A DNA stretch of 50,355 nt, from the NCBI GenBank assembly GCA_030840805.1, contig JAVEDU010000090.1:1-50355 (forward strand), written 5' to 3'. The first letter of the stretch is position 1; each line of letters opens with the position of its first letter. This stretch comes from Actinomycetota bacterium (GTDB taxonomy: Bacteria; Actinomycetota; Actinomycetes; Mycobacteriales; HKI-0501). Position numbers and translations under genes: made by a program. Positions 1 to 50,355 of this stretch are shown here, piece after piece. The notes below the pieces were generated by a model. That model ran no database searches, was not told where the DNA came from, and saw nothing but the letters and a program-made list of their open reading frames with translations.

Positions 1-2
1 TC

Positions 3-794
3 GTCAACTTCGGTGCCTTCGTGGACCTGGGCGGCGTAGACGGCCTGGTTCACGTTTCCGAGCTGTCCTGGAAGCACATCGACCACCCGTCCGAGGTCGT
101 CGAGGTCGGTCAGGAAGTCACGGTCGAGGTCCTCGACGTCGACATGGAGCGCGAGCGCGTCTCCCTGTCGCTGAAGGCGACCCAGGAAGACCCGTGGCAG
201 CAGTTCGCCCGCACCCACCAGATCGGGCAGGTCGTTCCGGGCAAGGTCACCAAGCTGGTGCCGTTCGGCGCGTTCGTCCGGGTGGACGAGGGCATCGAGG
301 GTCTGGTCCACATCTCCGAGCTGGCCGAGCGCCACGTCGAGATCCCGGAGCAGGTCGTCACGGTCGGCAACGAGATCATGGTCAAGGTCATCGACATCGA
401 CCTCGAGCGTCGCCGGATCTCCCTCTCGCTGAAGCAGGCGAACGAGGGTGGCCCGGTCGGCGGCGACGCGGTGTTCGACCCGACCCAGTACGGCATGGCC
501 GCGCAGTACGACGACACCGGCGCCTACATCTACCCCGAGGGCTTCGACCCGGAGACCAACGACTGGATGGAAGGCTTCGAGAAGCAGCGCGAGGAGTGGG
601 AGCGGCAGTACGCCGAGGCCCAGACTCGCTTCGAGGCGCACCAGAAGCAGATCACCGAGGCCCAGAAGGCCGAGGCCGAGGCTGCCGCGTCCTCCTCGTA
701 CTCCTCGGAGACGCCGGAGGAGGGCACGGGCACGCTCGCCACGGACGAGGCCCTCGCCGCCCTGCGCGAGAAGCTGGCCGGCGGCAAGAGCTGA
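3..794 (+). CDS. rpsA: 30S ribosomal protein S1, C-terminal part
   Basis: The window opens inside this gene, so only the last 263 residues are seen. They contain the end of one S1 RNA-binding (OB-fold) domain and one complete S1 domain, each with the typical 'FGAFV...GLVH(V/I)SEL' core and a closing 'R(I/V)SLSLK'. An acidic, Ala/Glu-rich tail follows, as usual for actinobacterial S1. S1 binds mRNA on the small ribosomal subunit and helps translation initiation. The partner genes downstream (coaE, uvrB) fit the usual actinobacterial rpsA neighbourhood. The TGA stop at 792-794 is followed at once by a strong hairpin. The identification is secure; the N-terminal part and start lie outside the window. 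Confidence 0.97.
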   Translation, partial: VNFGAFVDLGGVDGLVHVSELSWKHIDHPSEVVEVGQEVTVEVLDVDMERERVSLSLKATQEDPWQQFARTHQIGQVVPGKVTKLVPFGAFVRVDEGIEGLVHISELAERHVEIPEQVVTVGNEIMVKVIDIDLERRRISLSLKQANEGGPVGGDAVFDPTQYGMAAQYDDTGAYIYPEGFDPETNDWMEGFEKQREEWERQYAEAQTRFEAHQKQITEAQKAEAEAAASSSYSSETPEEGTGTLATDEALAALREKLAGGKS

Positions 795-810
795 CCTGCG
801 CCACCGCTCG

Positions 811-851
811 ACACCCGGGCCCCGACCGCTTCCGCGGTCGGGGCCCGGTGT
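811..851 (+). terminator. Rho-independent-like terminator of rpsA
   Basis: A near-perfect inverted repeat sits 16 nt after the rpsA stop. Arms 811-829 and 834-851 pair with a single bulged C, and the loop is TTCC. There is no long T run, which is common for actinobacterial terminators. Confidence 0.75.
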
Positions 852-873
852 GGTTTCCGCGCGGAATACGCGG

Positions 874-903
874 CGGCCCGGCCCCCGCTGGGGGACCGGG
901 CCG
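874..903 (-). terminator. Hairpin between rpsA and a convergent small gene
   Basis: Arms 874-886 and 890-903 pair over 13 bp with one bulged A. The hairpin lies immediately past the stop of the minus-strand gene at 918-1157, so it probably ends that transcript and may also back up the rpsA terminator. Confidence 0.55.
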
Positions 904-917
904 TGGGACGTGTCTTG

Positions 918-1157
918 CTACCGGCCGATGATGTCCGCGAGCGCCGTGGAGGAGGCCGCAAGCCATCCGGTGACCACGACCGCGCCGGTCGCCGTGGCGG
1001 CGCCGATCACGTGCGCGGGGCGGAAGCGGCGGGCGGACGCGGCGGCGTGCTGCGTGCGCTCGGCGAGCTCCAGGCGTTCACGGACCTCAGGGATCTCGCG
1101 GCAGTAGCGCAGACCGGACTGGCCGAAACGGTGTCGGCCCACTCCGTGCGCACTCAT
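918..1157 (-). CDS. Small putative membrane protein, unknown function
   Basis: This 79-residue protein has a polar, basic N-terminal half rich in Arg/His/Gln and a hydrophobic C-terminal stretch (about residues 48-78, Ala/Val/Gly/Thr-rich) that could form one membrane segment. I do not recognise a family. The start is well supported: an AGGAGG Shine-Dalgarno lies 5 nt before the ATG on the minus strand, and a hairpin follows the stop. It faces rpsA and is divergent from coaE. An ORF this short could be spurious, but the textbook ribosome binding site argues that it is translated. Confidence 0.65.
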
Positions 1158-1311
1158 CGGTGCCTCCTGGGGATGGTGTGAACAGAGTGAACATAGGCGC
1201 GACGTATACGGAGAGTGGGGAGGCGCGCCGCACCCGGGTGGGCGTGTCGGGTTGTTTTCGCAGGTCGCCGGGCCTTCCGAGGCCGTGTCGCGCTACCGGT
1301 CCGGCCCCTGG

Positions 1312-1317
1312 GACACT
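1312..1317 (+). promoter_or_regulatory. Possible -10 hexamer of a leaderless coaE transcript
   Basis: GACACT lies exactly 7 nt before the GTG of coaE, the same distance seen for uvrB, uvrC and two other genes here. No Shine-Dalgarno precedes the GTG. The hexamer is a weak match to TAnnnT and no -35 is evident. Confidence 0.3.
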
Positions 1318-1324
1318 GACGCCC

Positions 1325-2269
1325 GTGCTGAGGATCGGGTTGAGCGGTGGCATCGGTGCCGGCAAGAGCGCGGTGTCCGCGCGGCTGGCGGAGCTCGGAG
1401 CCGTGGTGGTCGACGCCGACCGCCTGGCGCGGGAGGTCGTGGCGCCGGGGACGCCGGGCCTGGCCGCCGTCGTCGATGCGTTCGGCGCGGACCTCGTGCT
1501 GCCGGACGGCACCCTCGACCGGCCTGCGCTGGGCCGGCGCGTCTTCGCGGACGAGGAGGTCCGCCGCCGGTTGGAGGGGATCGTGCACCCGCTCGTCGGG
1601 CAGCGGACCGGGGAGCTGATCGCCGCCGCGCCGGCCGACGCGGTCGTCGTCCACGATGTGCCGCTGCTGGTCGAGAAACGGATGGGCGCCGCGTACCACC
1701 TGGTCGTGCTGGTCGACGCGCCCGTCGAGACCCGGCTCGCCCGGCTCGCGGAGCTGCGCGGGATGCCGGTGGAGGACGCCCGGGCGCGGATCGGGGCCCA
1801 GGCGGACCACGAGACCCGCCGCGCCGCCGCGGACGTGTGGCTGGACAACTCAGGGGACCTCGCCACGCTCGCCGGGCAGGTGGACAGGCTCTGGCGCGAC
1901 CGGCTCGTGCCGTACGAGGCAAATCTCCGCGCGGCCCGGCCCGCTCCGCGCCCGGTCGGCGCCCCGGTGCCGTACGACCCGGCGTGGCCGGCCCAGGCGG
2001 CGCGCCTCGCGGCCCGGCTCGAACTCGCCGCGGGGGAGCGGGCGGCACGGATCGCACACATCGGGCCCACCGCGGAACCCGGCCGGGGCGCCCCGGACGT
2101 GCTCGACCTGGAGCTGACGGCCCGCGGACCCGACGACCCGGCCGCGCTCGCCCCGGTCCTGCGGGAGGCCGGCTTCCCGGCCGTGGACGGGAGCCGGGAG
2201 TTCGCGTCGGCGGACCCCGGACGCCCGGCGACCCTGTCCGTGCGCGTGGACGGTGCCGCCGCGCCCTGA
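1325..2269 (+). CDS. coaE: Dephospho-CoA kinase with shortened GrpB-like C-terminal domain
   Basis: This 314-residue enzyme performs the last step of coenzyme A synthesis, the ATP-dependent phosphorylation of dephospho-CoA. The first ~200 residues form the P-loop kinase, with Walker A 'GGIGAGKS' near residue 8 and the family sequence '[10 protein letters not shown]'. The remainder resembles the GrpB/UPF0157 domain fused to CoaE in many actinobacteria ('VPYDPAW', then 'HIGPTAEPG'). Mycobacterial CoaE-GrpB is about 400 residues, so the second domain appears cut by about 90. The GTG start places the P-loop at the expected position. Upstream in-frame starts would add a non-conserved extension. 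The kinase assignment is secure; the role of the tail is unknown. Confidence 0.93.
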
Positions 2270-2451
2270 CCCGGAGCGGTGCCCGTCGTCGCCGGACGAG
2301 GGCACCTGTCCGCGCGTGGGGCGACCCACCGCGGACCCGGCGCCCCGATCCGGGCGCAAAGTGGACGGCACGCGGGCGGCGGCGCCGCCGCTGGTCAGCG
2401 CTGGCCGCGCGCCGGCAAGGCCGACGTCGACCGGCCATACCCGGAGGCTCC

Positions 2452-2477
2452 CACGGGCGCGGCGAACCGCGCCCGTG
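2452..2477 (+). terminator. Hairpin terminator downstream of coaE
   Basis: A perfect 11-bp GC-rich inverted repeat (arms 2452-2462 and 2467-2477) closes on a CGAA tetraloop, about 180 nt after the coaE stop. No T run follows. Confidence 0.5.
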
Positions 2478-2789
2478 CGTCCTGCCGAGCGTTGCCGCCC
2501 GCGTGCTGCGTCGATGACGGTAGCGCTGCGCCGGGACCCGCACAAGGACCTTCCGGATGCCGAAATCGTTGCTGTGCAAGGGATTCCGAGGTGATCGCAC
2601 GCCTCGGTGCGGCCCCAGGGGAGGTGCGCCGGACGCCGGGCGCGCGGCGCACCGGACCGGCCACGACCGGTGGGTGCGGCGGGTGTTCCGGACCGTATGC
2701 GGCCCGCCCGGACGGGCACAAGGGGTCCGCCGAAGATTTCCCGCCCGGCCCGGTCCGGCCGGGAGCTGCGTTGTGTCACACCCCCGACG

Positions 2790-2795
2790 TACGGT
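2790..2795 (+). promoter_or_regulatory. Putative -10 of uvrB (leaderless)
   Basis: TACGGT fits the actinobacterial TAnnnT -10 and ends exactly 7 nt before the uvrB ATG, so transcription would begin at or next to the A of ATG. TTGTGT at 2771-2776 is a possible upstream element. Its 13-bp spacing is shorter than a normal -35 but near that of mycobacterial DNA-damage (RecA-NDp type) promoters. The second half of that motif is not conserved. Confidence 0.4.
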
Positions 2796-2802
2796 GGAGA
2801 AC

Positions 2803-4932
2803 ATGAGGCCGAAGTCCGACATCATCCGGCGCCCGGGGCGCTTCGAGGTGGTCAGCGAGTACACGCCGTCCGGTGACCAGCCGACGGCCATCAAGGACAT
2901 CGTCCGCCGCATCCAGGGCGGTGAGGACAATGTCGTGCTGCTCGGCGCGACCGGTACCGGCAAGTCGGCCACCACGGCGTGGGTGATCGAGGAGCTGCAG
3001 CGCCCGACGCTCGTCATGGCGCCGAACAAGACGCTCGCGGCGCAGCTCGCCAACGAATTCCGCGAGCTGTTCCCGAACAACGCGGTCGAGTACTTCGTCT
3101 CGTACTACGACTACTACCAGCCCGAGGCGTACATCCCCCAGACGGACACCTACATCGAGAAGGACTCCTCGGTCAACGAGGAGGTCGAGCGGCTGCGGCA
3201 CTCGGCGACCCGGAGCCTGCTGACCCGGCGCGACGTGATCGTGGTGGCCAGCGTGTCCTGCATCTACGGCCTCGGTACGCCGCAGGAGTACGTGGACCGG
3301 TCCGTCCGGCTGAAGGTCGGCGACACCATCGACCGGGACAAGCTGCTCCGGCGGCTCGTCGACGTGCAGTACACGCGCAACGACGTCGCGTTCCAACGCG
3401 GCACCTTCCGGGTGCGCGGCGACACCGTGGAGATCTTCCCGGTGTACGAGGAGCTCGCGGTGCGCGTCGAGATGTTCGGCGACGAGATCGAGCGGCTGTA
3501 CCACCTGCACCCGCTCACCGGCGAGGTCGTCAACGAGACCGACGCGCTCATGGTGTTCCCGGCGACGCACTACGTGGCGGGCCCGGAGCGGATGGAGCGG
3601 GCGATCCGCGGCATCGAGAGCGAGCTCGAGACCCAGCTCGCCCAGATGGACCGGCAGGGCAAGCTGCTGGAGGCCCAGCGGCTGCGCATGCGGACGGCGT
3701 ACGACATCGAGATGATGCGCCAGGTCGGGTTCTGCTCCGGCATCGAGAACTACTCGCGGCACATCGACGGCCGGGAGCCCGGTTCGGCGCCGCACTGCCT
3801 GATCGACTACTTCCCGGAGGACTTCCTGCTCGTCCTCGACGAGTCTCACGTCACCGTGCCGCAGATCGGTGCGATGTTCGAGGGCGACATGTCGCGCAAG
3901 CGCATGCTGGTGGACCACGGGTTCCGGCTGCCGAGCGCGATGGACAACCGCCCGCTGAAGTTCGACGAGTTCCTGGAGCGGATCGGCCAGACGGTGTACC
4001 TGTCGGCCACGCCGGGGAAGTACGAGCTGGCCAGGGTCGGTAACGACGTCGTCGAGCAGGTCATCCGGCCCACCGGTCTGGTCGACCCCGAGGTCGTGGT
4101 GAAGCCCACCAAGGGCCAGATCGACGACCTGGTGCACGAGATCCGGCAGCGGACCGAGCGGGACGAGCGCGTCCTGGTGACGACGCTCACGAAGAAGATG
4201 TCCGAGGACCTCACCGACTACCTGCTGGAGCTCGGTATCCGGGTGCGGTACCTGCACTCGGAGGTCGACACGCTCCGCCGGATCGAGCTTCTGCGCGAGC
4301 TCCGCAAGGGCGACTACGACGTGCTCGTCGGCATCAACCTGCTGCGGGAGGGCCTCGACCTGCCCGAGGTGTCCCTGGTCAGCATCCTGGATGCCGACAA
4401 GGAGGGCTTCCTCCGGAGCGACACCTCGCTCATCCAGACGATCGGCCGCGCGGCCCGGAACGTGTCGGGTCAGGTCCACATGTACGCCGACCGGGTCACG
4501 CCGTCGATGGCCCGGGCCATCGACGAGACGAACCGCCGCCGGGCCAAGCAGATCGCCCACAACACCGAGAACGGCGTGGACCCGCAGCCGCTGCGGAAGA
4601 AGATCGTCGACATCCTCGACGACATCTACCGCGAGGCGGCGGAGAACGAGGGCGTCGCGGACGGCGTCCTGCTCGGCGGCTCCGGTCGTCAGCAGTCCCG
4701 CGGCAAGGCGCCGGTGCCGGGGCTGTCGAGTCGCACCAAGGGCGGTGCCACCGACGGGGCCACCTCGAAGGGGATGGCCCGGTCCGAGCTGGCGAACCTG
4801 ATCCAGTCGCTGAACGACCAGATGCTCAACGCTGCGCGGGACCTCCACTTCGAGGTGGCGGCGCGGCTCCGTGACGAGATCAACGAGCTGAAAAAGGAAC
4901 TGCGGGGGATGGACGCCGCCGGAGTGCGCTGA
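2803..4932 (+). CDS. uvrB: Excinuclease ABC subunit UvrB
   Basis: This 709-residue protein is the damage-verifying helicase-like subunit of nucleotide excision repair. It is handed damaged DNA by UvrA and then recruits UvrC. Walker A 'GATGTGKS' is near residues 48-55. The aromatic beta-hairpin '[21 protein letters not shown]' follows, then the DESH box ('[11 protein letters not shown]') and helicase motifs '[17 protein letters not shown]' and 'QTIGRAARN'. A C-terminal UVR motif ('[14 protein letters not shown]') for UvrC contact ends the protein. Length is normal. The ATG at 2803 matches family N-termini; a longer upstream frame is non-conserved. uvrC lies 4 kb downstream. Secure. Confidence 0.98.
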
Positions 4933-4990
4933 CGGCACCCCGGCGGTGCGGCCCGGCCCGCCCGCCGGAGTGCGCCGACGGCACGTCCGC

Positions 4991-5030
4991 GGTGACGACG
5001 CCCCGCCCGCGGTGACGCCGCCCCGCCCGC
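4991..5030. repeat. 20-bp tandem repeat, two copies
   Basis: Two adjacent 20-nt units (4991-5010 and 5011-5030) of the form GGTGACG(A/C)CGCCCCGCCCGC differ at one base. Confidence 0.8.
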
Positions 5031-5051
5031 CGGGGTACCCGGCATCTCGGC

Positions 5052-5099
5052 GGTGCGGCCGGGCCCGCCCGAGACGGTGCGGCCGGGCCCGCCCGAGAC
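5052..5099. repeat. 24-bp tandem repeat, two identical copies plus a partial third
   Basis: Units 5052-5075 and 5076-5099 are identical, starting GGTGCGGCCGGGCCCG and ending CGAGAC. A decayed third copy begins at 5100 (GGTGAGGCCGG). Confidence 0.85.
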
Positions 5100-5143
5100 G
5101 GTGAGGCCGGCGGCGCGGCGGCGGATCGATCGCGGCGGCGGAT

Positions 5144-5178
5144 CGGCTCACCCGGGACGTGCCGCCCCGGGTGAGCCG
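5144..5178. terminator. Bidirectional-looking terminator hairpin
   Basis: A perfect 13-bp inverted repeat (arms 5144-5156 and 5166-5178, 9-nt loop) lies between convergent uvrB and the minus-strand gene ending at 5363. It could end either transcript. Confidence 0.6.
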
Positions 5179-5362
5179 GGCGCCCCCGATGAGCTGGGCG
5201 CCCACGCAGCGGCCGGGCGGCGTGGCCGGGCGGACCGGGTCGCCCGGACCGGCCCCGACGGCCGGGTTGCGCCCCGCGACCAGTTGTCCCGCGCGACCGG
5301 CCACCTCGCGCGATCAGCTCTCCGGAGCGGTCGGCTACGCCGCGACCAGCCGCCTCCCGCGG

Positions 5363-5893
5363 TCAGGCGCCGGCCGAGGCGGACGCGCTGGGCGTCGGGA
5401 CGCTCGGCGCGGTTCCGCCGTCACCGGGCTGACCGTGCCGCCCGGGACGGCCGTGCCGCTCGCCGGCCCCGTCCCCGCCCCCGCGCTGCCCGCCTTCCCA
5501 GCGGCCACCGCGGTCGCCGAAGTCACGGCCGTGCCCACCGCGATCACCGCGGCCGCTCTCGCCGTCGTGGCCCACGGCGAACGCGCCCAGCGGCAGGACG
5601 AGGAACACCAGCATCGCGGCCGCGACGAGGGCACCGACGCCGACCGGCGTGCGGGCCCAGCCCGCGAACCGGCGCCGCCGGCTCGGCACCGGCGCGGCCG
5701 GTGCGGCGTCGGCCGTCGCGGACGTGGCGGCCGGGTCCTCGGTCGGGGTGGCCGTGGCGGCCGGAATTCGGGTGGTCGGGGCCTCGGCCGCGGTCGGAGT
5801 GGCGGCCGGCACGGCGGACCCCTCGGCGGTGGGTGCGTCCGGGTCGGGACGCCCGGCGGGCGTGCCCTCGTGCGGACTCGGGGGTGTGGTCAC
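5363..5893 (-). CDS. Single-pass membrane protein with disordered flanks, unknown function
   Basis: This 176-residue protein has an N-terminal Ala/Pro/Thr-rich disordered region of about 75 residues, then a basic patch ('SRRRRFAGWAR'). A membrane helix follows at roughly residues 86-107 ('GALVAAAMLVFLVLPLGAFAVG'), and then a Gly/Arg/Asp/His-rich tail, probably outside the cell. I recognise no catalytic domain. The GTG start at 5893 is chosen because GGAGGAG lies 5 nt upstream on the minus strand; an in-frame ATG 33 nt earlier has no such site. A three-repeat response-regulator-like box lies about 75 bp upstream, so the gene may answer to a two-component signal. The charged tail may bind metal or surface polymers, but that is only a guess. 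Confidence 0.65.
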   Translation of the reverse strand: MTTPPSPHEGTPAGRPDPDAPTAEGSAVPAATPTAAEAPTTRIPAATATPTEDPAATSATADAAPAAPVPSRRRRFAGWARTPVGVGALVAAAMLVFLVLPLGAFAVGHDGESGRGDRGGHGRDFGDRGGRWEGGQRGGGDGAGERHGRPGRHGQPGDGGTAPSVPTPSASASAGA

Positions 5894-5945
5894 GGTTCTC
5901 CTCCATGGGGATCGGTCGATCTCCATGGTCGGCCACCACGGCCCC

Positions 5946-5951
5946 GAACTA
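5946..5951 (-). promoter_or_regulatory. Candidate -10 for the minus-strand membrane protein gene
   Basis: On the minus strand this reads TAGTTC. The expected -35 position (around 5969-5974) falls on the proximal repeat of the direct-repeat box, as in promoters activated by OmpR/PhoB-family regulators. Confidence 0.3.
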
Positions 5952-5968
5952 CCGCTTTCGGCCCGTTC

Positions 5969-5997
5969 TCACAGCCGACTCTCAGCAGTTCACAGGC
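5969..5997. promoter_or_regulatory. Direct-repeat box resembling PhoP/OmpR-family operators
   Basis: On the plus strand TCACAGC (5969-5975) is followed, after 4 nt, by TCTCAGC (5980-5986) and then TCACAGG (5990-5996), giving a period of 10-11 bp. The first pair matches the known mycobacterial PhoP pattern TCACAGC-N4-TCACAGC with one mismatch. It lies between the ABM mono-oxygenase stop and the membrane-protein promoter. Which regulator binds it cannot be told from sequence. Confidence 0.5.
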
Positions 5998-6016
5998 TGC
6001 ACCCAGGTTCGCAGCG

Positions 6017-6310
6017 TCAGGCGTCGATGTCCGTGAAGTGCTCCACCCGCGGCGGGCCGGCGAAATGCGGGCCGATGAGCTCACGCCACCGGGCGAACCG
6101 GTCCGTCTGCCGGAAGTTCTCGTCGTGTGCCTCGACGGAGTCCCACTCCACCAGCAGCACGAACCGTGATGGCGACTCGATGCCCTGCGTCATCCGGACC
6201 GAGTGGCACCCGTCGGTGCTCTCGAGCAGGGGCCGGCCCTCGGCGTACGCGGCGGCGAACGCCTCCTCCGAGCCGGGGCGGACATCGATCAGTGCGACCT
6301 CGAGGACCAT
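6017..6310 (-). CDS. Antibiotic-biosynthesis-mono-oxygenase (ABM) family protein
   Basis: This 97-residue protein has the dimeric alpha/beta-barrel ABM pattern. An N-terminal strand 'VLEVALIDVRPGSEEAFAAAY' leads into a helix, then 'GCHSVRMTQGIESPSRFVLLVEWDSVEAHDENFRQT' and a closing 'HFAGPPRVEHFTDI'. Members act as small cofactor-free mono-oxygenases or as stress-related dimeric proteins, so the substrate is unknown. The ATG at 6310 is preferred over one 33 nt upstream because it begins exactly at the conserved first strand. A CAGGGT hexamer lies 7 nt before it, compatible with a leaderless message. It is divergent from the Rieske gene. Confidence 0.8.
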   Translation of the reverse strand: MVLEVALIDVRPGSEEAFAAAYAEGRPLLESTDGCHSVRMTQGIESPSRFVLLVEWDSVEAHDENFRQTDRFARWRELIGPHFAGPPRVEHFTDIDA

Positions 6311-6317
6311 GCCGGCC

Positions 6318-6323
6318 ACCCTG
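6318..6323 (-). promoter_or_regulatory. Possible -10 of the ABM-family gene (leaderless)
   Basis: Minus-strand CAGGGT ends 7 nt before the chosen ATG. It is one base off TAGGGT, and no Shine-Dalgarno is present. Confidence 0.3.
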
Positions 6324-6441
6324 CCACACCCCCGGCTGCCCACCCGGGCGGGGTCGCGGCCCGGTCCGGGCGCGTGGTCGCCCGGCCGTGGCAGGCTACA
6401 AGGACCCGCCGCGGGCGGGGCCCGATCAGCGAGGAGTCACC

Positions 6442-6939
6442 ATGACGGACACGTCCACCACCACCAGCGTGCCGGCGGGCCCGGCCGGCGGTGCGGGGTC
6501 CGTCGCGCGCCGCCAGGTGCTGTGCGGCGCGCTGCTGCTCGGCGGCGCCGCCGGGATCGGGGTCCTGGCGAGCTGCGGCGGCCCGTCCTCCACCCCCGGC
6601 ACCGCCACCAGCTCGGACCCGGGCGCCCCGAGCGCGTCCCCCGGCACCCCGCTCGCGACCCTCGCGGACGTCCCGGTGGGCGGCGGCACGATCGTGACCA
6701 CCCCCGCCGGTGACGCGGTGCTCCTCGTCCGGCCCGTGGCCGGCACGGTCAAGGCGTACAACCCCACCTGCCCGCACCAGGGCTCCCGGGTCCAGGCCCC
6801 CGTGGACGGCGTGATGACCTGCCCCAGCCACGGGTCCCGGTTCCGGGCCACCGACGGCTCGGTCGTGCGCGGCCCCGCGGTACGCCCGCTGCGGGAGATC
6901 GCGGTCACGCTGACGGGGCAGCGGATCGCGCTCGCGTGA
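6442..6939 (+). CDS. Rieske [2Fe-2S] lipoprotein, Tat-type signal
   Basis: This 165-residue protein begins with a twin-arginine region (R23-R24) and a hydrophobic segment ending in a lipobox, L42-A43-S44-C45, so it is probably exported folded and anchored as a lipoprotein. After a Ser/Pro/Thr-rich linker comes a Rieske domain with 'CPHQG' (C110, H112) and 'CPSHG' (C127, H130) as cluster ligands. The extra disulfide cysteines of high-potential bc1-type Rieske proteins are absent. It probably carries electrons at the outer face of the membrane, with unknown partners. The ATG follows GAGGAG by 6 nt. It is a stand-alone gene between the ABM gene and uvrC. Confidence 0.88.
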   Translation: MTDTSTTTSVPAGPAGGAGSVARRQVLCGALLLGGAAGIGVLASCGGPSSTPGTATSSDPGAPSASPGTPLATLADVPVGGGTIVTTPAGDAVLLVRPVAGTVKAYNPTCPHQGSRVQAPVDGVMTCPSHGSRFRATDGSVVRGPAVRPLREIAVTLTGQRIALA

Positions 6940-6959
6940 TCCCCGGTCGCGACCAGAGA

Positions 6960-6965
6960 TAGGCT
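6960..6965 (+). promoter_or_regulatory. Putative -10 of uvrC (leaderless)
   Basis: TAGGCT matches TAnnnT and ends exactly 7 nt before the GTG of uvrC, which lacks a Shine-Dalgarno. No clear -35 is visible. Confidence 0.45.
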
Positions 6966-6972
6966 CGACTGC

Positions 6973-9072
6973 GTGCCCGACCCGTCCACGTACCGCCCCG
7001 CACCGGGCACCATCCCGGAGTCGCCGGGGGTCTACCGGTTCCGTGACCCGTCCGGCCGGGTGGTCTACGTCGGCAAGGCGAAGAGCCTCCGCAGCCGGCT
7101 GAACTCCTACTTCGCCGACCCCGCCGGCCTGCACCCGCGGACGTACCAGATGGTCACCACCGCGGCCTCGGTCGACTGGGTCGTGGTGGGCACCGAGGTC
7201 GAGGCGCTCCAGCTGGAGTACAACTGGATCAAGGAGTACGACCCGCGCTTCAACGTGCGGTACCGGGACGACAAGAGCTACCCCAGCCTCGCCGTCACGC
7301 TGTTCGAGGACTACCCCCGCCTCCAGGTGATGCGCGGCCCGAAGAAGAAGGGCGTGCGGTACTTCGGCCCGTATGCCCACGCGTGGGCGATCCGGGAGAC
7401 GCTGGACCTGCTGCTGCGGGTGTTCCCGGCGCGGACGTGCTCGAACGGCGTGTTCAAGCGGGCTGCCCAGATCGGCCGTCCGTGCCTGCTCGGCTACATC
7501 GGCAAGTGCTCGGCGCCGTGTGTCGGCCGGGTCTCCGCCGACGAGCACCGCGCCATCGTGGACGACTTCTGCGACTTCATGGCCGGCCGGACCGACGCGA
7601 TGGTGCGCCGCCTGGAGAAGCAGATGCAGGAGGCGTCCGGCGAGCTGGAGTTCGAGCGCGCGGCCCGGCTCCGCGACGACCTCGGCGCGCTGCGGCGGGC
7701 GATGGAGAAGCAGGCCGTCGTGTTCGGCGACGGCACGGACGCCGACGTGGTGGCCTTCGCGGAGGACCCGCTGGAGGCGTCCGTGCAGGTGTTCCACGTC
7801 CGCGGCGGCCGGGTCCGGGGTCAGCGCGGCTGGGTGGTCGACAAGGTGGCGGACCTGTCCACCGCGGATCTGGTCGAGCAGTTCTGCTCCCAGGTCTACG
7901 GCGGCGAGTCCGGCGAGAACGTCCCGCGCGAGGTCCTGGTCCCCGCGCTGCCCGACGACACCGAGGCGATCAACGCCTGGCTGTCGGACCTGCGCGGCTC
8001 GCGCGTCGCCCTGCGCATCCCGCAGCGCGGTGACAAGCGGTCCCTGATGCAGACCGTGCGGCGCAACGCCGAGCAGTCGCTGAACCAGCACAAGCTCCGG
8101 CGCGCCGGTGACCTCACGGCCCGCTCCACGGCGCTGAACGAGATCCAGGACGCCCTCGGGCTCGACGACGCCCCGCTGCGGATCGAGTGCTACGACGTCT
8201 CCCACGTCCAGGGCACCGACGTCGTCGCGTCGATGGTCGTGTTCGAGGACGGGCTCGCCCGCAAGGGGGAGTACCGGCGCTTCGCGGTACGCGGCGAGCC
8301 CGGCGCCGAGCGCGGGCCCGACGACACCGCCGCGCTCGCCGAGGTGCTGCGCCGCCGGTTCTCCCGGATGCGCGCGGACCGGCAGCCCGAGGCGGCCGAG
8401 CCGGTCGACGCCGAGGCGACGGTGGCCGCCGCGCCGCCGGACGGGGAGCCGGCGGACGCCGAGCCCGTGACCACCCCCGGCATCGACCCCGAGACCGGCC
8501 GACCGCGTCGCTTCGCGTACCCGCCGAACCTCGTCGTCGTGGACGGCGGCGCACCCCAGGTGGCCGCCGCCGCGGGGGTGCTCGCCGATCTCGGCATCAC
8601 CGACGTGGCGCTGTGCGGGCTCGCCAAGCGGCTGGAGGAGGTCTGGATCCCCGGCGAGGACTTCCCGCTCGTGCTGTCGCGCACGAGCGAGGGCCTCTAC
8701 CTGCTCCAGCGCGTCCGCGACGAGGCCCACCGCTTCGCGATCACCTACCACCGCCAGAAGCGGTCCAAGCGCATGACGACGTCCGCGCTGGACGGCATCC
8801 CGGGCCTGGGAGAGACCCGTCGGAAGGCGCTGCTGCGCCACTTCGGCTCGCTGCGTAAGCTCCGCGCCGCCGACGTCGAGGACATCGTGGCGGTGCCGGG
8901 CATCGGCCGGCGCACGGCCGAGGCGGTGCTGGCGGCGCTCGCCGACCCGGCGGCCGCCCCGGTGCCCGCGTTCGACCCGCTGACCGGTGAGGTCCTCGAC
9001 CCGGACATCACCCTCGACCCCGAGACCGCTCCCTTCCCCGAGTCCGCGAGCAGCACAGAGGAGCCGGTATGA
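6973..9072 (+). CDS. uvrC: Excinuclease ABC subunit UvrC
   Basis: This 699-residue dual nuclease cuts both sides of UvrB-marked DNA damage. An N-terminal GIY-YIG nuclease ('[21 protein letters not shown]', from about residue 16) is followed by the Cys-containing '[12 protein letters not shown]' region. Next come a UVR motif ('[14 protein letters not shown]'), the RNase H-like C-terminal nuclease ('[15 protein letters not shown]') and tandem helix-hairpin-helix motifs ('[13 protein letters not shown]', '[13 protein letters not shown]'). It is longer than E. coli UvrC partly because of an Ala/Glu/Pro-rich insertion (about residues 470-510) inside the second nuclease domain. GTG at 6973 matches the family N-terminus. 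The stop overlaps rapZ by 4 nt, so the two are co-translated. Confidence 0.97.
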
Positions 9073-9989
9073 CCGAGCCCGCCGCCGTCGCGACCGGCCT
9101 CCCGGACGCGGGCCCCGACGAGATGGGCCCGGACGAGATGGACCTCGTCATCGTCACCGGCCTGTCCGGCGCCGGGCGGAGCACCGTGGCGCGGGCGCTG
9201 GAGAACGTCGGCTACTACGTCGTCGACAACCTCCCGCAGTCGCTGGTCCTCCGGATGGCCGAGCTCGCCCAGCAGTCCGGCGGCGCGGCCCGGCGTACCG
9301 CGATCGTCCTCGACGTCCGCAGCCGGGTGATCTCCGGCGACATCGACGCGGCGATCGCCGAGCTGCGGGCGCGGGGCTTCCACCCGCGCATCCTGTTCGT
9401 CGACGCGGACGACGCGGTGCTGGTCCGCCGGTACGAGAGCGTGCGCCGCAAGCACCCGCTCCAGGGCGACGGGCGGCTCGCCGACGGCATCGCCGCCGAG
9501 CGCCGCCTGCTCCTCGACGCGCGCGGCGAGGCCGACCTGGTGCTGGACACCACCGACCTCAACGTCAACCAGCTGCGGAACCGGGTCGAGGAGGTCTTCG
9601 GCACCGTCGAGCACCAGCTCCGCGCCACCGTCCTGTCGTTCGGGTTCAAGTACGGCGTGCCGGGCGACGCGGACTTCGTGGTGGACATGCGGTTCCTGCC
9701 GAACCCGCACTGGGTGCCGGGGCTCCGGCCGCGGACCGGACAGGATCCGGAGGTGGCGGGCTACGTGCTGGGACAGCCGGGCGCGGAGGACTTCCTCCAG
9801 CGGTACGCCGCGCTGCTCACCGAGGTCGTCACCGGGTTCCGGCACGAGGGCAAGCAGTACCTCACGGTCGCGGTCGGCTGCACCGGCGGGAAGCACCGCA
9901 GCGTCGCCTCGGCCGAACGGCTCGCCGGGCTGCTGGCCGCCTCCGGGCTGCCGACCCGCGTCGCGCACCGCGACCTGGGGCGAGAGTGA
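9069..9989 (+). CDS. rapZ: RapZ/YvcJ family nucleotide-binding protein
   Basis: This 306-residue P-loop protein carries 'GLSGAGRST' near residues 31-39; Arg in place of the usual Walker Lys is normal for actinobacterial members. '[11 protein letters not shown]' follows, and the C-terminal domain has '[10 protein letters not shown]'. In E. coli RapZ is an adaptor that directs RNase E to the small RNA GlmZ; in actinobacteria the role is less clear, and the cluster with yvcK and whiA suggests a link to cell envelope and division control. The ATG overlaps the uvrC stop (ATGA) and the stop overlaps the yvcK GTG, so it sits inside one translationally coupled unit. Confidence 0.95.
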
Positions 9990-10954
9990 CCCCGCCGCCC
10001 GGACGGCGGCGGCGCGCGCGGGTGGTGGCTCTCGGCGGCGGGCGGGGTCTGTCCTCCTCCCTGTCCGCGCTGCGCCTGCTCGCGGTCGAGTGCACGGCCG
10101 TGGTGTCGGTCGCCGACGACGGCTCGTCCTCCGGGCGGCTTCGCGCGGAGCTGGGCATCCTGCCGCCCGGCGACTTCCGCAAGGCGCTCGTCGCGCTGGC
10201 GTCCCGGGACACGGCCGGGCAGGAGATGGCGGCGCTGTTCGAGCACCGGTTCGCCGCGGGGGAGACGCTGGCCGGACACGCGGTCGGAAACCTGGTGCTG
10301 GCCGGGCTGTTCGAGTCGCTCGGCGACCCGCTCGCGGCGCTGGCCCGGGCGAGCACCATGGTCGGGGCCCGGGGGACCGTGCTGCCGATGGCCGGGGAGC
10401 CGCTGGAGCTCGTCGGCCGCGTCGGCGGCGTGCTGGTCCGCGGCCAGGCGGCCCTGGCCCGCACCCCCGGGCGGATCGACGAGCTGTACCTGGAGCCGCC
10501 CGGCACCGCCGCCTCCCCGGAGGCGGTCGAGGCGATCCGGGCCGCGGACGCGGTGGTGCTCGGGCCGGGCTCCTGGTTCACCAGCGTCCTCCCGCACCTG
10601 GTGCTCCCGGACCTGGCGAAGGCCGTGGCGGGGTCCCGGGTGGTCCTTGTGCTCAATCTCGCGTCCGGGCCCGGCGAGACCGCCGGAATGACCGCCGCGG
10701 ACCACGTGGCGGCCCTCGCCAGGCTCGCGCCGGAGGTCCGGCCGGCGGTCGTGCTGGCCGATCCGAGCGTGCTCGGAGGCACAGTGGGACACGAGAGGCT
10801 GCGCCGTGAGGCAGAATCGCGGGGCGGCCGCTTGGTGGTGGCGCCGGTGGCGGGACCGGCCGGCGGGTCGGAGCACGACGCCCCGTCGCTGGCCGCCGCA
10901 TTACGTTCGGTGCTCGCAACCCTGCTGGGGCCGGACTTCGAGAGCACGACCTGA
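9986..10954 (+). CDS. yvcK: YvcK/GlmR family protein (CofD-like fold)
   Basis: This 322-residue protein has 'VVALGGGRGLSSSLSALR' near the N-terminus, 'VVSVADDGSSSGRLR' and 'GILPPGDFRKALVALA', all signatures of the gluconeogenesis-factor/YvcK family. Members bind UDP-GlcNAc-type ligands and influence carbon flow into the cell wall. The GTG at 9986 overlaps the rapZ stop (GTGA). A 21-nt gap separates it from whiA. The position between rapZ and whiA is the conserved Gram-positive order. The identification is firm; the exact role in this organism is not known. Confidence 0.94.
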   Translation: MTPPPGRRRRARVVALGGGRGLSSSLSALRLLAVECTAVVSVADDGSSSGRLRAELGILPPGDFRKALVALASRDTAGQEMAALFEHRFAAGETLAGHAVGNLVLAGLFESLGDPLAALARASTMVGARGTVLPMAGEPLELVGRVGGVLVRGQAALARTPGRIDELYLEPPGTAASPEAVEAIRAADAVVLGPGSWFTSVLPHLVLPDLAKAVAGSRVVLVLNLASGPGETAGMTAADHVAALARLAPEVRPAVVLADPSVLGGTVGHERLRREAESRGGRLVVAPVAGPAGGSEHDAPSLAAALRSVLATLLGPDFESTT

Positions 10955-10975
10955 CGAGAGGACGGCGGCGACACC

Positions 10976-13094
<2,119 letters not shown>

Positions 13095-13102
13095 GGCCGC
13101 GC

Positions 13103-14290
13103 GTGCGCACCCTCGACGATCTCCTGGCCGAGGGCGTCGCCGGTCGGCGCGTCCTCGTCCGGGCGGACCTGAACGTCCCCCTCGACAACGGGTCCATCAC
13201 CGACGACGGCCGGATCCGTGCCGTCCTCCCGACGATCACCACGCTCCGGGACGCCGGCGCGCGCGTGATCGTGATGTCCCACCTCGGCCGGCCCAAGGGT
13301 GCGCCCGACCCGGCGTTCTCACTGCGGCCGGTCGCCGACCGGCTCGGTGAGCTGCTCGGGGCGCCGGTCGCGTTCGCCACCGACACGGTCGGGGAGCAGG
13401 CGCGGCAGACCGCCGCCGGGCTCGCCGACGGCGGCGTCGCGCTGCTGGAGAACCTCCGCTTCAACCCGGGGGAGACCAGCAGGGACGACGCCGAGCGCGG
13501 CGGGTTCGCGGCGGCCCTGGCGGCGTTCGGGGACGCGTATGTCGACGACGCGTTCGGCGCGGTCCACCGCAGGCACGCCAGCGTGTACGACCTGGCGCGA
13601 CTGCTCCCGCGCTACGCGGGCGGCCTGGTGCTGGCCGAGGTCGAGGTGCTCCGGCGCCTCACCGGGAACCCGGACCGGCCGTACGCGGTCGTGCTGGGCG
13701 GGTCGAAGGTCTCCGACAAGTTGGGCGTGATCGACGCCCTGCTGCCGAAGGTCGACCGCATGATCATCGGCGGCGGGATGTGCTTCACGTTCCTCGCGGC
13801 GCAGGGCCACGGCGTCGGGGACTCGCTGCTGGAGGCCGACCAGGTCGACACCTGCCGGCGGCTGCTGGACGCCGCCGGGGACAAGCTCGTGCTGCCGACC
13901 GACATCGTGGTGGCCGACGACTTCTCGGCGGACGCGAAGACCCAGGTGGTGGCCGCGGACGCGATCCCGGACGGCTGGAAGGGGCTCGACATCGGCCCCG
14001 ACTCGGTGTTCCGCTTCGCCGCAGAGCTCGCGGGTGCGGGCACGGTGTTCTGGAACGGGCCGATGGGCGTGTTCGAGCTGGCGCCGTTCGCCGTGGGCAC
14101 CCGCGGGGTCGCCCAGGCGGTCGCGGGGTGCCCCGGGCTCACCGTGGTCGGCGGCGGCGACTCCGCCGCCGCGGTCCGCACGCTCGGGCTCGACGAGTCC
14201 GCGTTCACCCACATCTCCACGGGCGGCGGAGCCTCCCTGGAGTATCTCGAGGGCGAGACCCTGCCGGGTCTCGCCGCGTTGGAGGACTGA
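13103..14290 (+). CDS. pgk: Phosphoglycerate kinase
   Basis: This 395-residue kinase transfers phosphate from 1,3-bisphosphoglycerate to ADP. It shows the signature '[16 protein letters not shown]' near residue 16 and '[12 protein letters not shown]'. '[19 protein letters not shown]' and the nucleotide-binding '[11 protein letters not shown]' follow, then '[11 protein letters not shown]' and '[15 protein letters not shown]'. Length is normal. The GTG at 13103 starts 8 nt after the gap stop and matches the family N-terminus. tpiA follows 4 nt after its stop, so the three genes form one operon. Confidence 0.97.
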
Positions 14291-14294
14291 CCGA

Positions 14295-15089
14295 GTGCCG
14301 AACAACGCCGCCCGTCGCCCGCTGATCGCGGGCAACTGGAAGATGAACCTCAACCACCTCGAGGCGATCGCGCTGGTCCAGAAGATCGCGTTCAGCCTCA
14401 CCGAGGAGCAGCTCACCGCCGTGGAGGTCGCCGTACTCCCCCCCTTCACCGCAATCCGGAGCGTCCAGACCCTGGTGGACGGCGACCGGCTGCTGCTGGA
14501 GTACGGCGGGCAGGACCTGTCGCAGTTCCCCTCGGGCCCGTACACCGGTGACGTGTCCGGCCCGATGCTCGCGAAGCTGGGCTGCACGTACGTGACGGTC
14601 GGACACTCCGAGCGCCGGCAGCACCACCACGAGGACGACGCGGTCGTCAACGCGAAGGTGAAGGCGGCGCTGGCCCACGGTCTGGCGCCGATCCTGTGCG
14701 TGGGGGAGGGCCTGGAGGTGCGCCGGGCGGGGGAGCACGTCGCTCACACCCTCGGCCAGCTCGACGCGGACCTCGCCGGCGTGACGGCCGAGCAGATGGC
14801 GACCGTCGTGGTGGCGTACGAGCCCATCTGGGCCATCGGCACCGGCGAGGTCGCCTCGCCGGCCGACGCGCAGGAGATGTGCGGGGCGATCCGGACGCGC
14901 ATCGGCGAGCTCTACTCGGCGGAGGTGGCGGCGGCGTCCCGGATCCTCTACGGCGGATCGGTGAAGTCCTCGAACGTCGCCGCGATCATGGCCGAGCCGG
15001 ACACCGACGGCGCGCTGGTCGGGGGCGCGAGCCTGGACGGCGACGAGTTCGCGAAGATCTGCCGGTTCCCGGAGCACGTCGCGGGCTGA
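14295..15089 (+). CDS. tpiA: Triosephosphate isomerase
   Basis: This 264-residue TIM-barrel enzyme interconverts dihydroxyacetone phosphate and glyceraldehyde 3-phosphate. It has 'IAGNWKMN' at the N-terminus, the active-site His in 'TVGHSERRQ', the catalytic Glu in '[13 protein letters not shown]' and the phosphate loop '[11 protein letters not shown]'. The GTG start is 4 nt after pgk. A very strong terminator follows about 100 nt downstream. In most actinobacteria secG comes next; here a transporter operon intervenes. Confidence 0.97.
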
Positions 15090-15189
15090 CCGGGCTGATT
15101 ACGGTTGATCGCGGTTCCGGACGTAGATCGTCTTTCGACTTGGGCGATTTGCACCACGCGAAGGTCACCGCTGCATCACGATTTGGCGT

Positions 15190-15220
15190 ACGGGCCGGGA
15201 GGGCTTCCCTCCCGGCCCGT
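15190..15220 (+). terminator. Strong terminator after gap-pgk-tpiA
   Basis: A perfect 14-bp inverted repeat (15190-15203 and 15207-15220) with a 3-nt loop lies 100 nt after the tpiA stop. It would isolate the glycolytic operon from the transporter operon. Confidence 0.7.
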
Positions 15221-15234
15221 CGCGTCCTACTGTT

Positions 15235-15250
15235 CCTACCGCTTGGTAGG
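15235..15250 (+). promoter_or_regulatory. Small inverted repeat upstream of the transporter operon
   Basis: CCTACC-GCTT-GGTAGG lies about 110 bp before the first transporter gene, in an otherwise gene-free 270-bp region. It could be an operator or a short hairpin near the 5' end of the message. No clear -35/-10 pair was found. Confidence 0.25.
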
Positions 15251-15359
15251 GTCTATTCCGGTGATTCTGTCGCAGGCTTACAAGGTCGGCGCCATGACCC
15301 ACGTGCCAAGTTGACTGGCCGCACAGGCGACAGCGACGGAAGGACGGCTGTACCTCGCG

Positions 15360-16376
15360 ATGACGACCTCCCCCCAGGACGCGATCCTCGGCGCAGGCCC
15401 GGTCGATCCCACCGCGACGCCGCCGGAGGGCGTGGACGGCACGCCCGGTGGTCCGCCCGCGGAGCCGAAGATCGAGGGCCGGTCGCCCTGGGCGCTGGCG
15501 TGGATGCGGCTCCGTCGCGACAAGGTGGCGATCGTCAGCGGGACCGTCGTGATCCTGCTCTTCCTGATCGCCATCTTCGCGCCCCTGCTGGCGCGGCTCG
15601 CCGGTCAGGACCCGAACCTCCAGCCGGATGACCCGAGCAGCGTGCTGGACCCGTCCGGCTTCCCGCTGGGCTCGTTCGGCGGCATCTCCGGTGAGCACTG
15701 GTTCGGCGTCGAGCCGGTCAACGGCCGTGACCTGTTCGCCCGGATCGTCTACGGCGCGCGGGTCTCGCTGCTCATCTCGCTGCTCGCGACGATGGTGCAG
15801 ATCGCCATCGGGGTGGTCGTCGGCATCATCGCCGGCTTCGTCGGCGGCTGGCTGGACAACCTGCTGAGCGGCCTCGTCAACGTGCTGCTCGCGTTCCCGA
15901 TCATCCTGTTCGGCATCGCGCTCGTCACGGTGGCGGACAGCGTCAACCGCGAGCTGCTGCTGGTGCTGCTGATCGGCGGCTTCTCCTGGCCGTACATCGC
16001 CCGGATCGTCCGCGGGCTCGTACTCTCGTTGCGGGAGAAGGAGTTCATCGAGGCGGCCCGGAGCTACGGGGCACCGACCTGGCGCATCATGCTCCGCGAG
16101 CTGCTGCCGAACCTCGTCGGACCGATCCTCGTCTACTCCACGCTCGTCATCCCCACCAACATTCTCACCGAGGCGGCGTTCTCGTTCCTCGGTATCGGAG
16201 TCCGGGAACCGCAGTCCAGCTGGGGGGGCATGCTCAGCAAGGCGGCCCGGGGTTTCTACCAGGACGATCCGATGTTCATGATCATCCCTGGCGTGATGAT
16301 CATGGTCACGGTCCTGGCGTTCAACCTCTTCGGTGACAGCGTCCGTGACGCTCTCGACCCGAAGAGCTCGAGGTAA
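15360..16376 (+). CDS. Peptide/nickel-type ABC transporter permease (DppC-like)
   Basis: This 338-residue membrane protein begins with a Pro/Gly-rich cytoplasmic leader of about 45 residues, then a transmembrane helix ('VAIVSGTVVILLFLIAIFAP'). An extracytoplasmic segment and about five more helices follow. The EAA loop that docks on the ATPase is 'EAARSYGAPTWRIMLRELLPN', and the C-terminal 'FNLFGDSVRDALDP' is typical of DppC/OppC. It is the first gene of a five-gene operon. The DppC-type permease preceding the binding protein and DppB-type permease is an unusual order. The substrate cannot be read from the permease. Confidence 0.92.
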   Translation: MTTSPQDAILGAGPVDPTATPPEGVDGTPGGPPAEPKIEGRSPWALAWMRLRRDKVAIVSGTVVILLFLIAIFAPLLARLAGQDPNLQPDDPSSVLDPSGFPLGSFGGISGEHWFGVEPVNGRDLFARIVYGARVSLLISLLATMVQIAIGVVVGIIAGFVGGWLDNLLSGLVNVLLAFPIILFGIALVTVADSVNRELLLVLLIGGFSWPYIARIVRGLVLSLREKEFIEAARSYGAPTWRIMLRELLPNLVGPILVYSTLVIPTNILTEAAFSFLGIGVREPQSSWGGMLSKAARGFYQDDPMFMIIPGVMIMVTVLAFNLFGDSVRDALDPKSSR

Positions 16377-16425
16377 CAGCGCAGGCCAACCCGAGCCGCG
16401 CTCTCAACAGAAAGGTGTCCACGGC

Positions 16426-18183
16426 GTGAGAAGACCTCGCACAGCGGCCAGGGCCGTCGCTGGCCTCGCCGTCCTCGCGACGCTCGCAGCAGGCTGCGGC
16501 GGCGGTAGCGGCAACGGCGACAACAAGATCGAGATCGGCAACAAGGGCGTCGACGGCGTCCACAACCCGAGCGACGTCAAGGGCGGCGAGCTCCGCATCC
16601 TCAACGCCGACGACGTCGACAGCCTCGACCCCGCCCGCGCCTACTACGCGTTCGTGTGGAACCTCTCGCGGTTCTACAACCGCACGCTGGTCACCTTCGA
16701 CCCGAAGCCGGGCGCCGACGGCCAGAAGCTGGTCGCCGACCTCGCCACGGACACCGGCAAGTCGTCCAACGGCAACAAGACGTGGACGTACACGCTGAAG
16801 GACGGCGTGAAGTTCGAGGACGGCACGCCGATCACCTCGAAGGACATCAAGTACGGCGTCGAGCGGGTCTTCGCCCAGGACGTCATCAACGGCGGCCCGA
16901 CGTACCTGATCGACTTCCTGCAGGACCCGAAGAAGCCGTACCCGGGCCCGTACAAGGACAAGGACCCGAACAAGCTCGGGCTCAAGGCCGTCCAGACGCC
17001 GGACGACAAGACGATCGTCTTCAACCTGAACAAGCCGCTGCCGGACTTCCCGTACCTGCTGCAGCTCCCCGGCTCCGGCCCGGTGCCGAAGGCGCGCGAC
17101 ACCGGCGCGCAGTACGCGAACCACCCGGTCTCCTCGGGCCCGTACAAGATCGCGTCCTACGTCAAGGACAAGCAGATCAAGTTCGTGCGCAACACGAACT
17201 GGGACCCGAAGACCGACACCGTCCGCAAGGCGCTGCCGGACACGATCTCCTTCACCGCGGGGCTCTCGGCCGAGGACGTCGATGCGCGCATCCAGGCCGG
17301 CGACGCCGACGTGGACGCCGCGAACGTCGGGGTGCAGATCGCGACCCAGGGCAAGATCCTGAAGGACAAGAAGCTGGCGGCGCAGGCGGACAACCCGATC
17401 ACGGGCTTCACCCGCTACTTCGCCATCAACAACAAGGTCGCGCCGCTCGACAACATCGAGTGCCGCAAGGCCGTCATCTACGGCGCGAACATGGCGACCC
17501 TGCAGCAGAGCCGCGGCGGTCAGTACGGTGGCGACATCGCGACCCAGATGTTCCCGCCGTCGCTCCAGGGCTACAAGGCGTACGACCCGTACGCCATCAA
17601 GGCGAACAAGTCCGGCCAGGTCGACAAGGCCAAGGAGGCCCTCAAGGCCTGCGGTCAGCCCAACGGCTTCGCGATGAACATCGCGACGCAGGACACCCCG
17701 AAGGGCGTCGCCGCGGCCGAGGCACTGCAGGCCGGCCTGAAGCGGGTCGGCATCAACGCGACGCTGCAGAAGGCCGCGCCGGCGAAGTACTACGCCGACT
17801 TCGTCGGCTCGCCGAAGAGCGTTCACGAGAAGAAGCTCGGCGTCATGCAGGCCGGCTGGGGTCCGGACTTCCCGACCCCGTTCGGCTTTTTCTCCTCGAT
17901 CGCCGACCCCCGCAAGATCCTGCCCGCGGGTAACTCGAACTACGGTGAGTTCGACGACCCGAAGGCCGCCGCGGCCATCGACAAGGCGCTGACCGAGGCG
18001 TCCGTCGAGGCGTCCTTCCCGGAGTGGCAGGAGGTCGACAAGCTCGCCATGGACAACGCGTCGTACCTGCCGTTCATCGTCGACAAGGCGCTGATGTACG
18101 CCAACCCGCGTGTGACGAACCTCTACGTCACCGGCGGCTACGGGCAGTACGACTTCGTCAACATGGGCGTCGGTGGCAAGTGA
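16426..18183 (+). CDS. Extracellular solute-binding lipoprotein, family 5
   Basis: This 585-residue protein starts with a basic N-terminus, a hydrophobic segment and the lipobox 'LAAGC' (Cys 24), so it is a lipid-anchored binding protein on the outer side of the membrane. The mature part matches SBP family 5 (DppA/OppA type): 'KGGELRILNADDVDSLDPARAY', 'WTYTLKDGVKFEDGTPITSKDIKYGVERVF' and 'SSGPYKIASY'. It captures peptides or related ligands and presents them to the two permeases. The GTG at 16426 is chosen because it gives a standard signal peptide and follows AAAGGTG. Confidence 0.93.
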   Translation: MRRPRTAARAVAGLAVLATLAAGCGGGSGNGDNKIEIGNKGVDGVHNPSDVKGGELRILNADDVDSLDPARAYYAFVWNLSRFYNRTLVTFDPKPGADGQKLVADLATDTGKSSNGNKTWTYTLKDGVKFEDGTPITSKDIKYGVERVFAQDVINGGPTYLIDFLQDPKKPYPGPYKDKDPNKLGLKAVQTPDDKTIVFNLNKPLPDFPYLLQLPGSGPVPKARDTGAQYANHPVSSGPYKIASYVKDKQIKFVRNTNWDPKTDTVRKALPDTISFTAGLSAEDVDARIQAGDADVDAANVGVQIATQGKILKDKKLAAQADNPITGFTRYFAINNKVAPLDNIECRKAVIYGANMATLQQSRGGQYGGDIATQMFPPSLQGYKAYDPYAIKANKSGQVDKAKEALKACGQPNGFAMNIATQDTPKGVAAAEALQAGLKRVGINATLQKAAPAKYYADFVGSPKSVHEKKLGVMQAGWGPDFPTPFGFFSSIADPRKILPAGNSNYGEFDDPKAAAAIDKALTEASVEASFPEWQEVDKLAMDNASYLPFIVDKALMYANPRVTNLYVTGGYGQYDFVNMGVGGK

Positions 18184-18276
18184 CCTCGACCCGCTGCTCG
18201 TCCTTCTGATCCCGAAAGGCAGGTGAAGCGGCTGCGGTCGGCGGGGTGATCCTCCGCCGGCCGCGGTCGCGGCCTC

Positions 18277-19275
18277 ATGTTCCGCTTCCTGCTCAAGCGG
18301 CTCATCGTCGGCATCGTGACCCTGTGGGTCGTGACGGTGGTCGTCTTCGGGATCTTCACGATCATCCCCGGCGACCCCGCACTGGTGTACGCCGGGAAGG
18401 ACCCCTCCGCGGAGGTGCTGGCCGGCATCCGCGCGAAGCTCGGCGTGGACAAGCCGCTGCCCGAGCAGTACGCGACGTTCATGAAGGGTGTCGCGGTGGG
18501 CCGCGACTTCCCGACCGGGCCGAAGATGGTGCACTGCGACGCACCGTGCCTCGGCTACTCGTACAAGAAGGACGTGCCCGTGCTGGGGCTCATCACCCGG
18601 GCGCTGCCGATCACGGCCACCATGGCGGCGGGTGCCGCGCTGCTGTGGCTGCTCGGCGGCGTGTCGGTCGGGGTGCTCTCGGCGCTGCGCCGCGGCACCT
18701 TCTTCGACCGGATCGCGATGACGATCTCGCTCGCCGGCGTCTCGTTGCCGGTGTACTTCACCGGCCTGATCGGGCTGTCGGTGTTCGTGTACCAGCTGCA
18801 GTGGCTGCCGGCCATCGACACGAACAGCCCGTTCGGGAACCCGTTCGACCCCGTCCAGACGTTCCAGAGCTTCATCCTGCCGTGGGTCGTGCTCGCGTTC
18901 CTGTACGCGGCGAGCTACGCCCGGCTGACCCGGACCAGCATGCTCGAGACGATGTCGGAGGACTACATCCGCACGGCCCGCGCCAAGGGCCTGCCGGAGC
19001 GGACGGTCGTCACCCGGCACGGCATGCGCGCCGCCCTCACGCCCATCGTCACGATGTTCGGTCTCGACCTCGGCGCGCTGCTCGGCGGCGCCATCCTGAC
19101 CGAGTACACGTTCGGTCTCCAGGGGCTCGGCAAGCAGGCACTGGACGCCATCAACAAGTTCGACTACCCGCTGATCATGGGCACCACCCTGTTCGCGGCG
19201 TTCTTCATCATCGTGGCGAACATCGTCGTCGACGTGCTGTACGCGTTCATCGATCCCCGAGTGAGGCTCTCGTGA
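18277..19275 (+). CDS. Peptide/nickel-type ABC transporter permease (DppB-like)
   Basis: This 332-residue membrane protein starts '[34 protein letters not shown]', the classical DppB/OppB N-terminus. The EAA loop is around '[25 protein letters not shown]', and the last helix contains '[22 protein letters not shown]'. A long periplasmic-side loop (about residues 35-100) contains two Cys. It pairs with the DppC-like permease to form the channel. Its stop overlaps the GTG of the next gene (GTGA). Confidence 0.93.
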
Positions 19276-20351
19276 CCGACCGATCCGCCACCATGGCCGC
19301 GGGCAGTGCGCCGGCGACGGCGGACGCGCACCGCCGGCCGCTGCTGGAGGTCAAGGACCTCCGGGTGCACTTCCCGACCGAGGACGGTCTGGTGAAGGCC
19401 GTCGACGGCCTCGACTTCACGGTGGCCAAGGGCCGCACCCTCGGCATCGTGGGGGAGTCCGGCTCCGGGAAGAGCGTCACCAGCCTGGCGATCCTCGGCC
19501 TGCACAAGCGCACCCGCGCCCAGCTGTCCGGCGAGGTGCTGCTCGACGGCGTCGACATCATCGGCGCGGCGGAGGAGACGGTCCGCCGGCTCCGGGGCAA
19601 CAAGATGGCGATGATCTTCCAGGACCCGCTGTCGTCGATGCACCCGTACTACACGGTCGGCGCCCAGATCATCGAGGCGTACCGGGTCCACAACAACGTG
19701 TCGAAGCGCGCCGCCCGCGCCCGCGCGATCGAGATGCTGAGCCTCGTCGGCATCCCGCAGCCGGACCGCCGGGTGGACGACTACCCGCACCAGTTCTCCG
19801 GTGGCATGCGGCAGCGCGCCATGATCGCCATGGGGATGTCCTGCAACCCCGGCCTGCTGATCGCCGACGAGCCGACCACGGCGCTCGACGTCACGGTGCA
19901 GGCGCAGATCCTGGAGCTGATGAAGAAGCTCCAGCGGGAGTTCGACTCCGCGCTGATCATCATCACCCACGACCTCTGCGTGGTCGCCGAGGTCGCCGAC
20001 GACATCCTGGTGATGTACGCGGGGCGGGCCGTCGAGCACGGCCCGGTGGCGGACCTGTTCCGCCGGCCCGAGCACCCGTACACCTGGGGCCTGCTGTCCA
20101 GCATGCCGCGGCTGGACCGGGTGCGGGAGGACCGGCTGCGCCCGATCAAGGGCACGCCGCCGAGCCTCATCAACCCGCCGCCCGGCTGCAGGTTCCACCC
20201 GCGCTGTCCGTACGCGCAGCGGCTCGGGGAGATCTGCTGGACCGTGGAGCCGGAACTGCTCGAGGGCCCGAACGACCACTCCACCCGTTGCCACCTCGGC
20301 CCGGTCAAGGCCCGCGAGGTCTTCGTCGCCGAGGTCGAGCCGCTCCTGTGA
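19272..20351 (+). CDS. Peptide ABC transporter ATP-binding protein (DppD-like)
   Basis: This 359-residue ATPase has Walker A 'GESGSGKS', Q-loop region '[12 protein letters not shown]', signature '[13 protein letters not shown]', Walker B '[12 protein letters not shown]' and the H-loop 'IITHDL'. A C-terminal oligopeptide/dipeptide extension follows ('[14 protein letters not shown]', with further Cys), which in DppD/OppD proteins can hold an iron-sulfur cluster. It powers transport together with the next ATPase. The GTG at 19272 overlaps the permease stop by 4 nt. Confidence 0.94.
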
Positions 20352-20383
20352 CCATCGACCGAACCTTCTCCGAGGGAGCTGGC

Positions 20384-21424
20384 GTGACCACCAGCGCAGT
20401 GACCGCCCCGGCGGCGGGTGCCACCGTGACGGCCCGCGAGCCGATCGTGGAGCTCCGGGACGTGAGGATGCACTTCCCGGTGGCGCAGGGCGGGCTGCTG
20501 CGGCGCAAGATGGGCGCCGTGCGGGCCGTCGACGGGGTCTCCCTGGCGGTGTACGGGGGCGAGACGCTCGGCATCGTGGGGGAGTCCGGCTGCGGCAAGT
20601 CGACGACCGGACGCCTGATGACCCGCCTGCTGGAGCCGACCGGCGGGCAGGTCGTCTTCGAGGGCCAGGACATCACCCACCTGTCCACCGCGAAGCTGCG
20701 GCCGCTGCGCCGGCGGTTCCAGATGATCTTCCAGGACCCGTACTCGTCGCTGAACCCGCGGCACACGATCGGCACGATCGTCGGCGCGCCGCTCCGGCTG
20801 CACGGCGTCGAGACGCCGAACGGGGTCAAGCGGGCCGTCCAGGACCTGCTGGAGCGGGTGGGCCTGAACCCGGAGCACTACAACCGGTACCCGCACGAGT
20901 TCTCCGGCGGTCAGCGCCAGCGCATCGGCATTGCCCGCGCGCTCGCCCTGCGGCCGAAGCTCATCGTCTGCGACGAACCGGTCAGCGCGCTCGACGTGTC
21001 CATCCAGGCGCAGGTCATCAACCTGCTGGAGGACCTGCAGAACGAGTTCGACCTGACCTACCTGTTCATCGCGCACGACCTGTCCGTCGTCCGGCACATC
21101 TCCGACCGCGTCGCGGTGATGTACCTGGGCAAGGTCATGGAGCTCGCGGACCGCACCTCGCTGTACGAGGCACCCCAGCACCCGTACACGCATGCGCTGC
21201 TGTCGGCCGTGCCGACCCCCGACCCTGCCAAAGAGAAGGGGCGAGAGCGTATCCTCCTGCGTGGGGATGTCCCGAGCCCGCTCGACCCACCCCCCGCGTG
21301 CGTGTTCCACACGCGGTGCTGGAAGGCTCAGGACATCTGCCGTGTCGTGGAGCCCCCGCTGCTCCAGGTGTCACCCACCCACCAGGTGGCGTGCCACTTC
21401 CCCGAGGAGAGGAAGCTCGTCTAG
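20384..21424 (+). CDS. Peptide ABC transporter ATP-binding protein (DppF-like)
   Basis: This 346-residue ATPase is the second motor of the transporter. It shows Walker A 'GESGCGKST', Q-loop '[13 protein letters not shown]', signature '[15 protein letters not shown]' and Walker B '[14 protein letters not shown]'. 'FIAHDLSVV' and the C-terminal extension '[14 protein letters not shown]' follow. GTG 20384 is chosen because GAGGGAG lies 5 nt upstream. A GTG at 20348 that overlaps the previous stop (GTGA) would add 12 residues and is a real alternative. The stop is only 2 nt before the secG ATG, so secG is probably read from this operon. Confidence 0.93.
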
Positions 21425-21426
21425 CG

Positions 21427-21678
21427 ATGGAAATCGCCCTGTCGGTCGTGCTCATCATCGCGAGCCTGCTGTTGGTCGTGCTGATCCTCCTCCACCGGGG
21501 GAAGGGTGGCGGCCTGTCCAGCATGTTCGGTGGCGGTGTGTCCTCGGGCCTCTCCGGTTCGTCGATCGCCGAGAAGAACCTCGATCGGATCACCATCGCC
21601 GTCGGGATCATCTGGTTCGCCTGCGTGATCGCGCTCGGACTGCTGCTCAAGGCGGCAGAGTCGGGCGCCGGGACCTGA
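21427..21678 (+). CDS. secG: Preprotein translocase subunit SecG
   Basis: This 83-residue protein has two membrane helices (about residues 3-23 and 55-76) joined by a Gly/Ser-rich loop containing 'HRGKGGGLSSMFGGG', the hallmark of SecG. It assists SecYE-dependent protein export. Elsewhere in actinobacteria secG directly follows tpiA. Here it starts 2 nt after the DppF-like stop, with a GAGGAGAGGAAG purine run inside the end of that gene as its likely ribosome binding site, so it seems translationally tied to the transporter operon. Confidence 0.95.
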   Translation: MEIALSVVLIIASLLLVVLILLHRGKGGGLSSMFGGGVSSGLSGSSIAEKNLDRITIAVGIIWFACVIALGLLLKAAESGAGT

Positions 21679-21695
21679 TCCGCCGTTCGGCGTTC

Positions 21696-21701
21696 TACAC
21701 T
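21696..21701 (+). promoter_or_regulatory. Candidate -10 of rbpA
   Basis: TACACT lies about 45 nt before the rbpA start. A GGGACC (21670-21675) and a GTT (21692-21694) also give a weak match to a SigR-type promoter, the kind reported for Streptomyces rbpA, but the first element is poor and the 16-nt spacing is short. Confidence 0.35.
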
Positions 21702-21745
21702 GCCCCCACGCAGTTCGGTCTCGCAGAGGACAGGAGCGGACAACG

Positions 21746-22087
21746 GTGGCTGGTGGCAACGCCATTCGCGGCACCCGGGTAGGTGCCGGCCCGATGGGTG
21801 AGGCCGAGCGGGGCGAGTCAGCTCCCCGTCGGCGGATCCCCTTCTACTGTGCGAACGGTCACGAGACCCGCCCGTCGTTCGCGGCCGAGGCGGTGCTCCC
21901 GGATTCGTGGGACTGCCCGCGCTGCGGACTCCCGGCGGGCCAGGACGCCCAGCACCCCCCGGCGGCACCGCGCAACGAGCCGTACAAGACGCATCTCGCG
22001 TACGTACGGGAACGGCGCAGCGACGCGGACGGGGCGGCGATCCTGGACGAGGCCCTCGCCAAGCTGAAGGAGAAGCGCGGGATCTGA
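21746..22087 (+). CDS. rbpA: RNA polymerase-binding protein RbpA
   Basis: This 113-residue actinobacterial transcription factor binds RNA polymerase and group I/II sigma factors and stabilises the open complex. The N-terminal tail 'GGNAIRGTRVG' is conserved. The core domain has C35, H39, C57 and C60 in the zinc-site positions, and a basic linker with 'YKTHLAYVRERRS' leads to the C-terminal sigma-interaction helix 'DGAAILDEALAKLKEKRG'. The GTG start follows a GGAG site. It is monocistronic between secG and a strong terminator. Confidence 0.96.
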   Translation: MAGGNAIRGTRVGAGPMGEAERGESAPRRRIPFYCANGHETRPSFAAEAVLPDSWDCPRCGLPAGQDAQHPPAAPRNEPYKTHLAYVRERRSDADGAAILDEALAKLKEKRGI

Positions 22088-22103
22088 TCCCGACGCTGCA
22101 CGT

Positions 22104-22146
22104 GCGAGGGAGCCGGTGACCCACTGGGGTCACCGGCTCCTCTCGC
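22104..22146 (+). terminator. Strong terminator after rbpA
   Basis: An almost perfect 19-bp inverted repeat (22104-22122 and 22127-22146, one bulge, ACTG loop) starts 16 nt after the rbpA stop. Confidence 0.75.
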
Positions 22147-22246
22147 GCCCGGGCAGCGGGACGCACGGTGACGCTGCGACCGCCACCGGGCTGTGAGGTA
22201 TCGGCGGTATGCTCCCGCCGTCCTCCAGTTGCGGGTCCGGGTGCAC

Positions 22247-22858
22247 ATGTCGAAACACGAAGGCGCGAACCGCTCGTCGGAGCCGCTCGACAGCGGCCGC
22301 GAGCGGATTGTCCGCGCCGCCTATGACCTCTTCAGTCGCGAGGGCGTGCGCAGCGTCGGCGTCGACGCCGTGGTCGCGCGGGCGGGAACCGCGAAGATGA
22401 CGCTGTATCGGAACTTCCCCTCCAAGGACGCCCTGATCCTGAACTTCCTGGAGCGCCGGGAGCGCCTGTGGACCCGCGAATGGCTGCAGGCCGAGAGCCG
22501 GCGCCGCGGTGGCACCCCGCAGGCGCAACTGCTCGCGATCTTCGACGTGTTCGGGGAGTGGTTCGCCGACCCCGAGTTCGAGGGGTGTGCCTTTCTCACC
22601 GCGATGATCGAGATCACCGAGCGGGACCATCCGGTGCGCCGGGCGAGCGTCACCCATCTGGCGAACATCCGGGGATATCTGGAGGAGCTCGCGGGGGCGG
22701 TGGGGATCGACGACACGGCCGCGTTCGCGCACCAGTGGCACCTCCTGATGAAGGGCTCGATCATGGCCGCGCACGAGGGCGACGTCCGGGCCGGGGCCCG
22801 TGCCCGGGAGCTCGGCGTGCTGCTGCTCGCGTCGCACGGCATCGCCACCGTGGCCTGA
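22247..22858 (+). CDS. TetR/AcrR family transcriptional regulator
   Basis: This 203-residue repressor-type protein has an N-terminal helix-turn-helix: 'RERIVRAAYDLFSREGVRSVGVDAVVARAGTAKMTLYRNFPSKDALI', about residues 16-62. An all-helical ligand-binding domain follows, with 'GCAFLTAMIEI' as in the C-terminal domain shared by several AcrR-like regulators. The ATG at 22247 is preferred because the earlier GTG at 22193 would run through a likely promoter (TATGCT at 22208-22213). It is convergent with the MetE-like gene, so control of that gene would have to act in trans. The ligand is unknown. Confidence 0.9.
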   Translation: MSKHEGANRSSEPLDSGRERIVRAAYDLFSREGVRSVGVDAVVARAGTAKMTLYRNFPSKDALILNFLERRERLWTREWLQAESRRRGGTPQAQLLAIFDVFGEWFADPEFEGCAFLTAMIEITERDHPVRRASVTHLANIRGYLEELAGAVGIDDTAAFAHQWHLLMKGSIMAAHEGDVRAGARARELGVLLLASHGIATVA

Positions 22859-22865
22859 CGGAACG

Positions 22866-22892
22866 GCCCTCCGGTCCCCGGGACCGGAGGGC
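22866..22892. terminator. Terminator between convergent tetR and MetE-like genes
   Basis: Arms 22866-22877 and 22881-22892 form a perfect 12-bp stem with a 3-nt loop, 8 nt after the TetR stop and 17 nt from the stop of the opposing gene. It can serve both strands. Confidence 0.65.
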
Positions 22893-22909
22893 GGTCCGAG
22901 CCGCCGGCG

Positions 22910-24082
22910 TCAGCCGACGCCGAGCTTCTCCGCCGCCATCGTGGTGCCCTGGACACGGTTCTTGATCTTCTGGAACGCGACCTCGCGGGCGTAGTCCGGT
23001 GACCCGTGGTCGGGCTTCTCGTCGATGCTGAACGGCGAGAACCCGCAGTCGTCCGTGGAGCCGAGCTGCTCCTGCGGGATGAAGTTCGCGGCACGGACCA
23101 GCGCGTCGCAGATCTCCTCCCGCGATTCGGCTCGCGGGCTCTGCGTCACGGTCACGCCGATGTGGGCGATCTGCTGGACGCCGTCCGCGTCGCTCCGGAG
23201 GTTCTCCCCGATGATCCTGTACACGCGGTCGCGGTCACGCTCGCTGGCGAGCTGGATCAGGAAGTAGCCGGCATTCAGCCCGAGCATGCTCGGCAGCAGG
23301 TCGTTGTAGTCGACGTCGGCGCTGTGCACGGAGTCGCGGTCCCCGCCGGGGCAGGTGTGCACGCCGATCCTCGCCCGCTCCTCCGGCGAGAAGCGGTCGA
23401 TCACGCGGTTGTCGAGCTCGATGAAATGCGGGAGCAGGCCGGCACCGGTCCACGGGTTCCGCGGGTCCTTCCGGGTCGCCAGCCGGCCCTCGGTGAAGTC
23501 GATCGAGACGTGCGCGGCGCCGGCGTCGAACGCCTGCCGGATGTCCCGCTCGACCTCGTCCAGGAGGTCCTCCTCGAACTGCTCGCGCGAGTAGTCGGGC
23601 AGCTCGTCCTCCAGCGGGTACAGCAGGTCGAGCATCGACGGCGCGATCACGGCCTGCTTCATCGGCCGGTGGGCATAGGGCAGGGACTTCCTCAGGAGGT
23701 CCGCCGCGTACGTCTTGTACCGGAACGGGCCGCCGGTGAGCCGGGGGAGCTGCCGGCCGTGGCCGTCGGCGAAGATCGCGAAGAACTGGCCGTCGGGGGC
23801 GAGGTGGTCGGCGAGCCCGGTCCCCGCGAGGGTGTCGGTGATCGGGTACGTCGCGAAGCTCGACACCCGCTGCTCGCCGTCGGAGATGATCGGGGACCCG
23901 GTGGCCTCGAACTTCTCGATCGAGTCGCGGACCGCCCTGTCCTGCTCCTCTTCGAGCTGCTCCTTGCTGATGGTTCCCTCGTCATAGGCGGCGTAGGTGG
24001 CCTGGAGCTTGGACGGGCGGGGCAGGGACCCGACCGGCTCGGTCGGAATCCCGGTTTCTCGCCTGGCGTCGTAGTCACTCAT
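22910..24082 (-). CDS. Cobalamin-independent methionine synthase II-like protein (YxjG/YxjH type)
   Basis: This 390-residue protein matches the C-terminal catalytic barrel of MetE and the stand-alone YxjG-like family. It has 'TEPVGSLPRP' at the N-terminus, 'ISDGEQRVSSFATYP', 'VSIDFTEGRLA', the probable zinc site 'HTCPGGD' and a late 'STDDCGFSPF' Cys. It lacks the N-terminal MetE half that binds polyglutamyl folate, so the methyl or alkyl donor is unclear. Related proteins act in methionine salvage or in thiol alkyl transfer. The ATG at 24082 follows GAGGAGG by 6 nt; a longer frame is non-conserved. Confidence 0.88.
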   Translation of the reverse strand: MSDYDARRETGIPTEPVGSLPRPSKLQATYAAYDEGTISKEQLEEEQDRAVRDSIEKFEATGSPIISDGEQRVSSFATYPITDTLAGTGLADHLAPDGQFFAIFADGHGRQLPRLTGGPFRYKTYAADLLRKSLPYAHRPMKQAVIAPSMLDLLYPLEDELPDYSREQFEEDLLDEVERDIRQAFDAGAAHVSIDFTEGRLATRKDPRNPWTGAGLLPHFIELDNRVIDRFSPEERARIGVHTCPGGDRDSVHSADVDYNDLLPSMLGLNAGYFLIQLASERDRDRVYRIIGENLRSDADGVQQIAHIGVTVTQSPRAESREEICDALVRAANFIPQEQLGSTDDCGFSPFSIDEKPDHGSPDYAREVAFQKIKNRVQGTTMAAEKLGVG

Positions 24083-24232
24083 CGGAGTCCTCCTCGGAAG
24101 ACGCGCAGGGCGGACCGCGCCGGCGTCGCCGGGCGTGGCAGAGCACTGGAGCCTCGGGGGCGGACAGCCTGTACACACTCCCGACGCGGAAGCGGCCCAC
24201 AGGACATGAGCTGGATCGGTCTGTCTCGAACG

Positions 24233-24256
24233 CGTCCGGGACGTTACTCCCGGACG
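24233..24256 (-). terminator. Terminator of the pentose phosphate operon
   Basis: A perfect 9-bp inverted repeat (24233-24241 and 24248-24256, 6-nt loop) lies about 36 nt past the pgl stop on the minus strand, in the gap before the MetE-like gene. An operator for that next gene is an alternative reading. Confidence 0.5.
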
Positions 24257-24292
24257 TTCCGGGCGGGCAACGATGCGCCGGCGGAGCTCCCG

Positions 24293-25069
24293 TCAGCGCC
24301 AGCGCTGGTCGCGCAGGGCCGTCGGCACGTGGACCGCCGCCGCCCGGTCCAGCGACCACAGCGTCAGGTGGCCGCCATGGACGCCCGCCGCCGGGACCTG
24401 CACCGGCCCGGCGCCGGCCAGGGCCAGCCCGATCGCGTCCGCCTTCTCCGCCCCCGCGGCGGCGAGCCAGATCTCGTCCGCGCTGTTGATGACCGGGAAC
24501 GTGAGGGTCAGCCGGATCGGCGGCGGTTTCGGGCTCCCGTGGACCGCCACGACGGGCCGTTCGTCCTCGTAGGTCGCCGGCGACTCCGGGAAGATCGACG
24601 CCACGTGCCCGTCCGGGCCGACGCCGAGCATCAGCACGTCGACATGCGGGAGGGCGAGGCCCGAGTGGGCGGCCGTCCGCAGCTCCGCGGCGTACCGCGC
24701 CGCCGCCGCCTCCGGGTCGTTGCCGTCGGGGCCGTCCGACGCGGGGAACGGGTGGACGCGCTCCGGCGGGATGTCCACGGCGTCGAGGAGGGCCCGGCGG
24801 GCCTGCGTCTCGTTCCGCTCGGGATCACCGGAGGGCAGGAAGCGCTCGTCGCCCCACCACACGTCGAGGCGGCCCCAGTCGATCGCGTCGCGCGCGGGCG
24901 ACGCGGCCAGCGCGGCCAGGACCGCGATGCCGGTGCTGCCGCCGGTGAGGACCACCCCGGCGGTGCCGCGTGCGGCCTGCGCGTCGACGAGCCGGGACAC
25001 GAGCCGCGCGGCCAGCGCGGCCGCGAGGACGTCCGGATCACGGTGGACGTGCACCGCCGTCGTCGTCAC
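24293..25069 (-). CDS. pgl: 6-phosphogluconolactonase
   Basis: This 258-residue hydrolase opens 6-phosphogluconolactone, the second oxidative pentose phosphate step. Visible family sequences are 'VVLTGGSTGIAVLAALAA', 'WWGDERFLPSGDPERN' and 'DVLMLGVGPDGHVASIFPE'. The GTG start overlaps the opcA stop (GTGA). It is the last gene of the minus-strand tkt-tal-pgi-zwf-opcA-pgl operon, followed by a hairpin. Confidence 0.96.
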   Translation of the reverse strand: MTTTAVHVHRDPDVLAAALAARLVSRLVDAQAARGTAGVVLTGGSTGIAVLAALAASPARDAIDWGRLDVWWGDERFLPSGDPERNETQARRALLDAVDIPPERVHPFPASDGPDGNDPEAAAARYAAELRTAAHSGLALPHVDVLMLGVGPDGHVASIFPESPATYEDERPVVAVHGSPKPPPIRLTLTFPVINSADEIWLAAAGAEKADAIGLALAGAGPVQVPAAGVHGGHLTLWSLDRAAAVHVPTALRDQRWR

Positions 25070-26121
25070 TCGGCGTCCGGACCGAGCCGCTCGTCCGACG
25101 GCGTCGCACCGGGGGTCAGCGAGGCGGCGCGCTCGGTCGCCTCCTCGGTGCGCTGCTCGGCGGCCGTGACCTTCGCGGCGGTACGGCGGGACGCGCGCGG
25201 CCGGGACGCCTTCTCCAGCCGCGGCAGGCCCTTGAGCAGTGCGCGGGCGTACACCTCGTCGGCGTCCAGGCGCCGCAGTTCCTCCGCGAGACACTCCGAC
25301 AGCCGGCGGCGGGGGAGCGCGACGCGGCGTTCCGGCTGGCCCGGCTGGTTCAGCGTGCCGATCCGGCCGTCCGGCCGGATCATCTCGACGTTCCCGGACC
25401 GCCGCTCCAGGGTGACCGCGACGATCCCCGGTCCCGAGTTGGACTCCCGGGTGACCGGGCACCGCAGGTACTCGCCGAGCCAGGCCGCGAGCAGCTCCGT
25501 GCTCGGGCTCGCGGCCTCCCCGGCGACGCGGACGGCCTGGACCTTCTCGAACGGCGGCTGGTCCAGCGCCGCGGTGAGGAGCCCGCGCCACAGGGTGAGC
25601 CGGGTCCAGGCCAGGTCGGTGTCGCCGCCGGCGTACCCCCGCCGCCGCTTCTCCAGCTCGGCCACGGGGTGCGCCTGGGCGGCGGCGTCGGTGATGCGCC
25701 GCTGGGACATCTGCCCGATCGGGTCGTCCGCCGGGACCTCCGGCGTCCGGTCCGGCCACCACGTCACCACCGGGGCGTCCGGGAGCAGCAGCGGGAGCAC
25801 CATCGCGGCCGCGTGCTCGCGCAGCTCGCCGTGCAGCCGCAGCACGATGACCTCGCTCGCGCCGGCATCACCGCCGACGCGGATCTCCGCGTCCACCCGC
25901 GGCTCCGCGCTCGCGGCGCCGCGGAGGACGACGAGCACGCGGCACGGGTGTTCGTGGCTGGCCTCGTTGGCGGCCGTGATGGCCTGCTCGTTGTCGTCCT
26001 CCCAGGTGTCGATCACCAGCGTCAGCACCCGGCCGAGCGCCACCGCGCCCCCGGTATGGCGCAGGTCGGTCAGCGCGACCTCGATCTTGGACGCGGAGGT
26101 GTCCGGCAGCGTGACGATCAC
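25066..26121 (-). CDS. opcA: Glucose-6-phosphate dehydrogenase assembly protein OpcA
   Basis: This 351-residue protein matches OpcA, needed for assembly or activation of glucose-6-phosphate dehydrogenase in cyanobacteria and actinobacteria. It shows 'RVLTLVIDTWEDDNEQAITAANEASHEHPCRVLVV' and the conserved 'LLPDAPVVTWWPDRTPEVPADDPIGQMSQRRITDAA'. The C-terminal 50 residues are a charged, low-complexity tail. The GTG at 26121 has GGAGAG 6 nt upstream. It lies 13 nt after zwf and overlaps pgl, as in most actinobacteria. Confidence 0.96.
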   Translation of the reverse strand: MIVTLPDTSASKIEVALTDLRHTGGAVALGRVLTLVIDTWEDDNEQAITAANEASHEHPCRVLVVLRGAASAEPRVDAEIRVGGDAGASEVIVLRLHGELREHAAAMVLPLLLPDAPVVTWWPDRTPEVPADDPIGQMSQRRITDAAAQAHPVAELEKRRRGYAGGDTDLAWTRLTLWRGLLTAALDQPPFEKVQAVRVAGEAASPSTELLAAWLGEYLRCPVTRESNSGPGIVAVTLERRSGNVEMIRPDGRIGTLNQPGQPERRVALPRRRLSECLAEELRRLDADEVYARALLKGLPRLEKASRPRASRRTAAKVTAAEQRTEEATERAASLTPGATPSDERLGPDAE

Positions 26122-26134
26122 GACTGACTCTCCA

Positions 26135-27670
26135 TCAGGGCCTTCTCCAGGTCCGGCCGTCGCGGGCCATCATGGCGTCCGCCGACGGCGGTCCCCAGGT
26201 ACCGGCGGGGTAGGGCTCCGGCCGCCCCTTGGCGGCCCAGAACTCCTCGACGGGGTCGATCACGAGCCAGGACAGCTCGACCTCCTCGTGCCGGGGGAAC
26301 AGCGGCGGGTCGCCGAGCAGCACGTCGAGGATCAGCCGCTCGTACGCCTCCGGCGACGCCTCGGTGAACGCGGTGCCGTACCCGAAGTCCATCGTGACGT
26401 CCCGCACCTCCATCGCGGTGCCGGGCACCTTGGAGCCGAACCGGAGCGTCACGCCCTCGTCCGGCTGGATCCGGATCACCAGCGCGTTCTGACCCAGCTC
26501 CTCGGTGGCGGTCGACTCGAACGGCAGGTGCGGGGCCGACTTGAACACGATCGCGATCTCGGTGACCCGTCGCCCCAGCCGCTTGCCGGTCCGCAGGTAG
26601 AACGGCACCCCGGCCCAGCGGCGGGTGTCGATCTCCAGCTTGACCGCGGCGAACGTCTCGGTGGTGGAGTCGTGCGGGATGCCCTCCTCCGCCAGGTACC
26701 CGGGCACCTCCTGGCTGCCCTGCCAGCCGCGGGCGTACTGGCCGCGCGCCGTCGCCCGGCCCAGGTCCCGGGGCAGCCGCAGGGCGGAGAGGATCTTCTC
26801 CTTCTCCATCCGCAGGTGGTTTGCGTCGAAGGAGACGGGTTCCTCCATCGCCGTCAGCGCGAGGAGCTGGAGGAGGTGGTTCTGGATCACGTCCCGGGCG
26901 GCACCGATGCCGTCGTAGTACCCTGCCCGTCCGCCGATGCCGATGTCCTCGGCCATCGTGATCTGGACGTGGTCGACGAAGTTGGAGTTCCAGATCGGCT
27001 CGAACAGCTGGTTCGCGAAGCGGAGCGCGAGGATGTTCTGGACGGTCTCCTTGCCCAGGTAGTGGTCGATGCGGAACACCGACTCGGCGGGGAAGACGGA
27101 GTCGACGACCGCGTTCAGCTCGCGGGCACTCTTCAGGTCGTGGCCGAACGGCTTCTCGATGACCACCCGGCGCCACTGGCCGGGCCCGGCCGTGGACAGA
27201 CCGGACCGGTCGAGCTGCTTGCACACGACCGGGAACGAGTCCGGCGGGACCGCCAGGTAGAACGCGTAGTTGCCGCCGGTGCCGCGGTCGCGGTCCAGGT
27301 CCGCCACCGTGGCCGCGAGCGTGTCGAACGAGTCGTCGTCGTCGAACGAGCCGGGGACGAACCGGAACCCCTCCACGAGCTGGTTCCAGACCGACTCCCG
27401 GTACGGCGTGCGCGCGTGCTCCTTCACCGCGTCGTGCACGATCTGCACGAAGTCCTGGTCCTCCCAGTCGCGGCGGGCGAAGCCGACGAGGCCGAAGCCC
27501 GGCGGCAGCAGCCCGCGGTTCGCGAGGTCGTACACCGCGGGCATGACCTTCTTGCGGGACAGGTCGCCGGTCACGCCGAAGATGACGAGGGCGCAGGGCC
27601 CGGCGATGCGGGGTAGTCGCTTGTCCTCGGGATCGCGGAGCGGGTTGACCCGGTCGCCCCCCGAGGTCAT
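26135..27670 (-). CDS. zwf: Glucose-6-phosphate 1-dehydrogenase
   Basis: This 511-residue enzyme oxidises glucose 6-phosphate with NADP (or NAD), the entry to the pentose phosphate route. The Rossmann motif 'VIFGVTGDLSRKKVMPAVYDL' lies near residue 29. The active-site 'FRIDHYLGKETVQNIL' and 'EKPFGHDLKSARELN' are intact, and the C-terminal substrate domain is complete. The ATG overlaps the pgi stop (ATGA). A GTG six codons on is another possible start. OpcA is encoded next. Confidence 0.97.
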   Translation of the reverse strand: MTSGGDRVNPLRDPEDKRLPRIAGPCALVIFGVTGDLSRKKVMPAVYDLANRGLLPPGFGLVGFARRDWEDQDFVQIVHDAVKEHARTPYRESVWNQLVEGFRFVPGSFDDDDSFDTLAATVADLDRDRGTGGNYAFYLAVPPDSFPVVCKQLDRSGLSTAGPGQWRRVVIEKPFGHDLKSARELNAVVDSVFPAESVFRIDHYLGKETVQNILALRFANQLFEPIWNSNFVDHVQITMAEDIGIGGRAGYYDGIGAARDVIQNHLLQLLALTAMEEPVSFDANHLRMEKEKILSALRLPRDLGRATARGQYARGWQGSQEVPGYLAEEGIPHDSTTETFAAVKLEIDTRRWAGVPFYLRTGKRLGRRVTEIAIVFKSAPHLPFESTATEELGQNALVIRIQPDEGVTLRFGSKVPGTAMEVRDVTMDFGYGTAFTEASPEAYERLILDVLLGDPPLFPRHEEVELSWLVIDPVEEFWAAKGRPEPYPAGTWGPPSADAMMARDGRTWRRP

Positions 27671-29313
27671 CTCCCGGCCTCGACCGCGACCAGCAGCCGG
27701 GCGGTCCCGCGGGCCCGGTCGCGCAGGTGCAGCCGCACGACCGGCCGGCCCCGGGCCGTGAGCACCGAGGCGTCGCCGAGGGCCTGTGCCCGTTGCAGCG
27801 TGCCGAACGTGTACGGGCGTCCCGGCACCGGCAGGTCCTCCACCGGGTCGCCGGTGATCTGCAGGAACACGCCGTTCGGCGGGCCGCCCTTGTGGTACTG
27901 CCCGGTCGAGTGCAGGAACCGGGGCCCCCAGCCGAACGTGACCGCGCGGGCCGTGCGGCGGGCGAACGGATCGCGGACCGAGGCCACGGCGGCGTCGCCG
28001 AGCCGGTTCAGGAACGCCATGACCGCGAGATAGCCGCGGTCGGGGACGAGGCCGCCGAGCACGTCCAGCGTGCCGTCGACGGTGGTGACCCCGCCGAGGA
28101 GGTCCACCGGCCCGTATACCGCGATCTCGTCGTCGGTGAACAGCGGGTCGTCCGCCGCGTCGTCGGACGGGGAGTCCAGCAGCGCGCGGGCCGCCTTCTT
28201 CGCGGCCTCCACGTCCGGCTGGTCGAACGGGTTGATGCCGAGCACCCGCCCGGCGACCGCGGTGGCGAACTCCCACACCATGAACTGGGCGCCCAGCGGG
28301 CCGTTCACCGCGACGTCGCGGCCCGCCCCGGCCGCCTCGCCCGGGTACAGCGAACCCCCGACGGTCACGAAGAGGACGTCCTCGCCCCGGGTGCCCGCCG
28401 CGGCGGGGGACTCCACCACGACCGGCAGGATGCCGGTGCCCTTCTTGCCGGTGGACTCGGCGACGAGCTGCTCGATCCAGTCGCCCAGCCCGGCGAGACC
28501 GGTGCCGTCCTCGGCGAGGACCAGCTTGTCGCGGCCGGCGCGTGCGGCGGCGCCGAGCGCGGCGCCCAGCGCGAGCGCCGGGGAGTCCGGTTCGCCGAGC
28601 GCCGGCAGCACCGCCTCCGCCTCGTCCAGCAGCACCTCGACGTCCACGCCGGCGAGCGCGGACGGGACGAGGCCGAACGCGGTGAGCGCGCTGTACCGGC
28701 CGCCGACGTTCGGGTCGGCGGCGAACACCGCCCGCGCGCCCATGTCGGCCGCCGTCTTCTCCAGTGGCGAGCCGGGGTCGGTGACGACCACGAACCGGCG
28801 GCCGGCCTCGGCCTCGGTCAGGCCCGCGTCGAGGAAGGCCCGGTGGTACACGCGGCGGTGGCTGTCGGTCTCCACCGTGGTGCCGGACTTGCTGGAGACC
28901 ACGACCACCGTGCGGTCCAGCCGGTCGGCCAGTGCGGCGCGGACCTGGCCGGGGTCGGTGGTGTCCAGGACGGTCAGCTCCACGCCGAGGGTCCGGGTGA
29001 TCACCTCCGGGGCCAGCGACGAGCCGCCCATCCCGGCCAGGACCACGTGGTCGAGACCCTCGGCGACCAGCTCCGCCCGCAGCTCCCGGAGCCGGGGCAG
29101 CAGCGCGCGCGACGCCCGGGGCGCGTCGAGCCAGCCCAGCCGGACCGACGCCTCCGGTTCGGCCTCCGGGCCCCAGACGGTGGGGTCCGCGGCGGCGATC
29201 CGGGCCGGGACCCGGTCGTCGAGCAGCTCCCGGACCACCTCGTCGGCCCCGGGTACCGTGCCGGCGCCCGCGACGACGAGGCCGCCCGCGTGCTGCGGGG
29301 GGAGCTCCGTCAC
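27667..29313 (-). CDS. pgi: Glucose-6-phosphate isomerase
   Basis: This 548-residue isomerase links fructose 6-phosphate to glucose 6-phosphate. It shows two SIS-type halves: '[17 protein letters not shown]', then the sugar-phosphate loop '[16 protein letters not shown]', and later '[29 protein letters not shown]'. It belongs to the shorter, divergent isomerase type found inside actinobacterial pentose phosphate operons rather than the classical 'PGI signature' form. The GTG overlaps the tal stop by 4 nt. Confidence 0.93.
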
Positions 29314-30425
29314 TTGCCGTCCCCGATCCTGGTCAGCTGGTCCTGTACGGACTCGAGGAGCTGGGTCCAGGACGTCTCGAACTTCTCCACGCCCTCGCGT
29401 TCCAGCGTCTCGACCACATCCTCGTAGTCGACGCCGATTGCCGCGAGCCGGTCGAGGACCTGCTGGGCCTCGTCGTAGTGGCCGTGGATCGTGTCGCCGC
29501 GGATCTTCCCGTGGTCGGCCACGGCGTCGAGGGTCGCCTCGGGCATCGTGTTGACCACCCCGGGGGCGACGAGGTCGACGACGTACCGCGTGTCGTCGTA
29601 GGCGGGGTCCTTCACGCCGGTGGACGCCCACAGTGGGCGCTGCGGCCGGGCTCCGGCGTCGGCGAGCGCCTGCCAGCGGTCACCCGTGAACAGCTTCTCG
29701 TACCGCTGGTACGCGAGGCGGGCGTTCGCGATCGCGGCCTGCCCGCGCAGCTCCTTCGCCCCTTCCGTGCCGATCTTGTCGAGCCGGGCGTCGATCTCGG
29801 TGTCCACGCGGGACACGAAGAACGAGGCGACCGAGCCCATCTTCGACAGGTCGTGCCCGTTGTCCCGCGCCTGCTCCATCCCGGCGAAGAACGCCTCCAT
29901 GACCTGCTCGTACCGCTGCAGGCTGAAGATCAGCGTGACGTTGACGCTGATGCCGGCCGCGAGAGTCTTGGTGATCGCGGGCAGGCCGTCGAGCGTGGCC
30001 GGGATCTTGATGTAGAGGTTCGGCCGGTCGACGAGCCACCACAGCGCCTCGGCCTCGGCCTCGGTCCGGTCACGGTCGTGCGCCAGCCGCGGGTCGACCT
30101 CGATCGAGACGCGGCCGTCCACCCCGTGGGTGCGGTCGTACACCGGCCGCAGGACGTCGCAGGCCCACCGCACGTCGTACGTCGTGATCTCGCGGACGGC
30201 CTCCTCCACCCGGAGGCGGCGGAGGGCGAGCTTGCGCACCTGCTCGTCGTACGACGAGCCCTTCTCCAGCGCCTTCTGGAAGATCGTCGGGTTGGTGGTC
30301 ACCCCGACGACGTGGCGCTTGTCGATGAGCTCCTGGAGGTTTCCGGTCTCCAGTCGTTCCCGGGACAGGTCGTCGAGCCAGACCGCCACACCTGCGGCGG
30401 AAAGGTCGCCGAGGGGATCGCTCAT
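29310..30425 (-). CDS. tal: Transaldolase
   Basis: This 371-residue TIM-barrel enzyme moves a dihydroxyacetone unit between sugar phosphates. The N-terminal signature '[13 protein letters not shown]' and the Schiff-base lysine in 'NLYIKIPAT' are visible. Length fits the long actinobacterial/cyanobacterial transaldolase. The ATG follows GGAGGG by 8 nt on the minus strand, 15 nt after tkt. It lies between tkt and pgi in the operon. Confidence 0.97.
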
Positions 30426-30440
30426 GGGTGATGCCCTCCT

Positions 30441-32561
30441 TCAGTTGCCGGTCGTCGTGCCCCGGACCGCCCCCACCTTGGAGAGGCTGGCGTGTGCGGC
30501 CGCGACGACGCGGTCGGTGGTGAAACCGAACTGCTCGTAGAGCACCTGGAAGTTGGCGCTCGCCCCGAAGTGCTCCAGGCTCACGCACTCGCCGGCGTCG
30601 CCGACGATCCGCCACCAGCTCTGGGCGATCGCGGCCTCGACGCTGACGCGGGCCTTGACGCCGCGGGGGAGGACCTGCTGGCGGTACGCCTCGTCCTGCT
30701 CCTCGAACCACTCCAGGCACGGCATCGAGACGACCCGGGTGGGAGTGCCCTTCGCCTCCAGCTGCGCACGGGCGGCCACGGCGACCTGCACCTCCGAGCC
30801 CGTGGCGATCAGGATCACCTCGGGGACGGCGGCGCTGGACTCGGCCAGGACGTAGCCGCCCTTCGCGGTGCCCTCGGCCGAGCCGAACTCCGTCCGGTCC
30901 CAGACCGGCACGTTCTGCCGCGTCAGGCACAGCCCGGCCGGCCGGTCGGTGTGCTCCAGGATCGTGCGCCAGGCGACGACCGTCTCGTTCGCGTCGGCGG
31001 GGCGGACCACGTCCAGCCCCGGGATCGCGCGCAGCGCCGCGAGGTGCTCGACCGGCTGGTGGGTGGGGCCGTCCTCGCCGAGACCGATCGAGTCGTGCGT
31101 CCACACGTAGGTGACCGGCAGCTTCATCAGCGCCGCCAGCCGGACGGCGGGGCGCATGTAGTCGCTGAACACCAGGAACGTGCCGCCGTACGGGCGGGTC
31201 GGTCCGTGCAGCGCGATGCCGTTGAGGATCGAGCCCATCGCGTGCTCGCGGACGCCGAAGTGCAGGACCCGGCCGTACGGGTCGCCCTGGAACTCCTTGG
31301 TCTGCCGGTTCAGCGGCAGGAAGGACGGCTCGCCCTTCGGCGTGGTGTTGTTCGACTCGGCGAGGTCGGCGGAGCCGCCCCACAGCTCGGGGAGCACGGC
31401 CGCGATCGCGGACAGCGTGTCGCCGGATGCCTTACGGGTCGCGACGCCCTTCTCGGTCGGCTCGAACGTCGGCAGCACGTTCGTCCAGTTCGGCGGCAGC
31501 AGGCGCTGGGACATGCGGAGCCAGGTCTCGTGCCGCTCCGGGTGCAGCTTCGCCCAGGCGTCGAACCGCGACTGCCAGTCGCGGCGAAGCGTGCGACCGC
31601 GCTCGGCGACCGCGCGGGTGTGCTCCAGCACCTCCGCCGACACCTCGAACGACTTCTCCGGGTCGAAGCCCAGGATCTTCTTGGTCGCCGCGACCTCCTC
31701 GGCGCCGAGCGCCGAGCCGTGCGACTTGCCGGTGTTCTGCTTCGTCGGGGCCGGCCAGGCGATGATCGTGCGGAGCTGGATGAACGAGGGCCGGTCGGTC
31801 TCGGCCTTCGCCGCCTGCAGCGCGGCCCAGAGCCCCTGGACGTCCTCGCGGTAGCCGTCGCCGCCCGCGGTGAAGTCCACCGTCTGGACGTGCCAGCCGT
31901 ACGCCTCGTACCGCCTCGCCACGTCCTCGGTGAACGCAATGTTGGTGTCGTCCTCGATGGAGATCCGGTTGTCGTCCCAGATCACGCAGAGGTTGCCCAG
32001 TTGCTGGGTGCCGGCGAGGGAGGACGCCTCGGCGCTGATCCCCTCCTCCATGTCACCGTCGGAGGCGATCACATACACGTCGTGGTCGAACGGGCTGCCG
32101 CCCGGCTCGGACTCCGGGTCGAACAGGCCGCGCTCGCGGCGCTGCGCCATCGCCATGCCGACCGCGTTGCCGACGCCCTGGCCGAGCGGCCCGGTGGTCG
32201 TCTCCACCCCGGCGGTGTGCCCGTGCTCCGGGTGACCCGGGGTCAGGCTGCCCCACTGCCGCAGCTGGCGCAGGTCGTCCAGCTCCAGGCCGTACCCCGC
32301 CAGGTACAGCTGGATGTACAGGGTGAGGCTGGAGTGGCCGGCCGACAGCACGAACCGGTCCCGGCCCGGCCAGGTCGGCTCGGTGGGGTCGTGCCGCATG
32401 AGCTTCTGGAAGAGGAGGTAGGCGAGGGGAGCGAGGCTCATCGCCGTCCCGGGGTGGCCGTTGCCTGCCTTTTCGACGGCGTCCATCGCGAGCACCCTCG
32501 CCGTGTCCACCGCACGCTGGTCCAGGTCGGTCCATTCGAGCTGCTCGTCGGGGGTGCTCAC
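30441..32561 (-). CDS. tkt: Transketolase
   Basis: This 706-residue thiamine-diphosphate enzyme transfers two-carbon units between sugar phosphates. It has '[19 protein letters not shown]', the ThDP-binding '[21 protein letters not shown]' through '[11 protein letters not shown]', and the conserved '[31 protein letters not shown]'. It starts at GTG with AGGAG about 9 nt upstream. It is the first gene of the minus-strand pentose phosphate operon and is divergent from ctaB, the usual actinobacterial arrangement. Confidence 0.98.
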
Positions 32562-32876
32562 CGGTCGTATCTCCTGCCGTGAAGAGGGCGCGGCGACCGT
32601 CCACCGTGTCGCTCGCGCGTTCGGTTGACCCTACCCACCGGGCGCTGGGCCAAGCGGATCGGGACGTGCCGTGTTGATCACGTCCGGTGATCGTCCCCCG
32701 TGCGGAGCACCGTGTCCTCCCCCACAGGGAGGCCGAGCGTGGGGTTTCCGGAGAACGCACTACGATGTGTAGAGCGACGCAGCTGTCGTCGCGGTCACCC
32801 GGGAAGAGGTCATGTGGTGCGTACGCGCGCGGCCGATCACCGCGGTGAGCCCACCTCTTCTCGTAGCGGAGTCCCG
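32562..32876. other. 315-bp divergent promoter region between tkt and ctaB
   Basis: There is no gene here. The region should hold promoters for both directions. TACGAT at 32761-32766 is a possible -10 for ctaB, and a perfect 12-bp palindrome (TCACCGCGGTGA, 32837-32848) sits in the ctaB 5' leader. Confidence 0.5.
32628..32633 (-). promoter_or_regulatory. Putative -10 of the tkt operon
   Basis: On the minus strand this reads TAGGGT, about 67 nt before the tkt GTG. A TTGGCC lies upstream at 32648-32653 but with only 14 bp spacing, so the -35 is uncertain. Confidence 0.4.
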
Positions 32877-33800
32877 ATGACCTCGGTCGCCGAGCGGCCC
32901 GTCGACGCCCCCACCCCGCCCCGGCGCACCGCCGGTGCGGCGATCCGTGCGTACGTCGCGCTGACCAAGCCCCGCATCATCGAGCTGCTGCTCGTCACGA
33001 CCGTGCCGGCGATGTTCCTCGCCGCGCGCGGCCTGCCGTCGCTGTGGACCGTCGCCGCCACCCTGGTCGGTGGCACCCTCGCCGCGGGCAGTGCGAACGC
33101 GCTCAACTGCTACGTCGACCGCGACATCGACGAGGTCATGACCCGGACGTCCCGGCGCCCGCTGCCGCAGCACTCGGTGCCGCCGCGGTCGGCGCTGGTG
33201 TTCGGGTTCGTGCTCGGCGTGGTCTCGGTCGGGCTGCTGTGGGCGACGACCAACCTGCTCGCCGCGGCGCTCGCGCTCGTCGCGATCGCCTTCTACGTCG
33301 TCGTCTACACGATGTGGCTCAAGCGCCGTACCTCGCAGAACATCGTCTGGGGCGGGGCCGCCGGGTGCATGCCGGTGCTGATCGGCTGGGCCGCGGTGAC
33401 CGGTTCGCTGGCCTGGCCCGCGTGGGTGCTGTTCCTCGTGGTCTTCTTCTGGACGCCGCCGCACTTCTGGGCCCTCGCGATGCGGTTCAAGGACGACTAC
33501 GCGGCGGCCGGGGTGCCGATGCTGCCCGTCGTCGCGAGCCCGCAGCGGGTGGCGTTCGAGATCGTCGCGTACTCGTGGGCGATGGTGCTGACGTCGCTCG
33601 CGCTGTGGCCGATGGGGATGTCCTGGATCTACGGCGTCTCCGCGGTCCTCACCGGCGGATGGTTCCTGTACGAGGCGCACCGCCTGCGCGCCCGGGTCCG
33701 GTCCGGTGGCGACGCCAGCCCGATGCGGCTGTTCCACGTCTCGATCAGCTACCTCACGCTGCTGTTCGTCGCGGTCGCGGTCGACGCGCTGATCTCCTGA
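32877..33800 (+). CDS. ctaB: Protoheme IX farnesyltransferase (heme O synthase)
   Basis: This 307-residue integral membrane prenyltransferase makes heme O for cytochrome oxidase. It shows '[19 protein letters not shown]' at the first helix and the Asp-rich, Mg-binding '[21 protein letters not shown]'. '[28 protein letters not shown]' and '[20 protein letters not shown]' follow, with about nine membrane segments. The ATG at 32877 follows GGAG by 5 nt. A GTG at 32817 behind GAGG would add 20 residues and is less likely. Confidence 0.96.
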
Positions 33801-33809
33801 ACCCTTCGG

Positions 33810-33815
33810 TAACCT
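33810..33815 (+). promoter_or_regulatory. Putative -10 of the 33823 gene (leaderless)
   Basis: TAACCT ends exactly 7 nt before the ATG at 33823, which has no Shine-Dalgarno. No clear -35 is seen. Confidence 0.4.
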
Positions 33816-33822
33816 GCCGGGC

Positions 33823-34152
33823 ATGAGCGAAACCACCACGGCACCCGAGGCCCCCGCCGCCCTCGTCTCCGCGCTGAAGTCCTTCGCCGCCGCGCACGGC
33901 GGTGGCGGGACCGCGGTCGTCGAGTACGTCGGCCGTGAGCGGGCCCGGGTCGTGGTCGTGGGCGCCGACGGGGTGTGGGGCGACGAGGTCGTGGTGTCCG
34001 TCGAGATCGGCAGGGCGGCCGCGGAGGCCGCGGGCCTGGCCGTCGAGGACGGGTGGGACCGGGAGCTCACCGCCGCCGTCGTGACCACGCACGAGGACCG
34101 CCTCCGGATGGCCGGCAGCCGTGGCCGGCTCGCCCGCGCCACCCGGCGTTGA
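33823..34152 (+). CDS. Small conserved-looking protein, unknown function
   Basis: This 109-residue protein has an Ala-rich first helix, then alternating hydrophobic strands ('TAVVEYVGRERARVVVVGADG', 'DEVVVSVEIGRAAAEAAGL') and a basic C-terminus. I do not recognise a family. It has no signal peptide or membrane helix. Its TGA overlaps the TTG start of the following ATP-grasp gene (TTGA), so the two are translationally coupled and probably work together. A -10-like TAACCT 7 nt upstream of the ATG points to a leaderless message. Confidence 0.7.
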   Translation: MSETTTAPEAPAALVSALKSFAAAHGGGGTAVVEYVGRERARVVVVGADGVWGDEVVVSVEIGRAAAEAAGLAVEDGWDRELTAAVVTTHEDRLRMAGSRGRLARATRR

Positions 34153-35030
34153 CGGCGCCCCGCCTCGCTCTCGTCACCTGCTCCCGGCTCCCGGACCTCG
34201 ATCCGCCGGACCGGTTGCTCCGGGATGCCCTGCTCGCCCGGGGCGCCGTGGCGCAGGTCCTGGCGTGGGACGACCCGGCGGTCGACTGGGCCGCCTACGA
34301 CCTGGCCGTCCTCCGGTCACCCTGGGACTACGCCGGCCGACGTGAGGAGTTCGTGGCGTGGGCCGAGGGTGTGCCCCGCCTCGCGAACCCGGCCGCGGTC
34401 GTCCGGTGGAACACCGACAAGCGCTACCTCCGCTCGCTCGCCGAGTCGGGGGTGCCGGTCGTGCCCACCTCGTGGCTCGAACCGGGCGACGCCGTCGTGC
34501 TGCCGGACCGTGGCGAGTTCGTCGTGAAGCCGGCCGTGAGTGCCGGTGCGCAGGACACCGGGCGGTACGACGCCGGTGACGCGGCCCAGGTCGCGCTGGC
34601 CCGGGACCTCGCCCGCCGGCTGCTCGCCGGCGGACGCACCGTGATGGTGCAGCCCTACCTGTCGGACATCGACACGGCGGGGGAGACGGCGCTGCTGTTC
34701 CTCGGCGGCGAGTTCAGCCACGCCGTCCGCAAGGCCCCGATCCTCACCGGCCCGTACGTCGAGGGAAAGCGGGACCGCGACACCGACCGCATCACCCCGC
34801 GCATCCCGTCGGCCGCCGAGCACGCGCTCGCGGCTCAGGTCCTCGGGGCGGCGCGGCACTGCGTCACCGCGACGGCGGGCGCTCTCTACGCGCGGGTCGA
34901 CGTCGTCCCGGGTCCCGACGGCAGCCCCGTGCTGCTGGAACTGGAGCTCACCGAGCCGTCGCTGTTCCTGGACTGCGCGGACGGGGCGGCGGACCGCTTC
35001 GCGCGGGTGCTGCTCGCCGCGGTGGGGTAG
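34149..35030 (+). CDS. ATP-grasp domain protein (RimK/DcsG-like)
   Basis: This 293-residue protein resembles cytoplasmic ATP-grasp ligases. It has 'DLAVLRSPWDYAGRREEFVAWAE', 'VVRWNTDKRYLRSLAESGVPVVPT' and 'FVVKPAVSAGAQDTGRY' for nucleotide binding. The metal-binding end is 'ARVDVVPGPDGSPVLLELELTEPSLFL'. Similar architecture is found in DcsG (D-cycloserine synthesis) and in uncharacterised actinobacterial proteins, so the amide-forming substrate is unknown. TTG at 34149 is the only start near the conserved N-terminus and overlaps the preceding stop. Its end is 6 nt from the convergent DUF1844 gene. Confidence 0.82.
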   Translation: MTAPRLALVTCSRLPDLDPPDRLLRDALLARGAVAQVLAWDDPAVDWAAYDLAVLRSPWDYAGRREEFVAWAEGVPRLANPAAVVRWNTDKRYLRSLAESGVPVVPTSWLEPGDAVVLPDRGEFVVKPAVSAGAQDTGRYDAGDAAQVALARDLARRLLAGGRTVMVQPYLSDIDTAGETALLFLGGEFSHAVRKAPILTGPYVEGKRDRDTDRITPRIPSAAEHALAAQVLGAARHCVTATAGALYARVDVVPGPDGSPVLLELELTEPSLFLDCADGAADRFARVLLAAVG

Positions 35031-35036
35031 CCGGAT

Positions 35037-35405
35037 TCAGGACCAGACCGGGCCGGTGAACTTCTCGCCGGGGCCGGCGCCGGGCGCGTCCGGCTCGGTG
35101 GACGCCTCGCGGAATGCCCGCTGCAGCCCCTGGAGGCCGTCGCGGAGCGGGCCGGCGTGCGGGCCGAGGTACTCGGCCGAGGAGGTCACCAGCCCGGCCA
35201 GCGCGGTGATGAGCCGGCGCGCCTCGTCGAGGTCGAGGTGGGGGCTGTTCGCGGGGTCGTCGGCGGCAAGGCCGAGTCGCTCGGCCGCGGCGCTCATGAG
35301 CAGCACCGCCGCCCGGCTGATGACCTCGACGGACGGTACGTCCACGAGGTCCCGACTGTCCGCGCCCGGCTCTGTTCGCTCTGTGCTGCTCACGCCTGAT
35401 ACCAT
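35037..35405 (-). CDS. DUF1844 domain protein
   Basis: This 122-residue protein is mostly helical, with the DUF1844 pattern 'VPSVEVISRAAVLLMSAAAERLGL' and 'HLDLDEARRLITALAGLVT'. It is commonly found next to infC in actinobacteria; function is unknown. The start is uncertain. ATG 35405 has an AGGAGG about 14 nt upstream, rather far, and an in-frame GTG at 35393 would give 118 residues with a family-like N-terminus. It is divergent from infC. Confidence 0.85.
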   Translation of the reverse strand: MVSGVSSTERTEPGADSRDLVDVPSVEVISRAAVLLMSAAAERLGLAADDPANSPHLDLDEARRLITALAGLVTSSAEYLGPHAGPLRDGLQGLQRAFREASTEPDAPGAGPGEKFTGPVWS

Positions 35406-35654
35406 TGCAGAGCGACCAGCCTCCTGTGCATGCGGGGGGCGTTCCAAGTGGAGCCCCGCTCCCACCCGCGTCACCGCTTCAGGTGACCGGGTCCGGTCCG
35501 AGCACCGCTTCGGCGGTTGTTCGAGTGTGCGCCCCTTCGTGGGGTGTACCCGACCGGTCGAGTGCGGGCCCCGGCGTATGACGTCGGGGCCTTTGCTCGT
35601 GCCCTGGGGATCCACGGGGTCGCACCTCTACACGAGAACGTCTTAGGAGGCCCC
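35406..35654 (+). promoter_or_regulatory. Structured 5' leader of the infC-rpmI-rplT operon
   Basis: This gene-free 249-bp stretch contains several GC-rich hairpins: 35432-35459, a CCCC-TTCGT-GGGG type stem near 35532-35544, and 35567-35591. It likely contains the infC promoter (TACCAT at 35400-35405 is a candidate -10) and cis-acting control of translation factor and ribosomal protein levels. The hairpins are directly visible; the regulatory role is inferred. Confidence 0.5.
35567..35591 (+). terminator. Attenuator-like hairpin in the infC leader
   Basis: A 10-bp stem with one G-U pair (35567-35576 and 35582-35591, TATGA loop) is followed by TTT, 64 nt before the infC start. It has the form of a transcription attenuator. 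Confidence 0.5.
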
Positions 35655-35657
35655 ATC
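35645..35657 (+). promoter_or_regulatory. Shine-Dalgarno and ATC start of infC
   Basis: AGGAGG (35645-35650) is followed after 4 nt by ATC at 35655. A near-cognate AUU/AUC start is a known feature of infC and allows IF3 to repress its own translation. Confidence 0.8.
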
Positions 35658-36290
35658 AGCGTCGAACTGCGTGTGAACGATCAGATCCGTGCCCGTGAGG
35701 TTCGCCTCGTCGGCCCCGAGGGCGAGCAGATCGGCATCGTTCCGCTCGACAAGGCTCTCCAGCTGGCGCAGGACACCGATCTCGACCTGGTCGAGGTCGC
35801 CGCGACGGCGCGGCCGCCGGTCTGCAAGCTCATGGACTACGGCAAGTTCAAGTACGAGAGCGCGCAGAAGGCCCGTGAGGCCCGTCGGAACCAGAGCCTG
35901 ACGGTCATCAAGGAGATGAAGCTCCGGCCGAAGATCGATCCGCACGACTACGAGACCAAGAAGGGTCACGTCGTGCGGTTCCTCAAGGCCGGGGACAAGG
36001 TCAAGGTCACGATCATGTTCCGTGGTCGCGAGCAGAGCCGCCCCGAGCTGGGCTTCCGCCTGCTCAAGCGGCTCGCGGACGACATCACGGAGCTCGGCTT
36101 CGTCGAGTCCTCGCCCAAGCAGGACGGGCGGAACATGATCATGGTCGTGGCGCCGCACCGAGCACTGAAGACCGCCGCGGAGGCGACCAAGGCAGCCCGG
36201 CCGGCGCGTGCGTCGGACGAGCCCGAGGACGCTCCCGCGACCGAAGGCACGGCGTCGCAGGACGCCACGGCCGAGGCCCCTCAGGGCTGA
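35655..36290 (+). CDS. infC: Translation initiation factor IF-3, ATC start
   Basis: This 211-residue factor keeps 30S subunits free and proofreads the start codon. The N-terminal domain begins '[26 protein letters not shown]'. The signature '[17 protein letters not shown]' and the C-terminal RNA-binding domain '[34 protein letters not shown]' follow, then an Ala/Glu-rich actinobacterial tail. The ATC start at 35655 is inferred from the ideal Shine-Dalgarno spacing and family N-terminus; no ATG/GTG/TTG fits, and the next GTG (35670) would remove conserved residues. It heads infC-rpmI-rplT. Confidence 0.95.
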
Positions 36291-36308
36291 CGCCCCCGAC
36301 GTCCGACG

Positions 36309-36333
36309 GTGGACCGGCTCCGCGCCGGTCCAC
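36309..36333 (+). other. Hairpin between infC and rpmI
   Basis: A perfect 10-bp inverted repeat (36309-36318 and 36324-36333, TCCGC loop) lies 21 nt before the rpmI start. It may tune read-through, processing or translation of the ribosomal protein genes. Confidence 0.5.
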
Positions 36334-36354
36334 AACGAGTAGTGAGGTTCACCC

Positions 36355-36549
36355 ATGCCCAAGAACAAGACGCACAGCGGCACGGCCAAGCGGATCAAGG
36401 TCAGCGGCAGCGGCAAGCTGCTGCGCGAGAAGGCCAACCGCCGCCACCTGCTGGAGCACAAGTCGTCCAAGCGGACCCGTCGCCTGGAGGGTGTCACCGA
36501 GGTGGCGAAGTCCGACGTGAAGCGCATCAAGCGGCTGCTCGGCCTGTAG
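36355..36549 (+). CDS. rpmI: 50S ribosomal protein L35
   Basis: This 64-residue basic protein begins '[21 protein letters not shown]' and continues '[14 protein letters not shown]', the L35 pattern. It is part of the large subunit and sits between infC and rplT as in most bacteria. The start has GTGAGG upstream. Length is normal. Confidence 0.97.
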
Positions 36550-36556
36550 CGCATCC

Positions 36557-36576
36557 GCCGCGGACCCGTCCGCGGC
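36557..36576 (+). other. Hairpin between rpmI and rplT
   Basis: A perfect 8-bp inverted repeat (36557-36564 and 36569-36576, CCCG loop) starts 8 nt after the rpmI stop. Confidence 0.45.
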
Positions 36577-36636
36577 ATCCGACCCGACCGAGAAACCACC
36601 GCTGTGCGGTGACGACGAGAGAGAACAGGTGTACCC

Positions 36637-37026
36637 GTGGCACGCGTGAAGCGGGCAGTAAACGCCCAGAAGAAGCGCCGGACCACCCTCGAGGCGGCCA
36701 AGGGTTACCGCGGCCAGCGGTCCCGGCTGTACCGCAAGGCGAAGGAGCAGCTGCTCCACTCCGCGACGTACCAGTACCGTGACCGCAAGGCGCGCAAGGG
36801 CGACTTCCGGAAGCTGTGGATCACGCGCATCAACGCCGCGGCCCGCGCCAACGACATGACGTACAACCGCTTCATGCAGGGTCTGCGGCTCGCCGGTGTC
36901 GAGGCCGACCGCAAGGTTCTCGCCGACCTGGCCGTGACGGACGCCGCCGCGTTCGCCGCGCTGGTCGAGGTGGCCCGCGCCGCCGTGGCCGCCGCCGGCG
37001 AGGTGGCCGAGGGCAGCGCGGCCTGA
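36637..37026 (+). CDS. rplT: 50S ribosomal protein L20
   Basis: This 129-residue protein shows the L20 N-terminal tail '[37 protein letters not shown]' and '[40 protein letters not shown]'. L20 is an early 23S rRNA assembly protein and in other bacteria also represses its own operon by binding the leader. GTG start. The C-terminus has a short Ala-rich extension. The methyltransferase gene follows 14 nt later. Confidence 0.97.
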
Positions 37027-37040
37027 CCGCCGTACCTCCC

Positions 37041-37850
37041 ATGCGACCCGGGGACGGTCCGCTCCACACCGAGCGGACCCCCCGGGTCGCTGCTGCGCGG
37101 CGCCTGACGAGTCGCAAGCACCGGGACGCCGAGCGGTTGTTCCTGGCCGAGGGTCCGCAGGCGGTGCGCGAGGCGCTGGCCACCGGCGCCGGCGTGCGGA
37201 CGTTGTTCGTCTCCCCGGAGCGGCACGGCGACCTCGTCGCCGCGGCGCGGGACGCCGGCGTCCCCGTCTCCTACGTCGACGCCACCGCGATGGCGGGGCT
37301 GTCGGAGACGGTCACGCCCCCGGGCGTCGTCGCGGTCTGCCAGTTCATCGACGTGCCGGCCGTGGAAGCGCTAGCTCGGGCGCCCCGGCTGGTCGCGGTG
37401 CTGTACGAGATCAACGACCCCGGCAACGCCGGGACCGTGCTCCGGACCGCGGACGCCGCCGGGGCGTCCGCGGTGGTGTTCGGGGCCGGCAGCGTCGACC
37501 CGTACAACGGCAAGTGTGTGCGGGCGACCGCCGGCAGCCTGTTCCACCCCGCCGTGGTGCGCGGGGGCGACCTGCCCGGGGTGGTCGGTGCGCTCCGGGC
37601 CGGCGGGGTCCGGGTGCTCGCCGCCGACGGCGCGGGGGAGACCGACCTCGACGCCGAGCTGGACGCGGGCCGGCTCGCCGCACCGACCGCCTGGCTGTTC
37701 GGCAATGAGGCGCGCGGGCTGCCCGCCGAGGTGGCCGCGCTGGCCGACGCGCGGGTGCGCATCCCGATCCACGGCGGGGCCGAGAGCCTCAACCTGGCCG
37801 CCGCCGCCGCGGTGTGCCTGTACGCCAGCGCTCGCGCCCAGCGGGCCTGA
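37041..37850 (+). CDS. TrmH/SpoU family RNA 2'-O-methyltransferase
   Basis: This 269-residue enzyme has an N-terminal substrate-binding domain ('RLTSRKHRDAERLFLAEGPQAVREAL') and a SPOUT methyltransferase domain. The three SpoU motifs are 'EINDPGNAGTVLRTADAAG', 'AWLFGNEARGLP' and 'VRIPIHGGAESLNLAAAAAVCLY'. It probably methylates a ribose in 23S rRNA; the exact nucleotide is unknown. Linkage of such a gene to rplT and pheST is common in actinobacteria. The ATG at 37041 lies 14 nt after rplT with a weak ribosome site. Confidence 0.92.
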   Translation: MRPGDGPLHTERTPRVAAARRLTSRKHRDAERLFLAEGPQAVREALATGAGVRTLFVSPERHGDLVAAARDAGVPVSYVDATAMAGLSETVTPPGVVAVCQFIDVPAVEALARAPRLVAVLYEINDPGNAGTVLRTADAAGASAVVFGAGSVDPYNGKCVRATAGSLFHPAVVRGGDLPGVVGALRAGGVRVLAADGAGETDLDAELDAGRLAAPTAWLFGNEARGLPAEVAALADARVRIPIHGGAESLNLAAAAAVCLYASARAQRA

Positions 37851-37942
37851 AAGCGCGGTGCCCCCGGCGTACGCTCGGAGACGCGATGCGCGCATACCGG
37901 CGATTGACGGTGCCCGTCGGGGTCATCCCCGGCCGGGTGTGA

Positions 37943-39126
<1,184 letters not shown>

Positions 39127-39127
<1 letters not shown>

Positions 39128-41616
39128 TGCGGGTCCCCCTGTCCTGGCTCGTGGAGGTCCTGCCGTCGCTCGACGGCCGGTCGCCGGAGGAGGTGGCCGA
39201 GCGGCTGATCGCCCTCGGCGTCGAGGTCGACGAGATCGAGACCACCGGTGCGTCCGATGTGGACGGTCTGGTGATCGGCGAGGTCCTCGAGATCGAGGAG
39301 CTGGCCGGTTTCAAGAAGCCGATCCGGTACTGCCGGGTCCGCGTGGCCGCATCCGGTGAGGACGCCGTCCGCGGGATCGTGTGCGGCGCCACGAACTTCG
39401 CGGTCGGTGACCGGGTGGTCGTCGCGCTGCCGGGCGCGCTGCTGCCCGGCGACTTCCGCATCACCGCCCGGACGACGTACGGGCAGACGAGCGACGGGAT
39501 GATCTGCTCCGCCCGCGAGCTGGGCCTGGGCGACGAGCACTCCGGGATCATGGTGCTGCCGCCGTCCGCCGAGCTCGGCGCCGACGCGATCGTGACGCTC
39601 GGGCTGCACGAGGCCGTGCTGGTCACCGAGCCGACCCCCGACCGCGGCTACCAGCTGTCGGTGCGCGGGCTCGCGCGCGAGCTGGCCGCCGCCGCGGACG
39701 CCGGGTACGCCGACCCGGCCGCGGTCGAGCCGGGGTTCACGGCGGGTGCCGGGTTCCCGATCGTGCTCGACGACCCGGCGGCCTGCGACCGGTTCACCGC
39801 GCGCATCCTCCGTGGGGTGAACGCCTCCGGGTCGAGCCCGCTGTGGATGCAGACCCGGCTCGCCCGGGCCGGGATGCGGTCCATCTCGCTCGCCGTGGAC
39901 GTGACGAACTACGTGACCCTGCTGCTCGGGCAGCCGATGCACGCGTACGACCTGAACCTGCTCGCCGCCCCGATCACGGTCCGCCGGGCCCGCGCGGGCG
40001 AGACGCTGGTGACCCTCGACGGCGTCGAGCGCACGCTCGCGGCCGGCGACGACCTGCTCATCACCGACGCCGAGCGGATCCAGGGCATCGCCGGCGTGAT
40101 GGGCGGTGCGCACAGCGAGGTGTCGTCCTCGACGACCGACCTGCTGCTGGAGGCCGCGCACTTCGACCCGCGGGTCACCAGCCGCGCGATGCGGCGCCAC
40201 GGCCTGCTCACCGAGGCCGGGCGCCGGTTCGAGCGCGGCGTCGACCCCGAGCTGCCGCCGGCGGCGATCGAGATCGCGACGAGGCTGCTGCTGGAGTACG
40301 GCGGCGGCACCGCCGAGGACATCGCCACCGACGTCGGCGAGCCGCGGCTGCCGGGCGGGGTTCCCACCGACCACCGCCGGATCGGGGACCTGGTCGGCGT
40401 CGAGTACCCGCCGGACACGGTGATCCACCGGCTGGAGCAGGTCGGCGCGCGGGTGCTCGTTCAGGAGGACGAGTCGCTCGAGGTCGTGCCGCCGTCCTGG
40501 CGCCCCGATCTGCTGGAGACCGCGGACCTCGCCGAAGAGGTCGCCCGGCTCGAGGGGTACGACGCGATCCCGTCCGTCCTGCCGCCGGCCCCCGCCGGCC
40601 GGGGGCTGACCGCGTCGCAGCGCCGCCGCCGCGCCGTGGCCCGCGCCCTGGCCCACGGGGGCGCGGTGGAGAACCGCTCCTTCCCGTTCCACTCGGCCGA
40701 GGTGCTCGACCGGTTCGGGCTGGCCGCCGCCGACCCGCGCCGCCGGCTCGTCGCGCTCGCGAACCCGCTGTCCGCCGAGCAGGCGTACCTGCGGACCACG
40801 CTGCTGCCCGGCACCCTCGCGGCGCTCGCCCGGAACGTCGGGCGCGGCGCCGAGGACGTCGTGCTGTTCGAGACCGGTCTGGTGTTCCGGGAGCCCGCCA
40901 CCGGGTCCCGGCCGCCCGCGCCGGTCCTGCCGGGAGCCCGCCGCCCCACCGGGGACGAGCTGGCCGCGCTCGACGCCGCCCTGCCGGAGCAGCCCGAACA
41001 CCTCGCCGTCGTCTTCGCCGGTGCGGTCGAGCCGTCCGGCTGGTGGGGTCCCGGGCGCGCCGCCTCGTGGGCGGACGCCGTGGACGCGGTCCGGCTCGTG
41101 CTGGACACGGCCGGCGCCGAGTACACGCTGCGCGCCGCCGAGCAGGCGCCGTGGCATCCCGGCCGCTGTGCCGAGGTGCTGGTCGACGGCGTGGTCGTCG
41201 GGCACGCCGGTGAGCTGCACCCGCAGGTGTGCGAGGTGCTCGGACTGCCGCGTCGCACCGCCGCGGCCGAGCTCGACCTCGGGGCCGTGCTCGCGGCCGC
41301 GCGGGACGAGGCCACCGCGCCCGCGGTGTCGGCGTTCCCGCCGGCCTCCCAGGACGTCGCGCTGATCGTCGACGCGACGGTTCCGGCCGCCCGGGTCGAG
41401 GCCGAGCTGCGGGCGGGCGCCGGCGACCTGCTGGAGGACATCCGGCTGTTCGACGTCTTCACCGGCCCCCAGGTCGGCGAGGGGCGCAAGTCGCTGGCGT
41501 ACACCCTGCGGTTCCGCGCCCCGGACCGGACGCTGACGGTCGAGGAGACCACCGCCGCCCGGGATTCGGCGGTCGGCTCCGCGGCCCTCGCGGTCGGCGC
41601 GGTACAGCGCGCATGA
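39127..41616 (+). CDS. pheT: Phenylalanyl-tRNA synthetase beta subunit
   Basis: This 829-residue beta subunit begins 'MRVPLSWLVEVLPSL' and carries an EMAP-like tRNA-binding OB fold (about residues 40-150). B3/B4 editing domains ('SLAVDVTNYVTLLLGQPMHAYDL', 'GVMGGAHSEVSSSTTDLLLEAAHFDP'), a B5 domain and the catalytic-like core follow. The C-terminal ferredoxin-fold anticodon-binding domain ends in 'SLAYTLRFRAPDRTLTVEE'. The ATG overlaps the pheS stop and its own stop overlaps the next gene (ATGA). Confidence 0.98.
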
Positions 41617-42410
41617 GCCGGATCGCGCTGGTCACCGGGGCGAGCCGCGGGATCGGGCGGTCCGCCGCGTTGGCGCTGGCCGGTGCCGGCTGGGACGTCG
41701 CCTGCGGTGCCAGCACGGCCGACGGCGCCGCGGAGACCGCCGAGCGGTGCCGGGCGCTCGGCCGGCGGGCCATCGCGGTCGGGGGCGACGCCGCCGACCC
41801 GCTCGCCGTCGAACGGGTCGTGGCACAGGTCGTCACCGAGCTCGGCGTACCGACGTTCGCGCTGCCGGCGGCGGGGCTGATCGACGCCGCCGAGGTACCG
41901 CTCTGGGAGGCCGACCCCGCGGACTGGTGGCGGGTGGTCGAGGTGGACCTGCGCGGTCCGGCGCTGCTCGCCCGCGCGCTGATCCCCCGGATGCTCGTGG
42001 CGGGGGAGGGCCGGCTGCTGTTCGTGGGCAGCGGCTTCGGGCTGCGCGCGGTACCGGTCAACTCGGCGTACGGGGCGTCGAAGACCGCCCAGTCCCGGCT
42101 CGTCGAGCATCTGTCGCTGGCGCTGGCGGACACCCCGCTGCGGGCGTTCGACGTCTCGCCCGGCGCGGTGCTGACCGACATGACCGCGTCGCTGCCGATG
42201 TTCGACGGCAAGGACGACTGGACGCCGGTGGAGCGGTTCTGCGCCGTCGCGGTCGCCGTGGCGGCGGGGGAGCTGGACGTGCTCGCCGGGCGGTTCTTCC
42301 ACGCGGGCAAGGACGACGCCGCCGCGCTCGCCGCCGCGGTACCGGGCTGGGACTCCGACGTCCGCAAGCTGCGGCTGCGGCCGTACGGCGAGGACGACCC
42401 GACGGCCTGA
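41613..42410 (+). CDS. Short-chain dehydrogenase/reductase (SDR) family protein
   Basis: This 265-residue oxidoreductase has the cofactor motif 'VTGASRGIGRSAALALAGAG' at the N-terminus, a likely catalytic Ser in 'LLFVGSGFG' and the active-site 'YGASK' twelve residues on. The substrate is unknown. Its ATG overlaps the pheT stop by 4 nt, so it is translated with the synthetase operon, an odd partner. A palindromic element and the argC operator follow. It could be a housekeeping reductase carried along by position. Confidence 0.88.
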   Translation: MSRIALVTGASRGIGRSAALALAGAGWDVACGASTADGAAETAERCRALGRRAIAVGGDAADPLAVERVVAQVVTELGVPTFALPAAGLIDAAEVPLWEADPADWWRVVEVDLRGPALLARALIPRMLVAGEGRLLFVGSGFGLRAVPVNSAYGASKTAQSRLVEHLSLALADTPLRAFDVSPGAVLTDMTASLPMFDGKDDWTPVERFCAVAVAVAAGELDVLAGRFFHAGKDDAAALAAAVPGWDSDVRKLRLRPYGEDDPTA

Positions 42411-42422
42411 CCCGGGCCGCTG

Positions 42423-42512
42423 CCCGTGATCACCACCGCCCCGCGCGCCCTTCCCATGATCACCACCGAATTCTTCGCGCTCCAGCGACGACAGGGCGGT
42501 GGCGATCACGGG
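42423..42512. repeat. Three-armed palindromic intergenic element
   Basis: The left arm 42423-42441 and right arm 42494-42512 are 19-bp inverted repeats with one mismatch. A third copy of the left arm (42453-42468) can also pair with the right arm (2 mismatches in 16), so two hairpins exclude each other. The 12-mer TGATCACCACCG occurs at 42427-42438 and 42457-42468. It lies between the SDR gene and argC. It may be a REP-like dispersed element, a terminator, or both. Confidence 0.6.
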
Positions 42513-42540
42513 GGAGGGGCGGCGCGGACCCACCCCGGTG

Positions 42541-42577
42541 TTTGCATGAATATGCGGCGTGGTGAATAATAATCCCG
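42541..42577 (+). promoter_or_regulatory. Tandem ARG-box-like operator over the argC promoter
   Basis: This is an AT-rich island just upstream of argC. One site holds GCATGAATATGC (42544-42555) and a second TGAATAATAAT (42563-42573), with centres about 20 bp apart, as for paired arginine-repressor boxes (TGAAT core). The TAATAAT probably doubles as the -10, so ArgR binding would block transcription. argR is in the same operon. Confidence 0.65.
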
Positions 42578-42601
42578 TCGGGTCACAAACGAGGAGGCGT
42601 G

Positions 42602-43618
42602 ATGGGTCTGCAGGTGGCGATCGCCGGTGCCAGCGGCTACGCGGGTGGCGAGCTGCTGCGCCTCGTCGACGCGCACCCCGATCTCGACCTCGGGGTGATC
42701 GCGGCGCACGGTCAGGCCGGCCGCCCGCTGCGGGAGGTGCACCCGCAGCTCGTGACGCTCGGCGACCGGGAGCTGGTCCCGACCACGGCCGAGAACCTCG
42801 CCGGCGCCGACCTCGTCTTCCTCGCCCTGCCGCACGGCGCGTCCGCGGCCGTCGCCGCCGAGCTCCCGGCCGACGCGAAGATCGTGGACCTCGGCGCGGA
42901 CTTCCGGCTCGTCGACGGCGCCACCTACGAGCGGTACTACGCGACCCCGCACGCCGGCACCTGGACGTACGGGCTGCCGGAGCTGCCGGGCGCGCGGTCC
43001 GCCATCGCCGCGTCCACCCGGATCGCGAACACCGGCTGCTACGCCGTCGCCACCACGCTCGCCCTGGCGCCGCTGATCGCCGCGGGCATCGCCGAGCCCG
43101 CGGACGTGGTCGTGACCGCCGCGTCGGGCACCTCCGGCGCGGGCCGGTCGGCGAAGGCGCACCTGCTCGGCAGCGAGGTGATGGGCGACCTCAGCCCGTA
43201 CAAGGTCGGCGCGCACCAGCACGTACCGGAGATCAAGCAGGCGACCGGCGCCCGGTCGTTGTCGTTCACCCCGTTCCTCGCGCCGATGCCGCGGGGCATC
43301 CTCGCCTCGGTGTCGGCCCGGCCGGCCCGGACCGGCACGACCGCGGCCGACGTCCGCGCGGTGCTCGCGGAGGCGTACGACGGGGAGGCGTTCGTCCACG
43401 TGCTCGCCGAGGGGAGGTGGCCGCACACCGGCGCGGTGTCCGGCAGCAACTCCTGCCACCTCCAGGCCACCGTCGACATCGACTCCGGCCGGATCGTCGT
43501 GGTGAGCGTGATCGACAACCTGGGCAAGGGCGCGGCCGGCCAGGCCGTGCAGAACGCGAACCTCGTCCTCGGGCTCGACGAGACCGCGGGCCTCGCGGTC
43601 CACGGGATCGCGCCGTGA
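42602..43618 (+). CDS. argC: N-acetyl-gamma-glutamyl-phosphate reductase
   Basis: This 338-residue NADPH enzyme carries out the third arginine step, reducing acetylglutamyl phosphate to the semialdehyde. The cofactor loop is '[16 protein letters not shown]', the active-site Cys is in '[19 protein letters not shown]', and '[15 protein letters not shown]' is conserved. The ATG at 42602 is chosen because AGGAGG lies 4 nt before it; the GTG at 42599 is too close to that site. It heads the operon behind the ARG-box-like sites, and its stop overlaps the next gene (GTGA). Confidence 0.97.
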
Positions 43619-44177
43619 CGACCCCGCTGCCCGAGGGGTTCACCTCCCTGGAGAGCGAGGGCACCCGGCTCATCGTGTGCGGCGGCCCACGCAACGACGC
43701 CGCGGGGCTCCTTCCGGACGAGGAGTGCCCGGACCTCCTCTGGACGCGCCAGGTCCTCACCACCCACCGGCTGACCGCCGTGGTGCTGGCGCCGAGCGTC
43801 TTCGACCGGGGCCCGGTGGGCTTCGGCGACGTCCACGAGCTGGCCGAGCGCATCGCCGCGGAGCTCGGCCTCGGCGCCATCGACGTCGGGGTGATCGGGA
43901 TCGGTGCCGCCGAGGCGCATCTCGCGAGCGTGCCCGGCGACGGGTACGTCGTCACGGCCACGGTGACGGTGGAGACGGCGGCCACCGCGGTCGTCGTCAC
44001 CACCGACGCGCAGGTGGCTCCCGGCGCGATGACCGACATCCTCGCCACCCTGCCGCACACCGGCGTCCGGCTGATGCTCGCGTCCGGCGCGTCCACGGTC
44101 ACCCCGCGCGCGGACGAGGTCGCCGCCCTGGCGACCACGGCGTTCGCCCACGCCCTCGCCCTGTACGGAGCCGCCTC

Positions 44178-44181
<4 letters not shown>
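43615..44181 (+). CDS. Shortened, probably inactive ArgJ-like protein in the argJ position
   Basis: This 188-residue protein occupies the place of argJ (argC-argJ-argB). It aligns with the first half of ornithine acetyltransferase: residues 6-9 'PEGF', 41-58 '[18 protein letters not shown]', 67-96 and 122-132 (including 'VVTTDA'), then 'LMLASGAS' at 153-160. ArgJ is about 400 residues. Missing or changed are SGGAN, the oxyanion-hole STG (here GIG at 95-97), the KGAGML stretch, the STNDT block and the entire C-terminal ~200 residues. An Ala-Thr pair (123-124) survives at the autocleavage position. GTGA overlaps at both ends are intact, so it is still translated. Either a decaying argJ or a reused fold. 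Confidence 0.8.

Positions 44182-50355
<6,174 letters not shown>

Follow-up and report, generated by a model that had tools for sequence, protein, structure and literature searches.

The window analysed here, the whole 50,355-nucleotide stretch of contig JAVEDU010000090.1 from an Actinomycetota bacterium (GCA_030840805.1), contains an arginine operon with the gene order argC, J188, argB, argD, argF, argR, argG and argH. J188 is the name used here for a 188-codon open reading frame (ORF) in the slot between argC and argB, and the named genes all scored above their NCBIfam cut-offs. The features of the operon are as follows.

42602..43618, plus strand: argC (TIGR01850, 369 bits, cut-off 233.6)
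43615..43618, plus strand: GTGA overlap of the argC stop and the J188 start, read from the sequence
43615..44181, plus strand: J188, predicted catalysis-free ArgJ domain 1, 188 codons, GTG start at 43615 and TGA stop at 44181 (from ORF, alignment and model)
44178..44181, plus strand: GTGA overlap of the J188 stop and the argB start, read from the sequence
44178..45089, plus strand: argB (TIGR00761, 258 bits, cut-off 151.3)
45086..46264, plus strand: argD (NF002874, 606.5 bits, cut-off 457)
46270..47196, plus strand: argF, start approximate (TIGR00658, 365.5 bits, cut-off 280.85)
47202..47744, plus strand: argR, start approximate (NF002880, 234.3 bits, cut-off 200)
47741..48955, plus strand: argG (NF001770, 572.8 bits, cut-off 334)
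48948..50354, plus strand: argH, without a stop before the window end (TIGR00838, 583.2 bits, cut-off 279.5)

The 188-residue ORF in the argC-argB slot, with GTGA overlaps at both ends, is as the first-pass annotation of this DNA had described it. The same annotation held that frame, operon coupling and base composition were kept, and the codon-position G+C of J188 (0.750/0.543/0.968) does match that of argC (0.749/0.533/0.982). Upstream of argC, a short-chain dehydrogenase-like ORF occupies positions 41616-42410 of the plus strand (best NCBIfam score 112.6 bits, below cut-off), and the ORF on its other side from argC reads like pheT.

The operon slot, a phmmer match, profile comparison and the predicted fold together identify J188 as an ArgJ by descent. 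Of the 41 other genomes that J188 matched, 29 had their loci examined (L005-L033), and all 29 of these relatives carry an ArgJ in the interval from ArgC to ArgB; J188 is therefore the positional argJ. G001 and G002, the other two members of the family in the comparison, each have one full ArgJ, and it occupies this slot. J188 matched 42 of the 61 genomes searched, its own genome counted, a number that contains at least one false match away from argJ (G001, C1:3061760, the argJ of which is at C1:2189981). The first-pass annotation had made ArgJ kinship depend on a family profile match, and on this formal point the result went against it, as PF01960 gave no match to J188 at E<=10; the kinship emerges instead from the slot, the fold and two sequence comparisons, namely phmmer against the alpha chain of Mycobacterium tuberculosis ArgJ (PDB 3IT4; 1.1e-8, residues 18-101) and hhalign of J188 residues 1-178 against a profile of half-length and full-length ArgJ (98.2%, 5.7e-14). 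The NCBIfam ArgJ models, including TIGR00120, gave no match at E<=1 and their curated cut-offs were not reached, and a search of the genome contigs with J188 as the query recovered no relative. Membership of DUF2267 (PF10025) was rejected, with a score of 17.9 bits (E 0.0038) against a cut-off of 29.8.

J188 aligns to residues 1 to approximately 256 of the 383-residue full-length ArgJ, with eight internal in-frame deletions (6, 3, 2, 2, 16, 21, 6 and 14 residues, 70 in total) and approximately 127 residues missing at the C-terminus. The similarity described earlier for the N-terminal part is thus real, although it is not limited to that part. The reported lack of motifs and of the C-terminal half likewise stands as far as the catalytic positions are concerned, but the loss is not C-terminal only, because domain 1 is kept, domain 2 is lost and the loops are trimmed. 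The deleted segments are the STG oxyanion segment, the stretch that leads to TTD, the GAGMLA loop and the stretch before STNDT. We take positions 127, 128, Lys189, Glu280 and Asn399 in M. tuberculosis numbering as ArgJ catalytic positions. In J188, positions 127, 128, 280 and 399 are deleted, Lys189 is replaced by Thr and Thr200 by Ala (numbering by Ala199/Thr200 of M. tuberculosis ArgJ, as given in the available text of PMC5887547). All 43 full-length sequences in the comparison retain the oxyanion Thr-Gly, the Lys, the nucleophile Thr, the Glu and the C-terminal Asn. These deletions and replacements support the view that J188 cannot catalyse and, as had been proposed, would not recycle acetyl groups alone.

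The AlphaFold2 model of J188 had a pLDDT of 90.9 and a pTM of 0.89, a confidence that may be flattered by the presence of intact ArgJ in the input alignment of 43 sequences. When superposed on OAT2 of Streptomyces clavuligerus (1VZ6), 182 of the 188 residues were aligned (Z 20.9, rmsd 2.3), and the superposition was confined to 1VZ6 residues 8-259; one domain is therefore present nearly whole and the other is absent. According to the sequence alignment and the predicted fold, J188 is domain 1 of the enzyme and not a random half. A second tier of structure alignments to the model, with xanthine/aldehyde oxidase domains (Z 7-8), is taken as a common arrangement.

The search for a full argJ that the first-pass annotation had suggested returned a single ArgJ-family match above cut-off in the genome of the window, located on another contig (G000:C47:2076-3215; PF01960, 427 bits). 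The gene is full-length and scored 352 bits with TIGR00120, for which the cut-off is 298. Its closest solved relative is S. clavuligerus OAT2, at 518 bits over residues 3-380 versus 100 bits for the best M. tuberculosis ArgJ chain, and its protein shares 34-38% identity with canonical ArgJ in most relatives' loci. By these sequence criteria it is an OAT2-type ArgJ, and it would provide the step that had been expected to come from elsewhere; a genome without any ArgJ is ruled out by this complete gene. The neighbours of the gene are absent beside OAT2 in the 14 carrier loci compared (12 genomes, mostly 1.5-kb flanks), which fits horizontal transfer, and the gene was probably acquired in this way. 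The same genome also has a short-NAGS candidate (G000:C64:7413-7778) that scored 123 bits, below the 154-bit cut-off, as was the case in all 9 genomes searched. Such short NAGS have been described in actinobacteria with monofunctional ArgJ, according to the available text of PMC1382215.

OAT2-type genes are rare, with 14 carriers among 394 genomes of the class and 11 among 397 of the order. Twelve of the 14 carriers in the class sample belong to one genus, Nocardiopsis (named from one sequence that matches Nocardiopsis sinuspersici exactly), and for all 12 of these genomes PF01960 also finds a shortened ArgJ beside argC, matching from profile position 1 or 39 to 248-252. A scan of named genomes with 11 half proteins as queries, a sample that overlaps in species with the class sample, yielded 80 loci, in which the ORF of the argC-argB slot has 256-268 amino acids in 20, 383-385 in 59 and a broken frame in one (L083). 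When 49 of the 80 were tested for OAT2, it was present in 21 of 21 half-gene genomes, including L083 with a partial match, and in none of 28 full-length genomes. In 20 of the 21 genomes, the frame of the half gene is unbroken. In L083 (Nocardiopsis sp. CNR-923, 4990-6000), the half ArgJ frame is broken near its start and the OAT2 match covers only residues 89-380, which reflects either assembly errors or real loss.

The second domain is wholly gone from the Nocardiopsis half protein, Thr127 is lost in 17 of 20 sequences, Gly128 and Lys189 are kept in 20 of 20, and Ser or Thr is found at position 200 in 19 of 20. The same domain has been lost from J188, which also lacks the segments for which the model of the half protein has low confidence. 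In a tree that left out 14 loci whose ORF was not recovered, all 20 half proteins group as a single clade (UFBoot 100) within the full-length ArgJ of Nocardiopsidaceae, adjoining the ArgJ of N. potens, N. chromatogenes and N. halophila (support 84); the truncation in this genus is therefore one event and not 20. The best tree places J188 beside full-length ArgJ from the order of the window (L007 and L009), but its union with the Nocardiopsis half clade was not rejected (AU p 0.191). The J188 branch is very long, at 2.15 substitutions per site. The ArgC of the window has 67-73% identity to several relatives of its own order versus 52-57% to Nocardiopsis ArgC, and an origin of the arg operon from Nocardiopsis was ruled out on this basis. 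Since ArgC and ArgB of the window are both of the own order, transfer of the whole operon into this lineage appears unlikely.

Maximum-likelihood omega was 0.095 for the half gene (20 genes), 0.036 for ArgC (18 genomes), 0.037 for ArgB (20) and 0.058 for OAT2 (20), after L083 (broken frame), the partial ArgC of L080 and L086 and the partial OAT2 of L167 had been dropped from the codon sets. Median NG86 dN/dS, which is inflated by G+C bias and was used only for comparison from gene to gene, was 0.50 for the half gene, 0.25 for OAT2, 0.24 for ArgB and 0.19 for ArgC; in 16 Actinomadura it was 0.38 when only codons 1-254 of full ArgJ were compared. The constraint on the half protein is thus approximately 1.3 times looser than on the same part of a working ArgJ, and two to three times looser than on its neighbours. 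These codon comparisons indicate that the Nocardiopsis half gene is under purifying selection.

Another genome, G055 (L199), has OAT2 together with an operon ArgJ that is cut at profile position 269 and has approximately 281-293 amino acids, depending on the start. Its motifs are intact, and a new short tail follows the DAEGA motif. The nearest full-length relatives of this ArgJ, in G267 and G282, are accompanied by OAT2, so that OAT2 and full argJ are both present there. The truncation in G055 is clearly separate from the others and may show the process at an early point. Ten genomes with OAT2, of which nine belong to the order and the tenth is G549, retain a full argJ in the argC-argB slot, and OAT2 therefore allows truncation and does not force the loss. 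Among the genomes compared, which include the best PF01960 matches from 298 genomes of the order, no truncated argJ without OAT2 was found. The same PF01960 search gave no match in 9 of the 298 (e.g., G201, which is 99% complete, G071, G085 and G078). In two loci of one genus, L020 (G013) and L015 (G035), the ArgJ matches are split by approximately 300 and 240 extra bases at query residues ~120-141; ArgJ carries an insertion there, close to where the alpha chain ends.

Considering the above results, we propose that OAT2 displaced the catalysis of the operon ArgJ and that domain 1 was kept as a non-catalytic folded protein, most likely a pseudoenzyme that binds a partner, an explanation that as a whole we hold to be somewhat better than an even prospect. 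The displacement of ArgJ catalysis by OAT2 is the well-supported part. In the proposed sequence of events, the OAT2-type gene (here on contig C47) would have taken over acetyl transfer from acetylornithine to glutamate, and the operon ArgJ, freed from catalysis, would have lost its second domain and active-site loops. The folded domain 1 would have been kept and would still be translated through the coupling that links argC to argB; the resulting pseudoenzyme may be a subunit, structural or regulatory, that binds either OAT2 or one of the arginine enzymes encoded next to it. A hypothetical role as chaperone, decoy or regulatory subunit for ArgB/ArgD had been put forward in the first-pass annotation. 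We infer three things: the acetyl-transfer step is carried out by OAT2 in vivo, a stable protein is made from the window ORF, and this protein acts by binding. The half protein keeps Lys189 and Gly128 and J188 has lost both, and their functions may therefore differ. A broader idea, which we advance tentatively and judge slightly less probable than its negation, is that ArgJ domain 1 in general has a second, non-catalytic job in binding or regulation that becomes visible once OAT2 takes catalysis, as in the Nocardiopsis clade and the lineage of the window, perhaps beginning in G055.

The main rival holds that J188 is a spacer or a slowly decaying relic, a useless protein whose frame stays open only for translational coupling from argC to argB, as coupling weeds out stops and frameshifts and not amino-acid changes. 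The GTGA coupling at both ends of J188 and its very long branch agree with such a relic. Selection on J188 is not directly measurable, since it is known from one genome, and composition was used in its place. Without selection, the simulated probability of no stop in a frame of the J188 type was 0.29-0.90, in runs that started from the composition of the relatives and in which the null is too easily rejected; because stops are rare at this G+C even without selection, their absence says little. Neutral replacement was simulated from the window's own arg genes, and the difference between third- and second-position G+C was at or above the observed 0.426 in 24-29% of runs at 20% replacement, in 4-6% at 30% and in 0-0.3% at 42%. 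The test is not significant at 20% replacement (P 0.24-0.29) and a limited neutral phase of J188 is therefore possible, which leaves some room for the relic, but the unchanged codon-position pattern of J188 otherwise favours amino-acid constraint. The relic also sits poorly with the evidence from 20 genomes that the homologous half protein evolves under purifying selection, with deletions in J188 that respect the fold and with the confident model, and we regard it as possible but distinctly less probable than the retained partner-binding protein. That a protein has been retained is well supported for the Nocardiopsis half gene and probable for J188. The 'recent decay product' offered by the first-pass annotation has lost ground accordingly, since the Nocardiopsis arrangement is as old as the genus and under purifying selection and J188 is predicted to be well folded.

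A more specific alternative is that J188 and the Nocardiopsis half protein are regulatory subunits that bind and tune OAT2 in a mixed oligomer. This would account for the finding that, among the Nocardiopsis-clade genomes tested, the half gene and OAT2 strictly go together, and ArgJ is an A2B2 assembly according to the available text of PMC5887547, so that a domain-1 protein could enter. However, the same co-occurrence is expected if OAT2 merely permits truncation, and OAT2 belongs to a different sequence clade, with ~34-38% identity to canonical ArgJ; we consider this alternative doubtful, a little more so than the relic. That contig C47 is a contaminant, leaving the genome without a working ArgJ, is improbable: the contamination estimate is 1.3% and OAT2 is rare in the order, but the tetranucleotide correlation between C47 and the window (0.84-0.88) is like that between the window halves (0.88) and above that of the other genomes compared (0.49-0.83), if not by much, and the pairing in other genomes leads one to expect OAT2 here. 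Least credible is a normal argJ shortened by assembly or sequencing, a deletion that the first-pass annotation had allowed for and that is nearly excluded even in a draft of 111 contigs by eight separate in-frame deletions with a clean stop overlapping argB, by the lack of any further canonical ArgJ piece above cut-off in the genome and by the recurrence of the arrangement in many Nocardiopsis genomes that were assembled independently.

The preferred reading, displacement by OAT2 with domain 1 retained, describes a replicated natural experiment on what remains of a housekeeping enzyme after a horizontally acquired relative takes its reaction, the outcome being a gene that is reduced to one folded domain and held in the operon, not lost. 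Should domain 1 have an independent role, it would be shared by canonical ArgJ, including the ArgJ of actinobacteria in which the enzyme has been studied as a drug target (available text of PMC5887547 and PMC11206623). For annotation, the operon gene should not be taken as the ArgJ of these organisms. In open-access papers we found no literature on a truncated or catalysis-free ArgJ, subscription journals being outside the scope of the search.

J188 resembles the canonical actinobacterial ArgJ (PF01960, TIGR00120; M. tuberculosis Rv1653, PDB 3IT4) in operon slot, sequence kinship and domain-1 fold. In contrast, canonical ArgJ has approximately 383 residues and a second domain, and J188 has 188 residues, no equivalents of the oxyanion Thr-Gly, Lys189, Thr200, Glu280 and Asn399, and no Pfam or NCBIfam match. 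The half-length ArgJ of Nocardiopsis and Streptomonospora nanhaiensis (256-268 amino acids) shares with J188 the slot, the loss of the second domain at about the same point, an ATGA or GTGA overlap with argB and an OAT2 gene elsewhere in the genome. It is less trimmed, PF01960 still matches it (168 and 128 bits in the two tested), and it differs from J188 in having the equivalents of Gly128 and Lys189 in all 20 sequences. S. clavuligerus OAT2 (ORF6 of the clavulanic acid cluster, PDB 1VZ6) is like the C47 protein over its full length and like J188 in fold over residues 8-259, whereas J188 is not of OAT2 type by sequence, the two being 14-15% identical when aligned by structure; the C47 gene differs from its OAT2 homologues in that its tested neighbours are common to none of 12 other carrier genomes. 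Pseudoenzyme subunits are known more widely, for example as dead paralogues kept as regulators. J188 is like them in that the fold is kept, catalysis appears to be lost and the gene is kept, but here there is no active paralogue of the same clade, and the active enzyme is a distant relative.
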